Below, piece by piece: positions 1-64,000 of a DNA stretch of 64,000 nt. The position numbers and the translations under genes are program-made. Where the stretch lies: assembly GCA_020444175.1 (NCBI GenBank), contig JAHLLM010000023.1:1-64000 (forward strand). Reading direction: 5' to 3'. Origin of the DNA: Desulfobulbaceae bacterium. Its GTDB lineage: Bacteria > Desulfobacterota > Desulfobulbia > Desulfobulbales > SURF-16. How positions within the stretch are numbered: the stretch's first letter is position 1; each line of letters starts with the position of its first letter. The notes beneath the pieces are model-generated. The model searched no databases. It had not been told where the DNA came from and saw only the letters and a program-made list of their open reading frames with translations.

Positions 1-257
1 GAATAGTTACGACCTGGAGTTGAGGCCCATTTCGAGCCCTCGCTGAATAGATACACTTTTTTTAGAATAAGTGCCTCGATGGTCTCTCTATGTTGCCTGG
101 GACGAATTGAAACTTTTAGTCTGACGGATTCGTAAGCTGATTCTCAGTTTCTTATTTTTTATTCCCCAAGGGATACTGTATAAGAATGACAGATTTCCAG
201 GAGTAAGGCACTCAGAAAAAACACTGCTTAAGGAAAAGAAAAGGAAGAGGTGGGAAC

Positions 258-566
258 TTAACAGGAAACAGCTTCAACCTCAATCTGCTCGGCCTCGGAC
301 TGACTGAGAACGAGATTGCTGTCACCAATGCGCAAATGGATGGAGCCGCCAAGAGGAGCTCTGTTTACAACATTAACTTTGGCAAAAGGAATGATACCAA
401 GATCGAGAAGACGCTGGCGGGCGGCACCGCAGGAATGATGACGTCTGATGCAGACACACTTACCAGGAGAAATGTCATTCAGGGATTGAGATTCCTTCTG
501 ACAGCAACCCCCTCCACATTTACCATGTGTATGGGTACAGTTCTTTTTCGTCCACCAAAATTTCAT
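258..566 (-). CDS. FeoA-like domain protein with Cys/His-rich N-terminus
   Basis: A 102-residue protein. From about residue 30 it follows the FeoA/SH3-like pattern: a P-G turn, 'RLLDLGI', 'PLGGS', and a final 'LSQSEAEQIEVE' strand. FeoA domains assist the FeoB ferrous-iron transporter; no feoB is present here, so the partner is unknown. The first 25 residues add an uncommon metal-ligand-rich stretch (C-T-H-T-H-G-K-C, then C-C). The start is placed at the ATG at 566, which has GGGG six bases upstream; an in-frame TTG at 578 lacks a site. A sigma-70 promoter lies upstream at 619-647. FeoA fold is fairly sure; role in iron transport is inferred. Confidence 0.85.
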   Translation of the reverse strand: MKFWWTKKNCTHTHGKCGGGCCQKESQSLNDISPGKCVCIRRHHSCGAARQRLLDLGIIPFAKVNVVNRAPLGGSIHLRIGDSNLVLSQSEAEQIEVEAVSC

Positions 567-618
567 AATGTGCCCCAATGCAATTCATTCACTTTCAGTA
601 TCTGCAAAAGTAGACCGA

Positions 619-647
619 TATTTAATTTTAATGTTCCACACTGTCAA
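619..647 (-). promoter_or_regulatory. sigma-70-type promoter of the feoA-like gene
   Basis: On the minus strand TTGACA (642-647) is separated by exactly 17 bases from TAAATA (619-624). Transcription would start near 612, leaving a leader of about 46 bases before the ATG at 566. Seen by eye, not mapped. Confidence 0.55.
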
Positions 648-833
648 GAAAAAAGTTAGACACCTATAACTTTTTCCCTTTCCCCGAAATGCGGGCATTC
701 ACTTTTCGGTGAAAAGCCCCTTTCAAGTTGGGCATATCACCTTTCCCCAACCTGTGAACATGCCTCCCACGTGCCTAAAAAACGCATCACATTTCAATCA
801 AAACAAGCCCTTTCAAATCAACATCCTGAGAAA

Positions 834-1055
834 TCAGGCAATTGCGTTTACATTTCCACCCTTGAGCTGATTTCTCATTTTCTCAATTGCCCTGTTGGCA
901 ATTTTATTTTGCACATATCGTGCCCTGTCAGCCAAATCGTTCATATTTCTGCTGATAATTTTGGAGCTCTGTTCTGTTTGAGAAAAGGTCGTAAAATGAG
1001 CATTTGTCATGCTTCTGTAGTCGATTTTATAATTGGTCCTGAAGTCTGTTTTCAT
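834..1055 (-). CDS. possible small hypothetical protein
   Basis: A 73-residue reading frame beginning ATG with GGAG six bases upstream. The product is basic and predicted largely helical in its second half (runs such as 'RNMNDLADRARYVQNKIANR'). No family recognised. It lies alone between the feoA-like gene and a MITE-like element. The ribosome site is the main support; it may be chance, since the plus strand also carries an open frame here. Confidence 0.35.
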   Translation of the reverse strand: MKTDFRTNYKIDYRSMTNAHFTTFSQTEQSSKIISRNMNDLADRARYVQNKIANRAIEKMRNQLKGGNVNAIA

Positions 1056-1140
1056 GCTCTGCTCCAAGGCGTGAAATAATGACCTGCAAGAGGTACGTTT
1101 TTTTTTAGCGGGCACGGGAAATGCCTCTTCCCATGCCCCA

Positions 1141-1350
1141 GCAGGTTGTTGAAAAACTACTGCGCTCGAAATCTCTCTTTGTTCGCTATCTGCTGATACT
1201 GCGTCAGCAGTTTGGCTCAGGTAAGCGAACAGCGTGAGACTCCGAAATGCTCATTTACTCCATGCAAACTGCGCTTTTTCACCTCATTTTCACCCTGAAG
1301 GGCATAAATCCTTGTCTCCGCTTCGCTCGCTACATTTTTCAACAGCCTGC
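1141..1350. mobile_element. MITE-like element with terminal inverted repeats
   Basis: The left end GCAGGTTGTTGAAAAACTA (1141-1159) and the reverse complement of the right end, GCAGGCTGTTGAAAAATGTA (1331-1350), match closely, giving about 19-base terminal inverted repeats around a 210-bp unit with no coding capacity. Inside, GTTCGCT (1181-1187) pairs with AGCGAAC (1224-1230), and TGCTGA pairs with TCAGCA within that, so the RNA or single strand would fold into a nested hairpin. No clear target-site duplication is visible. It sits just past the porin stop codon. A non-autonomous, transposase-dependent element is the simplest reading; no transposase is in the window. Confidence 0.6.
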
Positions 1351-1400
1351 CAGCCTTCTTTTACAAACAACTGCCAGCAAGAACAGGCAGCAGGCACACC

Positions 1401-2690
1401 CTAAAATTCCACCGCAAGCTGCAGGGTGGCGGCATCAGCATCATTACCTGTTCCCCCCTCATTCTCATCATAGTCCTCATCATGAAAATACTCAAATGAC
1501 AACCGGGTATTTTCCAGCAAACCCAAGCTGACCCCGGCCAGATAGCGATCCTCCGGAAGCTCCAGAGCAAGCGCCTCATCCGTTCCCTGATAGGAAAGCG
1601 CCAGGGAGACATCTTTACCCTGAACCTCAACCACATACCCTATTTCAACCCCCCAGGCCTCAGGCTCTGCCCCATCGTTATCATAATCGATTTCCCCGGC
1701 CTCAAATTCATCAAGGGCTCCGACATACTCCGCAAAAAAGTTGAACGGTCCGTATGCTAATAAAAAATGTGCTCCAAAGCCGGCAACGTAATCTTCAATC
1801 TCCGGATCAGCCAGATTATCTTCAAGAAAACCGCCGACCCCATCGGTGTCGCTCATATTGCTGATCCAGTCCAGGCCCACATCATAGGAAAAATCCCCTG
1901 TCTCATTGGCAAAGCCGATGTTGGCTCCAAAACTGTCAATTGTATCATCTTCATCGATCTCGTTCAGGTCACCATTAAAGGCGTAAACCGACCCGTAATA
2001 CCCCAGAGACTCAAAGCCGACAAGCAAAGCGCTTTCATTAATCTCACCAAGCTCCAGGGTCAATGTGTCGGAAATCATATTGGTCAGATATGATCCGAAA
2101 GGCATATACATTTTACCTGCAGTAAAATAGACAGGGCAGCGCTCCAGGTTCCCCAGGGTAATCGTCCCCTCGTCAAGAACAACATGCCCATCTTCCTCAC
2201 CCTCTTCATAGAGAAATAAAACATGGGCCTGGGACCAGTCGGAAATATGGGCATCCAAACCGACTTCAACAGTGGCAAGCGTCGTATCACTCTCCTTGTC
2301 TCCATTAAAATCATCCATCATGCCGGTTTCAACTTCAACAACACCACTTATCTCAACATACTCCTTGATCGCACCTAATAACGACCCGTCACCATCACGC
2401 CCAGCCATTCCGTCTTCTGCGGCAACAGCACCGGAAACCTGCTCCAGACGAACCGTAATACTTCCCTCCGAGCCAGTGCGAACATCCGATCTTTCAGCAA
2501 GCTTCTTATGGTATTCATGCTTTTCTTTACCGCTCAACATTTCCTCTAACTGCTCCACTCGCTCAAGAAGCATCTTATTCTGGTCTGCCAACTCCATAAC
2601 CTTTTGCTCAAGACTGACACTGTCAGCGGCCAGACAATTCGAAGTTCCAACCAGTAAACTCAATGCGGTGATTCCAAAAATTTTCTTCAT
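1401..2690 (-). CDS. LbtU-like outer-membrane porin
   Basis: A 429-residue exported protein: signal peptide (residues 1-22, ending in an A-A cleavage context), a coiled coil rich in L/E at about 26-60, then a long beta-rich region of alternating hydrophobic and acidic residues, finishing with a C-terminal phenylalanine ('LQLAVEF') as in outer-membrane beta-barrels. The coiled-coil-plus-barrel layout and the 'ISGVVEVETG' segment resemble LbtU-family porins, first described for legiobactin uptake; substrate here is unknown. The ATG at 2690 is chosen because GGAGGAG lies directly upstream; a longer frame to 2717 has no better site. A perfect palindrome lies in its leader. The acidic character is marked. 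Confidence 0.75.
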   Translation of the reverse strand: MKKIFGITALSLLVGTSNCLAADSVSLEQKVMELADQNKMLLERVEQLEEMLSGKEKHEYHKKLAERSDVRTGSEGSITVRLEQVSGAVAAEDGMAGRDGDGSLLGAIKEYVEISGVVEVETGMMDDFNGDKESDTTLATVEVGLDAHISDWSQAHVLFLYEEGEEDGHVVLDEGTITLGNLERCPVYFTAGKMYMPFGSYLTNMISDTLTLELGEINESALLVGFESLGYYGSVYAFNGDLNEIDEDDTIDSFGANIGFANETGDFSYDVGLDWISNMSDTDGVGGFLEDNLADPEIEDYVAGFGAHFLLAYGPFNFFAEYVGALDEFEAGEIDYDNDGAEPEAWGVEIGYVVEVQGKDVSLALSYQGTDEALALELPEDRYLAGVSLGLLENTRLSFEYFHDEDYDENEGGTGNDADAATLQLAVEF

Positions 2691-2717
2691 TTCTCCTCCT
2701 GCCTTGATTGATCTCAC

Positions 2718-2734
2718 ACGTTTTCAGAAAACGT
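2718..2734. promoter_or_regulatory. perfect 17-bp palindrome in the porin leader
   Basis: ACGTTTTCAGAAAACGT, two exact 8-base arms around one central base, ends 28 bases upstream of the porin start codon. On the minus strand a TTGACA hexamer at 2755-2760 lies just upstream with a weak -10 (TAATAC) after 16 bases, so the palindrome would overlap the start of transcription, as a repressor operator does. The cognate regulator is not identified. Confidence 0.5.
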
Positions 2735-2818
2735 ATTACTCATTACAGCAAGCTTGTCAAGAAACATATGAAAAATAAGGGCCATGGTCCGTCTGCTTCG
2801 CAGTCAACAGAAACTGAA

Positions 2819-3100
2819 TCAAGAAATCCAGCCCTGCAAAGCATCAACAATTTTCTGAGCCTGATCTTTACTTGAAATGTTAAACTTCCCCTGGGCCTGG
2901 TAGTTTCCATGCAGTTTTCGGTAACGGCGAATAGTATATCGTTCAGGACCGTAATCTTCTTTTTTCTTGTCCCACTGCTGATAACGAAAAATGATGGTTG
3001 ACCAAGCCCCCTTTGAGAGAATGACCTTGTCCAACTCTTTCACAATCAACAGCCCGTCTTCTTCATAATCAATGGTAATTTCATCTACATTTTCTGCCAT
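2819..3100 (-). CDS. small protein of unknown function
   Basis: A 93-residue soluble acidic-to-basic protein beginning 'MAENVDEITIDYEEDG'. It contains a 'FRYQQWDKKKEDYGPERYTIRRYRK' type central segment (aromatic and charged) and ends with a helix ('QAQKIVDALQGWI'). I do not recognise a named family; the layout faintly recalls small PC4-like single-strand-binding proteins, but no diagnostic motif is present. Start at ATG 3100 with AAAGGA upstream; a longer frame to 3172 runs into the cytochrome terminator and is unlikely. It is downstream of the cytochrome gene but separated by a strong terminator, so it should have its own promoter in 3101-3155. Confidence 0.75.
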   Translation of the reverse strand: MAENVDEITIDYEEDGLLIVKELDKVILSKGAWSTIIFRYQQWDKKKEDYGPERYTIRRYRKLHGNYQAQGKFNISSKDQAQKIVDALQGWIS

Positions 3101-3155
3101 GAGTCTTTCCTTTATCTTTAACAAACAGATTAAATTAAATAGTCTACTCCTCCCA

Positions 3156-3196
3156 AAAAAAAGCCAGGCCACCGAACTGCGGTGAAACCTGGCTTT
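3156..3196 (-). terminator. intrinsic terminator of the octaheme cytochrome gene
   Basis: Read on the minus strand, AAGCCAGG pairs with CCTGGCTT, with an inner CACCG/CGGTG stem and a five-base loop, followed by a run of eight Ts. It begins about 32 bases after the cytochrome stop codon. Confidence 0.85.
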
Positions 3197-3228
3197 AATT
3201 ATAGTAACAATCCAGCTGAAAAAAGAAA

Positions 3229-4665
3229 TTATTTTTTTCCTCTCGCTTCCCCCATGGCAACCATCGGGTCTCCGGCATATCCAAGGGCGGCCCAGTCCAT
3301 GCGCCCACTGTCTCCATGGCAGTCAAGACAACCCAAGGCCTCTTCTTTAGCGGCAACCATGTGATTAATCGGCCAGAATGTCGCTGTCGGAGCAAAAGAA
3401 TATTCACCGCTGTAGGCGAGTCCTGTCGCCTTCATACCGGCTACAGCAGCCTTGTTCCAGTCAAAATTCTCCCAGTACGCTTCAGGGTCGCCCTTAAATC
3501 CGAAAACTTTCGGAGTGATAAGATAGTTGTTTTTGGCATCATAAATCTGCAGGCCTGTATGCATTTTAAACGGATGAATCTTAGAATCTTCATCCTTAAT
3601 GTCGCCAAGGGGATAATTTAATTTTGTCACCTTAACAGGATCAATTTTGTCACCGATCTGGTAGGCACCGGCACTGCCGTTATACCAGGCATAGACAGGA
3701 ACAACATTGTCCTCATATGTAAACCGTCCTTTTTTGGCAATGAAAACCTTGTGCCCATGGGCATCCTTTTCAACCTGTTTTTCTTTTGGCAGCCTGGCGG
3801 CCTGGGACCAGTCCCAGCTCATTTTTGTGGCATGCTTCTTGGCAAAAAACGGCACATGACAGGCCTGACAGGATACAGTGGCAACATGGGTATTCAACAG
3901 CGATTCGGCATGGGGCGCAGCGTCATGACAGCCTGTACAGGTAACAGGGTTGTCGCCCACAGGCGAAACCAGCAGTGCATTTCCGTTTATTTTATGACTG
4001 TTGGTGGCATGACATTCCTGACAGCTGAAATTCAGACTATCGGTTCCCATATGAAAATCTATATCTTTGCTGGGACTTATCAGCGACTGATCAATATCTC
4101 CATGCTTCACATTATTTCCTCCACCTCCATTGGCATGGCAGGTCAGGCAGTCATCGCGCTCCGGCACCCCGACATTCCGGGCAACCAAGACAAGATCAAC
4201 AGGCTTTTTATCCATACTGGCCTTTCCTGTAAATCCGGCAGGCATACCTGCACCTGCACCAGGCTTCGTGTATGTCCCAGTGGTGTCATGACAGACAAGG
4301 CAATCAACACGACTTTCATCGCCAAAATCAAAACTGTCGTCTTCCCAGCCATAACTCACGTGACAGCTTGTACAGCGTGGCCAGTTTGAGTTTATAGATA
4401 TGCAGAAATTATTGATGGCGTTTTTCTTGCCGCGCATAACCTTGCCATGCCCGTTGATATCCTGCTCAAGACTCCAAGTCCAATGGGAGGTAGCCATAAC
4501 CTGCTTCGAGGCATCCTCATGACACTCCAGGCACTGCCTGGTCACATCCATGGGAGTAGCAAACGGACCGACAATTGATTTATGACCCTCATTTGCTTCA
4601 GCCTTGCCGGGAACAGCCAGGGCCGACACAAGACAAAGAGCCATGAACGATTGATACTTTTTCAT
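3229..4665 (-). CDS. octaheme c-type cytochrome, tetrathionate reductase family
   Basis: A 478-residue periplasmic multiheme protein. After a signal peptide (about residues 1-24) there are eight CXXCH heme sites: near residues 45, 98, 122, 173, 215, 243, 266 and 446. The wide gap before the last heme and the 'SHWTW' and 'CISINSNWPRCTSCH' segments fit the octaheme tetrathionate reductase (OTR) family, whose Shewanella member reduces tetrathionate, nitrite and hydroxylamine in vitro. The physiological substrate here cannot be read from sequence. Start at ATG 4665 with AGGAGGG upstream. A sigma-54 promoter (4823-4838) and a divergent sigma-54 activator imply tight signal-dependent control. No quinol-oxidising partner is adjacent. 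Confidence 0.93.
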   Translation of the reverse strand: MKKYQSFMALCLVSALAVPGKAEANEGHKSIVGPFATPMDVTRQCLECHEDASKQVMATSHWTWSLEQDINGHGKVMRGKKNAINNFCISINSNWPRCTSCHVSYGWEDDSFDFGDESRVDCLVCHDTTGTYTKPGAGAGMPAGFTGKASMDKKPVDLVLVARNVGVPERDDCLTCHANGGGGNNVKHGDIDQSLISPSKDIDFHMGTDSLNFSCQECHATNSHKINGNALLVSPVGDNPVTCTGCHDAAPHAESLLNTHVATVSCQACHVPFFAKKHATKMSWDWSQAARLPKEKQVEKDAHGHKVFIAKKGRFTYEDNVVPVYAWYNGSAGAYQIGDKIDPVKVTKLNYPLGDIKDEDSKIHPFKMHTGLQIYDAKNNYLITPKVFGFKGDPEAYWENFDWNKAAVAGMKATGLAYSGEYSFAPTATFWPINHMVAAKEEALGCLDCHGDSGRMDWAALGYAGDPMVAMGEARGKK

Positions 4666-4822
4666 ACTTTTCTTCCCTCCTAAAATTGTTGACAAGTCGC
4701 CTGCTTCTTTTCAAATAAAAAAAGAGGCACAACCAAACAGACTTGACGATGCCGATTGCAGCAAAAATCAAATCCGTACTGAGAAATATCGTCCCTTCAT
4801 ACGATACAGTTCTCCAAGAGTT

Positions 4823-4838
4823 AGCAAATCGAATGCCA
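4823..4838 (-). promoter_or_regulatory. sigma-54 (-24/-12) promoter of the octaheme cytochrome
   Basis: TGGCATTCGATTTGCT on the minus strand: invariant GG and GC are separated by exactly ten bases, and both flanking halves match the TGGCAC-N5-TTGC consensus. Transcription would begin near 4812, giving a leader of about 147 bases. The rest of the 410-base gap 4666-5075 holds the activator-site cluster and no gene. Confidence 0.75.
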
Positions 4839-4949
4839 GTCAGGAAACCAATGAACACCCCTTCCAAATAAGTTATGCATTTCCAGCAGGTTATCTGACC
4901 AAAACCATCACCACCCTTACCTTTGTGAAATTACGAATATCACGGAAAC

Positions 4950-5005
4950 GTTAACCAGATTAACACTTCATTAAACACATGCGTTAACAGTTAACATATG
5001 TTAAC
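4950..5005. promoter_or_regulatory. GTTAAC repeat cluster, probable enhancer sites
   Basis: GTTAAC occurs at 4950, 4983, 4990 and 5000, with a degenerate TTAAC at 4960. The last two copies form a perfect 16-bp palindrome, GTTAACATATGTTAAC (4990-5005). The cluster lies about 115-170 bp upstream of the sigma-54 promoter of the cytochrome, the usual position for upstream activating sequences, and about 70-125 bp before the start codon of the divergent activator, so it could serve both activation and autoregulation. Confidence 0.6.
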
Positions 5006-5075
5006 ATGAATCCCGAAACAGCATACCCGCCTCGGCGCCCACATCCTCATCCTGACCAAAACTAAAGGGGAAAAG

Positions 5076-6464
5076 ATGTTCAATATTTCACTTGGAGAAA
5101 AAAACTGGAAGAAAATCATAGAAACAATGACCGAAGGTCTTATGCTGGTTGATTCGACAGGAAAGATACTCTACGTCAATCAGGCCTTCGCTGAACTTCT
5201 CCGCTATGAAAAAGAAGAACTTATCGGCAAAAGCTGCGAGATCCTGCAATGCGACACCTGCTTTGGCACCAGACAGAAGGGCAAAGGAAAATACTGTGGC
5301 CTCTTTCTCACGGGCGAGGCACGAAACCTCAAATGTTCATTCCTGCGCAAGGACGGAAGCCTTGTTTTCGTCTTAAAAAATGCCACAACTCTGCTAGATG
5401 AGGATGGGACAGTCAAATTCGGCGTTGAAAACCTGACAGACTTAAGTAGACTGAACGAAAAAGAACTCGTCATCACGGCCCTAAAAAAACAATTGCACCA
5501 CAACGACGGTTTTGAGGGACTTCTTGGCACCTCCCAGATTATGAAGCAGATGTTTGATCTTATCCAGAGCGCTTCCCAATCTGACGCTCCGGTCATTCTC
5601 TACGGCGAAAGCGGCACAGGTAAAGAACTGGCAGCTTCTGCGCTTCACAACCTCGGATTACGGCACAAGGGGCCTTTCATCAAGGTCAACTGTGCCGCCT
5701 TGAATGAGAATCTTCTTGAAAGTGAACTCTTCGGTCACACCAAGGGAGCTTTCACCGGTGCCGCTCAGGCACGGATGGGCAGATTTGAGGCAGCCCACGA
5801 GGGCGATATTTTTCTTGACGAAATTGGCGACATGCCGCACAGACTGCAGACCAAACTCCTCCGCGTCCTCCAGGAGCATGAGATTGAACGGGTCGGCGAC
5901 CATAACCCCATACCGATTAATGTACGAATCATCGCTGCAACCAACAGGAACCTGGAAAAACTCATCCAGGAGGGATTATTCCGACAGGATCTTTACTATA
6001 GAATCGGAGTCATTCCCATACACCTTCCTCCGCTGAGGGAAAGAAAAGAAGACATCCCCATCCTGGTAGAAACATTTATTGAACGCACAAGACTGAAAAC
6101 CGGCAAAGGGATTTTCAGCGTAAGCAAAGGTGCCCTGGAATTGCTTCAGCAATATAACTGGCCAGGCAACGTACGGGAACTTATTAATGTTATTGATTAT
6201 GCCTTTGTCCTTTGTTCAGAATCAGAAATCAAACCCCAGCACCTTCCGGCCCACTTTGCAGGACAACCAAAAATCCTCAACATCCCCCTGATCAAATCCC
6301 AGATAAACAAGTCCAGCGATCAGCGGGAGAGGCTGCTTGCCGCCTTGAAGTCAACAAACGGCAACAAGTCGGAAGCCGCTCGAATTCTTGGCATAAGCAG
6401 AGTAACCCTATGGAAACACCTTAAAAAATTCAACATTGAGATCGACAAAAATATCAGAGAATAA
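5076..6464 (+). CDS. PAS-domain sigma-54-dependent transcriptional activator
   Basis: 462 residues: N-terminal PAS sensor (about 10-125), AAA+ sigma-54 activation domain (about 145-375) with Walker A 'GESGTGKE' (177-184), the GAFTGA loop that contacts sigma-54 (224-229) and Walker B 'DEIGD' (248-252), then a Fis-type helix-turn-helix at the C-terminus ('SEAARILGISRVTLWKHL'). There is no receiver domain, so the signal is probably sensed directly. The PAS carries five cysteines (54, 59, 62, 74, 87), suggesting redox, heme or iron-sulfur sensing. GGGG seven bases before the ATG supports the start. It is divergent from the octaheme cytochrome gene, its most likely target. Confidence 0.95.
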   Translation: MFNISLGEKNWKKIIETMTEGLMLVDSTGKILYVNQAFAELLRYEKEELIGKSCEILQCDTCFGTRQKGKGKYCGLFLTGEARNLKCSFLRKDGSLVFVLKNATTLLDEDGTVKFGVENLTDLSRLNEKELVITALKKQLHHNDGFEGLLGTSQIMKQMFDLIQSASQSDAPVILYGESGTGKELAASALHNLGLRHKGPFIKVNCAALNENLLESELFGHTKGAFTGAAQARMGRFEAAHEGDIFLDEIGDMPHRLQTKLLRVLQEHEIERVGDHNPIPINVRIIAATNRNLEKLIQEGLFRQDLYYRIGVIPIHLPPLRERKEDIPILVETFIERTRLKTGKGIFSVSKGALELLQQYNWPGNVRELINVIDYAFVLCSESEIKPQHLPAHFAGQPKILNIPLIKSQINKSSDQRERLLAALKSTNGNKSEAARILGISRVTLWKHLKKFNIEIDKNIRE

Positions 6465-6503
6465 AACCCTGGACAAATCGACAAAAAATCTTCCTTTTTT
6501 TCG

Positions 6504-6534
6504 AGAAAAAAGGTAACATGTTCCCTTTTTTTTA
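6504..6534 (+). terminator. intrinsic terminator after the sigma-54 activator
   Basis: AAAAAAGG and CCTTTTTT flank a short loop, followed by further Ts, about 40 bases past the stop codon. The remaining gap to purF (to 6768) shows a GAATTG/CAATTC inverted repeat near 6659-6680 and no gene. Confidence 0.65.
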
Positions 6535-6768
6535 ATGGTGGACATTGACTAAAAAATTATATTTTCATCGAAATCATCAGTCCACATAAAAGTCGTATCT
6601 GCTCGGAACTTCTTTTTTGTTTGCAAGCGACCACTTTGTGAATTCGCTATTGCATAATTGGAATTGACAAGTTTTACAATTCGGCCTTTCCCGAGATCAT
6701 CTCAAGAATCCGCCGGAATGAGAACAAGCCAGCTTTTCCGGACAAAAACGATTAAAGAGGAAACCAAC

Positions 6769-8193
6769 ATGGCTCTGAACCAAGAAGCCTCCCAACGCCC
6801 CCGTGAAGAATGTGGAATCTGCGGCATTTACGGCCATCCGGACTCTGCCAAACTTGCCTATTTCGGACTCTACGCCCTGCAGCACAGAGGACAGGAGAGC
6901 GCCGGAATCGTCACAACCGACGGCACCCAACCTTTTCAACACAAGGCCATGGGACTTGTTTCAGAAGTCTTCAGCGAAGACAATCTCCAGACGCTTAAGG
7001 GAGACACGGCCATCGGCCATGTGCGCTACTCAACAACCGGCGCCTCCACACTTATTAACGCCCAGCCTTTTACAGCACATCATCAGGATCGTTTTTTTGC
7101 TGTGGCACATAACGGCAACCTGGTTAATATTCGCCAGTTACGGGACGAACTGGAGAAAAACGGATCTATCTTTCAATCCACCATGGACAGCGAAGTTATT
7201 GTCCACCTGCTGGCAGCTTCAAACCGTCTGACAGTCAAAGAGGCAATTTGCGAGACCTTTAAACGCATTAAAGGCGCCTACTCCATGCTTGTCATGACCT
7301 ACGACAAGCTGGTTGCCGTACGCGACCCAAACGGCTTCCGCCCTCTCTGCCTCGGCCAGAAAGCAAACGGCGCCTATGTGGTAGCCTCTGAAACCTGCGC
7401 ACTGGACCTGATTGAAGCCACTTATATACGTGATGTAGAGCCTGGAGAAGTTATCATTATAGATGAAAACGGACTTGACTCTTTTTTCCCGCGCAAGAAA
7501 CAGAAACCGAGCTTCTGCATCTTTGAACATGTCTACTTTGCGCGCCCAGACAGCGACATTTTTGGACTTAACGTCTATTCCTGCCGTAAAAGAATGGGGG
7601 AAATTCTGGCCAGGGAATGCAAGGTTGACGCTGATTTTGTCATGCCTTTTCCTGATTCCGGCAACTACGCGGCAATCGGTTTTTCACAAGCCTCTGGCAT
7701 TCCACTAGAAATGGGAGTCATTCGCAATCATTATGTTGGACGGACGTTCATTCAGCCTTCCCAGTCCATGCGCGATTTTTCCGTCCGCGTCAAACTGAAT
7801 CCCGTACGTTCCTTTCTTAAAGGCAAACGGGTCATCATCATAGAAGACTCCATTATCAGAGGCACCACGGGACGAAGCAGAGTTCGATCATTGCGCCAGG
7901 CAGGGGCAAAAGAGGTGCACATGCTGATCAGCTGCCCCCCCACGCGCTATGCCTGCTACTACGGAATTGATTTCCCATCCACGGACCAGCTCATTGCCGC
8001 CCAGAAATCGATTGAGGAAACCAGGAAATTTCTTAACCTTGACACCCTTTACTACCTGAGTCTCGACGGCCTTGTTGAGGCCACCGGCATGTCTGCTGAT
8101 ACATTCTGCCTGGCCTGCTTTAACAATTGCTATCCTGTTCCTCCGGACAGCCAATTTCACAAATTAGCCTTAAGCTCAGGTTGCCGGAAATAG
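6769..8193 (+). CDS. purF: amidophosphoribosyltransferase
   Basis: 474-residue glutamine PRPP amidotransferase, first committed step of purine synthesis. A short propeptide precedes the catalytic Cys15 ('EECGICGIYG'), which must be exposed by processing. The glutaminase half has 'LQHRGQESAGI' and the 'HNGNLVN' motif; the transferase half has the PRPP loop 'VIIIEDSIIRGTT'. Cysteines at 'FCIFEHVYFARPDS', 'RYACYYGID' and 'CLACF' match the four ligands of the [4Fe-4S] cluster of the Bacillus-type enzyme, so it is likely oxygen-sensitive. The ATG at 6769, with AGAGG upstream, is preferred to a 37-residue longer frame. kdsD follows after three bases. Confidence 0.97.
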   Translation: MALNQEASQRPREECGICGIYGHPDSAKLAYFGLYALQHRGQESAGIVTTDGTQPFQHKAMGLVSEVFSEDNLQTLKGDTAIGHVRYSTTGASTLINAQPFTAHHQDRFFAVAHNGNLVNIRQLRDELEKNGSIFQSTMDSEVIVHLLAASNRLTVKEAICETFKRIKGAYSMLVMTYDKLVAVRDPNGFRPLCLGQKANGAYVVASETCALDLIEATYIRDVEPGEVIIIDENGLDSFFPRKKQKPSFCIFEHVYFARPDSDIFGLNVYSCRKRMGEILARECKVDADFVMPFPDSGNYAAIGFSQASGIPLEMGVIRNHYVGRTFIQPSQSMRDFSVRVKLNPVRSFLKGKRVIIIEDSIIRGTTGRSRVRSLRQAGAKEVHMLISCPPTRYACYYGIDFPSTDQLIAAQKSIEETRKFLNLDTLYYLSLDGLVEATGMSADTFCLACFNNCYPVPPDSQFHKLALSSGCRK

Positions 8194-8196
8194 ACC

Positions 8197-9174
8197 ATGT
8201 CCCTTGACCTTGCCAGAGAAGTGCTCAGGATCGAAGCTGAGGGAATTTCTGCCCTCATCGATCAAATCGGCCCTGAATTCGATGAGGCAGTCTCCCTCAT
8301 CATGAACTGCCCAAGCCGTCTCATTATTACAGGCATCGGTAAATCAGGCATCATCGGCCAGAAAATCTCTGCCACCCTGAACAGCACTGGCACGCCCTCT
8401 TTTTTTCTGCACCCGGTTGAAGCCATGCATGGAGATCTGGGTATTGTTGACGGAAATGATGTGGTGCTTGCCCTGTCCTACAGCGGCGAAACAACTGAGC
8501 TGAATATGCTTCTGCCCACCCTGAAACAAAGGGGGGTGAAAACCATTGCCATTACCCGACACAAAAAATCGACCCTGGCCACAATGGCCGATGTCGTGCT
8601 CACGGCGGAAGTCCCCAGAGAGGCCTGCCCCCTCGGCCTGGCCCCCACTGCAAGCACCACAGCCACTCTGGCCCTAGGCGATGCCCTGGCCGTTGTGCTC
8701 ATAGAAAAGAAAAAATTCGGAGCCAATGATTTTCGTCATAATCATCCCGGAGGCAGCCTCGGCGAGCGACTGAAAGCAAAAGTAAAAGAGGTCATGCTTA
8801 GCGGTAAACAGATTCCGGTAGCATCTCGAACTTCAACCTGCCGAGAGGCCATCAATACGCTCAACAGTGTGAACATAGGGGCAGTCCTTATAACTGACGA
8901 TGATGGCAGAACGTGCGGTATTATCACCGACGGCGATCTTCGCCGTCTCATCAGCAGACCAGAGCCTGTGGATGTGGGCAGCACCATGACCGCAGATATC
9001 ATGACACCGGCTCCCAAAACCATTGACGAGAACCTTCTTGCAGCAGATGCCTTAAGCATTATGCAGCGCCACGAGGTAACCGTTCTCCCTGTCGAGAACA
9101 AGGCCGGCAAACTTGTGGGGATACTTCACCTTCACGACCTGCTCGGCAAGGGGGAATTCAGACTTTTGGTGTAG
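8197..9174 (+). CDS. kdsD: D-arabinose 5-phosphate isomerase
   Basis: 325 residues: an SIS sugar-isomerase domain (about 35-170, with 'GIGKSG', 'EAMHGDLGIV' and 'SYSGET') followed by tandem CBS domains (about 205-325). This is the KdsD/GutQ architecture; the enzyme interconverts ribulose 5-phosphate and arabinose 5-phosphate for Kdo and lipopolysaccharide core synthesis. Starts three bases after purF and is probably cotranscribed. CBS domains may bind nucleotide or sugar-nucleotide effectors. Confidence 0.95.
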   Translation: MSLDLAREVLRIEAEGISALIDQIGPEFDEAVSLIMNCPSRLIITGIGKSGIIGQKISATLNSTGTPSFFLHPVEAMHGDLGIVDGNDVVLALSYSGETTELNMLLPTLKQRGVKTIAITRHKKSTLATMADVVLTAEVPREACPLGLAPTASTTATLALGDALAVVLIEKKKFGANDFRHNHPGGSLGERLKAKVKEVMLSGKQIPVASRTSTCREAINTLNSVNIGAVLITDDDGRTCGIITDGDLRRLISRPEPVDVGSTMTADIMTPAPKTIDENLLAADALSIMQRHEVTVLPVENKAGKLVGILHLHDLLGKGEFRLLV

Positions 9175-9383
9175 CATAGAGCAGGTCATGCTGAAGAAAG
9201 GAAACAGAACGCCAAAAGACTGGCCAGCACCATTAACACACATGTATCATTCATTTTTTTAAATACAGAAAGAGTGATTTTTTCTTCTTTGCGCATGCTT
9301 CAGGCCTAGTTGAAGCCCCAGGCACACCCGTAGAATTACCTACAATTCCGACGGGTTATTTCAGTTTTCCCTACTGAGACATA

Positions 9384-9412
9384 TTGACAAAACAGTCGCT
9401 TTTGAGTAGCTT
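9384..9412 (+). promoter_or_regulatory. possible promoter of the HdrC-MvhD-MetV operon
   Basis: TTGACA (9384-9389) is followed after 17 bases by a weak TAGCTT. Upstream at about 9328-9357 an imperfect hairpin (CCCGT..GAATT pairing with AATTC..ACGGG) is visible. The gap 9175-9489 holds no gene. Confidence 0.3.
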
Positions 9413-9489
9413 ATCTGTTGCTCTTTTCACAAAAGAGCCTATTTCAGATCGCAATTCATAATTTCTTACGAGATAAATAGAGGTAAACA

Positions 9490-10050
9490 ATGGGAATAGC
9501 CAGTAAAGAAATAAATGCAGCCTTCAGTGCTGAGGTAACTGACATCCCAGGTGGTGAATATCTGAATCGATGTTTTTCTTGCGGGGCCTGCAGCGGAATT
9601 TGTCCGGTAAGCCAGGCAATACCCGACTTTGATCCGAGAAAAATCATCCATATGATCCGCATGGGCCTGAAAGACAGACTTTTGAAATCAGATCTGCTCT
9701 GGTTCTGTTCACGCTGTCGCAGTTGTGTCTTTGTCTGTCCCCAGGACGTTCGTTTTGCTGATATCATGACAGCTCTACGGAACCTGGCATTAAAAGAAGG
9801 CATCATTACAGACCAGGATTTACTAGATAAAGGGAAATCAGCATGGGTTGAACGAGACCTGTGCGTGTCCTGCCTTACCTGCGTTCGGGTTTGCCCTTGG
9901 GAAATCCCCCAAATTGACAATCAAGGAGTGGCAGATATTAACGCTCGCGACTGTCGGGGATGCGGAATTTGTGTTGCTGAATGTCCAGCCCAGGCCATCA
10001 AGCTCAATGAATCCGAGGATGAAAAATTAATCGCCGCCTGTGGCGTTTAA
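9490..10050 (+). CDS. HdrC-like/ferredoxin iron-sulfur protein
   Basis: 186 residues and four predicted [4Fe-4S] sites. The N-terminal half (about 25-90) has two CX2CX2CX3CP motifs as in HdrC ('CFSCGACSGICP', 'CSRCRSCVFVCP'). The C-terminal half (about 120-175) has two bacterial ferredoxin motifs ('CVSCLTCVRVCP', 'CRGCGICVAECP'). It is therefore a fusion of an HdrC-type electron wire with a 2x[4Fe-4S] ferredoxin. It begins an operon with mvhD-like and metV-like genes. No HdrA flavin subunit or HdrB is in the window, so its electron donor and acceptor are open. Confidence 0.88.
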   Translation: MGIASKEINAAFSAEVTDIPGGEYLNRCFSCGACSGICPVSQAIPDFDPRKIIHMIRMGLKDRLLKSDLLWFCSRCRSCVFVCPQDVRFADIMTALRNLALKEGIITDQDLLDKGKSAWVERDLCVSCLTCVRVCPWEIPQIDNQGVADINARDCRGCGICVAECPAQAIKLNESEDEKLIAACGV

Positions 10051-10062
10051 GTGGAGAAGCAC

Positions 10063-10485
10063 ATGAGTTTTACTCCTGATATACAAGCATTTTGTTGCCA
10101 TTACACCTCCCAGCAGACTCTTGCTGAAGGAAAAGAAGGCTTAAAAGAAGACGGCATGCCGGAAAACGTTACCCTCAATCGTCTAGTCTGCACAGGCAAG
10201 CTGCAGGTGAGCACTCTGCTCAAGGCCTTTGAAGATGGAGCTGACGGCGTATATGTAGCCGGTTGTCCGGCTGATACATGCCATAACGTCAAAGGAAGCC
10301 AACGGGCGGCAAAGAGAGTTGCCGCCATTAAAAAGGCACTGTCCGAACTCGATGTTGAGCCTGAAAGAATTGAAATGTTTCACCTGGAAAGAGGATTCCA
10401 CCCCGAATTCATTGAGGCTGCCCAGGTTATGAACAAAAGAATAACTGAGCTCGGTCCCTGTCCTTTAAAGGGGGAGAAAAAATGA
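10063..10485 (+). CDS. MvhD/FlpD-type hydrogenase iron-sulfur subunit
   Basis: 140 residues of the MvhD family, which carries a [2Fe-2S] cluster and passes electrons between a donor enzyme and HdrA in methanogens and anaerobic bacteria. Visible features are 'FCCHYTSQQTL', 'NRLVCTGKLQVSTLLKAFEDGADGV' and 'AGCPADTCHN', the conserved cysteine positions. Start at ATG 10063, six bases after GGAG; the in-frame GTG at 10051 lies inside that site. Twelve bases after the HdrC-like gene; the next gene overlaps its stop by four bases (ATGA), indicating translational coupling. Confidence 0.88.
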   Translation: MSFTPDIQAFCCHYTSQQTLAEGKEGLKEDGMPENVTLNRLVCTGKLQVSTLLKAFEDGADGVYVAGCPADTCHNVKGSQRAAKRVAAIKKALSELDVEPERIEMFHLERGFHPEFIEAAQVMNKRITELGPCPLKGEKK

Positions 10486-11150
10486 TTATTGCAGAACGCA
10501 AGCCTATTAATGAAATAGTAAACATGGTCTCAGATGCCAAAAAAATTCTGCTCCTTGGCTGTCGTGGCTGTGTAACTGTCTGCTCTGCCGGCGGTGAGCG
10601 TGAGGTTGAAATACTCTCCTCACTTATCAAACTCGGCATGCAAAAACAGGGAAAAAGCGTTGAGATCATAGAAGGAACCCTGGTCAGACAATGCGATAAA
10701 GAATACATTGACTCCATTGAACAATGGAAAGGTCAGTATGACGCTATTGTTTCCATGGCCTGTGGAGTTGGCGTTAATTTTATTGCCAATCTTATGCCGA
10801 GCACCCGGGTATACCCAGCCGTCAACACCAGCTTTTTTGGCGGATCAGCCGACCAGGGCGTCTGGACCGAGCAATGTGCAGGCTGCGGGGACTGCGTCCT
10901 GCACCTGACCGGCGGCCTCTGCCCCGTTGCTCGTTGCGCCAAAAGCCTGATGAACGGCCCCTGCGGCGGTTCAGTGGATGGACGCTGTGAAATTCATCCT
11001 GATGTTGAGTGTATCTGGCAGTCAATCCATGACCGGTTGGGCAGAACTGGAAATGCAGATGCCATGAAAGCAATTGCCCCAATTCGCGACTGGAGCACTG
11101 CGGGTCATGGTGGCCCCAGAAAAACCCTGCGGGATGATTTAACTGTATAA
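10482..11150 (+). CDS. MetV-like protein (methylenetetrahydrofolate reductase C-terminal domain)
   Basis: 222 residues with the zinc/iron-sulfur domain called MTHFR_C. An N-terminal Rossmann-like part ('KKILLLGCRGCVTVC') precedes a cysteine-rich C-terminus ('CAGCGDCV', 'CPVARCAKSLMNGPCGGS', 'GRCEI'). MetV is the small partner of MetF in the acetogen-type methylene-THF reductase, where HdrCBA and MvhD can feed in electrons. Here metF and hdrA are missing from the neighbourhood and a terminator closes the operon, so either MetF is encoded elsewhere or this trio serves another reaction. Confidence 0.88.
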   Translation: MIIAERKPINEIVNMVSDAKKILLLGCRGCVTVCSAGGEREVEILSSLIKLGMQKQGKSVEIIEGTLVRQCDKEYIDSIEQWKGQYDAIVSMACGVGVNFIANLMPSTRVYPAVNTSFFGGSADQGVWTEQCAGCGDCVLHLTGGLCPVARCAKSLMNGPCGGSVDGRCEIHPDVECIWQSIHDRLGRTGNADAMKAIAPIRDWSTAGHGGPRKTLRDDLTV

Positions 11151-11176
11151 ATCAGTCAGTCCTCTTCAGTTACGAC

Positions 11177-11209
11177 AAAAAGGCCGCTTTGCAAAAAGTG
11201 GCCTTTTTT
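11177..11209 (+). terminator. intrinsic terminator of the HdrC-MvhD-MetV operon
   Basis: AAAAAGGCC and GGCCTTTTTT flank a 14-base loop, 26 bases after the metV-like stop codon. Confidence 0.85.
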
Positions 11210-11361
11210 GTTGCCCTTTATCCGCCCCATGCTTTAATTTATATAAATGGAATATAAATAATCGCTTTCCACGGTCGACTTTCCCGGAAAGCCACATTAC
11301 CAGAGAGCCTCAACAGGGAGACTCCTCAAACCCTCAACTTCAGACGTTTTGAGTGAAGCGC

Positions 11362-12903
11362 ATGCTGAAAAACCGGATCATAATCTGCCTCCTCCTTTTT
11401 CTTGCAGCCTGTGCTGTCAATCCGGTCACAGGCAATCGAGAACTTGCGCTTGTCGGACAGCAGCAGGAAATAGCCATTGGCAGCAAACAGTATGAACCTG
11501 GTCGTCAAATGCAGGGGGGAGATTACATTTCGGATCCGGAGCTTTCGGCCTACGTCAACTCAGTTGGCCAGAAGCTCGCGGCGGTAAGCGACCGCCCCCT
11601 GCCCTATGAATTTAAAATTTTAAACAATTCTACCCCAAATGCTTGGGCTTTACCCGGTGGCAAGCTCGTGGTCAATCGAGGCCTGCTTCTCGAACTTGGC
11701 AGCGAAGCAGAACTTGCCGCAGTCCTGAGTCACGAAATCGTTCATGCTGCAGCAAGGCATGGAGCCAAAAGCATGGAGCGAGGCATGCTGCTTCAAGGCG
11801 CCCTGCTTGCAACGTCGCTTGCTGTCAGCAATAGTGATTACGCTGGACTGGCAGTGGGCGGAGCACAGCTCACCGCAGGCCTTATCACCCAGAAATACAG
11901 CAGGAACGCAGAACTCGAAGCTGACTACTACGGCATGCAATATATGAAGAAAGCGGGCTACGATCCTCAAAGCGCCGTGGCCCTCCAGGAAACTTTTGTC
12001 AGACTTTCTGAAGGTAAAAGATCAAACTGGCTTGCCGGGCTCTTTGCCAGTCACCCTCCATCTCCTGAAAGGGTTGAGGCGAACCGCAAAACAGCTCTCA
12101 CTCTGGGAGGAAACGGCTTTACAGGAGCAAGAATTTACCAGCAAAAAATCAGTCACCTTAAGAGAGTCGCACCTGCCTACAAGGCCTTTGACGAAGCCCA
12201 AAAGGCCCTGCAGCAAAAAGATACAGGCAAAGCCCTGGCCCTTGCCGACCAGGCACTGAAGATCGAACCAAACGAAGCCCTTTTTTACGGCCTGAAAGGA
12301 GATATCTTTTTTGGCCAGAATAAGTACAATGAGGCCTTACAGAATTACGACAGGGCAATTTATTTAAATGATCATTTCTTTAATTTTTACCTGCAACGCG
12401 GATTAACCAGGGAAAAACTCGGGGATCGACAGGGTGCCGGTGAAGATCTGAAGCGAAGCACCAATCTACTGCCCACAGCCACGGCTTACAAGAATTTGGG
12501 AGACTTCTCGCTGGCAGCAGGCAACCGAACAGAGGCCAAGACTCTCTTCCAGACAGCCGCCGCATCTGAGTCTCCTGACGGAGAAGCAGCGCTTTTGTCA
12601 TTTATTCGTCTTGATCTTGCCGACAACCCAGGCAAATACCTCGTTATACGAGCCAGCAGGGAGACAAAAAACGGCTGGACTGCCCTCAGCTTAACAAACA
12701 GCAGCCCCTTTGCCATCAGAGACGTCAACTTTCAGGTCCGCTATGTGACTGCCGCGGGCAAGGTAACACAGGCTCCATTTCATATATCCGCGACCATCTC
12801 CCCAGGAAAATCAATCCTCATCCCCCTGGAAGGACAGCCTTTACCCACAGATTCTCTTAACACCATGGAGACACATTTTTCTTCAGTGCAAATTGTCCGT
12901 TAA
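11362..12903 (+). CDS. M48 metalloprotease lipoprotein with TPR repeats (BepA-like)
   Basis: 513 residues: lipoprotein signal ending 'LFLAAC' (lipidated Cys about 17), an M48 zinc-protease domain with HEIVH and downstream 'ELEAD' glutamate ligand, three or more TPR repeats (about 275-400), and a C-terminal beta-rich tail. The layout is that of BepA/YfgC, a periplasmic protease-chaperone for outer-membrane protein assembly; the extra C-terminal domain makes it slightly longer than the E. coli protein. ATG at 11362 is preferred to an in-frame GTG nine bases upstream. Gap 11151-11361 carries the previous terminator and no gene. Confidence 0.9.
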   Translation: MLKNRIIICLLLFLAACAVNPVTGNRELALVGQQQEIAIGSKQYEPGRQMQGGDYISDPELSAYVNSVGQKLAAVSDRPLPYEFKILNNSTPNAWALPGGKLVVNRGLLLELGSEAELAAVLSHEIVHAAARHGAKSMERGMLLQGALLATSLAVSNSDYAGLAVGGAQLTAGLITQKYSRNAELEADYYGMQYMKKAGYDPQSAVALQETFVRLSEGKRSNWLAGLFASHPPSPERVEANRKTALTLGGNGFTGARIYQQKISHLKRVAPAYKAFDEAQKALQQKDTGKALALADQALKIEPNEALFYGLKGDIFFGQNKYNEALQNYDRAIYLNDHFFNFYLQRGLTREKLGDRQGAGEDLKRSTNLLPTATAYKNLGDFSLAAGNRTEAKTLFQTAAASESPDGEAALLSFIRLDLADNPGKYLVIRASRETKNGWTALSLTNSSPFAIRDVNFQVRYVTAAGKVTQAPFHISATISPGKSILIPLEGQPLPTDSLNTMETHFSSVQIVR

Positions 12904-13040
12904 TCAGTATTCATTCGCCTCGACTAACAGGACACATCCACTGTATTTATTTCAATGGCGGTATAGGTGCGGCAACACAAGAAGGGCTCACAGAAAAAAA
13001 TGAAATGCAACCACTTGCATACCGGAAAGGTTTCCCAACC

Positions 13041-13241
13041 ATGACAACTACGACAATAAAAAACTGCAAGAACTGCGACCAGCAACTGCGAATTCCCAGC
13101 CATATAGGCGGCCTGGTCTTGGTCTGCCCATCTTGCGGACATAAATTTCATTCTGATTTTAAAATAGGACACAGGCGGAGAAAAGAAACGTCGGGGAAGA
13201 ATTGGCTCGCTCGATTCATTGATCGCTTCAGCAAATCGTGA
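13041..13241 (+). CDS. small zinc-ribbon protein
   Basis: 66 residues with a CXXC pair ('CKNC') and a second ('CPSCGHKF'), 26 residues apart, a typical rubredoxin-like zinc ribbon, followed by a basic tail ending in an amphipathic helix ('WLARFIDRFSKS'). Start at ATG 13041 with GGAAAGG upstream; a 12-residue longer frame from 13005 is possible. No partner gene is evident. Function unknown; nucleic-acid binding or membrane-associated zinc ribbon are both plausible. Confidence 0.6.
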   Translation: MTTTTIKNCKNCDQQLRIPSHIGGLVLVCPSCGHKFHSDFKIGHRRRKETSGKNWLARFIDRFSKS

Positions 13242-13297
13242 TGAACTCACCCCAAAAAAAATCCTGGAGAAGACCAGCCGCCAACCTGACATCAAAA

Positions 13298-13336
13298 ATC
13301 TCAAGCCGTATGGGCTGAGGTTGCTCTTTTTTTGGG
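13298..13336. terminator. bidirectional terminator between convergent genes
   Basis: CTCAAGCC pairs with GGGCTGAG (one bulge) and is followed on the plus strand by a seven-T run and on the minus strand by ATTTTTG. It separates the zinc-ribbon gene (plus) from the PilZ gene (minus). Confidence 0.55.
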
Positions 13337-13386
13337 CAAACCGTCAAATTGTGAATCTTGGCCGGCACATATGACACTTTTCCAAC

Positions 13387-14073
13387 TTAAGGAATATCAA
13401 GTTTCACCTCGTTTGCGGATACGAATTTTTCAATGGTGGAAATGTACCAGATAATGATCTTCATGGTTACATCTGCCGTATTCTCATGGAACTGCAGGCC
13501 GACATTTGCCTCGTATCGACTCTTTCGCAGATTTCTCACAGTGCCGATTATTTCAAGAGGAGTTTTTACCCCTGGGAACCGACATTGAAGTTTCACCTGA
13601 TCATCGATTTTAAACGGGATAACCCGAGTATTATCTCGACCGCGGACAAGACAATGACATCCTGATTTTGCAATATCAACGATTGTCCCTTTATTTTCCT
13701 CCTCCCCAACCACAATTACAGTTTCCAGGAAACAACAGGATCTTTTTTCGCTGCGAAGCTCACTTGTCTGAATAAGCTTCGGATATTCAATAAAAATGAG
13801 TTTGACCGGTTTCTCGATATGGGCATAAATCCTTGTCTGAAAAGCATAGATAGTACCGTTATAAAAATAACGGACAACCAGATCCGCTCCGTCATAGAGT
13901 TTATGCTGCACATGGTGATAGGGAGAGGGTGGCGTAATGATTAATTGATTATTAACAAAACCACAAAACGTACTTTCAAGGGGGATATCAACCCCCTCAA
14001 TCTCAACCTTCAGACGAATACCGAGTTCAAGAGCAAGTCGCACACCTTGACTAAACAATTTATCATCCATCAT
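13387..14073 (-). CDS. PilZ domain c-di-GMP receptor, YcgR-like
   Basis: 228 residues: an N-terminal YcgR-type beta domain (about 15-105) and a C-terminal PilZ domain (about 107-220). The c-di-GMP signature RXXXR is present ('RSEKR') and the second motif reads 'DIAKSG', with Ala where Ser is usual in D/NXSXXG. YcgR-like proteins slow the flagellar motor when c-di-GMP is high; a flagellar cluster lies 5 kb away and a diguanylate cyclase at 46.5 kb. Last gene of a fabL-maf-pilZ operon, 18 bases after maf. GGGG six bases before the first of two ATG codons supports the start. Confidence 0.85.
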   Translation of the reverse strand: MMDDKLFSQGVRLALELGIRLKVEIEGVDIPLESTFCGFVNNQLIITPPSPYHHVQHKLYDGADLVVRYFYNGTIYAFQTRIYAHIEKPVKLIFIEYPKLIQTSELRSEKRSCCFLETVIVVGEEENKGTIVDIAKSGCHCLVRGRDNTRVIPFKIDDQVKLQCRFPGVKTPLEIIGTVRNLRKSRYEANVGLQFHENTADVTMKIIIWYISTIEKFVSANEVKLDIP

Positions 14074-14091
14074 GCTTTTCCCCGTCCCAAG

Positions 14092-14724
14092 TCAGTGAAT
14101 TCCCTCTTTGAAACTCTTTGTTATCGGCTTAACAACTCCGGCGGAAAGCAATTCCGCCACAACCTCGGCAACAGGCAATCCAATAACATTACTGTATGAA
14201 CCCTCGATTCTGTCCACCAGAAAGCCTCCACGCCCCTGAAGGCCATAGCTCCCGGCCTTATCAAGAGGCTCTCCCGTCAAAGCATACGCCTCGCAGAGCG
14301 CACGATTCAGTGAGCGAAAAAGCACCTTTGTCCTGACGGCTTTGACAATCCGCATCTTCTCTGAACGACAGCAGATACAGAAACCTGTCCAGACCTCATG
14401 CCACCTGCCGGACAACATCAGAAGCATGTTAACGGCATCGTCACAGCCTGAAGGTTTGCCAAGAATTTGACCCTCTAAAACAACGACGGTGTCAGCGGCA
14501 AGGACAAAGGCCTCAGGCCTTTGAAGCATAACGCCTTGTCCCTTTTCAATCGCCAGCCGTAAAACATAGTTTTTCGGACTCTCTCCGGGCAACAGTTCTT
14601 CATCAACTGAAGAAACCTGAACATCAAACTTCAGGCCAAGCTCTTTCAGAAACCTCTGCCGGCGCGGTGATGCAGAGGCCAGAACCAGTTGCCGGATGGT
14701 TTCAAATCCTCCCTCCATTGTCAT
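14092..14724 (-). CDS. maf: Maf-family nucleoside triphosphate pyrophosphatase
   Basis: 210 residues. The Maf signature 'LVLASASPRRQRFL' is at the N-terminus, followed by 'VSSVDEE', 'AADTVVVLEGQILGKP', and 'GSYGLQGRGGFLVDRIEGSYSNVIGLP'. The pattern best fits the YhdE/dTTP-UTP subclass, which hydrolyses non-canonical or surplus nucleotides. The start ATG overlaps the fabL stop codon by one base (TGATG), implying coupling. An alternative ATG lies six bases in. Confidence 0.93.
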   Translation of the reverse strand: MTMEGGFETIRQLVLASASPRRQRFLKELGLKFDVQVSSVDEELLPGESPKNYVLRLAIEKGQGVMLQRPEAFVLAADTVVVLEGQILGKPSGCDDAVNMLLMLSGRWHEVWTGFCICCRSEKMRIVKAVRTKVLFRSLNRALCEAYALTGEPLDKAGSYGLQGRGGFLVDRIEGSYSNVIGLPVAEVVAELLSAGVVKPITKSFKEGIH

Positions 14725-15476
14725 CAAGCGCGAATGGCGTAACCGCCATCAACAACAAGGGTCTGACCATGGATCATTTTGGCAAAATCACTGCAGAGAA
14801 ACAGAGCAAGGTCGGCCACATCCTCAGGTGTGGTCAGACACCCAAGAGGAGTTCTCTCCAAAGCTGTCTCAAGAATCTGGCTCCTGTTTGGAAATTTTTT
14901 CAATGCTTCCGTGTCAACAGCTCCGGCACTGATTGTATTGACTGTAATTTTTTTTGAACCGAGTTCAACAGCCAAATGCCGAACCAGGGACTCAAGAGCT
15001 GCTTTTGAGGCACCGACGGCTGTATAATTCTCAACTGCCCTCACTGCACCCAGACTTGAAACGGCAAGTATGCGTCCACCTTCAGGCATGATAGGCACAG
15101 CCTGCTGGGTCAGGGTCAACAAAGCCCTGGCGTTGATATCCATGGCCCAGTTCCAATGCCGGGTGCTGAGCTCCATGACAGGCTTCAAAACACCTGAAGC
15201 AGCGTTACTTACCAGAATATCCAGACGACCGTAATGCTCTTTTATTTTTTCAAACATGGAAAGCACATCAGCATCATTTGCAACATTTGCCTTGACCACA
15301 AGGCATTTGGCGCCAGTGCTTTCAATCTCACTTGCCGTTTCTTCGGCATCGCGCTTGTGCCTTACATAATTGACAACCAGATTCACCCCATCTTGGGCAA
15401 AACGCATGGCAATCGCCTTGCCAATCCCCCTGGAGCTTCCAGTCACAAGCGCAACTTTACCTCGTAAATTATACAT
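14724..15476 (-). CDS. fabL: enoyl-[acyl-carrier-protein] reductase, FabL type
   Basis: 250-residue short-chain dehydrogenase with the cofactor loop 'VTGSSRGIGKA', the 'NAASGVLKPVMEL' segment and catalytic Y-X6-K ('YTAVGASK'). These segments match Bacillus FabL, the NADPH-dependent enoyl-ACP reductase that replaces or supplements FabI, much better than ordinary 3-ketoacyl reductases (Y-X3-K). Acts in the last step of each fatty-acid elongation cycle. Head of the fabL-maf-pilZ operon, with AAAGGAG upstream of the ATG. Confidence 0.9.
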   Translation of the reverse strand: MYNLRGKVALVTGSSRGIGKAIAMRFAQDGVNLVVNYVRHKRDAEETASEIESTGAKCLVVKANVANDADVLSMFEKIKEHYGRLDILVSNAASGVLKPVMELSTRHWNWAMDINARALLTLTQQAVPIMPEGGRILAVSSLGAVRAVENYTAVGASKAALESLVRHLAVELGSKKITVNTISAGAVDTEALKKFPNRSQILETALERTPLGCLTTPEDVADLALFLCSDFAKMIHGQTLVVDGGYAIRA

Positions 15477-15725
15477 AAACTCTCTCCTTTCTTTTCATAA
15501 AAATCAAATAAAACTGTTAGAATGATAAAATTTTAACGAACTAATGTAAAGAGCCCTTGCACAAACACAAAAGAACCTTAAAATTCATTCACAGTCACTT
15601 TTCTCCCGAACACAGAGAAAAGAATTGCAACAGGCCAGTACTTCAGCCGCTTAGGTTCTTTTACTGCATTCTTGTCTTCTTTGTGTGTGACAGGACAGTT
15701 CGGATATCATATCTTAATTACAACT

Positions 15726-16568
15726 CTATAACGACAGCAATCTGTCAATCCTCTCCCTGATAGGTGGATGGGTGGCAAAAAGACCGGCCAGCTGACCACC
15801 TGAAAGCGGATTAACGATATACATCTGCGCTGTTGCCGGATTGACATCCATTGGATGATGCCTGTTCCCCTGCTCAAGCTTTGCCAGGGCATGGGCCAGG
15901 GAATGCGGTCGCCCGCAGATCCTGGCACCGGTGGCATCAGCCTGAAATTCACGGCTCCTCGAAATTGCCAGCTGGATAAGAGTTGCGGCAAGAGGGGCGA
16001 CAATCATCATGACCAATCCCCCGAGAAAATTTCCTCCCCCGTCATCGTCATCCCCTCGAAACCCTCCAAATATCATGGCCCACTGCGCCATGGATGCAAG
16101 ATAGCTTATTGCACCTGCCATAACAGCGGCAATGGAACTGATCAAAATATCTCGGTTTTTTATATGAGCCATTTCGTGGGCCAGCACCCCTTCCAGCTCA
16201 TCTCGCGACAAGAGCTGCATCAGGCCGGTGGTAACCGCCACAGCGGCATGATCGGGATTTCGCCCTGTGGCAAAGGCATTTGGAGTATGATCATTGATAA
16301 TATAAACCCTTGGCTTGGGCAATTCAGCCCGGCTTGACAAAAACTGAACGAGCTGGTGCAGATCAGGGGCCTCCCTCTCATTCACCTCCCTGGCCCGACT
16401 CATGGCGAGAGCCATTTTATCGCTGTACCAGTAAGCAAAAAAATTCATGCCAAGGGCCAGCACCAGGGCAAAAAGCATACCGCTTTGTCCGCCAAGAGCC
16501 TGACCAGCCAACAGAAAAAGGACTGTCAACACAGCCATCAACATTCCGGTTTTAATCATACTTGTCAC
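15726..16568 (-). CDS. htpX: membrane zinc metalloprotease HtpX
   Basis: 280 residues: two N-terminal membrane segments (about 6-50), the M48 motif HEMAH ('GVLAHEMAHIKN'), a second hydrophobic pair (about 145-205) and the third ligand in 'SREFQAD'. HtpX removes damaged inner-membrane proteins under envelope stress. AGGAGG sits seven bases before a GTG at 16568, so GTG is taken as the start; an ATG nine bases downstream is too far from it. Second M48 enzyme of the window, but unlike the 11.4-kb one it has no TPR repeats. Confidence 0.95.
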   Translation of the reverse strand: MTSMIKTGMLMAVLTVLFLLAGQALGGQSGMLFALVLALGMNFFAYWYSDKMALAMSRAREVNEREAPDLHQLVQFLSSRAELPKPRVYIINDHTPNAFATGRNPDHAAVAVTTGLMQLLSRDELEGVLAHEMAHIKNRDILISSIAAVMAGAISYLASMAQWAMIFGGFRGDDDDGGGNFLGGLVMMIVAPLAATLIQLAISRSREFQADATGARICGRPHSLAHALAKLEQGNRHHPMDVNPATAQMYIVNPLSGGQLAGLFATHPPIRERIDRLLSL

Positions 16569-16984
16569 GCGACAACCTCCTGTAACCGCTCACAATCTGT
16601 AGACAATAGGCTCTGTTAAAAGAAAAATCAAGGAACCTGTTCATTGTATCGGGGCAACATCAAAGTCGATACTTACCGCTCATATTTTTGTTGCGGTAGA
16701 GCACAACGTTCTTCCTCATGTCGACATACGAATATCGAAACAATCCATTCCCCACTCAGGTCTTTTTTCTGCCTGGACTTGAATGACGACGGTTTCGCAA
16801 GTACACAGCACCCCGACACCTGCGCACCTGCTTATTTGTATAAAGTTGGCAGCATGTCCCAAAATCTTTACCGCCTTTATGATTATTTGGTGTTCAAATG
16901 AATCATAAAGTTCCAGCAGAACTACTCAAAACTGCACATGAAAAAGAGATACAAACTATCCATCAATTCATGAAGACCCGCGGT

Positions 16985-17018
16985 GACGGTTGAACGTATT
17001 TTTTACGAAACCGTCAAA
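16985..17018. repeat. hairpin just past the DUF362 gene, member of a degenerate repeat pair
   Basis: GACGGTT pairs with AACCGTC and, inside, CGTA pairs with TACG around six Ts. It overlaps the DUF362 stop codon and could protect or end that transcript. The right half and flank (TTTTTACGAAACC..CAAAATTGAG) recur in altered form at 30508-30532. The rest of the gap 16569-17013 shows no gene. Confidence 0.4.
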
Positions 17019-17958
17019 ATTGAGTCGTTCCTAAAAGAGAGCGAAGGCGGCGGGCAATACTGCCGGCTACAAATAATGGATTAAAGAATATCGGTTTCAG
17101 CTCAGAAGGCACGACAAAGCCTTGCGCTTCGACGTCATGGGGATGAAGAAGGGGAAAATCAAGCATTTCAACACGACAACCGGCGAGTTTCTGCCGGTAT
17201 GCCTGCCGCCAGACGACACTTCGCTCTAGTTTAACACCAAGCAGAGCCAGCAATGCCGTATCAAGTGCCACCGGATTTACAGAACCGGCAACCACGCCCA
17301 GGGGGAAGCTTTCTCCATCCATTGGACCCCTCCTATGCATGGCGCAAATCCCATCCACGAAACTCATGCCAGCCGGCAGCAGATGCAGCAGGTCAAGCAG
17401 CATGGCGGCAAATTTTTCCTTATTTCTGCCTAAGCTTTGATGCAGAAGAGCTTTCCGCACCCCCTTCACTGTCCCAAAAAAATTTTTCACTGCCAGGGAG
17501 ACAAGTGTCTGGGAATGAGCTTTTATCCTTGGAACATTGATCAGCACGTCGCAATCCAGTGCTGCGCATGCCACATTGACCCGCACTCCACAGGCTAATG
17601 TCACCGCTCTAGCGCGCTTAAAATGGATCAGCCTGACGGGCAACCCTTTTAAGGCTTCCGTAATCCCGCATGCCCCCATAACGGATTGGGCGGTTCCAAA
17701 AGCGGGAGAATCCCCAACTGCGACATTTGCCCCATAATCAAGGCACCACTCAGCCACCGCGGCTACAAATTCAGGTTGCGAACAGGCAAGCCCATTGTGA
17801 CCGTGGCCTGCAACAAGATTGGGTTTAAGAAGAACCCGTGAGCCGAAAGGTAGTTGATAAGAGAGAGCCTGCGCTATATTCTCCAGGCATTGCTTGATTC
17901 GGTCTTGATCATAGTGTCTGCAGCTGACAAGGCCAACTGAGCCTGAAGAAATATCCAT
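17014..17958 (-). CDS. DUF362 family protein
   Basis: 314 residues of the DUF362 family: 'VLLKPNLV' near residue 45, 'GDSPAFG' near 85, 'VLINVPRIKAHSQTLVSLAVKNFFG' at about 135-160 and 'NPVALDTALLALLG' at about 235. Family members are often fused to ferredoxin domains; this copy has none. Biochemical role unproven. The ATG at 17958 has GGAG upstream and is chosen over a 17-residue longer frame that would start inside the terminator hairpin. The leader carries a sigma-54 promoter and then an intrinsic terminator, so expression may depend on read-through. Confidence 0.85.
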   Translation of the reverse strand: MDISSGSVGLVSCRHYDQDRIKQCLENIAQALSYQLPFGSRVLLKPNLVAGHGHNGLACSQPEFVAAVAEWCLDYGANVAVGDSPAFGTAQSVMGACGITEALKGLPVRLIHFKRARAVTLACGVRVNVACAALDCDVLINVPRIKAHSQTLVSLAVKNFFGTVKGVRKALLHQSLGRNKEKFAAMLLDLLHLLPAGMSFVDGICAMHRRGPMDGESFPLGVVAGSVNPVALDTALLALLGVKLERSVVWRQAYRQKLAGCRVEMLDFPLLHPHDVEAQGFVVPSELKPIFFNPLFVAGSIARRLRSLLGTTQF

Positions 17959-17998
17959 GACACTCTCCAAACGTTCACAGGGGAAGGGATTTAAAAAG

Positions 17999-18036
17999 AA
18001 AAAGGCCAATCTTGGGGGGACAAGATCGGCCTTTTT
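17999..18036 (-). terminator. intrinsic terminator/attenuator in the DUF362 leader
   Basis: AAAAAGGCC-A-ATCTT pairs with AAGAT-C-GGCCTTTTT around an eight-base loop; on the minus strand it ends in a T-rich tract. It lies about 30 bases downstream of the predicted sigma-54 start and 40 bases upstream of the DUF362 start codon. The near-symmetric A and T runs would also let it work on the plus strand. Confidence 0.75.
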
Positions 18037-18079
18037 CAGGAGAAAGGAGATAAGAGTTGTTATCTGACTTATTCATAAA

Positions 18080-18095
18080 AGCAACTTGTATGCCA
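18080..18095 (-). promoter_or_regulatory. sigma-54 promoter upstream of DUF362
   Basis: TGGCATACAAGTTGCT on the minus strand, GG and GC ten bases apart. Its first eight bases equal those of the fliL sigma-54 promoter. Start predicted near 18069. Confidence 0.65.
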
Positions 18096-18269
18096 CCAAA
18101 AAGAAAAATAAAACAATTTACACAATCCCTTACCAGGCAAGGAATAAAAGGCATCTTTCATAAGCGTCCCTCATTGCCTGCCCCTCAATAAAAATACAAT
18201 TTTTTTGACTTTCCTCCGCAAAAGACTACTCCAAAAAACAAATTACGTAAAATCAAAACGTTACCTGGC

Positions 18270-18285
18270 GTTCAATTTTTTGAAC
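18270..18285. promoter_or_regulatory. GTTCAA-N4-TTGAAC palindrome
   Basis: GTTCAATTTTTTGAAC, a perfect 16-bp dyad about 180 bp upstream of the DUF362 sigma-54 promoter. A near copy (ATTCAATTATTTGAAC) is at about 42622. It could be an activator or repressor site; nothing more can be said. Confidence 0.3.
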
Positions 18286-18367
18286 CAGCATAACAATTAT
18301 GAATATTGCTCCGACACCCGCCTCCGACACACTCCACATCGTGGCAGTAAGTATAAAAAAATAAAGT

Positions 18368-18553
18368 TCAAATTTTAATACTTTTTTTTTGCGGCACAAC
18401 CCCTCCTATACAGAAGTACAGGCAAAGGCACTTTCTCACGATACCATCAAACTTTTTCATCTCAAGCTTTAAACGAGCAGGAGCAGAGATACTGTTCGGG
18501 CAAACCTCCATGGGACCGCGGAAACATGAACATCTTTCCCGTTTGCACTCCAT
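18368..18553 (-). CDS. possible small cysteine-rich protein
   Basis: A 61-residue frame with seven cysteines ('CKRERCSC', 'EVCPNS', 'RKCLCLYFC') and codon use with purines in first positions, as in real genes. AAGGA lies only three bases from the ATG, which is tight. No family recognised and no hydrophobic anchor. It is the only frame in the 1.1-kb gap 17959-19103 that looks at all coding; the rest of that gap holds the promoters, palindrome and hairpins listed. Confidence 0.3.
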   Translation of the reverse strand: MECKRERCSCFRGPMEVCPNSISAPARLKLEMKKFDGIVRKCLCLYFCIGGVVPQKKSIKI

Positions 18554-18899
18554 GAGTCCTTGACCAATTCAGTAAACCGCCAGTGAATCGACTCTCAAGC
18601 GGTGGTGAAAGAAGACATCAAAGCGTGCTTAATCTGCCTGCCGTCAACCCAACCGCAAGAGGCAAAGTCTCCCTCCCCTCCCGGCCTGAAATACGTATCA
18701 CTTCCCCTTTCACCATCCTGCCTTCGAGCAGATGGGCTTCAAGAATCATCTCTGTTCCGACTTTAGCCGTTGTTCTACTGCTGCTTATCTTAATTTTCTC
18801 CGGGGACTATTGGCAATTGAGATCGCAGCTCTTTATCATAGATATCTTTATGAGTCATTGCCCACGGCAAAAAAATCATTTTTTTGACTCCTGCCAGGC

Positions 18900-18926
18900 A
18901 AAACAGTCATAAAAATGACTTTTTGC
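18900..18926 (+). terminator. weak terminator-like hairpin
   Basis: AGTCAT pairs with ATGACT around four As, followed by five Ts. No gene ends just upstream, so it would terminate an unknown short transcript or be chance. Confidence 0.3.
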
Positions 18927-19029
18927 TCTATCAGCCATTTTTAAAATGCCGTATTCAGGAGAACGCAAGCAACAGCAAATACCTGAAAAAACAAATTGTT
19001 ATCTAAGGTTTTACTATTCACCACAAGTA

Positions 19030-19045
19030 TGGCATACTAATTGCC
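19030..19045 (+). promoter_or_regulatory. sigma-54 promoter of the flagellar operon
   Basis: TGGCATACTAATTGCC, GG and GC ten bases apart, matching TGGCAC-N5-TTGC well. Start predicted near 19056, 48 bases before fliL. RpoN control of class II/III flagellar genes is established in polar-flagellate proteobacteria. Confidence 0.75.
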
Positions 19046-19103
19046 GTACCCATGGACAGATACCCATATTATTTGAAATACATTATACAGCGGAGATATT
19101 GTT

Positions 19104-19604
19104 ATGGCAGAAGAAGAAGTCCAGGGAGTTGAAGGTGCCGACGCCCCGAAAAAAAAATCCAAAATGACGCTTTTTATCATTTTAGGAATCGCGATTCTCC
19201 TTTTGGGAGGAGGCGGTTTTTTTGCCTACACCAAATTTCTTGCCCCACAACCTATTCCAGAGGAAGAAATCGCCATAAAGGACCCTGATCTGCCAGAGCC
19301 GGTTGGCGAAATACTCACCCTTGAGCCCTTTGTGGTCAACCTGGCTGACCCAAAAGGCAAACGGTATCTGAAAATAAAAATCAGCCTTGAGCTGGAATCA
19401 CTGGAAGCAGTTGACCGAGTCCAGAAAGTTACTCCCAAGATGAGGGATATTGTTATCATGATGCTCACAAGCCTTTCTTTTGAAGAGGTAATGACTCCGG
19501 AAGGGAAACTTCGCATAAGAGATGAACTCCTTGAACGCTTCAGCAGGACGGCTCGACCTGACAAAATTAAAAACATTTATTTTTCGGAATTCGTCGTCCA
19601 GTAG
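19104..19604 (+). CDS. fliL: flagellar basal body protein FliL
   Basis: 166 residues: short acidic cytoplasmic N-terminus, one membrane helix (about 22-45, rich in I/L/G), then the periplasmic FliL domain ('VGEILTLEPFVVNLADPKG', 'KVTPKMRDIVIMMLTSLSFEEV'). FliL surrounds the stator and supports torque. First gene after the sigma-54 promoter. Confidence 0.95.
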   Translation: MAEEEVQGVEGADAPKKKSKMTLFIILGIAILLLGGGGFFAYTKFLAPQPIPEEEIAIKDPDLPEPVGEILTLEPFVVNLADPKGKRYLKIKISLELESLEAVDRVQKVTPKMRDIVIMMLTSLSFEEVMTPEGKLRIRDELLERFSRTARPDKIKNIYFSEFVVQ

Positions 19605-19678
19605 CAAATAACTTTTCAAGCATACATGAAAAACCGTTTATTACGGCTTTATAAAATTAAAACTTACAACTTCTCCGC

Positions 19679-20668
19679 ATGGAACAAATACTCAGCCAAG
19701 ACGAAGTAGATGCCCTATTAAAAGGGATCTCAGGGGGTGACATTGAGGAGCCCGAAGAGCAACTCGATGAGGAGTCTCTTGAATACTCGTCCTATGACTT
19801 CAGCCGCCAGGAACGCATTGTTCAGGTCAAAATGCCGGCCATGGAGGCCATTAACGATGTTTTTCTCCGCTCCATCAGGGCATCTGTCTCCGGCTCTTTG
19901 CGCCGTATTCTTGACATTACAGCGGTCCCCATGGAACTTGAACGTTTCGGAGCCTTTGTGCGAACCCTGCCGGTACCAAGCAGTCTGCAAATTTTCAAAA
20001 TGGAGCCTTTTCGGGGGCACGCTCTTTTTGTCATAGAACCCAAACTCGTTTTTGCCTTTGTGGAAAGCTTTCTCGGCGGCAGCGGCGCCAGAAACGTTCG
20101 AATTGAAGGCCGTGACTTTACAGGCATTGAACAACGGTTGATTCAGCGCATCGTCAACCTCCTTCTCAGCGATCTCGAAAAGGCCTGGTACTCATTGCAA
20201 CCAATCAAAGTGCAGCACATCCGCAGTGAGATTAACCCGCAATTTGCCAAGATATGCGAACCGGAAGACGTGGTTATCATCAACCGCTATGAAGTTGACA
20301 TGGATCGTGCAGTGGGAAGCATCACCTCCTGCATCCCCCTCACAAACCTTGAATCAGTCAAACAGAAACTCATGACCACTTTTACCAGGGAGCAGAGCGA
20401 GGAGGACATCAGCCTCAAGCGCATTCTCACCGAGAACATTAAAAACGTTCCAGGCCTGTTGAAGGTTGAACTGGGTAATACCCAGATTGCGGCAGGAGAC
20501 ATCCTTAATCTTGAAGTTGGGGATATCATCCAGCTGGACAAAAGAAAAGACGAACTGATGCCGGCATTTATCCAGGGAGTACGCAAATACATGGGCTCCC
20601 CCGGCATACATCGCAACAACAAAGCCTTCTTAATTAAGCGAAAAGTGTTTGATCAGGAAAAAGATTAA
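19679..20668 (+). CDS. fliM: flagellar motor switch protein FliM
   Basis: 329 residues. The N-terminal CheY-binding peptide is present ('MEQILSQDEVDALLKGI'), then the middle CheC-like domain (about 45-230) with 'FGAFVRTLPVPSSLQIFKMEPFRG', and a C-terminal FliN-like domain. Forms the C-ring and receives CheY-P from the cheY product at 29.9 kb. Confidence 0.97.
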   Translation: MEQILSQDEVDALLKGISGGDIEEPEEQLDEESLEYSSYDFSRQERIVQVKMPAMEAINDVFLRSIRASVSGSLRRILDITAVPMELERFGAFVRTLPVPSSLQIFKMEPFRGHALFVIEPKLVFAFVESFLGGSGARNVRIEGRDFTGIEQRLIQRIVNLLLSDLEKAWYSLQPIKVQHIRSEINPQFAKICEPEDVVIINRYEVDMDRAVGSITSCIPLTNLESVKQKLMTTFTREQSEEDISLKRILTENIKNVPGLLKVELGNTQIAAGDILNLEVGDIIQLDKRKDELMPAFIQGVRKYMGSPGIHRNNKAFLIKRKVFDQEKD

Positions 20669-20690
20669 ACCCTGAATTTGGAGAAAGAAT

Positions 20691-21140
20691 ATGGCAGATG
20701 AATCTATGGATGATGCTTGGGCTGATGCCTTGGAAGAGGCAAATCCTGAAGGTGACGGAGCGGAAAATGCTGGCGGAGAAGATTGGGATAATCTTTCCGA
20801 TACAGATTCAAGCGATGACAATGGATCCCAAGTGGCCAGTTTTGATGAACTTAGCGACAACACAGCGGATCATCAGGGCAGCCATAACCTGGATTTCCTC
20901 CTCGACATACCGCTCAGCGTTTCTGTGGAACTTGGCCGCACCGAGATGATTATTGATAAAATGCTGCAGTTGACCCAGGGCTCTGTTGTTGAACTGGAAA
21001 AAGCAGCCGGAGAACCGGTTGAGATATATGTAAACAGAAAACTCCTGGGAAAAGGCGAAGTTATTGTGGTCAATGACCGATTTGGGGTGAGGATTACTGA
21101 AATTATCAGCCAGGCTGACCGTATTAAAAATATGGGCTGA
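20691..21140 (+). CDS. fliN: flagellar motor switch protein FliN
   Basis: 149 residues: an acidic low-complexity N-terminus (1-60) and the C-terminal SpoA/FliN domain ('LLDIPLSVSVELGRTEM', 'GSVVELEKAAGEPVEIYVNRKLLGKGEVIVV'). Lower C-ring component and export-cargo dock. Confidence 0.96.
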   Translation: MADESMDDAWADALEEANPEGDGAENAGGEDWDNLSDTDSSDDNGSQVASFDELSDNTADHQGSHNLDFLLDIPLSVSVELGRTEMIIDKMLQLTQGSVVELEKAAGEPVEIYVNRKLLGKGEVIVVNDRFGVRITEIISQADRIKNMG

Positions 21141-21165
21141 GCCGGCCGACGAGGGTGGCAAATCA

Positions 21166-21681
21166 ATGTTCCCGCCAAAAACAACATCAAAAGTACTCCA
21201 CAAATCAGTATACATTTGCAGAAAATTCATTCTGCTGCCAATCACCCTTCTGATGGCCATGCCGGTCGATGCGGCAGAACAGGGCACAGCAGCGTCTGTC
21301 ACTGAACCGGTTCTCGACCTTACCCGGACGACTTCCCTTGCCATGACACTTTTTAAAGTGCTGGGTTCTCTTGTGCTTGTCATCGGTCTTCTCGCCATTC
21401 TTGCCTTCTGGTTGAAAAAACTCGGTCTGGCCCGCACCAGCTTACGCCAGGGCAGCCTGATTTCAGTCCTAGACACAAAAATGATTGCCCCAAAAAAGTA
21501 TATTGCTGTCGTTCAGGTTGCTGATGAGACCTTGGCTTTAGGCATTACGGATCAACAGATTACCATGCTGACAAACCTGGACGGCAAGAACCTTCCCGAC
21601 ATGAGCACCACAAAAAGCCCCAAAACGCCACCTGCCTTTTCAGCGCTTTTAAACAAAGCAGCGAACCGGAGCGACACATGA
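21166..21681 (+). CDS. fliO: flagellar export component FliO
   Basis: 171 residues: N-terminal signal-like segment (about 18-37), a membrane helix (about 62-85) and a small cytoplasmic domain ('QGSLISVLDTKMIAPKKYIAVVQVADETLALGIT'), the FliO/FliZ pattern. Needed for FliP ring assembly. The fliP start overlaps its stop (ATGA). Confidence 0.9.
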   Translation: MFPPKTTSKVLHKSVYICRKFILLPITLLMAMPVDAAEQGTAASVTEPVLDLTRTTSLAMTLFKVLGSLVLVIGLLAILAFWLKKLGLARTSLRQGSLISVLDTKMIAPKKYIAVVQVADETLALGITDQQITMLTNLDGKNLPDMSTTKSPKTPPAFSALLNKAANRSDT

Positions 21682-22424
21682 AAAAATATTTTTTTCTCCT
21701 CCCTTTGCTCGTTGTCCTGTTTTCTGCTGCTGACAGCCTGGCTGTAACCCTGCCAACTTTTCAGGTCGGACTGACCGAGACAGACGATCCCCAACAGGTT
21801 TCCGTGCTCATTGAGATCCTGCTTATCTTCACGGTTCTCTCCATGGCCCCGGCTATTCTCCTTATGACGACGTGCTTTACCCGACTTATAGTGGCTTTTT
21901 CTTTTCTGAGAAGCGCCATGGGCACGCAGCAAATGCCTCCGGCCCAGGTGCTCATCGGGCTCTCTCTCTTCTTAACGGTTTTCATCATGACTCCGGTATT
22001 GCGGGAGATGAACGAAACAGCGGTCAAGCCCTATATGGCTGAAGAAATCGGTCTTGAACAGGCTTTTACGGAAGGGGTGAAACCCTTGCGCTCTTTTATG
22101 TTCAAACAAACACGGGAGAAAGACCTGGCTCTGTTTTTCGGTATTACAAAAACAGAAAAGCCGAACACCAAAGACGATGTTCCTCTTTCCATTCTTGTGC
22201 CGGCTTTCATGATCAGTGAACTAAAAACCGCTTTTCAGATCGGCTTTATTCTCTTTTTGCCGTTTCTGGTCATCGACATGGTTGTTGCCAGCGTCCTGCT
22301 CTCCATGGGCATGATGATGCTGCCGCCTGTTATGGTCTCTCTTCCATTTAAACTGCTGCTTTTTGTCCTGGTTGACGGCTGGTATCTCATTGTCGGCTCC
22401 CTGGTCAAGAGTTTCGGAGTCTGA
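21678..22424 (+). CDS. fliP: flagellar export gate protein FliP
   Basis: 248 residues with a cleavable-type signal (1-22) and the conserved blocks 'TVLSMAPAILLMTTCFTRLIVAFSFLR', 'GTQQMPPAQVLIGL', 'LVPAFMISELKTAFQIGF' and 'MGMMMLPPVMVSLPFKLLLFVLVDGW'. Core of the FliPQR export gate in the MS ring. Confidence 0.97.
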   Translation: MKKYFFLLPLLVVLFSAADSLAVTLPTFQVGLTETDDPQQVSVLIEILLIFTVLSMAPAILLMTTCFTRLIVAFSFLRSAMGTQQMPPAQVLIGLSLFLTVFIMTPVLREMNETAVKPYMAEEIGLEQAFTEGVKPLRSFMFKQTREKDLALFFGITKTEKPNTKDDVPLSILVPAFMISELKTAFQIGFILFLPFLVIDMVVASVLLSMGMMMLPPVMVSLPFKLLLFVLVDGWYLIVGSLVKSFGV

Positions 22425-22426
22425 CC

Positions 22427-22696
22427 ATGACTCCCCAGGATGCCGTAACACTCGGCCAGAACGCCATTACCATTGCCCTGCTCCTTTCGGGTCCGCTTTT
22501 GCTTGTGGGTATGGTGGTTGGACTTATCATCGCAATCTTCCAGGCGACGACGCAGATCCAGGAGATGACCCTGACCTTTGTTCCCAAAATTGTGGCCGTT
22601 ATGCTGGCTCTGCTTTTTTTCGCCTCATGGATGCTCATCAAGCTGAACGATTACACCACAGATCTCTTTATGAGCATCCCGAACCTTATTAGATGA
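22427..22696 (+). CDS. fliQ: flagellar export gate protein FliQ
   Basis: 89 residues, two membrane helices with 'GMVVGLIIAIFQATTQIQEMTLTFVPKI', the FliQ signature. Starts two bases after the fliP stop. Confidence 0.96.
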   Translation: MTPQDAVTLGQNAITIALLLSGPLLLVGMVVGLIIAIFQATTQIQEMTLTFVPKIVAVMLALLFFASWMLIKLNDYTTDLFMSIPNLIR

Positions 22697-22705
22697 TGGG
22701 CAAAA

Positions 22706-23497
22706 ATGGTTAACGAAACCCTGTTAAACTGGACACTGAATCATCTTCTCATAGTGGTCATTGTCATGATCAGAGTAGGCCCGCTTATTTTTCTGATGCC
22801 GGTCATAGGTTCAAGAACCGTTCCCTCCCAGGTCAAAATACTGGTTACGGTTTCAACGGCTCTTATTCTTGCCCCGACTGTCCCGGTAACAGTTGACCAT
22901 TTACCGCAAACCGTTGCCGGATTTCTCATCTTTATTCTCTCTGAAACTGTTTTTGCCGGAATTCTGGCCGTTTTTTCACGCTTTGTTTTCGACACCGTAC
23001 AACTGGCCGGGCAGATGGTTGGTATCCAGATGGGAATGGGCATGTCAGGTGTCATGGATCCCCAGTTCGGCACCCAGGTGTCCCTTGTCGGTCAATTCTG
23101 GAACCTGATCGCCATTCTTATTTTTCTAAGCATAAGCGGTCATCATCTCTTTTTTACAACCCTAGCAGAAAGCTTTACATGGGTGAAGCCAGGCACACTG
23201 CACGTAACCCAGGCTACGTATGAGGGACTCATGCAGGGTGCGGCCCGCATGTTTGTCATGGCTGTCAAAATAATGGCACCGGCCTCAGCGGCTGTCTTTT
23301 TTTCCCATGTTGCCATGGGAATTATTGCCAAAACCGTTCCGCAAATCCCTATCCTTATCGTCGGCATGCCTTTAAACATAGCAGTTGGTTTTATTTTTGT
23401 CGGTTTATCACTCGCCTATTTCATGCCACTTATGATAGGACAGTTTGAGATGCTGGGCAGATTGCTGCCCAAACTTGCCCAGGGACTGGGAGGATAA
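22706..23497 (+). CDS. fliR: flagellar export gate protein FliR
   Basis: 263 residues, about six membrane segments, with the FliR blocks 'GQMVGIQMGMGMSGVMDPQFG' and 'PQIPILIVGMPLNIAVGFIFVGL'. Completes the FliPQR gate; flhB begins three bases past its stop. Confidence 0.95.
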   Translation: MVNETLLNWTLNHLLIVVIVMIRVGPLIFLMPVIGSRTVPSQVKILVTVSTALILAPTVPVTVDHLPQTVAGFLIFILSETVFAGILAVFSRFVFDTVQLAGQMVGIQMGMGMSGVMDPQFGTQVSLVGQFWNLIAILIFLSISGHHLFFTTLAESFTWVKPGTLHVTQATYEGLMQGAARMFVMAVKIMAPASAAVFFSHVAMGIIAKTVPQIPILIVGMPLNIAVGFIFVGLSLAYFMPLMIGQFEMLGRLLPKLAQGLGG

Positions 23498-23500
23498 GAG

Positions 23501-24571
23501 ATGGCTGAAGAACAGAGCGGTCAGGAAAAAACTGAAGAGCCCACCTCAAAACGGCTCCAGGACGCCAGAAAGAAAGGCGATGTAGGCAAAAGCATGGAAA
23601 TTCCTTCTGCCGCCGTGCTCCTTCTTGCCCTGCTGACCATTTACCTGCTCAGCGGCTATATGCTGGAAAATCTCCTTTCTCTGTTACGCCATTACCTGAG
23701 CAACCTGCACTCAATTAAAATTATTCCGGACAATATGGTTATGCTGACTATGGAATCCATGAAATACACAGCCGTACTCACCGGACCTCTCATGCTGGTT
23801 CTGTTTATAACGGCGCTGGTCTCCAATTATGCCCAGGTGGGATTTCTTTTCACAACGGAAAAAATTACCCCAAAATTTGAAAAGATAGACCCGATAAAAG
23901 GGGTTGGCCGCATGTTTTCCATGCAGACTCTGGCCAATACCGTTAAATCAATCGCCAAACTAGTTATTGTCGGCTTTGTCGCTTATAAGGAAATCAAGAA
24001 AAACCTGGGAGCCCTTCTTCCCCTGATGGACCAAGACCCTTATGCCATCCTGGTATTTTATGCCAAGGTGTCATTCTGGATATTCCTCAAAGCCGCCCTT
24101 ATCATAGCCGTGTTGGCAGCCTTTGATTATGCTTTTCAACGCTGGCAGTTTTTGAAAAAAATGAAAATGACCAAGCAGGAAGTCAAAGAAGAGGCTAAAA
24201 TGACGGAAGGTGACCCCCACGTCAAGGGACGCATCCGGTCAATCCAGATGGAAATGGCGCGAAAGCGCATGATGGCGGAAGTTCCGGAAGCAGACGTGGT
24301 TATCACCAACCCCACCCGGCTTGCCATTGCCCTCACCTATGACCCGACAACAATGACCGCGCCAAAGGTCATTGCCAAGGGCGCAGGCGTTATTGCCAAA
24401 AAAATAAAAGAAATAGCCCGGGAACATAAGATACCGGTCGTTGAAGACAAGCCTCTGGCCCAGGCACTTTACAAAAACGTTGAAATAGATGAGCAGATAC
24501 CTGAAAATCTCTTCCAGGCAGTGGCTGAAATCCTGGCCTACGTTTACGGACTGAAGAAAAAGAGCGCGTAA
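23501..24571 (+). CDS. flhB: flagellar export switch protein FlhB with NPTR cleavage site
   Basis: 356 residues: cytoplasmic 'EKTEEPTSKRLQDARKKGD' start, four membrane helices (about 30-210) and the autoproteolytic cytoplasmic domain. The cleavage loop, normally N-P-T-H, reads N270-P271-T272-R273 (codon CGG at 24317-24319). Asn and Pro, between which cleavage occurs, are kept. FlhB switches export from rod/hook to filament proteins. Confidence 0.95.
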   Translation: MAEEQSGQEKTEEPTSKRLQDARKKGDVGKSMEIPSAAVLLLALLTIYLLSGYMLENLLSLLRHYLSNLHSIKIIPDNMVMLTMESMKYTAVLTGPLMLVLFITALVSNYAQVGFLFTTEKITPKFEKIDPIKGVGRMFSMQTLANTVKSIAKLVIVGFVAYKEIKKNLGALLPLMDQDPYAILVFYAKVSFWIFLKAALIIAVLAAFDYAFQRWQFLKKMKMTKQEVKEEAKMTEGDPHVKGRIRSIQMEMARKRMMAEVPEADVVITNPTRLAIALTYDPTTMTAPKVIAKGAGVIAKKIKEIAREHKIPVVEDKPLAQALYKNVEIDEQIPENLFQAVAEILAYVYGLKKKSA

Positions 24572-24640
24572 ACATAGTGTTAAGGTTCTGAGCCAATGTT
24601 AGCGACTCGAACCTCTGAACGTTGAACGCGTAACGAAACC

Positions 24641-26740
24641 ATGGCAGAAAAAACAGACCGATTCGGATTAAAAGCAATACACATGGAGCCATCGAGCCTT
24701 GTTGTGGCAGTGGGTGTGGTAGGGATCCTGATGATCATGATCCTGCCCCTGCCGACACTGATCCTCGACCTGTTGCTTACGCTTGGCATTACTATGAGTC
24801 TGGTCATCCTGCTCATGGCCATGTATAACACGAACCCTCTGGATTTCTCCTCTTTCCCGTCTCTGCTGCTCCTTACGACCCTGTACAGGCTTTCACTCAA
24901 CATTGCCTCCACGCGACTCATCCTTCTTCACGGTCATGAAGGTCAAAATGCAGTTGGACGGGTCATCCAGTCTTTTGGTAATTTTGTTGTGGGAGGCAGC
25001 TTTGCCGTCGGGCTCATCATCTTTCTTATTATGGTGCTGATCAATTTCATCGTCATCACCAAAGGCTCCGGTCGTATTGCCGAAGTAGCCGCCCGTTTTA
25101 CCCTGGACGCCATGCCGGGAAAACAGATGGCCATTGATGCAGACCTCAATGCAGGACTCATAAATGAGGAACAGGCCAAAAAACGGCGTGCTGAAATCAG
25201 TCAACAATCCGAATTTTACGGCGCCATGGACGGTGCCAGTAAATTTGTCCGAGGTGAAGCCATTGCCAGTATCGTTATCATGGTCATCAATATACTTGGC
25301 GGACTTTTCATAGGAATTATCCTGCAGAACATGGGTATTGCCCAGGCTGCCGAGACGTATACCCTGCTGACCATCGGCGATGGCCTTGTCTCCCAGATAC
25401 CTTCCCTGATTATCTCCACTTCTGCCGGTATCATTGTCAGCCGTGCCGCTTCGGATGACAGCATGGGAAAGGAATTATCCAAACAATTTGCCAACCAGCC
25501 CCAGGCCCTGGGCGTCTCTTCAGGAATTATCATGCTGTTTGGCATGATTCCGGGACTGCCCCATCTGCCTTTTCTCATGCTCGGCGCTACCATGGGCGGT
25601 CTTGCCTGGCTTGCCTTTCAACATAAAGAACGGGCCAAAGAAGAAGAATACCATGAAGAGGAAACTGAAGAAGAAGGACCACCTTCCGGCTCACCGGAAA
25701 CAGTGGAGGCCCTGCTTCCCCTTGATGCGTTGGAGCTGGAAGTTGGTTATGGATTGATCCCTCTGGTTGACGAATCACAGGACGGAGACCTCCTGGAGCG
25801 CATCCGGGGCATCAGGCGCCAATTTGCCACGGACATGGGACTTATTATCCCGGCGCTGCATGTCAGAGACAATCTGCAAATTAAACCTGACGAATACGTC
25901 TTACTCCTCAAGGGTGTAGAAATTGCCCGAGGCGAACTGATGATGGGCTACTTCCTTGCCATGGATTCGGGAACGGCAAAAAGGGAAATTGACGGCATCC
26001 CCACTGAAGAACCAGCCTTCAAACTGCCGGCTTTGTGGATTACCAGCGACAAGAAAGACGAGGCTCAACTGGCCGGATATACAGTGGTCGATCCGTCAAC
26101 CGTTGTGGCGACACACCTTACTGAAGTACTTCGTTCCCACGCGGATGAACTGCTCGGACGCCAGGACGCCCAGAAGCTCCTCGACAACCTTGCCAAGACT
26201 CATCCAAAGGTGGTCGAGGAACTTGTTCCCGGGCTTCTTCCCCTGGGAGGCGTCCAGAAGGTGTTGCAAAACCTGCTTCGAGAAAGGGTATCCATCCGAG
26301 ATCTCCTCACTATCTGTGAAACCCTGGCCGACTTTGCACCAATGGGGAAAAATCCTGAGATTTTAACCGAATATGTTCGTCAGAAGCTAAGCCGATCCAT
26401 TTCCTCCGTGCTTACCGAAGACGATGGCACTTTACCTGTGCTTACTCTGGCCACCTCCATTGAGGACCTCATTCGTGAATCAGTGCAAAACACTGAACAG
26501 GGTTCTTTTTTGTCGCTTGACCCGAACATGGGACAGAAGATAGTCGAAGCAATCCAGATGGCTGTGGACAAAGTTTCCCAGGAGGGGTACCAGCCTATTC
26601 TCATCAGCACCCCTGTTATAAGACGTCATCTTCGGAAACTTATTGAGAGATTTATGCCACAAGTGGTGGTATTGTCGCATAACGAATTGACAAGCCAGGC
26701 TAAGATTCAATCATTGGGTACTATTGAAATTCAACCTTAA
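24641..26740 (+). CDS. flhA: flagellar export protein FlhA
   Basis: 699 residues: eight membrane helices in the first ~330 residues with the FHIPEP block ('FVVGGSFAVGLIIFLIMVLINFIVITKGSGRIAEVAARFTLDAMPGKQMAID'), an acidic linker (about 330-355) and the C-terminal cytoplasmic platform that binds chaperone-substrate complexes. Full family length. Confidence 0.97.
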   Translation: MAEKTDRFGLKAIHMEPSSLVVAVGVVGILMIMILPLPTLILDLLLTLGITMSLVILLMAMYNTNPLDFSSFPSLLLLTTLYRLSLNIASTRLILLHGHEGQNAVGRVIQSFGNFVVGGSFAVGLIIFLIMVLINFIVITKGSGRIAEVAARFTLDAMPGKQMAIDADLNAGLINEEQAKKRRAEISQQSEFYGAMDGASKFVRGEAIASIVIMVINILGGLFIGIILQNMGIAQAAETYTLLTIGDGLVSQIPSLIISTSAGIIVSRAASDDSMGKELSKQFANQPQALGVSSGIIMLFGMIPGLPHLPFLMLGATMGGLAWLAFQHKERAKEEEYHEEETEEEGPPSGSPETVEALLPLDALELEVGYGLIPLVDESQDGDLLERIRGIRRQFATDMGLIIPALHVRDNLQIKPDEYVLLLKGVEIARGELMMGYFLAMDSGTAKREIDGIPTEEPAFKLPALWITSDKKDEAQLAGYTVVDPSTVVATHLTEVLRSHADELLGRQDAQKLLDNLAKTHPKVVEELVPGLLPLGGVQKVLQNLLRERVSIRDLLTICETLADFAPMGKNPEILTEYVRQKLSRSISSVLTEDDGTLPVLTLATSIEDLIRESVQNTEQGSFLSLDPNMGQKIVEAIQMAVDKVSQEGYQPILISTPVIRRHLRKLIERFMPQVVVLSHNELTSQAKIQSLGTIEIQP

Positions 26741-26756
26741 AGCAATTTAAAACAAA

Positions 26757-26774
26757 TTAAGGTTGGCACCTTAA
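26757..26774. repeat. short palindrome between flhA and flhF
   Basis: TTAAGGT and ACCTTAA flank TGGC, an exact 7-bp stem in the 61-base gap. Too short and without a T-run for a terminator; may modulate mRNA stability. Confidence 0.35.
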
Positions 26775-26801
26775 CTGGAATTAAAACACGAATAAAGCAC
26801 C

Positions 26802-27962
26802 ATGCGGATTAAACGATTTGAAGCACCAGACAGTAAAACAGCCTTGGCTCTTGTAAAAAAAGAACTTGGCGACAATGCTGTCATACTCGCAAACAAGACC
26901 CTGGATGCCGGGACCCCCAACCAGCGTTATGAAGTTCTGGCAGCCATGGACTATGACATTGAAACATTGAGCGTCCCCGCTCTTTCACCGGAACAGCCGA
27001 AAAAAAGAGATAAAAAACCGGCAATTTACGGCTATGACGCCTTTCGCAAAAACCAGACGCAGACAACCGCACCAACTTCGTCGCACAGGGACGAAGACGC
27101 TATCAGCTTTGAAGCCCATGATATGCGTATGCGCTTTTCTAGCCTGCTCAGGAAAAACGGGGCCGCCCCTCCAGTTAAACAAAAAAGTGAACCTTCACAG
27201 GATGCAAAAACAAAATGTCGTTCCAGCCGGCCAAATCGAGACGAAATAGCTCGCTGGCGAGATCGGCTCATTGACAGAATTCAGGTCTGCCCTCCTGAAA
27301 TAGAACGTTCTGGACAGCCTACCATACTGGCCCTTGTAGGTCCGACAGGCGTAGGAAAAACAACGACATCGGCTAAAATTGCAGCCTGGTACAAATTACG
27401 ACGAAACTGCAGAGTGACCATGCTCTCCATGGATTGTTACCGCATCGGTGCAACCGATCAGCTTCGCACATATGCCAGGATCATGCAGCTTCCCTGCGAA
27501 GTGGCACTGCGCAGAAAAGATTTGACCAGGGCATTGCACAGACATCGGGACAGCGACCTGATCATTATTGATACGGCAGGGAAAAGCCCTTACGACACCA
27601 AGCACATTGACGAGCTTTCTCTCTGGTTTTCGTCAATAGGCCATCTGCAACCGCAACTTGTTTTAAGCGCTACGACCAAAAAAGAAGATCTGAAGGAAAT
27701 TATTGACGTTTATGCCCCTTTGGGACCCACGGGATTGATACTGACAAAGCTTGACGAAACAAGGGCCTATGCAACCCTGTGTCAGCAAGTGGCTGGAGCT
27801 GAAATACCCATTTCATACCTTGCCACCGGGCAGAAAGTTCCGGAAGATTTCATAGTCGGCTCAAAATCCTTTCTTGAAAAACTTTTCAAAAACGGCTGGT
27901 CAGCAGTTGCGGAAACTGAACACACATTATCTGCCCATTATCCTGTACCAGGGCAGCTATAG
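26802..27962 (+). CDS. flhF: flagellar SRP-like GTPase FlhF
   Basis: 386 residues: basic variable B region (1-150), then the N and G domains with P-loop 'GPTGVGKTTTSAK' (about 180), 'DTAGKSPYD' and 'TKLDE'. FlhF sets the site and number of polar flagella; the FlhG product next door stimulates its GTPase. Confidence 0.95.
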   Translation: MRIKRFEAPDSKTALALVKKELGDNAVILANKTLDAGTPNQRYEVLAAMDYDIETLSVPALSPEQPKKRDKKPAIYGYDAFRKNQTQTTAPTSSHRDEDAISFEAHDMRMRFSSLLRKNGAAPPVKQKSEPSQDAKTKCRSSRPNRDEIARWRDRLIDRIQVCPPEIERSGQPTILALVGPTGVGKTTTSAKIAAWYKLRRNCRVTMLSMDCYRIGATDQLRTYARIMQLPCEVALRRKDLTRALHRHRDSDLIIIDTAGKSPYDTKHIDELSLWFSSIGHLQPQLVLSATTKKEDLKEIIDVYAPLGPTGLILTKLDETRAYATLCQQVAGAEIPISYLATGQKVPEDFIVGSKSFLEKLFKNGWSAVAETEHTLSAHYPVPGQL

Positions 27963-28003
27963 ACCAATTACGGACAGGCAAGAGCTACCATAGCGAGCAA
28001 AAC

Positions 28004-28882
28004 ATGCATCAGGCAGACACCTTGGAAAAAATAATGAACCAGCCTCAACGGGAGCATCATTCCATGCCGGCATCACAGAAAATACCTCGGGTAATTTCCA
28101 TCACCAGCGGAAAGGGAGGGGTAGGAAAAACAAACATTTCGGTTAACCTGGCCTACTGCCTTGCAAAGCTGGGCAAAAAAGTCGTTATCCTGGACGCGGA
28201 CCTCAATCTGGCTAATGTTGACGTGCTGCTCGGAATTACGCCGCAATATAATCTACAGCATGTTTTTCTGGGCGAAAAAAGCTTAAACGACATCATGGTA
28301 AAAGGCCCCGGGGGTATTTCCATACTGCCGGCCAGCTCGGGAGTCCTTGAGATGGCGGACCTGACGGAACAGCAGAAACTCTACTTTCTTTCTGAAATGT
28401 CTGAACTTGGGGAACAGATCGACATCCTTCTCATCGACACGGCGGCAGGCATCAATAAAAACGTTATTTACTTTACCCTGGTTGCCCAGGAACGGGTCAT
28501 TGTCCTCAGCCCTGAACCCACCTCCCTTACCGATGCCTATGCAATGATCAAGGTGCTTTCCAACCGTCACGATGTTAAGAAATTTCGTATTCTCATTAAC
28601 TCGGCGCACTCCGAGAAAGAAGCCCTCGCTGTTTTCCGCCAGCTGACACTTGTGGCGGATCGTTTTCTTGAGACACTCTCCCTCGATTACCTGGGATATA
28701 TTCCATTTGACGCAAAGCTGCCGCAGGCAGTGCGCTCGCAGCGCCTGGTGACCGAACTTTTCCCAAAATCGAACATCACCCTCATGTTCAAAAAACTGGG
28801 CAGACAGATGGCCGAAGAGGATATATTGCCACAAAGTGATGGAAATATTAATTTTTTCTGGAAAGGTCTGTTCAATATATAA
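28004..28882 (+). CDS. flhG: flagellar number regulator FlhG (MinD-like ATPase)
   Basis: 292 residues: deviant Walker A 'SGKGGVGKTN' and switch 'DTAAG'. I keep the earliest start (28004) because it alone retains the N-terminal 'HQADTLEKIM' segment, equivalent to the DQAXXLR motif through which FlhG activates FlhF; later ATGs at 28034 and 28064 have ribosome sites but would remove it. C-terminal helix probably binds membrane. Confidence 0.94.
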   Translation: MHQADTLEKIMNQPQREHHSMPASQKIPRVISITSGKGGVGKTNISVNLAYCLAKLGKKVVILDADLNLANVDVLLGITPQYNLQHVFLGEKSLNDIMVKGPGGISILPASSGVLEMADLTEQQKLYFLSEMSELGEQIDILLIDTAAGINKNVIYFTLVAQERVIVLSPEPTSLTDAYAMIKVLSNRHDVKKFRILINSAHSEKEALAVFRQLTLVADRFLETLSLDYLGYIPFDAKLPQAVRSQRLVTELFPKSNITLMFKKLGRQMAEEDILPQSDGNINFFWKGLFNI

Positions 28883-28922
28883 TATAGTAGAAAAATAATG
28901 AACCTTATGGTGGCTTAACGAG

Positions 28923-29747
28923 ATGATTTTTTCGCAGCAAGGAACCGTTTTTTCTCAAAAAATGAACAAACAGCATTCCCCCAAATTCAAGGATTACACA
29001 AAAGCGTATTTCAGCTCGTCTACTGAATTGGACCCTGAAAAACGTAATGAACTGGTCCTTACATATACACCATTGATAAAATATATTGCCAGTCGCCTGG
29101 CTAGCCGACTGCCGGCTCAGGTTTCTCTGGATGACCTTATCAGCTGCGGCATTATCGGTTTAATCGACGCCATTGACAAGTTTGACATAGACAAAAACGT
29201 ACAGTTCAAAACCTATGCAGAATTTCGCATTAAGGGCGCCATGCTTGACGAACTCCGTTCTCTTGACTGGGTTCCCCGTTCCATTCGCCGCAAAATCACT
29301 GACCTTGAGAAAACATACTCTGAGCTGGAAAAGAAACTGGGCCGACCGGCAACGGATGAAGAAGCTGCCCGCAAAATGAATTTATCGCTGCCGGAATTTC
29401 ATAAGCTCCTTGATGAAACAAAAACCGTTACTTTTCTTGACATTGAACTGCTCCGCCAACAGAGACCTGACAGTTCTCTGTCAGCCAACTTATCCGATTC
29501 CCTGAAAGACATTGACACAGACCCTTTTGCGGCCCTCAACCTTGCCCAGATCCGAGACCAGGTGGCAAAAGCAATTGATGAACTCCCCCAGAAAGAACGG
29601 CTTACCGTGTCACTGTACTACTTTAACGAATTGACCATGAAAGAGATAGGGCATATACTCGGATATACAGAATCACGCATATCCCAGATGCACAGCAAGG
29701 CTATGCTTCGCTTGCGGACTAAATTGAAAAAGGCCCTGTCAGCTTGA
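28923..29747 (+). CDS. fliA: flagellar sigma factor sigma-28
   Basis: 274 residues, sigma-70 family without region 1. Region 2 'LASRLPAQVSLDDLISCGIIGLIDAIDKFD', 'FKTYAEFRIKGAMLDELRSLDWVPRSIRR', region 3 about 130-170, region 4 'TVSLYYFNELTMKEIGHILGYTESRISQMHSKA'. Directs flagellin and chemotaxis genes; no FlgM in the window. N-terminus is about 20 residues longer than usual. Confidence 0.95.
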   Translation: MIFSQQGTVFSQKMNKQHSPKFKDYTKAYFSSSTELDPEKRNELVLTYTPLIKYIASRLASRLPAQVSLDDLISCGIIGLIDAIDKFDIDKNVQFKTYAEFRIKGAMLDELRSLDWVPRSIRRKITDLEKTYSELEKKLGRPATDEEAARKMNLSLPEFHKLLDETKTVTFLDIELLRQQRPDSSLSANLSDSLKDIDTDPFAALNLAQIRDQVAKAIDELPQKERLTVSLYYFNELTMKEIGHILGYTESRISQMHSKAMLRLRTKLKKALSA

Positions 29748-29874
29748 AATAGTTTTTTTTATTACAGCGATATACTTTACGAACCTGATAAAATCATATA
29801 TTTTTATATATGTTTTACACTTTTAATTAAAACTTACACTCATTCATGTTTCCACCAGTGGAGGGAGAAGAAAT

Positions 29875-30252
29875 ATGGCCGATACCAACATGAAAGTCCT
29901 TGTTGTGGATGACTTTGCCACCATGCGCCGAATCGTAAAAAACATTCTCGTTCAGCTCGGGTACAAAAACATTGTTGAAGCAGATGATGGCACAACGGCT
30001 GTTGATGTTCTCAAGTCCGAAAAGATAGACATGATTATTTCCGACTGGAATATGCCTAAAATGACAGGCCTGGACCTACTGAAACATGTCCGGGCTGATG
30101 CCAATCTTGCAAATATCCCTTTTATCATGGTTACCGCGGAGGCCCAGCAGGATAATATTATTCTAGCTGTAAAAGCAAAGGTGAGTCAGTATATTGTCAA
30201 GCCCTTCACCGCAGAGACCCTTGGTGAGAAAATTGACAAGGTTTTTGCTTAA
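29875..30252 (+). CDS. cheY: chemotaxis response regulator CheY
   Basis: 125-residue stand-alone receiver: acidic pocket 'VVDDF', phospho-acceptor Asp in 'IISDWNMPKMTG', Thr in 'VTAEAQQ' and Lys in 'IVKPF'. GGAGGGAG upstream of the ATG. Expected to bind FliM; a CheZ-like phosphatase is at 45.7 kb. Confidence 0.95.
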   Translation: MADTNMKVLVVDDFATMRRIVKNILVQLGYKNIVEADDGTTAVDVLKSEKIDMIISDWNMPKMTGLDLLKHVRADANLANIPFIMVTAEAQQDNIILAVKAKVSQYIVKPFTAETLGEKIDKVFA

Positions 30253-30338
30253 CAAAATTACTGATAAGGAATAACACCTTTACATTAATTTTTTGAGCAA
30301 AAATCTTTTACCCCCCGGGTTCAATCCTGCCTCACATC

Positions 30339-30365
30339 AACACCCCTTAACGGGGTGTTTGTTTT
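30339..30365 (+). terminator. intrinsic terminator after cheY
   Basis: AACACCCC pairs with GGGGTGTT around five bases, followed by a T-rich run. Ends the flagellar transcription unit. Confidence 0.8.
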
Positions 30366-30372
30366 GGAAAGC

Positions 30373-30418
30373 AAAATATCAAACAGATCAGTTTTGATAT
30401 TTTATTCCACTTTAGTGG
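30373..30418 (+). repeat. two further hairpins after the cheY terminator
   Basis: AAAATATCAAA pairs with TTTGATATTTT (30373-30403) and CCACT pairs with AGTGG (30407-30418). The rest of the gap 30253-30650 holds the leader of the FliL-like gene, a degenerate repeat and no gene. Confidence 0.5.
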
Positions 30419-30535
30419 GTTAGGGTAAAAAACATTAATTCGCCGCCGACACGTGTTCAACTTGCCCCTATTAAGTTGGCCGATGTTCTGCTTCAGTTTT
30501 TTTTTACGAGACCAACAAAATTCAGGAATTGTCCC

Positions 30536-30650
30536 TAAGAATCTAACCTTGCAGAGCGAGATAAGATTCTTTATTCATGGGAACACATACAACTCCTAAC
30601 AACTTACCCCCAGGAAGGGTGAATATTAGACCAAGCAGGTAAGAATCTAA
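30536..30650 (+). promoter_or_regulatory. possible switching leader of the FliL-like gene
   Basis: AAGAATCTAA occurs at 30536-30545 and again at 30641-30650, directly before the ATG. Between them AAGATTCTT (30562-30570) can pair with either copy, so two exclusive folds are possible, one hiding the translation start. A weak -24/-12 match (TGGCCGATGTTCTGCT, 30476-30491) lies upstream. Confidence 0.35.
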
Positions 30651-31541
30651 ATGGCTGCAGACTCTGATTCCCAAGACCCTCTTGATTTTGAATTACCCGA
30701 AGGACTTGATGACGACTTGGGAGGGGATTGGGAGTCTGCCTTTCAGGCGGAAGACTTTATGCTTTCACCTGATGAGGAGCCTGAAGATTTCTTCATCAAA
30801 GAAGAAGGGCTGGCTGAAGACATGGATCTGGCCTCTCTGTTGGACGCGGAGGATACGCGCTCTAAAGAGGCAGAGGATTCGTCCTCATCGGAAGGCATTG
30901 CCTCAGCAGAGGGTGAGTCCAAGAAAGGCTTTGAACCCCTCCCCTTTTTCCGACCGATTGCTTCTTTTTTTTCACAGCTTAAAACATGGTTTACCCAGCG
31001 GCCGCCTTATCAAAAAATTATTCTTTCCGCACTCCCGCTTGTCGTTATCATAGTCTCATCAGCCACTCTTTTTTTCCGTTCCACAAGTGAAGATCTCGCC
31101 GGCAGACAGTCTGCCCAGGAAACCTCACCTCAACTTCCTGCTGAGCAAGAAGCCCTGACAGACAAGAAAGAAATGGCTACAGACATCCAGATTCCAGCAC
31201 CTGTTCCGCGGGCACCTCTCACAAAACTTCGAAAAAAATGGGCTCTTCCCGCTTTCATCATCTCCGTTCCAAATGGAAAAACCCAGGAAGACCTGATTAT
31301 CAGAGTAGATATCACCCTGATACTTAGACTTGACCCGGGTCAACCCATCCCAGAGCACAAACGTGTTTTTCTCCGTGATGCGATCTATCAGTTCTACACG
31401 AATCGTCCAGTGGAAGAATTGGAGCGCTACCCCCTGGCCCGAGGGGAAATGATCCGCAAACTCAATTCATGGCTCGATAAACAGTGGCCCCAAAACTCCA
31501 TATCCACCATTATGTTTAACCGCTATCAACTCATCAAGTAA
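30651..31541 (+). CDS. FliL-like single-pass membrane protein with long acidic N-terminus
   Basis: 296 residues: disordered acidic cytoplasmic region (1-95), one membrane helix (about 122-142), a Pro/Gln linker and a C-terminal domain (about 200-296) whose order of elements follows FliL: 'ISVPNG', a strand with alternating hydrophobics, 'RVFLRDAIYQFYTNRPVEELERYPLARGEMIRKLN' and a final aromatic strand. I infer a divergent second FliL. The ribosome site is weak (AGG), consistent with leader control. It ends the flagellar block. It might instead belong to another stator or envelope complex. Confidence 0.7.
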   Translation: MAADSDSQDPLDFELPEGLDDDLGGDWESAFQAEDFMLSPDEEPEDFFIKEEGLAEDMDLASLLDAEDTRSKEAEDSSSSEGIASAEGESKKGFEPLPFFRPIASFFSQLKTWFTQRPPYQKIILSALPLVVIIVSSATLFFRSTSEDLAGRQSAQETSPQLPAEQEALTDKKEMATDIQIPAPVPRAPLTKLRKKWALPAFIISVPNGKTQEDLIIRVDITLILRLDPGQPIPEHKRVFLRDAIYQFYTNRPVEELERYPLARGEMIRKLNSWLDKQWPQNSISTIMFNRYQLIK

Positions 31542-31675
31542 CCCTCTCCTCAAAATAACTTTTTTGTAAATAATTTCCCGCGTTATGACATTTTTGTAAC
31601 ATAGCCCCAGTCATTTTCATTCTCCCCCCAAAATACCGCAAAAAAAACAACAGGTTAGAAAAACCATTTCAACCT

Positions 31676-31691
31676 CGGCATGCAGCTTGCA
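31676..31691 (+). promoter_or_regulatory. sigma-54 promoter of amtB
   Basis: CGGCATGCAGCTTGCA, GG and GC ten bases apart. Start predicted near 31702, about 170 bases before amtB. Typical of NtrC/RpoN nitrogen control. Upstream at about 31588 lies ACATTTTTGTAA, also found upstream of glnN. No gene in 31542-31871. Confidence 0.7.
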
Positions 31692-31871
31692 GAATGCCTC
31701 ACCATCCTTGTCACACTTAAAAAAAATCTTACCGGTTTTGTTTATGCCATGGCGCACGTCGTTGCCGGACATCACATGAACATAACTTGTTGATATTTTG
31801 CCTGCAGAAGCTCGGCCTTGTGCCCTTTTGCAACTTTATCAACTGTGCTTTACATCAAAAAAGGGGGAAAA

Positions 31872-33098
31872 ATGATTTCAGGAGCTGACACAGCATTTAT
31901 TCTCGTCTCGGCGGCACTTGTCTTGCTGATGACACCGGGACTTGCACTTTTTTACGCCGGGATGGTACGCGGCAAAAATGTTCTGGGCACTATCTTACAA
32001 TCATTCATCATGATTTCAGTTATCAGCATTGAATGGGTTTATATAGGCTACAGCATGGCTTTTGGCCCCGATGTTGGCGGCGTGATTGGCGATTTGTCAT
32101 TTTTTGCGCTGAGGGGGGTATCCAGTGCCCCAAGCCCTGACTACGCCACAACAATCCCCCAAACGGTCTTCATGATCTACCAATGCATGTTTGCCATTAT
32201 TACTCCGGCCCTGATCACCGGCTCATTTGCTGAAAGGATGCGCTTTGGACCCTTTCTTTTCTTCAGCCTCGCCTGGACCATCCTCGTTTACAACCCTGTC
32301 TGCCATTGGATCTGGGGAAGCGGCGGCTGGCTGGGAGCCAAAGGCGTTCTTGATTTTGCCGGCGGACTTGTTGTCCACCTGACCTCCGGCATGGCAGCCC
32401 TGGCTTCAGTCTTTGTCCTCGGTCCACGCAGGGGCCTTGGCAGAGAAAGCTTTATACCCCACAACCTCCCCATGACACTCCTGGGAACCGGACTTCTCTG
32501 GTTTGGCTGGTTTGGGTTCAACGGGGGCAGCGCCCTGGCAGCAGACGGCATTGCGGCAACAGCCTTTGTAGCCACCCACCTTGCAGGCATGGCGGGCATG
32601 GCTATGTGGACTCTGGTCGAATGGCTGCACAGAAAACAACCAACAACACTTGGAGCTGCATCAGGAGCTATTGCCGGCCTTGCAACAGTCACACCTGCCG
32701 CTGGATTTATCACTGCAAATTCAGCCATCATCATTGGACTTATTGCAGGATTTTGCTGCTATATTGCCGTTTCATTCAAAAACAGAATCGGCTTTGACGA
32801 CAGCCTTGACGTTGTCGGTATTCATGGGCTTGGAGGAATTATAGGTACTCTGTGCCTTGGCCTTTTTGCCTCTAAAGCTGTCAATCCAGGTGGAGCCGAC
32901 GGCCTTTTCGCCGGAAACCCTTCTTTTCTCGCTACTCAATTTTTTGGCGTTGTTGTTGTCGGAGCCTACGCATTTATAGTAAGTTTTATTTTACTTAAAA
33001 TTACCGATATAGCCTCAGGAGGACTCAGGCTTAAAGAGGAAGACGAAGTGCTTGGTCTTGACCAGAGCGCCCACAGTGAAACCGCTTATACAATGTAG
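31872..33098 (+). CDS. amtB: ammonium transporter AmtB
   Basis: 408 residues, eleven membrane helices, with 'DTAFILVSAALVLLMTPGLALFYAGMVRGKN' at the start, 'HWIWGSGGWL', 'GGLVVHLTSGMAALA' and the twin-histidine region ('VGIHGLGG'). Conducts ammonia/ammonium and is gated by PII. ATG 31872 has AAGGGGG upstream; a longer frame from 31818 has no support. No cleavable signal is seen. Confidence 0.97.
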   Translation: MISGADTAFILVSAALVLLMTPGLALFYAGMVRGKNVLGTILQSFIMISVISIEWVYIGYSMAFGPDVGGVIGDLSFFALRGVSSAPSPDYATTIPQTVFMIYQCMFAIITPALITGSFAERMRFGPFLFFSLAWTILVYNPVCHWIWGSGGWLGAKGVLDFAGGLVVHLTSGMAALASVFVLGPRRGLGRESFIPHNLPMTLLGTGLLWFGWFGFNGGSALAADGIAATAFVATHLAGMAGMAMWTLVEWLHRKQPTTLGAASGAIAGLATVTPAAGFITANSAIIIGLIAGFCCYIAVSFKNRIGFDDSLDVVGIHGLGGIIGTLCLGLFASKAVNPGGADGLFAGNPSFLATQFFGVVVVGAYAFIVSFILLKITDIASGGLRLKEEDEVLGLDQSAHSETAYTM

Positions 33099-33137
33099 TG
33101 AAAAAATTTGTTTTCAGTTTTACGATGAAAGCTTTAA

Positions 33138-33533
<396 letters not shown>

Positions 33534-33534
33534 T

Positions 33535-36057
33535 ATGAATATAGGACTTCGAGCAAAGCGTGACGCCCTGGAGACATTGTGGCGCCAGGGATTAAGCGGT
33601 CACGCTTTACTGGAAAAACACACAAGCCTCATCGACGCCTCTCTGTCTGACTATTTTAGCACCTGCAAGGCGGACACAGAGAAAATGGCCCTTGTAGCCC
33701 TTGGCGGCTACGGCAGAAGAGAGCTCTTTCCCTACTCCGACATTGACCTCATGCTCCTCTACAAACCAACCACAGAGGAACAATTAAATGATGTTGCAGA
33801 GGCTGTTTTTTATCCTTTATGGGACGCCGGACTTGAAGTGGGACATGGTGTCAGAACACCAAAAACATGCATAGAGGAAGCAAGAAAAGACTTTTTCCTT
33901 CAGGTAGCGTTGCTTGATGCCCGGCTTGTTGCCGGCTCGGCAAAGTTGTTTGACAACCTTATGAAGGACTATCGGAATGTCTTTATTGAAGGACACCGGA
34001 AAGACTTCCTCAAAAACATGCTTTCCCATCGCCGGAAACGACAGGAAATCTTTGGAAATCACAGCTATCTTCTCGAACCCCACATTAAGGAAAGCAGAGG
34101 AGGGTTCCGTGACGCCCAGGCCATGCTCTGGTCCGCACAGGTTCTTTTCAGCCTGAATAGCCCCAGAGACCTCGAAGCCGCCGGGCTTCTCACTTCCGAC
34201 GAGCTGGAGGCCTTTGAAAAAGCGGAAAATCACCTTATCAAAATCCGCAACCGACTCCATTACATTTGCACCAGGAAAAATGACCAGCTCTATTTTGAGC
34301 ACCAGGAGGAAATGGCCAAAGCCTTTGACTACAAAGACAAAAAAGGTATTCTGGGAGTTGAAAGCTTTATGCGGGATGTCCATCAACACCTGCAGATTAT
34401 TGCACTCACATCTGATCTCTTTTTTGAACATGCCAAAGAGGTTCTCGGCCTCACAGCGACGGACAGGCAAACAAAAGAGCTTGAACCCGGCATCCTTCTG
34501 AGGCAGGAACGTATTTACATTAAAAACAGCAGTCTGCCTCAATCGAGACCCCACCTGCTCATGCGCGCCTTCACACAGGTAGCCAAAACCGGATTCCCGC
34601 TTCATTATCGCACTAAAAAACTCATAAACAGCAAGCTGCAGCTTATCAACAATAAAACACGACGTTCCAAGCTCATGCAACGGGCCTTTCTGGAAACCAT
34701 CCAAAGCCCCAAAGCCCCTCTTCTGGCTTTGACCGACATGATGGAAAGCGGTTTACTGTCAGCCTTTATTCCGGAGTTCAAGCACCTCAAATCACTTTGC
34801 CAGCATGACATATACCACATTTTCACAGTGGATCGTCATCTTCTGCAGACAGTCGAAGAAATGAACAAGTTGCGTCGCAGCGAGCACAACCTCTTCATCA
34901 CTGTCCCATCGCCAGCTCTCCTTTTCCTTGCTGCATTGCTGCATGATATTGGTAAAGGTTACGATAAAAACCACTCGGAATACGGAGCAGAGCTTATAGA
35001 AAAAATCGGCGAACGCCTTGGCCTGCCTGAAAACGATATTGACTGCCTGGTCTTTCTGGTTCGCGAACATCTTTACTTAAGCGAGATTGCCCTGAGGCGC
35101 GATCTGGAAGACGAAACCCTTATTCTCCGCTGCTCACGACACGTAAAAAACCTGGACAGACTGACCATGCTCTATCTGCTCGCCATTGCCGATGCAAGGG
35201 CAACCGGCCCATCCGCCTGGTCCGACTGGAAAGCCGCACTGCTGCAAGAGCTGTATTTAAAAATTGTCAATGTCCTGAACCGTGGCGACCTCACCCTTCC
35301 AGACCCTGTTAAAGAAATTCAATGGATGAAAGAGCGGATCTCTGAGCTCCTTGGAGACAACAGACCGGTTTCATTAAAAATCCTCCCTGACGACTACCTG
35401 ATTGGCTTTACTCCCGAGGAGGTAGCCAAACATATCAACCTGCACAACGAATTGAAAAATCTGGAAGTCATTATTCGCCCCGACAGAGAGGCCGGCCACT
35501 GGTCACTACTCATCATGACCCGGGACAGGCCCGGCTTGCTGTGCAAAATATGCGGCGTCCTGGCCCTGCACAATCTCAAGGTACTGGCAGCCCAGATTTA
35601 CACATGGGAAGACGGAACAGTTGTAGATACTCTGAACGTTTCCTCCACCCTTGACTCTGATTTCGAGGACCAAAATTGGCAGCAGCTTGAAGAGGATCTC
35701 GGAAAAGCCATTCATTTCAGGCTCGGCCTCACTTACCGGCTCAGCCAGAAACTCCCGAGTATCGGCATGAGCACTCCGCAGGTCGGTCATCAACCGGAAG
35801 CAAAAGTGATTATCGACACCAAGGCATCAGATCAATATACCGTTATAGAGGTCTTTGCGGAAAACAGAACCGGGCTGCTTTACGACATTACCCGTACCAT
35901 GTCCGAATTTGGCATCAATACCTTCAGAGCAAAAATTGGCACAAAAGGCGACCAATCGGTTGACGTATTTTATGTTTTGGACCATGAAGGCCATCAAATT
36001 GAGGATACGGCCTTTCAAAAAGAAATTAAAAACGGACTTCTCCACGCAACGACTTAG
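33535..36057 (+). CDS. glnD: PII uridylyltransferase/uridylyl-removing enzyme
   Basis: 840 residues: nucleotidyltransferase domain ('LGGYGRRELFPYSDIDL', about 55-75), PII-UTase linker, HD domain ('LLHDIGKG', about 480) for deuridylylation, and two ACT domains (about 655-735 and 770-840) that sense glutamine. One base separates it from glnB. Confidence 0.97.
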   Translation: MNIGLRAKRDALETLWRQGLSGHALLEKHTSLIDASLSDYFSTCKADTEKMALVALGGYGRRELFPYSDIDLMLLYKPTTEEQLNDVAEAVFYPLWDAGLEVGHGVRTPKTCIEEARKDFFLQVALLDARLVAGSAKLFDNLMKDYRNVFIEGHRKDFLKNMLSHRRKRQEIFGNHSYLLEPHIKESRGGFRDAQAMLWSAQVLFSLNSPRDLEAAGLLTSDELEAFEKAENHLIKIRNRLHYICTRKNDQLYFEHQEEMAKAFDYKDKKGILGVESFMRDVHQHLQIIALTSDLFFEHAKEVLGLTATDRQTKELEPGILLRQERIYIKNSSLPQSRPHLLMRAFTQVAKTGFPLHYRTKKLINSKLQLINNKTRRSKLMQRAFLETIQSPKAPLLALTDMMESGLLSAFIPEFKHLKSLCQHDIYHIFTVDRHLLQTVEEMNKLRRSEHNLFITVPSPALLFLAALLHDIGKGYDKNHSEYGAELIEKIGERLGLPENDIDCLVFLVREHLYLSEIALRRDLEDETLILRCSRHVKNLDRLTMLYLLAIADARATGPSAWSDWKAALLQELYLKIVNVLNRGDLTLPDPVKEIQWMKERISELLGDNRPVSLKILPDDYLIGFTPEEVAKHINLHNELKNLEVIIRPDREAGHWSLLIMTRDRPGLLCKICGVLALHNLKVLAAQIYTWEDGTVVDTLNVSSTLDSDFEDQNWQQLEEDLGKAIHFRLGLTYRLSQKLPSIGMSTPQVGHQPEAKVIIDTKASDQYTVIEVFAENRTGLLYDITRTMSEFGINTFRAKIGTKGDQSVDVFYVLDHEGHQIEDTAFQKEIKNGLLHATT

Positions 36058-36091
36058 TCACACGCATAAATTGGATTTTTTTGGCAACAAA

Positions 36092-36105
36092 TTTACATTT
36101 TTGTA
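36092..36105. promoter_or_regulatory. TTACA-N4-TGTAA dyad upstream of glnN
   Basis: TTACATTTTTGTAA, a perfect 5-bp-arm palindrome. A close relative, TGACATTTTTGTAACA, is upstream of the amtB sigma-54 promoter (about 31586), giving a shared 12-base core ACATTTTTGTAA before two nitrogen genes. Confidence 0.35.
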
Positions 36106-36381
36106 AAAAATAAAAAAATAATGCCGACATAAATCGGATTTGTTAAAATAGCGTTTTTTTAAACAAGGAGAGAGTTGGCATAATCATAAAGCTGACCAAT
36201 CCGGTCTAGAAATGCCTACACGTTTTCACGTGTTGACGGAATTGGTACTTTTTCCAAGACTGCCAAAATATGGAAAATAAAAGTTGCTCATAAAACCCTG
36301 ACACTCAAAGCAGATACCCTTGCCCAAATGGGCTTGTCTGCTGTCGAACCTCATTCAACAAACTATTTAAGGGAGAAAAAA

Positions 36382-38517
36382 ATGTGTACCGAATGTAACT
36401 ATGGATGCGAGTCCCCTGAGGTATCTAATGTAAACGTGCCAAAAATCTTCGGCACGAATGTCTTCAGCAAAAAAATCATGAAGGAAAGACTTCCAAAAGA
36501 CACCTATAAGTCTTTAATAAAAACCATGGAAATGGGAGTCGGACTCGAACCGGACACCGCGGCGGTTGTGGCAAACGCTATGAAGGACTGGGCCATCGAA
36601 AAAGGAGCAACCCACTACACCCACTGGTTTCAGCCCCTCACAGGCTCAACTGCCGAGAAACATGATTCCTTTATTTCGCCCACAAGCGAAGGCGGCGTTA
36701 TTATGGAGTTTTCCGGAAAACAACTCATCCAGGGCGAACCGGATGCTTCATCATTTCCAAGCGGCGGACTGCGCGTCACTTTTGAGGCCCGTGGCTATAC
36801 CGCGTGGGACTGCACCTCACCTGCATTTTTAAAAGAAGATGCGGCCGGAAACGTAACCCTGTGCATCCCTACAGCATTCTGTTCCTATAATGGTGAAGCA
36901 CTGGACAAGAAAACCCCTCTTCTGCGTTCCATGTCCGCTGTCTCTGCCCAGGCCATTCGCGTGCTGCGAGCACTTGGCAACGATAAATCCAGCAGTGTGG
37001 TATCAAGTGTTGGTTCGGAACAGGAATACTTTCTGGTAGACAAAGAATTTTACCTGAAGCATCTTGACCTGATATGCTGCGGCAGAACCCTTTTCGGCAC
37101 CCAGGCCCCTAAAGGCCAGGAGCTTTCAGATCAGTATTTCGGCGCCATCAAGGACCGCGTATCCGCTTACATGAAAGACCTTGACGTTGAACTCTGGAAA
37201 ATGGGTATCACCTCTAAAACCAAACACAACGAGGTTGCTCCGACTCAGTATGAGATGGCTCCTGTTTTTGCATCCACAAACATAGCCGCCGACCACAATC
37301 AGCTGGTCATGGAAACCATGCAGAAAGTCGCTCTCCGCCACGGACTTGTTTGCCTGCTCCATGAAAAACCCTACGCCGGCGTCAACGGTTCAGGAAAACA
37401 CAACAACTGGTCCCTCACAACCAATGACGGCATCAATCTTCTTGATCCAGGCACGACCCCGGAAGACAACGCCCAATTTCTTGTTGTCCTCTGCGGCCTG
37501 CTGAAAGCAGTTGACAGTCATGCCGACATCCTGCGCGGCACCTGCGCCAGCTCTGGTAACGACCATCGTCTCGGTGCCAACGAAGCTCCGCCGGCAATTA
37601 TCTCCGCCTTCCTCGGCTCTGAGTTGACGGATATACTCGACAAACTCGCCAAAGGTGAAAAAGCAGCAAAAAAAGATGCCGCCTTCCTGAAAATCGGCGT
37701 TGACACCCTTCCCGAACTCCCGAAAGACAACACCGACAGAAACCGAACCTCTCCATTCGCCTTTACCGGCAACAGATTCGAATTTCGCATGGTTGGCTCC
37801 TCCCAGTCAATCTCAGGACCAAATGTTGCTTTGAATACCATTGCAGCCGAGGCATTTGACGAGATCGCCTCCCGCCTTGAAAAAGCAAAAAATGTGAATA
37901 CTGAAATTCTCAACATCATTAAAGACACTCTCAAGAACCATTCCAGAATCATATTCAACGGCAACAACTACAGTGCTGAATGGGCAAAAGAGGCTGAAAA
38001 ACGGGGATTACCAAATATCCGTACAACTCCGGATGCGTTAAAATCCTTTATTACTCCAAAAGCCATTAAGCTCTTTGGAAAATATAACGTACTCAGCAAA
38101 GAAGAATTACACTCACGTTTTGAAATCTATACTGAACAATATTCAATGAATCTCAACATTGAAGCTCAGGCAGCTATGCAAATGGTGAGAAGACTGTATA
38201 TTCCTGCAGCAATACGTTATACAGTTGAACTCGGAAACTCAATTGCTGCAATGGGAAAATCCGCTCCAGTCCAGAAAGAACTTCTCGACACCATAGGCAA
38301 ACTCCTCACTTCAGCCAACAAGAACCTCAAAAAACTTGAGACTGAGACGAATAAAGCCAATGCCATTGACAAAGTCGACAAGCAGGCTGCAGCTTTCCGC
38401 GACAAAGTCCTTACCACTCTCGATATTTTACGCGCAGACATTGACAGTCTTGAATCTCTTACCCCAAGAGATCTCTGGCCAGTGCCCGCCTACAGCGACC
38501 TGTTGTTCAAACTCTAA
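36382..38517 (+). CDS. glnN: type III glutamine synthetase
   Basis: 711 residues, the length of GSIII. Diagnostic parts are '[21 protein letters not shown]', '[10 protein letters not shown]', '[27 protein letters not shown]' and '[15 protein letters not shown]'. GSIII is a large dodecamer, common in Bacteroidetes and some anaerobes. ATG 36382 follows GGGAG; the longer frame from 36328 is unlikely. The 324-base gap upstream holds a TTACATTTTTGTAA dyad (36092-36105) and no gene. Confidence 0.95.
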
Positions 38518-38542
38518 GATTGCCTGTATTCATTGACATGTC

Positions 38543-38578
38543 AAAAGAGGGAGCCCATTTTGGGCTCCCTCTTTTTTT
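38543..38578 (+). terminator. intrinsic terminator of glnN
   Basis: AAAGAGGGAGCCC pairs perfectly with GGGCTCCCTCTTT around five bases, then a seven-T run. Confidence 0.9.
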
Positions 38579-38648
38579 ATTCAGCCTTAAAGCATACAAA
38601 TGCGAAGAAATTGTGTGATGACTAAATATTTTTTCTCATATTATTGCC

Positions 38649-38665
38649 AAGCACAGAATGTGCTT
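38649..38665. promoter_or_regulatory. AAGCACA-N3-TGTGCTT dyad upstream of glnA
   Basis: A perfect 7-bp-arm palindrome about 117 bases before the glnA start codon. It is in a plausible activator or repressor position; no -24/-12 promoter is seen before this gene. Confidence 0.4.
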
Positions 38666-38781
38666 ATTTACTTCGAGTCTAAATTAGAATAATCTTTTTA
38701 AATGTTGGAAAAACATATACGACTCCGACGAAGAGGTCAGAGCCTTCAACCACCCACCTCATACAGGTTAGGAGAAAAACA

Positions 38782-40110
38782 ATGACAAGAGATGAAATTT
38801 TAACAATCATTGAAAAACAGAATATCAACTTCTTCCGCCTTCAATTCGTAGACATCAACGGCTTTCAGAAAAATGTCGCCATTCCACGCAGTCAAATCCA
38901 GAAGGCCCTGGATGGCGAGATGATGTTTGACGGTTCATCAATTGACGGATTCGCCCGCATCCAGGAATCAGACATGTATTTGAAACCTGACTATGACACC
39001 TTCTGCATTCTGCCCTGGCGAAACAAAGACGGCATTGCTGCCGCAAGAATTATCTGCGATGTCTACAAATCAGACGGCACCCCTTTTGAAGGGTGCCCCC
39101 GCGGCGTTCTCAAAAAGGCTCTGGCTAAAGCCAAAGATATGGGGTTTACCATGAACGTCGGCACGGAAGCGGAATTTTTTCTGTTTAACACTGACGAAAA
39201 GGGACTTCCGACCACGCAAACCAATGACACGGCAGGCTACTTCAGTCTTGACCCCGATGATGAAGGCACAAACTGCCGGCGTGAGATCATTGAAACATTG
39301 GAACAGATGGGTTTTGAAATAGAGGCGTCTCACCATGAGGTTGCCGAAGGCCAGCACGAAGTTAACTTTAAATATGCTGACGCCCTGACCTGCGCCGATA
39401 ATACCGTAACCTTCAAGTGGGTGGTCAAAGCCATTGCCAAGAAGTATGGCTTGCACGCCACTTTCATGCCAAAGCCGATTTTCGGTATTAACGGCTCTGG
39501 AATGCATACCAACCAGTCACTCTTCAACCTTGACGGTTCAAATGCTTTTTATGACAAAACCGGCAAACTTGAGCTCAGTGAGGTTGCCTACCAATATATT
39601 GCCGGTATTGCCAAAAACGCCAGAGGGTTTGCCGCTATCACAAATCCCTTGGTCAACTCTTACAAACGACTGGTTCCCGGCTATGAGGCTCCTGTCTATG
39701 TTGCCTGGTCAGCTTCCAACAGGAGCGCGCTGATCCGTATTCCTGCCTCCAGAGGTCTCGGAACCAGGGTGGAAGTCCGCTGTCCCGACCCTACCTGCAA
39801 TCCGTATCTTGCTTTTGCCATGATGCTCAATTCCGGCCTGGAAGGCGTTGCTCAAAAACTGACTCCGCCAAAATCCGTAGATGTCAACATCTTCGCCATG
39901 ACTGCTGCGGAAAAAGAAGAAGCGGGCATTGCCAGCATGCCGGCCAGCCTGAAAGAAGCAATGGAAGAACTGAAAGCAAACCCAATTGCCAAAGAGACAC
40001 TTGGCCCTCATGTTTTCGAAAAATATTGCATCACAAAAGAGATTGAGTGGGACAGATTCCGTATAACAGTCACAGACTGGGAGCTGGAAAACTATCTTAA
40101 AATTTACTAA
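38782..40110 (+). CDS. glnA: type I glutamine synthetase, alpha subtype
   Basis: 442 residues, the length of GSI-alpha. Contains 'MMFDGSSIDGFARIQESDMYL', 'GTEAEFFLF', 'HHEVAEGQHEVNFKYADAL', 'GINGSGMHTNQSLF' and 'ASRGLGTRVEVRCPDPTCNPYL'. The C-terminus lacks the NLYXLP adenylylation site and the ~25-residue insert of GSI-beta, so GlnE control is not expected; feedback inhibition is the known alternative. AGGAG upstream. Confidence 0.95.
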   Translation: MTRDEILTIIEKQNINFFRLQFVDINGFQKNVAIPRSQIQKALDGEMMFDGSSIDGFARIQESDMYLKPDYDTFCILPWRNKDGIAAARIICDVYKSDGTPFEGCPRGVLKKALAKAKDMGFTMNVGTEAEFFLFNTDEKGLPTTQTNDTAGYFSLDPDDEGTNCRREIIETLEQMGFEIEASHHEVAEGQHEVNFKYADALTCADNTVTFKWVVKAIAKKYGLHATFMPKPIFGINGSGMHTNQSLFNLDGSNAFYDKTGKLELSEVAYQYIAGIAKNARGFAAITNPLVNSYKRLVPGYEAPVYVAWSASNRSALIRIPASRGLGTRVEVRCPDPTCNPYLAFAMMLNSGLEGVAQKLTPPKSVDVNIFAMTAAEKEEAGIASMPASLKEAMEELKANPIAKETLGPHVFEKYCITKEIEWDRFRITVTDWELENYLKIY

Positions 40111-40202
40111 CCCTACAAAACGGAAAAGGACCTCGGATTTTGGGGTAAGGCACTAAAAAATGTTCCTGCATGGATAGTTACTTCAGTTATTTCTTACAAA
40201 AC

Positions 40203-40241
40203 AAAAGCCCAGAGTAGAGCAGGGAAGCTTTGGGCTTTTTT
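40203..40241 (+). terminator. intrinsic terminator after glnA
   Basis: AAAAGCCCA pairs with TGGGCTTTT around 19 bases, followed by Ts. About 90 bases past the stop; runs up to the next gene. Confidence 0.75.
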
Positions 40242-40274
40242 GTTTTGCACCCAAAACAGAGCCAGCCAATACGT

Positions 40275-41114
40275 ATGCTTTTTAACACCTTTGTCCACAT
40301 CCCAGGTATTGGGGAAAAAACCGAAAAGCAGATCTGGCAGTCCGGAGTACTTCACTGGGACCAATGGCACGCCCCTTTCCCCACAACGCTTTCTGCAAAA
40401 AAAATTCAGCTTATCAGCTCCTATCTGGAACGATTCAATGCTGAAAATGACGGGACAGCGTCATACTTTGCAAAGCTCCTGCAACCGCGTTATCATTGGC
40501 GACTTTTCCCCCATTTTCACAACAGGATAGCTTTTTTTGATATTGAAACAAATGGCCTATCCGGAGTGGAATGTGAAATTACCACCATTGCCCTTTATGA
40601 CGGGAACTCAATAAAAACCTATGTTCAGGGAAAAAACCTGGAAGATTTCATTGAGGCAATCTCACATTATGAAGTAATCGTCACCTATAACGGCAAAAGC
40701 TTTGATGTGCCTGTTATTGAATCTTGTCTCCGTATGAGGCTCCCTCAGGTACATCTTGACCTGCGTCACATTCTGGCAGGTCTCGGTTTCAAGGGAGGAT
40801 TGAAGGGATGCGAAAAGCAACTTGGAATAAACAGAATGGAACTTGATGGAGTGGATGGTTATTCAGCGGTTCTCCTCTGGCAGGAGTATCAACGTACCGG
40901 CAACCTGAAAGCGCTTGAAACGCTTCTTGCCTACAATATAGCTGACTCGATAAATCTGGAGCCTCTTCTGATTCTGGCTTACAATTTACACGTTGCCTCA
41001 ACACCTTTTCACGAGACCCATACCATTGATCTTCCCATTCCACCGGCTCCTCCCTGCAGCCCGGACAGGAACATCGTAGAAAAATTGATACAGGGCAGAC
41101 TCTTTCATGTTTAG
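40275..41114 (+). CDS. RNase H-like/YprB-type 3'-5' exonuclease-fold protein
   Basis: 279 residues. A helix-hairpin-helix-like N-terminus ('HIPGIGEKTEKQIW') precedes a DEDD-type fold: 'FFDIETNGL' (motif I), 'VTYNGKSFDVPVIE' (motif II) and 'YNIADSINLEPL' (motif III), the YprB/RNase_H_2 pattern. Substrate unknown; probably single-stranded nucleic acid ends. ATG 40275 is chosen; the longer frame begins inside the glnA terminator. The ribosome site is weak. Confidence 0.8.
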   Translation: MLFNTFVHIPGIGEKTEKQIWQSGVLHWDQWHAPFPTTLSAKKIQLISSYLERFNAENDGTASYFAKLLQPRYHWRLFPHFHNRIAFFDIETNGLSGVECEITTIALYDGNSIKTYVQGKNLEDFIEAISHYEVIVTYNGKSFDVPVIESCLRMRLPQVHLDLRHILAGLGFKGGLKGCEKQLGINRMELDGVDGYSAVLLWQEYQRTGNLKALETLLAYNIADSINLEPLLILAYNLHVASTPFHETHTIDLPIPPAPPCSPDRNIVEKLIQGRLFHV

Positions 41115-41152
41115 GGCCGGCTCTTTCTCAAAATAAGAACAGAGGACAACGA

Positions 41153-41623
41153 CTACAAATAAACAATCAGAGCTCCGCTCTCTTCCTTTGTCTTCTTTTC
41201 CCAGACAAAATCAGCAACCCTGCGATTTATTTTCATCTCCTTCAGGATCCTCTCAACAACATCAGGCAAAACAGCCCCCCCCTCTGAATGCAGCCCTTTT
41301 CCGGTAATAATCCTTACAACATTGAAGCCTTTCCCACGCACTGTGGCGAGAAAAGATTCCACCTTCATTTCCGCTTGGGCTGCCCGGTAACCATGTAAAT
41401 CAAGCTGATCCTGGGGATAAGATATTTCTTTCTGTTTGTCAGGAACAGCTTTTGATTCTTTTTTCTTCAAAAGCAACTCCCTGCTTTCCTTCTCAAACAA
41501 AGCAGCATTAAAAACCTCAGCAAAAGAACCATCATCCTGTTGATCGGAACTTTCGGCAAATGGGAAGTCATCACTCTGCAGCAGAGGAATTCCACCTCTT
41601 TTTCGATAGCCTTTTCTTTTCAT
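41153..41623 (-). CDS. Smr domain protein
   Basis: 156 residues: a charged N-terminal half and a C-terminal Smr domain (about 75-155) with 'DLHGYRAAQAEMKVESFL' and 'ITGKGLHSEGGAVLPDVV', the DLHG and HGXG-like signature (here TGKGLHS). Stand-alone Smr proteins are nucleases linked to ribosome rescue and DNA repair. ATG 41623 preferred; an in-frame GTG at 41653 lacks a site. Confidence 0.88.
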   Translation of the reverse strand: MKRKGYRKRGGIPLLQSDDFPFAESSDQQDDGSFAEVFNAALFEKESRELLLKKKESKAVPDKQKEISYPQDQLDLHGYRAAQAEMKVESFLATVRGKGFNVVRIITGKGLHSEGGAVLPDVVERILKEMKINRRVADFVWEKKTKEESGALIVYL

Positions 41624-41714
41624 TCCTTTCTCTTCCCCAAACAGACTCGTCACTCAACACGCCATTCAGGAGCATAGTATTTTCACATCAAACAACCGCT
41701 GTAATAACCTAACT

Positions 41715-41881
41715 AGTGCCTGTCCACAAATGGCCCTTTTGACCGATATCTGCGTCATGCTTAAAAAATTATCCTCCGGTAAGCGAGCTTGCGAGACACC
41801 GAGATATCGTATATATGCCTCCGGTAATTTTTTGCGCAATCCTTGATCTCGAACAAAATGACCTATTTCTGGACAGACACT
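41715..41881. mobile_element. palindromic MITE-like element
   Basis: The left end AGTGCCTGTCCACAAATGG and the reverse complement of the right end, AGTGTCTGTCCAGAAATAGG, form ~20-base terminal inverted repeats around 167 bp. Internal arms AAAAAATTA..CCGG and CCGGTAATTTTTT are also inverted, so the whole unit can fold into one long hairpin. No coding capacity. A solo end copy occurs at 52464. The remainder of the gap 41624-42103 shows no gene. Confidence 0.6.
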
Positions 41882-42103
41882 AACTATTCAGGGATAAGTG
41901 CTCAAGAAGAGACGGCGGGACGGAATGCCGATGAACAGTTACTTCAAGTTACTAGAAAATATTTACCAGGAACAAGAACAGAACTCAACTGATGCGCAGA
42001 ATATTCGTTTCAATTGTGGGTTTGTGTTTTTCAGACGGGCAACTTTTTCCTATCAAAGTTGCCCGATCGAGGGATGGGATTCGACACGAGAAAAGCGTCT
42101 TTT

Positions 42104-42403
42104 TCAGCAGATTATCTTATCAATTGGCCCTTGATAAACGACGGGGGTAATACCGCGACTCGCAACCGCTCTTTCCGCCACTTTACAGATGCGGGCCATA
42201 TAGACTTCCTGGCAGTCCTGAATGATATCGGCAATCCAGTCGCACATCTCCCGATCAGGATAATCCACAACCATTGGCTCAGAAAATCTTTCCCCTACCA
42301 GGAAAAGACCATCCTTCTTTTTTTCATATATTAAAAAGCGATCTGACTGCCCAAAACTTCCATTCACTTCTTTATTGTTGGTTGAAACAACGGCAATACG
42401 CAT
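42104..42403 (-). CDS. NifX/NifB-type dinitrogenase iron-molybdenum cofactor domain protein
   Basis: 99 residues matching the NafY/NifX-like fold: 'MRIAVVSTNNKEVNGSFGQSDRFLIYE' with the ligand-pocket start, 'DIIQDCQEVYMARIC' and 'GITPVVYQGPIDKII'. Such small proteins bind iron-sulfur or metal clusters; many occur outside nif clusters, as here. AGGAGG six bases from the ATG. Confidence 0.88.
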   Translation of the reverse strand: MRIAVVSTNNKEVNGSFGQSDRFLIYEKKKDGLFLVGERFSEPMVVDYPDREMCDWIADIIQDCQEVYMARICKVAERAVASRGITPVVYQGPIDKIIC

Positions 42404-42829
42404 TGTTTGCCTCCTGTATTAGCAAATATGAACGTGGCTTACGAAATAAAAAACAACATTTCAAAAAACGAATTTCCTTGTTTGATAATACAAGTTACAT
42501 GCCAAAAAATTTTGTACTCTTTCTTTTCGGCCAACCTCCCGGAATCGCCCTGAAAGTTTTTCCAGCCCATTGATGCAGAAATTCTGGAGGGTCAAATTTT
42601 TTGTTCGTAAGTGTCGCATGATTCAATTATTTGAACTTCAGCGTTCATTTGAGTCAAAAAATTGACCATTGCGCAAGCTTTCGTCTCATCATTAAATACG
42701 TGATACGCTTCTCGGCGAATAACACACATATTTACTTTTCACCTTGACCGCCAGCACTATTATTAATACTTTTTATATTGTCACTAAAAAGCTACACTGG
42801 CCTATAAATCACAACTTGAGGACACACCA

Positions 42830-43450
42830 TTGTCAAATCAAATAAATGAACATGATGGATACATAAAAAAAGAATCAATGTGGATTTTTGTCTTGGTTGC
42901 ATTTGCATTAGGCTTTCTGGCCGGCATTGTTTTCAGTGTTTACAAATCCCCCAGCCAAACTCCAGTATCTCAACCCCAGGTTCAACAACAAAGCCAAAAC
43001 CAGCCACAGAGCGCAGCTCCAAGCCAGAATGAGGCAAACATCCTTGCCCTGGAAAAAGAAGTCCTGATCAATCCAAACAATGTCGATGCCTGGACACAGC
43101 TCGGCAACTATTATTTCGACAGCCAGAAATTTTCCAAGGCCATCAACGCCTATACAAAATCCCTGGAATTGAGCCCGGACAATGCCAATGTCATTACAGA
43201 TCTTGGCATCATGTATCGGCGGAACGGAAATCCGCAGCAAGCCATTGCCTCCTTTGAAAAGGCTCTGGCCATTGATCCCAACCATCCGTCGGCAAGATTT
43301 AACAAGGGGATTGTGCAACTCTATGATTTAAAGGATCGTGAGGGAGCCCTGCAGACATGGGAAGAAGTAGTCAGATTAAACCCTGCAGCCACGGCACCAA
43401 ACGGGCAACTCGTTTCGGAAATAATCACCTCAGTTCGTAACGATAAATGA
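42830..43450 (+). CDS. membrane-anchored TPR protein
   Basis: 206 residues: a membrane helix (about 19-38), a Gln/Ser/Pro-rich linker (about 44-68) and at least three TPR repeats (about 75-190: 'AWTQLGNYYFDSQKFSKAINAY', 'VITDLGIMYRRNGNPQQAIASF'). Start is TTG with GAGG eight bases upstream. A general protein-docking role; partner unknown. The 426-base gap before it holds a near copy of the TTCAA/TTGAA palindrome (about 42622) and no gene. Confidence 0.82.
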   Translation: MSNQINEHDGYIKKESMWIFVLVAFALGFLAGIVFSVYKSPSQTPVSQPQVQQQSQNQPQSAAPSQNEANILALEKEVLINPNNVDAWTQLGNYYFDSQKFSKAINAYTKSLELSPDNANVITDLGIMYRRNGNPQQAIASFEKALAIDPNHPSARFNKGIVQLYDLKDREGALQTWEEVVRLNPAATAPNGQLVSEIITSVRNDK

Positions 43451-43598
43451 CGCTCTGCACCATTTACTCATTACGCCTCCAGGGCAGCTTCCGCTGCCCC
43501 GGCCAGTTGCTTCCCGCTACAGGCTTTTTCCCACCAACTGACCAGCTTCACCCTCCAACAGCCAATGGAGAGGGAAGGGACACCAGACGGAATTTCTT

Positions 43599-45659
43599 GT
43601 GAAAAAGCAAAACCCCACTCTTTCCCACCTGGCAATTCTGTTTGCCATCATGCTGCTCGGGCTTATCTTTTTGCTTGGATCACATAATTATTTCCACGGC
43701 ATTGTCACTAAGTTAAACCAGACTGCAGCAAACGAGCAGGCCAGGCTGGCTATAGGCCGGCTCATTGTCACCGATCTCCATATGGTGAAATCTAATTTTT
43801 TCGAGTTGATTCCGGAAAACAAACACGAAAAAAAAGAACAACTGGCCCAACAAATCGACCAACTCATAGCCAGAACCGGAAAACTCCTCGGAATACTAGA
43901 AAAAGGCGGGGTATTCCATCAAAACCTCCAAATCGACTTACAGAAAACGAACAACCAGGACCAAGGCCGCGACATTCACTATTCTCCGCCCAATAATGAA
44001 GCGTCAAATTACTATGTTCTTAAATTACGCCCTATGCTTCCCGAAGTTGGAAAAATAATCACGGGCTTGGCCACCCTTCTCCAGAAAAGAGATACCATTC
44101 AGGAGTTTGACGAGACTAAAAAAATCTTTCAAATCAGGTCGGAAATACAGACATACCTGAAAAACAGTAAACTTCTTTTCGATCAACTCACCGATACAGG
44201 CAACAACCTGCTTTATGACAGCGATAAGCGCTTGCAGAAAATCAACGACGATGTGGCTCAACTGACTGCTAAATTTCAGTACGTTGAAACAGGCGTTATT
44301 CTTATTATATTCCTCACCACCTTTTCTCTTTATCTCATTCTTGCCCGCAAAATCCTTACCATCAACGATCAGCTGCAAGGCGAAATTCATGAACGGAAAC
44401 AGGCTGAAAAATCAATCAGCCGGGCCAAACAGGAATGGGAGCGGACTTTTGATGCAGTCCCCGACCCTATTGCCTTACTCAATAAAGACCATCATATATT
44501 CAGGTTGAACCAGGCAATGGCTGATCTTATAGGAAAACCGGTGACGGAATGCGTCGGTTCCTATTGCTATGAGGTCATGCACCAAACCCAAAAACCACCT
44601 GCCTACTGCCCGCACTCCCTGCTTCTTGCAGATCACAAGGAACACAAAACCGAACAATTTCTGGAAAATATCAACACATTTTTCGAAATTACCGTTTCGC
44701 CGATTTTGAACGATGAAGGCGACCTGTTTGGTTCAATTCATATTGCCCGAAACATTACAGAAAGAAAAAATGCGGAAAAAGCTCTGCAGAAAGCCAATGA
44801 AGAATTAGAGCAGAAAGTCGAGGAAAGAACAGCGGAACTGAAAAAATTTATTACGAATTTAAAACAGGAAATGAATTCCCGCATTCAGGCGGAGGAGGCA
44901 CTGGTCCACACGCAACACCAACTGCTTCACGCCGAGAAATTAAGTGCAGTTGGAAAACTGTCTGCTTCCATAGCCCATGAATTTAACAATCCGCTTTTTG
45001 CCATCATGAATATTCTGATAAGTATTCAGCAGCAGGAAACCCTTTCGGAACATAACAACAGAATGATGGATCTGGCAGTGCAGGAATGTAACCGAATGAA
45101 CAACCTGACAAAAAGTCTGCAGGATTTCAACCGCCCAACCACAGGAATTCCAGAACCAACTGATATCCATCAAGTCCTGGACAACATGGTCCTGCTCTGC
45201 AAAAAAGATTTCAAGGATCGAAAAATAGAGATAGTTAAAAGATATTCCCCTACGATGCCGACAATCTGGGCTGTTACCGATCAGATCCGCCAGGTCATAC
45301 TCAATTTGTTGACCAATGCCCGGGATGCCTGCCAAAATGGAGGACAGCTCACAATAAGCACAGAGGCATTTGTCGAAAAAATCCGCATCAGCATTGGAGA
45401 CAGCGGTTGCGGTATTGCGCCGGACGATCTGGACAAAATATTTAAACCCTTTTTCAGCACGAAACAGGAATTTTCAGGAACAGGCCTGGGGCTTGCTGTC
45501 TGCCACGGAATTGTCCAGAAACATAACGGCAGCATCTCTGTTGACAGTGAATTGGAAAAGGGAAGTATCTTTACCATCACCCTGCCCATACAACCTGATG
45601 ACGCGCAAAATGAGGGGCTGATTTCAGATCAGGGGACTTTTAGACAGGTACACGGATAA
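43599..45659 (+). CDS. PAS-containing membrane sensor histidine kinase
   Basis: 686 residues: membrane helix 1 (about 8-28), a helical periplasmic sensor (about 29-228), helix 2 (about 230-250), a PAS domain (about 270-395) with three cysteines near its core, a coiled coil (about 395-440), the phospho-acceptor H-box 'SIAHEFNNPLF', and an HATPase_c domain with N box 'NLLTNARDA', G boxes 'GDSGCGI' and 'GTGLGLAVCHG'. GTG start with a weak GGA site. No response regulator adjoins it, so the partner is unknown. The family of H-box is the NtrB/HisKA_4 group often paired with sigma-54 activators. Confidence 0.92.
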   Translation: MKKQNPTLSHLAILFAIMLLGLIFLLGSHNYFHGIVTKLNQTAANEQARLAIGRLIVTDLHMVKSNFFELIPENKHEKKEQLAQQIDQLIARTGKLLGILEKGGVFHQNLQIDLQKTNNQDQGRDIHYSPPNNEASNYYVLKLRPMLPEVGKIITGLATLLQKRDTIQEFDETKKIFQIRSEIQTYLKNSKLLFDQLTDTGNNLLYDSDKRLQKINDDVAQLTAKFQYVETGVILIIFLTTFSLYLILARKILTINDQLQGEIHERKQAEKSISRAKQEWERTFDAVPDPIALLNKDHHIFRLNQAMADLIGKPVTECVGSYCYEVMHQTQKPPAYCPHSLLLADHKEHKTEQFLENINTFFEITVSPILNDEGDLFGSIHIARNITERKNAEKALQKANEELEQKVEERTAELKKFITNLKQEMNSRIQAEEALVHTQHQLLHAEKLSAVGKLSASIAHEFNNPLFAIMNILISIQQQETLSEHNNRMMDLAVQECNRMNNLTKSLQDFNRPTTGIPEPTDIHQVLDNMVLLCKKDFKDRKIEIVKRYSPTMPTIWAVTDQIRQVILNLLTNARDACQNGGQLTISTEAFVEKIRISIGDSGCGIAPDDLDKIFKPFFSTKQEFSGTGLGLAVCHGIVQKHNGSISVDSELEKGSIFTITLPIQPDDAQNEGLISDQGTFRQVHG

Positions 45660-45730
45660 TCTCGGCAAGATACATATTTTGGGGAGGGAGAGCTTTACTG
45701 AAAAAACAGGGAAGATACAATACAGGGGTA

Positions 45731-46363
45731 CTACAGTCCGAATTCTGCAAGCAGGTCATCGACAAGATCCTGACTCAGCAGGCCATCCGGTTCGGTATTT
45801 TTGGCTTCCTTTAAAAGCTCTTTCTTTTTCAAAAGATTTTCTGAAGCAGCGTCCTTATTTATATTGAGAACCACAAGGGCTTCAACAAGCCAGTCACGCA
45901 TCTGGTTGAGTTCACCTATCAACAACTCCATCTTCTGACGGGCCACATCCTGGAAGGACTGAGAGGCGATTATATCATAAATGGCGGATTTAAACGCCGG
46001 TATCATCTCCCGGGCGGTTGCCTCATCCTGACCTTCACGGTTTACCAGGAACGTCTCAAACTTTTCAGCCATTTCAGCCAGCTTGTCAGACTTATTGAGA
46101 ACTTCACCTGTTGACTGACTCATCAGCTCAATAACGCTGTAAGCGCTGCTGACAACGGAAGGGGCATATTCGCCGGCGCTGCTGAGCGGAGCCTCGATCG
46201 TTTTCATGTTAATGACCATGGTATTGATCTTCTGGGCCAATGTTGACAGTAATCCCTCGGCATCGAGGACCAATGAAACATCCTGATCAAAATCCCCACG
46301 TAAAATTGCATCTGTTACGTCAACCAGCGAAGCTATTTTTGCATCAACATCGGAACCCGGCAT
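45731..46363 (-). CDS. CheZ-like CheY-P phosphatase
   Basis: 210 residues, helical. A HAMP-like N-terminal part (about 10-55) precedes a four-helix-bundle region with 'SQSFQDVARQKMELL', which keeps the Asp and Gln of the CheZ catalytic motif (QDFQDLTGQ), and the protein ends in the CheY-docking peptide 'LSQDLVDDLLAEFGL'. Dephosphorylates CheY-P to reset the motor. A TATAAT hexamer (46457-46462) upstream may be its -10 element. Convergent with the kinase. Confidence 0.85.
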   Translation of the reverse strand: MPGSDVDAKIASLVDVTDAILRGDFDQDVSLVLDAEGLLSTLAQKINTMVINMKTIEAPLSSAGEYAPSVVSSAYSVIELMSQSTGEVLNKSDKLAEMAEKFETFLVNREGQDEATAREMIPAFKSAIYDIIASQSFQDVARQKMELLIGELNQMRDWLVEALVVLNINKDAASENLLKKKELLKEAKNTEPDGLLSQDLVDDLLAEFGL

Positions 46364-46530
46364 AAAGCATCCTTATTATTATCAATTTGATATCTCCTCC
46401 AGCCCCTTGGCAACGAAAATATCACATAAAGACATCCCCTGGAAAAATCTCTTCATATTATATACCTTGTAGAGCGCGCAAAAGCAACTTCCAGCTTCCA
46501 AAGAAAGACATTGTCAAACAGAGGTTCCCT

Positions 46531-48279
46531 TTAACGATACCGGTCTTCATTCTGATAAAATGCCTCTTTCGCAGCATACATTGCCCGATCAGCCTCTTCC
46601 ATAAGCGTGTCCACGGCAAAGACATCTGTTGCCGATGAGCCGAAGCTTACCTGTACAGGAAATTTCTCCTGTTTTCCCACCTCGATAAAAACATCAAGAA
46701 AAACCCTTTCGGTTAATCGTTGAATATACTCTTTTGCATTTTCGGAATTTGAATCGGTCAGCAAAATAACAAACTCATCGCCTCCAATACGGGCAAGAAT
46801 ATCAGTGGAACGCATTGAATCTTTGAGCATTTCACTGACCTTCATTATCAACCTGTCTCCGGCATCATGTCCATAAAGGTCATTGGCTTTTTTTAACCGG
46901 TTCACATCGGCAACCACCAGGGCATAATCAATCTTGAACTCCTCATATTTTTCCCGTTCTTCAACAATGGCCTGCTCAAGATAACCGCGATTGTAGAGAC
47001 CGGTCAGGGGATCAGTGTTCGCTTTTTCCTCTAACTTTTTAGACAATAAACGATTATCGATATACGCACCAAGTGGTTCAGAAAAGAGATCAATTATCCC
47101 CTTTTCCTCAGATCCCTTAAAATCATTCTTTATCAGTATCATACCGACAAGGGCGCCGTTCCTGCCTTTCAAAACAAGCTGATGGGTTTTATCCCAAGGC
47201 AGAAAGAGAGGGTCAATGGAACTCTGTTTCAGGCTTTGAATATTTCTGGACAAGTAGGCTTTGGTGACAACCTGCATTTGCTCATTTGTCAATCCGCGAC
47301 AGGAAGAGAACCAAACCTTTCCAGACCTGATATCATTGACAATGAGAGCTATGCCGGTAATTTTGGCAAGCGGTATAATCAGATCCAGAAAAAATTCTAT
47401 TACCGCCTCCAAACTTGATTCTTTCTGCATGGAAGTGCCAAGTTCCGCCAAGCTGTTCAGGATCTCATTTTTCTTGACAATAGTCTGCTGCTGCTCTTTG
47501 ATTTTACCGATGAGCTCAATCTGACGCGTGGTATCACGAAAAAGCAGCAATCCTCCAGCCCCGAATGGCGACTCACTGATACTCTCCGTCACATAACGGC
47601 CATGGAGCAGATGGGTTTTTTTGACATCACTCAAGCCCAGGAAACCGTTTTGGGCCGGGCACTCTTCACACTTTTCCGAATAACCAAAAAGTTCGTAGCA
47701 TGTACGGGCAGTTTTCTGTTTCAAAACCTGCCAGACAGCCTGATTGCTTCCTTCGATTATATATTCCGGATCAACGGTGACAAGGGCTTCGGGTAGATGA
47801 TCAAGGAGCTTCTTCAAAAAAAACTGCTCATCCCGGGCTTCCTGGTGTCGGCGCTCAAGAAGAATATGCTTTGCCTGGTATTCCTTTCTGTTCAAATCTG
47901 TCTTGCGGAGCAGATCGACCTCCCGGGTAACATCCTGCAGAGTTATAAGAATATGTTGATTAAAAGGGACAGGTTCTATTTTGAGGAAAACATCAGCGCC
48001 ATTATCGTGCCGTTTGAGGCAGGCAGCTTTGGGCTTTGTCGGTGTGCCGTCCAAACGCAACATGGGGCAATCGTCACAGGGAGCCGCTCTACCAAAAAAG
48101 ACGCCAAAACAGGTAAAACTATCGCCCAGGGAAACCGTTTCTCTGCCGAGCAATTTCAGAGCAGATTGATTTGCATGGAGCAGCTGAAATTTTTTATTTG
48201 CGATAACGATACCGACTTTAAGGGCTTCAAAAAACGCCTCGGCTTGCTTGAGATCATCTGGCAATTGCGTCATAGTCAT
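46531..48279 (-). CDS. diguanylate cyclase with two cysteine-bearing PAS domains
   Basis: 582 residues: PAS 1 (about 10-125) with 'APCDDCPML', a coiled coil, PAS 2 (about 160-265) with 'EKCEECPAQ', a GAF-like region (about 290-410) and a GGDEF domain (about 420-575). The active site is intact (GGDEF) and the inhibitory RXXD I-site lies five residues before it ('RSTD'). Makes c-di-GMP, probably in response to a redox or metal signal read by the CXXC pairs. It lies 28 bases downstream of cobS on the same strand and may be cotranscribed. Confidence 0.93.
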   Translation of the reverse strand: MTMTQLPDDLKQAEAFFEALKVGIVIANKKFQLLHANQSALKLLGRETVSLGDSFTCFGVFFGRAAPCDDCPMLRLDGTPTKPKAACLKRHDNGADVFLKIEPVPFNQHILITLQDVTREVDLLRKTDLNRKEYQAKHILLERRHQEARDEQFFLKKLLDHLPEALVTVDPEYIIEGSNQAVWQVLKQKTARTCYELFGYSEKCEECPAQNGFLGLSDVKKTHLLHGRYVTESISESPFGAGGLLLFRDTTRQIELIGKIKEQQQTIVKKNEILNSLAELGTSMQKESSLEAVIEFFLDLIIPLAKITGIALIVNDIRSGKVWFSSCRGLTNEQMQVVTKAYLSRNIQSLKQSSIDPLFLPWDKTHQLVLKGRNGALVGMILIKNDFKGSEEKGIIDLFSEPLGAYIDNRLLSKKLEEKANTDPLTGLYNRGYLEQAIVEEREKYEEFKIDYALVVADVNRLKKANDLYGHDAGDRLIMKVSEMLKDSMRSTDILARIGGDEFVILLTDSNSENAKEYIQRLTERVFLDVFIEVGKQEKFPVQVSFGSSATDVFAVDTLMEEADRAMYAAKEAFYQNEDRYR

Positions 48280-48307
48280 TGAAGTATCACAGCCCTTTCA
48301 AAAGTTG

Positions 48308-49102
48308 TCAAGATGAAAGACAGAGAGACGCTGCCAGCCACCCCAAGGCTTCAGCTAATTCACAGCTTGCTCCCAATACATCTCCCGTGACACCGCCCAG
48401 CAACTTGTGGGCGTAATAGCGTAAGACCAGGGATGGCAGGAGGGTTGCAAAAAAAATTGCAGCAAAAATTCCGTATCCAGCGACATGCAGATTGCCCATG
48501 GCCAGTACAGGGAGCAGCATGATGAATCCAAGGCTCAACTCTCTCCAGCTGATGTTGCCGACAAAAGCATGCCCGGTTCCATATTCGCGAGGGTAACTGC
48601 TCTTCCAGGCCAGGGTCAGCATTGCCCAACGTGCCAGAGCCGGGACAAAGGCAATACAACAAAAAACAAAAAGAGGCGAAACAGCGCTGCAAATCCGGGC
48701 AATTGCCAGCAAAGATGCCAATGTGGAAATTTTTAAAATCAGGGTGATGACGAGGCCGACAACTCCAAAGGCACCTGTTGCCGAGTCTTTCATAATAGCC
48801 AGTCTCTTCTCAGATTCAAAGCTTCCGCCAAAACCGTCGCAGAGATCGGCAACTCCGTCCAGATGAAGCCCTCTGGTGATCCAGGCCTCAAAAGCAACCA
48901 GCAGTATGGCCGCTATTTGAGACGTCATTCCGAAGCCGATTAACCCCAGGCCCAAACATGCCATCAACACCCCGATAAGCCAGCCGGCCAAAGGGAAATA
49001 GGCCCCGCTTGCGGTTATTGTCCGTCCGGAGACTTTGCCTCCCCCGCAGGGCAGAAGAGTCAAAAATGAAAGGGCTAGGGCAATGGTTTTCAGTAGCTTC
49101 AT
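48308..49102 (-). CDS. cobS: adenosylcobinamide-GDP ribazoletransferase
   Basis: 264 residues, multi-pass membrane enzyme joining activated lower ligand and cobinamide-GDP. Motifs: 'SFLTLLP', 'RGLHLDGVADLCDGFGG' (acidic metal site), 'KDSATGAFGV'. Fifteen bases after cobT. Confidence 0.96.
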   Translation of the reverse strand: MKLLKTIALALSFLTLLPCGGGKVSGRTITASGAYFPLAGWLIGVLMACLGLGLIGFGMTSQIAAILLVAFEAWITRGLHLDGVADLCDGFGGSFESEKRLAIMKDSATGAFGVVGLVITLILKISTLASLLAIARICSAVSPLFVFCCIAFVPALARWAMLTLAWKSSYPREYGTGHAFVGNISWRELSLGFIMLLPVLAMGNLHVAGYGIFAAIFFATLLPSLVLRYYAHKLLGGVTGDVLGASCELAEALGWLAASLCLSS

Positions 49103-49117
49103 ATCAAGAGTCTACCC

Positions 49118-50179
49118 TTAACCCGCGTTCACACCGGCTTCGTCAAAAGTTGCCATTTCATTGATCACCTTGACGCCTCCCTCGATGATTGACATGGCCA
49201 ATGCCGCACCGGTTCCCTCACCAAGGCGCATTCCCAAATCAAGAAGGGGAGAGTGGCCTATTTTTTCAAAGAAAAGCCTGTGTCCCTGCTCTGCGGACAT
49301 GTGACTGAAAAAACAAAAATCAGCTGTCTTTTCACACAGTTTAAGGGCCACTAATGCCCCGGCGCTGGAAATAAAACCATCCACCACCACAGGGATACGG
49401 CTGCGTGCGGCTTCAAGTATCATCCCGCAGATAGCCGCAATCTCCAGCCCGCCAACTGCGGCAAGTGTTCCAAGGGGAGTGTGACAATATGTACTGTTAA
49501 GCTTGAGCCCCTGCTTAATGATCGCTATTTTATGCTCCAAGGCTGCATCATCTATACCTGTCCCTCGACCGGTTATGGATTCAGGGGAAAGTCCTAAAAG
49601 AACGGCAAAAATTGCAGCAGAGGGGGTTGTATTGCCAATACCCATTTCCCCGGTTCCAAGAATTTTGGCACCATCCTCAATGGCCTGTCTTGCCGCTTCC
49701 ACTCCAACTCCAATGGCGGCAAGGGCCTCTTGGACAGCCATGGCCTGCCCTTTTGCAAAATTCGCGGTTCCAGCCCTTACCTTCCGGCAAATAAGTCCGT
49801 CACCCTGCACATCCGAAGCCACACCCACATCGACAACTCTTACTTCAGCCCCCACATGCCTGGCCAGAACATTTACCCCGGCGCCGCCGCGCAAAAAGTT
49901 AAACACCATCTGACGGGTAACCTCCTGCGGCACGCTACTTACACCTTCCTCCGTAACACCATGGTCAGCCGCAAAGGTAAGAATAATCTTCCTGGAAACA
50001 TCGGGTGTCAAGGTTTGCAGGATGCCGCAAATTTTTTGGGCCACTGTTTCCAGTGTTCCAAGACTTCCCGGGGGCTTGGTCAGATTATCAAGACGCACCT
50101 GGGCCTGTTCCATAAAAGATTGATCAAGCGGCTTGATGTCCGCAAGGAGCACATCCAATGTATCCTGTGTAAATGACAT
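49118..50179 (-). CDS. cobT: nicotinate-nucleotide--dimethylbenzimidazole phosphoribosyltransferase
   Basis: 353 residues. Activates the lower ligand base of cobamides. 'KPPGSLGTLE', 'ADHGVTEEGVS', 'GEMGIGNTTPSAAI' (catalytic Glu region) and 'SAEQGHRLFFE' are the family blocks. ATG 50179 with GAGG upstream. No cobalamin riboswitch is visible before it. Confidence 0.96.
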   Translation of the reverse strand: MSFTQDTLDVLLADIKPLDQSFMEQAQVRLDNLTKPPGSLGTLETVAQKICGILQTLTPDVSRKIILTFAADHGVTEEGVSSVPQEVTRQMVFNFLRGGAGVNVLARHVGAEVRVVDVGVASDVQGDGLICRKVRAGTANFAKGQAMAVQEALAAIGVGVEAARQAIEDGAKILGTGEMGIGNTTPSAAIFAVLLGLSPESITGRGTGIDDAALEHKIAIIKQGLKLNSTYCHTPLGTLAAVGGLEIAAICGMILEAARSRIPVVVDGFISSAGALVALKLCEKTADFCFFSHMSAEQGHRLFFEKIGHSPLLDLGMRLGEGTGAALAMSIIEGGVKVINEMATFDEAGVNAG

Positions 50180-50346
50180 TTTTTCCTCGTGCTTATTGTT
50201 AATATTCAATTTTCGTTATTGGTCATCAATACCCGCTGACCCGGATTAAAGGGGACCAAGCAGGCCATGTAGACCCAGAGAGCAATAAAATTCCATGCCC
50301 TTCGTGGTTTAAATCTTGTTTTCACCCAATTATTGCAGTTGCACAG

Positions 50347-51144
50347 TTACCATTTTTTTTCGTAATCCTGCCAATCAATGCGCATAGCAGACAGAGAATC
50401 CAATAAATTCCTTTTATTATAGACTTCCAGGGTTACAACGTTGGAATACCCGCAGGCATCCATGTTTTCAGCAAGTCTTTTTGAGAAATCTCCCTGATCA
50501 GCACCAACAGCCTGATGGTCTTTTCCGTGCCTCACACCATGATAATGGATATGACGCGCCTTTGGAATATCCAGGAAAAGCTGCTCCATATCGTGCTCAA
50601 AGAATAGAGCATGGCCAAAATCAAGGCACAAGGCAAAATCATGCTCAAGAACAAGATTGCGGACAGCCTCAAACCTGTAATCTATATTTTCAACAGCCAC
50701 CAGTCTGCTTTGCGTGCCAATTTCATTTTTCAACATAGAAAGAAACGACGCCAGGTTGTCCAGCCATTTTTCAGAGGGAAGCTCTTTTTCCCTGTCCAGA
50801 TGCAAATCATAGCTTAGAGGCATGAGGGGGCAAAGCATTTCCATTATCTTTGCTATTTCTAAAGCATCCTGCTGGCGAGCTGTGTGGGAATTGTTTCCCG
50901 GACGGATATCAATTGGCAGGTGTACGGTGTATGAGAGATCATATCTATGGCCAATTTTTAACAATTTTTCGACATCAAAGACATGGGGCAGCAACGATTT
51001 CGATGGTGACTCAAAAAAAAGGAGTTGAACATCATCCACCCTGTCGGCCAGGTAGAGAACATTCTCCTCCAATGAATCTGGGATAACAAAAGAAGTTGCT
51101 CCCAGCCTCCAGGGATATCTGCCTTTAACTGTCTTCGTTTTCAT
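50347..51144 (-). CDS. TIM-barrel protein, probable cobamide-remodelling phosphodiesterase (CbiR-like)
   Basis: 265 residues of the AP-endonuclease-2/xylose-isomerase-like TIM-barrel fold: 'YTVHLPIDIRPG', 'LHLDREKEL', 'AVENIDYRFE', 'CLDFGHALFF', 'HYHGVRHGKDH' and 'TLEVYN' supply the His/Glu/Asp metal ligands. The 'YPWRLGATSFVIP' start and the position next to cobT-cobS fit CbiR, described in Akkermansia as cleaving the nucleotide loop of cobamides so that the lower ligand can be replaced. Assignment rests on remembered family pattern plus context. Its start lies within the 3' end of the upstream metallo-hydrolase gene. Confidence 0.7.
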   Translation of the reverse strand: MKTKTVKGRYPWRLGATSFVIPDSLEENVLYLADRVDDVQLLFFESPSKSLLPHVFDVEKLLKIGHRYDLSYTVHLPIDIRPGNNSHTARQQDALEIAKIMEMLCPLMPLSYDLHLDREKELPSEKWLDNLASFLSMLKNEIGTQSRLVAVENIDYRFEAVRNLVLEHDFALCLDFGHALFFEHDMEQLFLDIPKARHIHYHGVRHGKDHQAVGADQGDFSKRLAENMDACGYSNVVTLEVYNKRNLLDSLSAMRIDWQDYEKKW

Positions 51145-51934
51145 CACTGGTGCAAAGCGAGACTATCTCTCCGGCCTTATCCTGCCAGGCCAGGGATATC
51201 TCAGGGAGCGAAGAGCCTCCTTCCGAAGAAATGATTCCAACAACGGTATCATAGGCCAACGAGGGGGCATTATTTGTTTCACTGATATGGGCCAGAACAA
51301 CATGTTGCAGATTTTCATGCAACAGGTCCTGGATAAAACGAGCAGCATCTTCATTGGCAAGATGGCCGTGGTGAGAACGGACACGCTGTTGCAGATGCAG
51401 AGGGTACGGTCCGTTTTTGAGCATCACCGGATCATGGTTGCACTCAATGATGAGACCATGACAGCCGGTTAAACGATGCTGAATGAGCCTGGAAACCATG
51501 CCTGTATCAGTACAATAGCCTAAGGAGCAGGAACCGCTCCGGATGACGAATCCAACAGGATCAGCCGTATCATGGGATACGGCAAAAGGATGAATGAGAA
51601 ATTTGTTAAGACAGAAGCTTGAACCCGTGCAGAATTCACGGATATCAGGAACGTTGCCCAGGGTCTTTGCGGCAGCTTCTAAAGTTCCACGGTTTGCATA
51701 GAGGGATATTCCATGCTTACGGGCAAGAATAGCCGCTCCCCGCACGTGATCGCCATGCTCATGTGTCAGAAGTATTCCCTGCAACCTGCCGCCATCAAGC
51801 CCCTTTGCCTCAAGCCGTCTTTCTATCTCCACACCGGAAAAGCCGTTGTCAATGAGAAGAGCCTTGCCTTCAGCCTCAACATACGTTGCATTCCCCTTGC
51901 TGCCGCTGCCCAGGACACAAAATCTCATGGTCAT
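51125..51934 (-). CDS. metallo-beta-lactamase-fold hydrolase (YycJ/WalJ-like)
   Basis: 269 residues with 'FCVLGSGSKGNATYVE', the zinc motif 'THEHGDH', 'SHDTADPVGF' and 'GYCTDTG', the YycJ/WalJ-type pattern. Those enzymes act as 5'-phosphate-dependent DNA exonucleases in Gram-positives; role here inferred only. Ten bases after dut; overlaps the CbiR-like gene by 20 bases. Confidence 0.9.
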   Translation of the reverse strand: MTMRFCVLGSGSKGNATYVEAEGKALLIDNGFSGVEIERRLEAKGLDGGRLQGILLTHEHGDHVRGAAILARKHGISLYANRGTLEAAAKTLGNVPDIREFCTGSSFCLNKFLIHPFAVSHDTADPVGFVIRSGSCSLGYCTDTGMVSRLIQHRLTGCHGLIIECNHDPVMLKNGPYPLHLQQRVRSHHGHLANEDAARFIQDLLHENLQHVVLAHISETNNAPSLAYDTVVGIISSEGGSSLPEISLAWQDKAGEIVSLCTSDENEDS

Positions 51935-51944
51935 TTGTTATTTC

Positions 51945-52400
51945 TCAAATCCCGGTATGACCGAAACCACCATCCTGACGTTTTGTCTCATCAAGCTCAT
52001 CCACAACGATCACCCTGGCCTGACACACCGGCGCCAGAATGAGTTGCGCCACCCGATCACCACGATTTATGGTAAATGCCTCACTGCTCAGATTAATAAG
52101 ACCGATCTTGACTTCACCGCGATAATCAGCATCTATGGTCCCCGGACTGTTAACAACAGTTACACCATGCTTAATGGCCAATCCGCTGCGCGGACGAACC
52201 TGCAGCTCAAATCCAGGCGGAACGGCCACGGCAAAGCCACTGGGCACCATGACTCTTTGGCCCGGTTCCAGAGATATTGATTCGACAACTGCGGCAGCAA
52301 CGTCCATACCTGCGGCCAGTTCAGAATGATAGGCTGGCAAAGGAAGATCGCGGTCTTTCTCAGGATCAAGCCAGCGCAAGGAGAGGGGAATGTGTTCCAT
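51945..52400 (-). CDS. dut: deoxyuridine triphosphatase
   Basis: 151 residues with all five dUTPase motifs: 'AGMDVAA', 'RPRSGLA', '[11 protein letters not shown]', 'RGDRVAQLI' and C-terminal '[10 protein letters not shown]'. Converts dUTP to dUMP. The 80-base gap before it, after the M16 gene, holds a solo repeat end. Confidence 0.97.
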
Positions 52401-52463
52401 GGGATTTCAACAGGTCAGAATAAAATTTTTTTCGGATCATCCGGCAAATGAGCACTCGCAGTG

Positions 52464-52480
52464 AGTGTCTGTCCGGAAAT
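52464..52480. repeat. solo end of the 41.7-kb palindromic element
   Basis: AGTGTCTGTCCGGAAAT matches the terminal repeat AGTGTCTGTCCAGAAAT of the element at 41715-41881 with one difference. It abuts the stop codon of the M16 peptidase gene; no opposite end is seen nearby. Confidence 0.45.
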
Positions 52481-53743
52481 TCAGGGGCTGTCAAATATCC
52501 CCCAATCCACTTCATTATCGGTTACCGGCCCCAGAACGGCTGCGGTCAGTCCCCTGGTAAAAAGGCTTTGGGCCAGTTCTGTTATATCTTCGGAATTGAC
52601 CTTCATCAACTCACGCAACACCTCTTCAAAAGGGATATGACGCCCGAAGTAGAGTTCATTTCTTGCTGAACGTATCATTCTCGATTCCAGGTTTTCAGCA
52701 GCAAGAAAGAGTCCGGCCCGGCCATAATCTTTTGCCCCTGATAGCTCATCAGCGGAGATGGTGTTTCCTGCTATTTTTTCCATCTCACCCTTAATAACCG
52801 CCAACGATTCATTGATGGTAGCCGGGTCGACGCCCAGATAAATTGCCAGATAACCGCAATCGGAATACGAGTCCAGATAGGAATGAACAGAATAGGCAAG
52901 CCCCCTTTTTTCGCGCACTTCCTGAAAGAGGCGTGAGCTCATGTTCCCGCCAAGGAGTACGTTCAGCAGCATCAACTTATACCGTTCCCGGGAAGTAACA
53001 GGGAGCCCGTAGCTCCCCAGAGCAAGATGCGCCTGTTCAAGTTGTTTTGTAAAACATCTTTTTACAGGTGGCAGCTCCTGTGGTGACTTACGTTCTGCAA
53101 CACCTTGTTCCCGGCACGGTTGAGAACTGAAAAAAGGACCGAGCAGATCGACAAATGCCTGATGCTCTATATTGCCGGTGGCAGAAACAACAATTCGGTC
53201 GGGCACATAAAATTTTTCCACATGATCAATGAGTTTCGGCCTGTCCATATGGGCAATCACCTCACGGGAACCAAGAACCGGGTTCCCCAGGGGATGATGC
53301 CCCCAGAGCAGGGCTTCGAAATAATCATGCACCTGCTCTTCAGGACTGTCTTCAATCATGCTGATTTCCTGAAGAATGACCTGCCGTTCCCGTTCAATTT
53401 CCTCCAGAGCATAGGCTGAATGAAAAAAGAAATCAGCCAGAAGATCGATAAACTGGGGGAGTTGTATATCAAGAACGGTTCCGTAATAACAGGTTGCATC
53501 CTTGCTGGTAAAGGCATTTGTCATCCCCCCCAGCACATCCATTTCCCTGGCAATCCGGTTTGCGGAGCGTTTCTCTGTTCCCTTGAAAAGCATATGCTCG
53601 ACAAAATGAGAACAGCCATTTATAAGGTCATGCTCATCGCGGACACCGACATCCACCCAGATACCGACACTTACCGTTCGGGCATGGGGAACCTGCTCAC
53701 TGACAACACGGAGGCCATTGTCAAAAACCGTTTTATTGTGCAT
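52481..53743 (-). CDS. M16 family zinc peptidase
   Basis: 420 residues with the inverted zinc motif H-X2-E-H ('HFVEHMLFKGTE') and the downstream Glu ('ALEEIERERQVILQEI'), then a C-terminal M16 domain ('GGNMSSRLFQEVREKRGLAYSVHS'). Similar single-chain enzymes follow pnp in many bacteria; substrate unknown. Downstream of pnp with a strong hairpin between. Confidence 0.94.
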   Translation of the reverse strand: MHNKTVFDNGLRVVSEQVPHARTVSVGIWVDVGVRDEHDLINGCSHFVEHMLFKGTEKRSANRIAREMDVLGGMTNAFTSKDATCYYGTVLDIQLPQFIDLLADFFFHSAYALEEIERERQVILQEISMIEDSPEEQVHDYFEALLWGHHPLGNPVLGSREVIAHMDRPKLIDHVEKFYVPDRIVVSATGNIEHQAFVDLLGPFFSSQPCREQGVAERKSPQELPPVKRCFTKQLEQAHLALGSYGLPVTSRERYKLMLLNVLLGGNMSSRLFQEVREKRGLAYSVHSYLDSYSDCGYLAIYLGVDPATINESLAVIKGEMEKIAGNTISADELSGAKDYGRAGLFLAAENLESRMIRSARNELYFGRHIPFEEVLRELMKVNSEDITELAQSLFTRGLTAAVLGPVTDNEVDWGIFDSP

Positions 53744-53771
53744 CTATATGAGAAATATGAATTAGGGTTTA

Positions 53772-53823
53772 CCACAGAGACCAGGGAATGACTGAGGAAA
53801 ATTTTCAGCCCTGTCCTCTGTGG
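53772..53823. repeat. strong hairpin between pnp and the M16 gene
   Basis: CCACAGAG-AC-CAGGG pairs with CCCTG-TC-CTCTGTGG around 22 bases. No T-run follows on the minus strand, so it is more likely an mRNA processing or stability element than a terminator; the T-run lies on the plus strand side. It lies upstream of the M16 gene and past... between the two coding regions 53744-53873. Confidence 0.6.
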
Positions 53824-53873
53824 TTGCCGTTTTTTTATGGGGATGTATTCTGGATAATACGTTGCTGTGCGAA

Positions 53874-55967
53874 TTAATCTTCCAGTTCAGCCATGGCAGC
53901 CTTCCGGCTCAAACGGATTTTACCGCGCTGGTCAATTGCCAGCACCTTAACCATGACCTCTTCTCCTTCTTTTAAGACATCGGAAACCTTTTCCACTCTC
54001 CGATCTTCAAGCTCAGAAATATGAACAAGTCCATCCGTTCCGGGAAGAATCTCGACAAAAGCGCCAAAATCGACAATTTTCTGCACCTTCCCTTTATAAA
54101 TTTTGCCAATTTCAGCTTCGGCTGTTATTTCAGTAATACGATCATAAACCTGCTTGCCGACAATTCCGTCCGGGGCAAAAATCATGACCTTGCCTGAGTC
54201 TTCCACATCAATCTTGACTTCGTATTCCGCGGTAAGAGCCTTGATCATCTTTCCGCCAGGGCCGATCAAGTCGCGTATCTTGTCGGGATTGATGTCCATG
54301 CTCATGATTTTTGGAGCGTGCTCGGGCAATTCATCACGAGGAGTTTCCAGGGCTTCATTCATTTTCCCAAGAATATGCAGTCTGCCCCCTTTAGCCTGTT
54401 CAAGGGCCTGGGTCATTATTTCCTTGGAAATTCCTTCAATTTTGATGTCCATCTGCAGAGCGGTTATTCCATCCGCCGTACCGCAAACCTTGAAATCCAT
54501 ATCTCCCAGATGATCCTCATCGCCAAGGATATCGGAGAGAACCACGATTGTTTCATTTTCCTTTATGAGTCCCATGGCCACACCGGAAACAGGTTGCTTG
54601 ATTGGCACCCCTGCATCCATCAAGGCCAGACTTCCTCCGCATACGGTGGCCATGGATGACGAACCGTTTGATTCCATAATATCGGAGACCACGCGGATGG
54701 TGTAGGGGAATTGTTCAGCATCAGGCAGAATTGCCTCGATAGCCCGGGTGGCAAGGGCGCCATGCCCAATATCCCGGCGGCTTGGCCCGCGCATAAAACG
54801 AACTTCTCCGACACAGAAAGGAGGGAAATTATAGTGGAGCATGAAATTTCTATTTTCCATGCCATCCAGAGTCTCAACACGCTGCTCGTCATCACCACTG
54901 CCAAGTGTCGATGTTACCAGAGCCTGGGTTTCTCCGCGGGTAAAAAGGGCAGAACCATGAACACGGGGCAAGGTGGCAATTTCACAGGTAATGGGACGGA
55001 TGTCATCAAAGCTCCGACCGTCTATGCGTTTTTTCTCGGCCACTATCATGTGCCGCATCATTGTTTTTTTCAGATCGTAAAGAAGTTCTTTGGCTTCACC
55101 CTGGCTTGCGAATTCCTCATCTTTTTCCAGTTCGCCAAGCACCTCTTTCTTCAAAGCATCAAAAAGATCCCCGCGCGCCATCTTGTCGGAGGTGGTTATA
55201 ACCTTCTCCATACCGCTGGTGGCAATCTCGGCAATCTTTTTTTGCAGAGCTTCATCAATCTCAGGAACTGTTACTTCCATTTTTTCGCGGCCAACTTCCT
55301 GACGAAGTTGTTCCTGCAGATCAATCAGCGGCTGAAGGGCTTCATGTCCGAAATAAATTCCGGAAAGCACCTCTTCTTCAGATAGATTAGCAGCACCGCC
55401 TTCCACCATGACAACGGCATTGCGAGTTCCGGCAACAGTCAGCTCCATTTTGGAATCAAGCATCTGGTCCCTGGTGGGATTCAAAACGTATTCTCCATCA
55501 ATATAGCCAACTCGCACTCCGGCTATGGGGCCAAGAAAAGGAATATTTGAAACAGTAAGAGCCGCAGACGCGCCCAGCATGGCCAAAATATCGGGATCAT
55601 TCTGCTTATCAGCCGACAGGACGGTTGCAATAATCTGAGTCTCGTTCTTGTAGCCATCGGCAAACAGAGGACGCAACGGCCGATCAATAATCCGGCAGGT
55701 CAATGTCTCTTTTTCAGTGGGACGACCAATTTCACGCCGAAAATAACTTCCCGGCACCCGTCCCACAGCGTAAAACCGTTCCTGATATTCAACAGTAAGC
55801 GGGAAAAAATCGATATCAGGTCTTCCCTCTTTTGCTGCAGTTGCGGTAACAAGAACAACAGTTTCGCCATAGGTTACTACAACGGAACCATTTGCCTGTT
55901 TTGCCATCTTCCCTGTTTCCACGAAAAGGGTACGGCCACCTAGTTCAACTTCCATTTTTTTATACAT
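53874..55967 (-). CDS. pnp: polyribonucleotide nucleotidyltransferase
   Basis: 697 residues: two RNase PH domains (about 10-230 and 310-545), KH domain (about 555-610, 'IRDLIGPGGKMIKAL') and S1 domain (about 620-690, 'YKGKVQKIVDFGAFVEILPGTDGLVHISEL'). Phosphorolytic 3'-5' RNA decay. Preceded by rpsO; the 238-base gap holds two hairpins. Confidence 0.97.
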   Translation of the reverse strand: MYKKMEVELGGRTLFVETGKMAKQANGSVVVTYGETVVLVTATAAKEGRPDIDFFPLTVEYQERFYAVGRVPGSYFRREIGRPTEKETLTCRIIDRPLRPLFADGYKNETQIIATVLSADKQNDPDILAMLGASAALTVSNIPFLGPIAGVRVGYIDGEYVLNPTRDQMLDSKMELTVAGTRNAVVMVEGGAANLSEEEVLSGIYFGHEALQPLIDLQEQLRQEVGREKMEVTVPEIDEALQKKIAEIATSGMEKVITTSDKMARGDLFDALKKEVLGELEKDEEFASQGEAKELLYDLKKTMMRHMIVAEKKRIDGRSFDDIRPITCEIATLPRVHGSALFTRGETQALVTSTLGSGDDEQRVETLDGMENRNFMLHYNFPPFCVGEVRFMRGPSRRDIGHGALATRAIEAILPDAEQFPYTIRVVSDIMESNGSSSMATVCGGSLALMDAGVPIKQPVSGVAMGLIKENETIVVLSDILGDEDHLGDMDFKVCGTADGITALQMDIKIEGISKEIMTQALEQAKGGRLHILGKMNEALETPRDELPEHAPKIMSMDINPDKIRDLIGPGGKMIKALTAEYEVKIDVEDSGKVMIFAPDGIVGKQVYDRITEITAEAEIGKIYKGKVQKIVDFGAFVEILPGTDGLVHISELEDRRVEKVSDVLKEGEEVMVKVLAIDQRGKIRLSRKAAMAELED

Positions 55968-56068
55968 GTGTTCACCTTGCGGATTACGAACTACGAGGGA
56001 AAATTCAAAAAAATAAAATCTCTTTTCTTTTTAAACCTTCCATCCTAATTCGTAACCCGTCGTTAAAA

Positions 56069-56103
56069 TAATAAAAGTCCAGTGACTCATTTGAGCCCTG
56101 GAC
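56069..56103 (-). terminator. terminator-like hairpin in the pnp leader
   Basis: On the minus strand GTCCAG pairs with CTGGAC, with an inner GCTCA/TGAGT stem, followed by TTTTATTATT. About 100 bases past the rpsO stop and 100 bases before pnp. Could end most rpsO transcripts or tune pnp. Confidence 0.65.
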
Positions 56104-56126
56104 CCATCAAAAAAAGTCCGCTATTT

Positions 56127-56169
56127 GTGCTCAGCTTCCAGCAGAAAACCTTCACTGAGCGCTGAGCAC
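56127..56169 (-). repeat. long-range hairpin downstream of rpsO
   Basis: GTGCTCAGC and GCTGAGCAC form a perfect 9-bp stem around 25 bases. Nearest to rpsO of two structures; resembles the double-stranded leader that RNase III and PNPase use for pnp autoregulation in E. coli. Confidence 0.5.
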
Positions 56170-56205
56170 CAACAGCTTATCATTCAAAATAATACGGAAG
56201 CGAAC

Positions 56206-56475
56206 TTACTTCCTGATGCCAAGCTCCTTAATGACAGCACGATAGCGGTCAATACTTTTCCCTTTCAGGTAATTGAGCAGCCGTCTGCGCTGGCCAACCA
56301 TCTTCAAAAGTCCACGTCGGGAATGATGGTCTTTCTTGTTGGTCTGAAAGTGCTCGGTCAGGTATGTGATCCGGGCGCTCAATAAAGCGACCTGAACTTC
56401 CGGTGATCCGGTATCGCCGTCATGGGTTGCAAATTTCTGAATGATTTCTTGTTTTTTAGCAGGTTGCAATGTCAC
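56206..56475 (-). CDS. rpsO: 30S ribosomal protein S15
   Basis: 89 residues, canonical S15: '[22 protein letters not shown]', '[23 protein letters not shown]'. GTG start with AGGAGG eight bases upstream. Conserved order truB-rpsO-pnp. Confidence 0.98.
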
Positions 56476-56702
56476 TTTTATATCCTCCTACAAATTATAG
56501 TCATGTTTATGAAGACTTTTATGTAACTCGTCAGGTCTTGTGTCTGTTTGCTTCTGGAAACAGTGAACATGGATAGCCTTTGCTTTTCCCCTTTCAAGCA
56601 TAAACAGATTTCGGGATCAAATGGCACCATGCCTTGAGTTGTCGTTCTTAAAAAAAAGAACACACACTCAGCCCATCAAACTGAAAAATTACGTTTTTTA
56701 CA

Positions 56703-57425
56703 CTACAGATCAGCTATCCCGCTATCAGCAGGAAGCATATTTTTTAATAACATTTCACGGGCAATTTCATGGTCCTGATCGAGACTTTCCCCTGGGATCG
56801 CCCCATCCACTGAAAAGCCGCCGCTGCGAATTCTCCTCAACTCCACGAGATGAGCTCCACAGCCTAAAACCTTACCGATATCACAAGCAAGTGTCCGGAT
56901 ATACGTCCCTTTACTGCAGACAACCCTGATGCGGACAAGATCGTCCTGCCAGGAAAGCCCCTCTATTTCTCTGATAAAAACCGGCCGAGGCTCTTTTTCT
57001 ATCTTTATGCCTTTTCTTGCATAATAATACAAGGGTTTTCCCTTATATTTCAAAGCAGAAAAAGCCGGAGGCTGTTGAAGCTGCTCTCCGACAAAACCGT
57101 TCAAACACGTTTCAATGCCCTGCCAGCTCAGACCAACTACTTCATGGCGACTGACAACTTCACCGGTCAAATCCTGGCTGTCAGTCTCAACACCAAGCTT
57201 TAAGGTTGCCATATACTCTTTTTCAGATTCCATTAAAACAGAAATCTGCTTTGTGGCCGCCCTGCCCACACAGATAACCAGCAATCCGGAAGCAAATGGA
57301 TCAAGGGTACCGGCATGACCAACCTTTTTTATTTTTAAAGCGCGCCGGACCAACTGCACCATTCTAAATGAAGTGGGGCCAACCGGTTTATCAACCAGAA
57401 AAAAAGCAGGAGAAACGTCTTGCAT
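56703..57425 (-). CDS. truB: tRNA pseudouridine-55 synthase
   Basis: 240 residues. 'DKPVGPTSF', 'GHAGTLDPFASGLL' (catalytic Asp) and 'CSKGTYIRTLACDIG' are the TruB motifs. On the short side; the C-terminal PUA part is minimal. Six bases after the nrnA-like gene. Confidence 0.96.
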   Translation of the reverse strand: MQDVSPAFFLVDKPVGPTSFRMVQLVRRALKIKKVGHAGTLDPFASGLLVICVGRAATKQISVLMESEKEYMATLKLGVETDSQDLTGEVVSRHEVVGLSWQGIETCLNGFVGEQLQQPPAFSALKYKGKPLYYYARKGIKIEKEPRPVFIREIEGLSWQDDLVRIRVVCSKGTYIRTLACDIGKVLGCGAHLVELRRIRSGGFSVDGAIPGESLDQDHEIAREMLLKNMLPADSGIADL

Positions 57426-57431
57426 TCCGTT

Positions 57432-58403
57432 TTATTCTGCAGCCAGCAACGGTAACAATTCTGTTAACAGCTGATCTTGAACAGCTGAAATACGGGCACC
57501 TGGAACCTTGAATCCAGCTGCGTTCCTGTGACCTCCGCCACCGAATCTCCTTGCCACGCATGCCACGTCATAATCACCCTTTGAACGAAGACTGACTCCG
57601 ACAACGTCCTTGGACTCTTTGATAAAAGCCGCTATTTTCACCGTCTCAAGTGATCGAGGATAATTAATAAACTGCTCAGTGTCAGCCGCAGTGGTACCGG
57701 TTTTTTCATACATCTCATTGGTTACGGTTATTAACGCCAGCTTATCAGCCACATAAAGAGTCAGAGACGCTAAGACCTCCTGCAGGAGCTGTAATCGATT
57801 CCGGGTGTAATTATCAAAAATCTTGCCTGAAATTTCAGCAGGCTTTACTCCTTTTTCCACCAACTCTCCGGCAGTACGCAAAGTATCCGGTGATGTGGAA
57901 GCATACTTGAAGGAACCGGTATCAGATACTATTGCCGAATAAAGCAGATAGGCGGTTTCATATGAAACCGTTTCACCCATTGCTTTGGCCAGCTCGTAGA
58001 CCATTTCACCGGTGGAAGATTTCCCTGATTCAACCCAGCGTAAATCTCCAAAGTTACAATGTCCACTGTGATGGTCAATAACAATAAACGGCTTTATGTT
58101 CAAAAGTTCCTGGTTTTTTCCTCCAAGCCGCCTGTCATCCCCGCAATCAAGTGCAATGCCGCAATCAAATTGATCAAACTCGGGAAGGCCGATATTGAGG
58201 GTATCCGCCCCGGGCAAAAAATCAAGAATGTGATTTGCAGGTTCTTCGCTGTAGAGGCAAACCCGCTTTCCCATGCCCCGCAGAATATTACCAAGGGCCA
58301 GCTGCGATCCAAGCGCATCAGCGTCTGGAAATACATGGGTTGCTATCAATACATTTTCCGCCTTTTTCAAGACTGGAATAATTTCAGACAGAGCCTGGTT
58401 CAT
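57432..58403 (-). CDS. nrnA: DHH/DHHA1 phosphoesterase, NrnA-like
   Basis: 323 residues: 'HVFPDADALGSQLAL' (motif I), 'ALDCGDD' (II), 'IDHHSGH' (III, DHH), and C-terminal 'RFGGGGHRNAAGF' (DHHA1). NrnA removes nano-RNA and 3'-phosphoadenosine 5'-phosphate. Overlaps the end of rbfA; ATG 58403 or GTG 58409 (better spaced from GAG) could be the start. Confidence 0.93.
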   Translation of the reverse strand: MNQALSEIIPVLKKAENVLIATHVFPDADALGSQLALGNILRGMGKRVCLYSEEPANHILDFLPGADTLNIGLPEFDQFDCGIALDCGDDRRLGGKNQELLNIKPFIVIDHHSGHCNFGDLRWVESGKSSTGEMVYELAKAMGETVSYETAYLLYSAIVSDTGSFKYASTSPDTLRTAGELVEKGVKPAEISGKIFDNYTRNRLQLLQEVLASLTLYVADKLALITVTNEMYEKTGTTAADTEQFINYPRSLETVKIAAFIKESKDVVGVSLRSKGDYDVACVARRFGGGGHRNAAGFKVPGARISAVQDQLLTELLPLLAAE

Positions 58404-58797
58404 TTTCACTGGCTATCTCATGGAAAAGTTTATCCATCCGGGCATCATGCTCTGCTGAAGGATCCGAATAAAAGATCAAGTCAGGAGCATAACGCATCTG
58501 CATCACCTTGGCCAACGAACTTCGAATAAATCCCTTTGCCCTGCTCAGTCCCTGCCGCACATCTTTTGTTGAGACATTCTCAGGACACGTGTAGTAAATC
58601 TTTGCATTCTTCAGGTCATTACTCATGACAACATGAACTATGGACAGACTCTGCAGGGCCGGATCCTTTATTTTATAAAGAAGCAGGGAGGATATTTCAT
58701 TTCTGATAACATCCGCAACCCGGGCAGGTCGTCTTTTCGGTTCAGGAGCCAGTCCTTCAGGTAGCCGGAACCGTGATTTTTGTTTTGATGCGCCCAT
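58384..58797 (-). CDS. rbfA: 30S ribosome-binding factor A
   Basis: 137 residues with a KH-like core: 'ARVADVIRNEISSLLLYKIKDPALQSLSIVHVVMSNDLKNAKIY' and 'SRAKGFIRSSLAKVMQMRYAPDLIF'. Late 16S maturation. Follows infB by 27 bases. Confidence 0.96.
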   Translation of the reverse strand: MGASKQKSRFRLPEGLAPEPKRRPARVADVIRNEISSLLLYKIKDPALQSLSIVHVVMSNDLKNAKIYYTCPENVSTKDVRQGLSRAKGFIRSSLAKVMQMRYAPDLIFYSDPSAEHDARMDKLFHEIASENEPGSV

Positions 58798-58824
58798 AAT
58801 ATATTATAACAAACGACGTAAGAA

Positions 58825-61671
58825 CTACAGCTCTGCCGCAACCTCTTCCATAATAAATGCTTCGAACCGGTCGCCCACTTTGATATCATTATAATTTTCT
58901 ACACCGAGGCCACATTCATATCCGGCCTGCACCTCTTTAACATCATCCTTAAAACGCTTCAGTGATGATATTTTCCCGGTATAAATTACGACTCCATCCC
59001 GCACGAGTCGGACATGGGCATTTCTTTCAATTTTACCGTCCGTTACATAGCAACCGGCAATGGTTCCAATCTTCGGCACCTGGAATGTCTCACGAACTTC
59101 AACTGAGCCGATGACTTTTTCTTCAAAAGTAGGCTCAAGCAGACCGACCATTGCATTTCTTATGTCGTCCAGCGCATGGTAAATAACATCATAATACCGT
59201 AAATCGACATTTTCCGACTTGGCAAGCTCTGATACCTTAACGCTTGGACGCACGTTAAATCCGATAATAAGCGCATCGGATGCAGCAGCCAGAAGGACAT
59301 CGGATTCAATAATCGTTCCTGTTCCCTCATGGAGAACCTTCACCTTGATTTCATCAGTGCTCAGTTGTTCAATTGCCTTACCGAATGCCTCCAGTGTTCC
59401 CTGAACATCGGACCGCAATATAACTCGAAGTTCCTTGACCTCGCCTTCCTGCAATTTCTCAAACAAGTTATCCAGTGAAATTTTCGTACTGCTGGCAAGC
59501 TCTGTTTCCCTTGTTTTCAGCTGTCTGTCACTGCTGACCTTTTTAGCCATCTTCTCATCGGGAACAACAACAAACTCATCGCCAGCACGTGGCACGCCGC
59601 TCAGGCCCTGAACCTCCACCGGCATCGACGGCCCGGCTTCTTTTACATTCCGCCCCTTATCATCGGAAAGAGAACGAACCTTGCCGCTGTGATTGCCGGC
59701 AACGAAATAGTCTCCGACACGGAGTGTACCATGCTGGACGAGTACCGTTGCCACAGCGCCTCTTCCTTTATGAAGCTGCGCCTCAATGACCCAGCCTTTG
59801 GCTCTTCTTTTGGCATCGGCTTTAAGCTCAAGAATCTCTGTCTGAAGAAGAATATTTTCAACCAGAGCATCAATACCTATGCCCTTTTTGGCTGAGGTTT
59901 CACAATAAATTGTATCCCCCCCCCATTCTTCCGGCACCAGGCCGTATTCAGCTAGCTCTCGCTGCACCCTGGCAGGGTCGGCATCATCCTTATCAATCTT
60001 GTTGACAGCCACAAGAAGCGGAACTCCGGCAGCTTTAGCATGATTGATGGCCTCTTTTGTCTGATCCATAACCCCGTCATCGGCCGCGACAACCAAAACA
60101 ACAACATCCGTCACCTGGGCTCCACGGGAACGCATTTCAGTAAATGCCGCATGACCTGGAGTATCAAGAAAGACAAGATCTCCCTGGGGTGAACGCACAT
60201 AATGCGCACCGATATGCTGGGTAATGCCTCCAGCCTCACCTGCGGCAACATCTGTATCCCTGATGGCATCTAGAATGGAAGTCTTTCCATGGTCAACATG
60301 TCCCATAACCGTTACCACAGGAGGACGGGGCTCTTCTACCCCGCCGCTCTCAGACTCATCCAGATTGAGAATAGACTGCTCCTCAGTGATTCCCTGCTCG
60401 ACCTCAAAACCGAAATCACTTGCAATCAATGTAGCGGTATCGACATCCAGCGCCTGGTTCACGGTGGCCATAACACCAAGTCCGATAAGCTTGGCAATTA
60501 TCTCATTTGCCTTCACGCCCATCCTGTGGGCAAAATCACCTACGGAAATGGTCTCTAAAATCTTAATGCGTTTTTTAATTGCCTTTGGCTCACTGGCGCC
60601 GGCACTCATCAGGGCGTTGTCCCGTTTTTTCTTCTTAGGAGTTCCCCTATGCCCTCTGCCAACACGCACTCCGGCAGCTAACCGACCGCCAAGGTTGGCG
60701 ATCTCTGAGGCATCGACATCAACCCCACCTTTCTGTTTGGCCCCTTTTTTATAACGAACAGCACCAGGCTCATGACTGAATTTGACAAACCGCTTCCCTT
60801 TTTTGCCTTTGGCTTTTCCCTTACCACTGTCGGCATCGTCTAAACCGTTAGGCTCGGACTGGGCTGTAGAAGCTTTCACTTTCTTTGCCTTTTCTACTTT
60901 TTTGGGCCTGGGCCGTTTATCTTCAACAGGAAGAGGAATTTCTGTTCGTCCAATTATCTTGGCCAGTCCCTTTTTCCTTTTAGGTTGCGCAATTTCTGTT
61001 TTTACAGCCTGTTTGGCTGGCGAAACAACGCGCTCTTCACCTTTGCCCTCAGGCTCTTTTTTCCCTTCTGGGGCAGGCTCTCCGCTTTCCGGTTCAGGCG
61101 CTTGCACCTTAACGTCAGCTGCCTGCGGTTCATCCTTTTCAGCAACCTGAGGGGCAGTTTCCGTTTCCGGTGCAGCTTCCACTTCCGGAGCAGCCGGTGT
61201 TTCAACCGGCATCTCATCTCCTGCCGTCTCTTCCTCAACCGGAGCTTCCTCTTCGTGCGGCTGAGCAGAGGCAGTCACACTTTCCGCCGTTGTCACTTCA
61301 GGTGTGGACGGAGCCTCTTCCTGCAGACTGTCTTCTTGGGCCGTTTCAGCAACCTGAACAGCTTCTTCAGAAATGTCATCAGCCTCTTCAGCTGCATCCA
61401 GTGTTGTTTCGTCGTCAATCTCAACAGCTGGCTCAACAACAGTTTTTTTCCTTCTTCGGATAATTGTTGTTTTACCTTTTCGCTCGATTCTTTTCTCTTT
61501 AATCTCAACTTTGGCGAACCCGAGTTTTTTTCGGATATCGTCAGCTACTTCTTCATCAAGCGTTGAGTTATAAGCCCGAACTTTATATCCTAATTCTATG
61601 AGTTGGGCGGTTAACAACTTACTTTCTATTCCTGCTTCCTTCGCCAACTCGTATACTCGAATTTTTCCCAT
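58825..61671 (-). CDS. infB: translation initiation factor IF-2
   Basis: 948 residues: N-terminal IF2N domain (1-55), a long Glu/Pro/Ala/Val linker (about 75-300), a second IF2N (about 365-415), then G domain with '[12 protein letters not shown]', 'DTPGHAAF', 'NKIDKDD' and 'SAKKG', and domains II-IV. ATG 61671 has AGGAG six bases upstream; a five-residue longer frame is unsupported. Confidence 0.98.
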
Positions 61672-61745
61672 TATATGCTCCTGCACTACCCTTCGTCTCT
61701 CTATTGATGCATAACAGCCTACAAAAATCTCTCCTTCTCGTTGAA

Positions 61746-62042
61746 TCAGAGGGGAGAGTCAAATGCTGACACTATCAGTTTCTTACATCGAAATGCTTTG
61801 ACAATTTTTTTCTCGTTCTTAAAAAGCCGCTTCAAACAGGTCTTTGTTTTACAGCAGTAAGCGCCTCTGCCGGGCAACTGTTGCTTTTCATCGAAAACAA
61901 CTTCACCGTTGACTGCCACCATTCGATAAAGCCCCTGTTTCGCTTTTTTTGCTCTGCAAGCAAGACAAGTTCGAAAAGGTTCTTTTTTTACAGGGGACTT
62001 TTCACTCACTCTGTGAAGGAAGCGGCTCTTGCCCCTCATCAT
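61746..62042 (-). CDS. ylxR: YlxR family RNA-binding protein (DUF448)
   Basis: 98 residues: '[20 protein letters not shown]', '[18 protein letters not shown]', the YlxR/DUF448 pattern; in Bacillus and others it influences RNase P and transcription. Overlaps the nusA end. ATG 62042 (AGGG upstream) is chosen; a GTG at 62009 overlapping the nusA stop would give the shorter form more usual for the family. Confidence 0.88.
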
Positions 62043-63399
62043 CCGAACCCTCTGCAGGATCAGAAGACAATGCCCCATCTTCTTCTACCGGCAGCTCCTG
62101 CTCATCAACAACTGCAGACTCTTCTGCAGCGTTTTCTGCATCTGTTTCTGTTTCTGTTTCTGCTGGTTGAGCTACTTTTTCAGCTTCATTCTGCATTGCT
62201 GCAACTTCTTCATCAGAAAAACCTGTCAATCCCGCCAGTTCGGAAACTTCAGCTTCAGAAAATTCATGTGCAGAAGTCACTCCACCATCATAAAGCTTTT
62301 CTGCCAGCTTTTCAGTGACACCTGAGATAAGCAACAGTGACCGAAAGCCTTCTTCCATCATCCTGGCATAGCGCTGTTCACTCTTCACATCAATACGCCA
62401 TCCAAGAAGTGCGGAAGCAAGCCGCACATTCTGACCCTGTCTGCCTATGGCAAGAGAAAGCTGATCGTCAGGGACAACAACGAGTAACGTCTTCTTGTCC
62501 TCGTCAACCACTACCATGGAAACTTGAGCCGGAGCAAGTGCATTGGACACATACTTTGCAGGATCAGGACTCCATGGCACAATGTCTATCTTTTCTCCCT
62601 GCAACTCCTGAACAACATTCTGCACCCGCGACCCCTTCATCCCGACACAGGCGCCTACCGGATCGACATCCGTCTCTGATGAGGATACGGCGATTTTGGC
62701 TCTGGAGCCAGGTTCCCTGCAGGCACTGAGAATCGACACAATTCCTTCAGCAATTTCAGGAACCTCCATTTCAAAAAGCTTAATCAAAAACTCTCTACAG
62801 GTTCTGCTGAGTACGAGCTGCTGGTCACGAACGTCCTGACGAACATCCATCAAATAAGCCCGAATCCGATCACCCTGACGATACGACCTTCTCGGCATCT
62901 GTTCTTTTTTGGGAAGAAGCGCGTCAGTCCGTCCCAGGTTAATTATCATATTACCGCGCTCGAACCGCTGCACAATACCGTTAACGATCTCACCTTTGCG
63001 ATCCTTATACATTTCAAAGATGACATCTTTTTCAGCATCTTTCATCTTTTGTATAATGACCTGCTTGGCTGATTGAGCAGCAATGCGGCCAAGATCCGAG
63101 ACATTTTCCATCTTTGACCCCAGCTCATCACCAAGTTCAACATCAGGATCAAGCTTTTTCGCTTCAACAAACGAAACCTCGGTCTGCTCGTCTTCCACCT
63201 CTTCAACTACCTTGCGGAATTGAAAAAGTTCAATTTCTCCAAATTCATCATTAAAGGTCACTTCAATGTCACGGCGTTGTCCGTAGCGTTTTTTCGCTGC
63301 GGATAAGACCGCCTCTTCCAGTGCCTCGACAAGTAGTTGCCGGTCAATGCCTTTGTCGCGGCTGATCTGGTCAATTATTCTTTTTAGATCTGATAACAT
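62002..63399 (-). CDS. nusA: transcription termination/antitermination protein NusA
   Basis: 465 residues: NTD (1-125), S1 (about 130-200), KH1-KH2 (about 225-345, 'GACVGMKGSRVQNVVQELQGEKIDIVPW', 'LAIGRQGQNVRLASALLGWRIDV'), a helix-hairpin-helix (about 360-410) and an acidic tail. GGAG upstream of the ATG. Confidence 0.97.
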   Translation of the reverse strand: MLSDLKRIIDQISRDKGIDRQLLVEALEEAVLSAAKKRYGQRRDIEVTFNDEFGEIELFQFRKVVEEVEDEQTEVSFVEAKKLDPDVELGDELGSKMENVSDLGRIAAQSAKQVIIQKMKDAEKDVIFEMYKDRKGEIVNGIVQRFERGNMIINLGRTDALLPKKEQMPRRSYRQGDRIRAYLMDVRQDVRDQQLVLSRTCREFLIKLFEMEVPEIAEGIVSILSACREPGSRAKIAVSSSETDVDPVGACVGMKGSRVQNVVQELQGEKIDIVPWSPDPAKYVSNALAPAQVSMVVVDEDKKTLLVVVPDDQLSLAIGRQGQNVRLASALLGWRIDVKSEQRYARMMEEGFRSLLLISGVTEKLAEKLYDGGVTSAHEFSEAEVSELAGLTGFSDEEVAAMQNEAEKVAQPAETETETDAENAAEESAVVDEQELPVEEDGALSSDPAEGSDDEGQEPLPSQSE

Positions 63400-63479
63400 T
63401 AATTGTTCTCCAGGATTTCAATCATATTGCAGTCAAACGATTGAACAGGAAATATAATTACAGGTAAGAGCAAAGAATT

Positions 63480-63947
63480 CTAAAACTCAATAATAAGCTT
63501 TGCTTTTTTAATTTCATCTAAAGAGTACGTGATGATTTCACCATCCTGACTGAGCAAGAGCATTCCATCTTTTACATCATTTATAAGCCCTTCAACAGTA
63601 AGTGAAGAACCGTCACTTCTCACTATCAGCTTAATTTTTTTATCTTTGTTTCGTATAAAATCTCTTTCTGACCTGAGTGGTCTGTCCAACCCGGGCGAAG
63701 AAACTTCAAGTGTATATTTTTGCGGGATCAAATCCTCGACATCGAGCAGATGACTCATCTCACGACTGACTGAAGTGCAATCACTTATTGTCACGCCTTC
63801 TTCTTTATAAATAAGAAGACGTAAAACCCAACCCACCTGCTCCTGCCGGTATTCGACATCTACCAGCTCAAGACCATTGTCTGTAAGAACGGGTTCAGCC
63901 AACGCTCGAATTTCTTCTTTTACTTTATCTATATAATCTGAAGCCAT
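63480..63947 (-). CDS. rimP: ribosome maturation factor RimP
   Basis: 155 residues: 'ALAEPVLTDNGLELVDVEYRQE', 'VSREMSHLLDVEDLIPQKYTLEVSSPGLDRPL'. First visible gene of the rimP-nusA-ylxR-infB operon; the promoter lies beyond the window edge. Confidence 0.96.
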   Translation of the reverse strand: MASDYIDKVKEEIRALAEPVLTDNGLELVDVEYRQEQVGWVLRLLIYKEEGVTISDCTSVSREMSHLLDVEDLIPQKYTLEVSSPGLDRPLRSERDFIRNKDKKIKLIVRSDGSSLTVEGLINDVKDGMLLLSQDGEIITYSLDEIKKAKLIIEF

Positions 63948-64000
63948 AAAAAGGATTTAAACTCTGCCACCTTCGGTCAAATAAAAAAAGCGGGCAAAGC

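Follow-up and report, generated by a model that had tools for sequence, protein, structure and literature searches.

The window, which is the whole 64 kb stretch of DNA that was analysed, is part of contig C90 of a 5.4 Mb genome from the order Desulfobulbales. It contains three tightly spaced open reading frames on the forward strand, followed by a hairpin. The features are as follows.

9490–10050, + strand: HdrC/ferredoxin chimera, 186 amino acids (open reading frame list, Pfam and matches to solved structures)
10051–10485, + strand: MvhD/FlpD-type [2Fe-2S] protein, 144 amino acids counted from the listed GTG
10482–11150, + strand: MetV, iron–sulfur subunit of methylene-THF reductase (MTHFR), 222 amino acids (PF12225)
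11177–11208, + strand: intrinsic terminator hairpin that closes the three-gene unit (inverted repeat, and fold with z = −5.35)

The open reading frames, Pfam and the structure matches confirm the HdrC-ferredoxin, MvhD and MetV trio that the sequence-only reading had placed at 9490–11150, together with its observation that MetF, HdrA and HdrB are all missing from the trio itself. The metV gene overlaps mvhD by 4 bases. The true start of mvhD is probably the ATG at 10063, which is preceded by GGAG, rather than the listed GTG at 10051.

The unit had been described as a closed operon with a terminator at 11177, and the folding bears this out. The arms of the hairpin (11177–11190 and 11195–11208) are 93% complementary and are connected by a loop of 4 nt; the fold is scored at −23.7 kcal/mol (z = −5.35), and none of 200 shuffled sequences was as good. 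The hairpin is not listed by a scan for consensus promoter and terminator patterns, perhaps because the T run is paired within the stem. Three promoter-like sites were found on the two strands against 2.5 expected, so there is no excess over chance, and no Rfam family reached its gathering score anywhere in the window. Elsewhere in the window an octaheme c-type cytochrome of the tetrathionate reductase family (3229–4695; TIGR04315, 579 bits) lies upstream of a sigma-54 activator with a PAS domain (5076–6464).

The product of the first gene has four CxxCxxCxxxC motifs, and its Pfam matches are models of the 4Fe-4S ferredoxin type. Among solved structures the best match to residues 8–106 is HdrC (8rvv_C, 6.3e-19), while residues 120–182 match the C-terminal ferredoxin domain of HdrA (8rvv_A, 575–636). 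The protein is thus predicted to comprise an N-terminal HdrC-like domain with two [4Fe-4S] clusters and a C-terminal domain with two further [4Fe-4S] clusters that resembles the C-terminus of HdrA. It joins two electron-carrying parts of HdrABC, and is followed by an MvhD of its own. The chimera scores 77.8 bits against TIGR03290, the equivalog for HdrC of methanogens, where the family cut-off is 160; the N-terminal half is best described as an HdrC-like domain and not as a member of that family. There is also some similarity between this half and the N-terminus of QmoC (75.5 bits, under the cut-off of that family). All 16 motif cysteines are invariant in the 30 aligned rows.

The second protein matches PF02662 (FlpD) with an E-value of 1.9e-32 and 112.3 bits, well above the cut-off of 22.3. 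Cys72 and Cys77 are present in 32 of 32 rows, and Cys16 and Cys47 in 31, the remaining row being gapped there. Residues 111–205 of the third protein match PF12225 (MTHFR C-terminal) at 1.1e-35 (121.7 bits; cut-off 23), and 13 of its cysteines are invariant in all 38 aligned rows of relatives. Its predicted model is of moderate quality (pLDDT 76.5). A Foldseek comparison of the model with the PDB gave no match at E ≤ 0.001, the best being Dph2 at 0.004, and a sequence search of the PDB returned four matches (best E 0.1) that were taken as chance.

The genome contains three MTHFR-type genes, one on contig C1 and two on C78. In the C1 protein (886 amino acids) an MTHFR domain at the N-terminus is followed by a CdhD domain at the C-terminus, the latter named AcsD here. 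On C78 there are a 510-amino-acid MetF–MetV fusion, which is thus on another contig than the trio, and a 633-amino-acid protein that begins with a homocysteine-methyltransferase domain and ends with an MTHFR domain. Only two genes match PF12225, namely the metV of the trio and the MetF–MetV fusion on C78, and there is none on C1. The MetF and MetV that an Hdr-type MTHFR requires are both present in the genome, at separate loci.

The C1 gene lies in a Wood–Ljungdahl cluster with the order FolD, CooS, MetF–AcsD, AcsB, AcsC, a formate dehydrogenase with a GltD-like part, HdrA and MvhD1. Pfam confirms CooS, AcsB, AcsC, the HdrA-type domains, MvhD and the molybdopterin oxidoreductase; the names FolD and GltD-like are our own reading. 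The HdrA is 1050 amino acids long with two HdrA modules, and carries a glutamate/lysine pair in each (E249/K302 in module 1 and E754/K795 in module 2). Such a pair is given as the criterion for bifurcating flavins in HdrA (PMC9430772, section 5). Over the 20 loci examined, it is present in module 1 in all and in module 2 in 19. There are in-frame TGA codons in the HdrA, FdhA and MvhD1 genes of the cluster (L015:9935–15891). In HdrA and in MvhD1 one of these aligns with a conserved cysteine, so that selenocysteine is likely at these positions. The CCG domain that marks HdrB (PF02754) is matched on C71, C56 and C6 only; the profile gave no match on C1 or C90 or in the window. Contig C56 carries its own HdrC–HdrB–HdrA–MvhD set, including its HdrB, and neither MetF nor MetV was matched on it. 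A further HdrA–MvhD pair is present on C37. A standard metVF-hdrCBA-mvhD operon elsewhere in the genome, of which the trio might have been a decayed duplicate, was looked for and is not present.

On C1 the MetF is fused in frame to AcsD/CdhD through a linker rich in Ala, Glu and Lys (L012:5847–8507). MetF and AcsD form a single open frame (808–1111 amino acids) in 21 of the 24 loci that have both, and are separate genes in L074, L075 and L077. All six of the named genomes that were searched have a long frame (832–910 amino acids) that spans the two. The fusion suggests channelling of the methyl group. Searches of the open-licence PMC library brought up no description of it.

The arrangement of the trio depends upon lineage. 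From the MetV match list of the window's order 20 loci were chosen. In 16 of these the trio is a separate unit with the order HdrC/Fd–MvhD–MetV, and the other four are MetF operons with a different MetV that is 44–55% identical to that of the window. Amino acid identity among stand-alone loci of related genomes is 59–90%, and such conservation of the trio as a unit would not arise by chance. Another 16 loci represent other lineages of the phylum and were mostly picked for the best MetV scores. In 13 of them the genes form one run, HdrA–MvhD1–HdrC/Fd–MvhD2–MetV–MetF–AcsD–AcsB–AcsC, with two unrelated genes between HdrA and MvhD1 in one (L077). No CCG domain of the HdrB type was found in the fetched operon stretch of any of the 13. 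The remaining three (L074, L079 and L080) are different MetF operons; L074 (G209) contains two MetV–MetF pairs, one beside AcsD/AcsB and the other beside HdrA–MvhD.

Nine Wood–Ljungdahl clusters fetched from the window's order have the complementary content. In all nine, HdrA–MvhD1 follows AcsC, FdhA is found in seven, and the trio is absent from the fetched stretch in every one; two further fetched pieces repeat parts of two of the nine and were not counted separately. The trio belongs to the acs operon in relatives, but not in the window's own order. In a sample of 394 genomes drawn from the phylum, MetV was found at E ≤ 1e-105 in 13, all of the window's order, and the best value outside the order was 3.1e-99.

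Named genomes show the same two arrangements. Of the best 80 loci that were kept, 64 are stand-alone and 16 are contiguous with the operon as far as their contigs reach, one being cut before MetF. In 62 of the 64 stand-alone loci the downstream sequence is present with no reference gene within 200 bases, and the other two end at a contig edge; four of the 64 are cut upstream. The stand-alone trio occurs in Desulfurivibrio sp. AMeS2 (L107), Candidatus Electrothrix gigas, Desulfocapsa, Candidatus Desulfobia pelagia and Candidatus Desulfobulbus rimicarensis, and the contiguous form in Thermosulfurimonas dismutans and Candidatus Desulfaltia bathyphila. In 17 of the best 80 named loci (L097, L098, L126, L131 and others) a MetF–MetV fusion gene is found upstream of purF–kdsD–trio.

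Within the order, the trio and the fused type of MetF generally occur together. If the trio is called from MetV at E ≤ 1e-105 and the fused type from MetF at E ≤ 1e-150 (which counts that type by score and not by the fusion in each genome, some listed frames being shorter), 105 of 197 genomes have both, 14 the trio only, 8 the MetF type only and 70 neither. Most of the 22 discordant genomes are fragmented drafts, and one of the eight with MetF only (G187) has a partial trio MetV (residues 1–142, 77% identical) that was scored as trio-less. For the 69 genomes with ≤ 100 contigs the corresponding numbers are 41, 2, 0 and 26; the two that have the trio without the MetF type (G059 and G150) are also without AcsB. 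An AcsB at least 80% identical to that of the window's genome is found in 118 genomes, 111 of which have the trio. None of the 42 genomes with a weaker AcsB (57–68% identity where printed) has it, and it is present in 7 of the 33 genomes with no AcsB match; four genomes, one with the trio, were left out of this count as ambiguous. The two sorts of AcsB alternate between genera of one family (f7). The Fisher values for co-occurrence (1e-29 and 5e-17) do not count as independent tests, since common descent accounts for part of the pattern and inflates the counts. MetV at E ≤ 1e-105 is present in 119 of the 197 genomes and is 69–90% identical there, the same range as its neighbours PurF and KdsD where those adjoin the trio.

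A maximum likelihood tree of MetV was calculated from 135 rows, and is drawn with a midpoint root only. A single branch (100/99) unites the 73 stand-alone rows with three contig-edge rows, and because the latter fall within it the stand-alone group, as labelled, needs four changes. The addition of 26 operon rows and two more cut loci gives a branch of 104 rows (99/96) that lies apart from the other MetF-linked MetVs. One acs-linked row (L074_3322), on a very long branch, is outside it. The stand-alone branch excludes two operon branches (of 5 and 23 rows), so that if the other MetVs are taken as outgroup the simplest history would be a single relocation of the trio out of the operon.

We consider it likely that the trio is the relocated electron-transfer arm of a Wood–Ljungdahl Hdr-type MTHFR that lacks HdrB, acting in trans. 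The sequence-only reading had proposed a plug-in wire for a distant MetF/HdrA. This agrees well with the presence on C1 of a Wood–Ljungdahl-type MetF without a MetV of its own, together with HdrA–MvhD, and with the 13 of 16 operons in which the parts are contiguous. The co-occurrence and the synteny make its other suggestion, a distinct complex that puts the MetV fold to another use, less likely. Its proposed searches for metF, hdrA and hdrB and for a conserved neighbourhood thus located metF and hdrA on C1 and HdrB-type CCG domains on C71, C56 and C6, and found the trio stand-alone in the window's order and within the operon in the 13 other-lineage loci.

The partnership of the trio with the Wood–Ljungdahl MetF is strongly supported by these comparisons of genes. 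The flow of electrons, its direction, the iron–sulfur chain and the bifurcation are inferred from the domains alone. The trio proteins would assemble in trans with their C1 partners. HdrA, with its two modules each carrying an E/K pair, would take electrons from the side of MvhD1 and formate dehydrogenase, and the HdrC domain of the chimera would dock on HdrA at the place that HdrC occupies in HdrABC. Electrons would then pass from HdrA via the four [4Fe-4S] clusters of HdrC/Fd and the [2Fe-2S] cluster of MvhD2 to MetV, and from there to the FAD of MetF, which would reduce CH2-THF, or oxidize CH3-THF with the pathway in reverse. CH2-THF (with a potential of −200 mV as given in PMC9430772) would replace the heterodisulfide as the acceptor of higher potential, so that HdrB would not be needed. 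As a single polypeptide contains both MetF and AcsD, which is a CFeSP subunit, the methyl group would arise in the immediate vicinity of its acceptor, the corrinoid protein.

The choice of partners might be different. The trio could act as a non-bifurcating wire, with HdrC/Fd fed by reduced ferredoxin or by Hdr/Qmo machinery elsewhere instead of by the C1 HdrA. In favour of this, both domains of the chimera are ferredoxin-like, the HdrC half has the subthreshold resemblance to QmoC noted above (75.5 bits), C56 offers an HdrC–HdrB–HdrA–MvhD set, and the MetVF pair of acetogens accepts electrons from ferredoxin in vitro (PMC9430772). We nevertheless regard such a wire as rather unlikely, given that HdrA–MvhD1 precedes the trio in the contiguous operons and is retained in all nine Wood–Ljungdahl clusters fetched from the order. 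The HdrA partner could also be that of the C56 set or of the C37 HdrA–MvhD pair instead of the C1 copy.

It is much less probable that the trio serves the 510-amino-acid MetF–MetV fusion in methionine or one-carbon metabolism and not the Wood–Ljungdahl MetF. The window's genome does have the fusion gene, and its position upstream of purF–kdsD–trio in 17 of the best 80 named loci leaves room for a second MetF partner. However, two other genes separate the fusion from the trio, the fusion protein has a MetV C-terminal domain of its own, and where the operon is contiguous the trio is followed by the Wood–Ljungdahl MetF. Moreover, two nearly complete genomes (G140, 99%, and G141, 100%) have the trio and a Wood–Ljungdahl-type MetF with a single MetV-family match, i.e. 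no fusion at the threshold used, which rules out the fusion as an obligate partner. It is hardly credible that the trio is a remnant in decay that no longer has a role. It is indeed separated from its original operon, but every cluster cysteine is kept, and the identity of MetV across the order (69–90% in 119 of 197 genomes) matches that of PurF and KdsD. This conservation of cysteines and sequence rules out a decayed duplicate, and with only two PF12225 genes in the genome the finding that the sequence-only reading had named as refuting its proposal did not appear.

The proposed relocated arm and its C1 partners most closely resemble, and would work like, the Hdr-type MTHFR of Moorella thermoacetica and Sporomusa ovata (HdrCBA-MvhD-MetVF), the subunits of which interact by pull-down in S. 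ovata (PMC9430772). They share MetV, MvhD, an HdrC-type protein, an HdrA with two flavin modules and a linked MetF. Several features set the present system apart: the gene set lacks HdrB and contains two MvhDs, the HdrC part continues into a ferredoxin domain of the HdrA type, and MetF is joined to AcsD. In other lineages the genes are found within the acs operon, and in the window's order they are divided between two loci. Since one defining feature, an HdrB in the gene set, fails, we file the system as a variant of this type, known here from its genes. With the MetVF-type MTHFR of Clostridium ljungdahlii it shares the core of MetV and MetF (PMC9430772, PMC8515935 and PMC8760232). That type has no Hdr or MvhD parts; in the present genome the MetF carries AcsD on the same chain, and the gene for MetV is at another locus. 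In the methanogen HdrABC–MvhAGD complex (PDB 5odc and 8rvu) HdrC and the C-terminal ferredoxin domain of HdrA match the chimera, and the E/K pair of HdrA is kept; in contrast, the trio is without HdrB and hydrogenase genes, and its acceptor would be CH2-THF.

The presence of HdrA beside Wood–Ljungdahl genes has already been reported (PMC10553843, PMC12142623 and PMC10608574). For the Seep-SRB clades (PMC10553843) and Ca. Contubernalis (PMC10608574) the pertinent passages place HdrA, with or without MvhD, in or beside acs clusters. These are metF–HdrABC or HdrABC with B and C present, and an HdrC/Fd–MvhD–MetV trio is not described in those passages. The account of Desulfurivibrio dismutans AMeS2 in the main text of PMC12142623 has fdhAB-hdrL-mvhD beside the Wood–Ljungdahl genes, with similar expression across the cluster, and so includes FdhAB, HdrA and MvhD of the same kind as here. 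That text ties HdrL to DsrC and formate dehydrogenase, and does not contain the words metF or metV. AMeS2 has both the stand-alone trio (L107) and the MetF–AcsD fusion. Searches of the open-licence PMC library likewise brought up no account of the three genes as a unit.

How CH2-THF reduction is coupled to energy conservation in anaerobic autotrophs is an old question. We tentatively suggest, with slightly less than even confidence, that the genes may define a distinct class of MTHFR. This would be a tandem-bifurcating complex without HdrB in which the HdrC/HdrA-ferredoxin chimera feeds MvhD2–MetV–MetF, CH2-THF replaces the heterodisulfide, and tethering of MetF to the corrinoid protein couples formation of the methyl group to its transfer. 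It would occur in sulfur disproportionators, cable bacteria and thermophiles (Thermosulfurimonas), and be divided between two loci in one order. For work on sulfur disproportionators and cable bacteria, the result indicates which proteins should be co-purified.

An annotation that relies only on gene neighbourhood can overlook the electron arm, as for Candidatus Desulfobulbus rimicarensis DR15, which is described as lacking metV in PMC7117923. In the assembly named in that paper (RKSL01) contig RKSL01000077.1 (L144) encodes HdrC/Fd at 8913–9470, MvhD at 9528–9932 and MetV at 10001–10666, and this contradicts the absence stated there. The same assembly has an 895-amino-acid MetF–AcsD frame.
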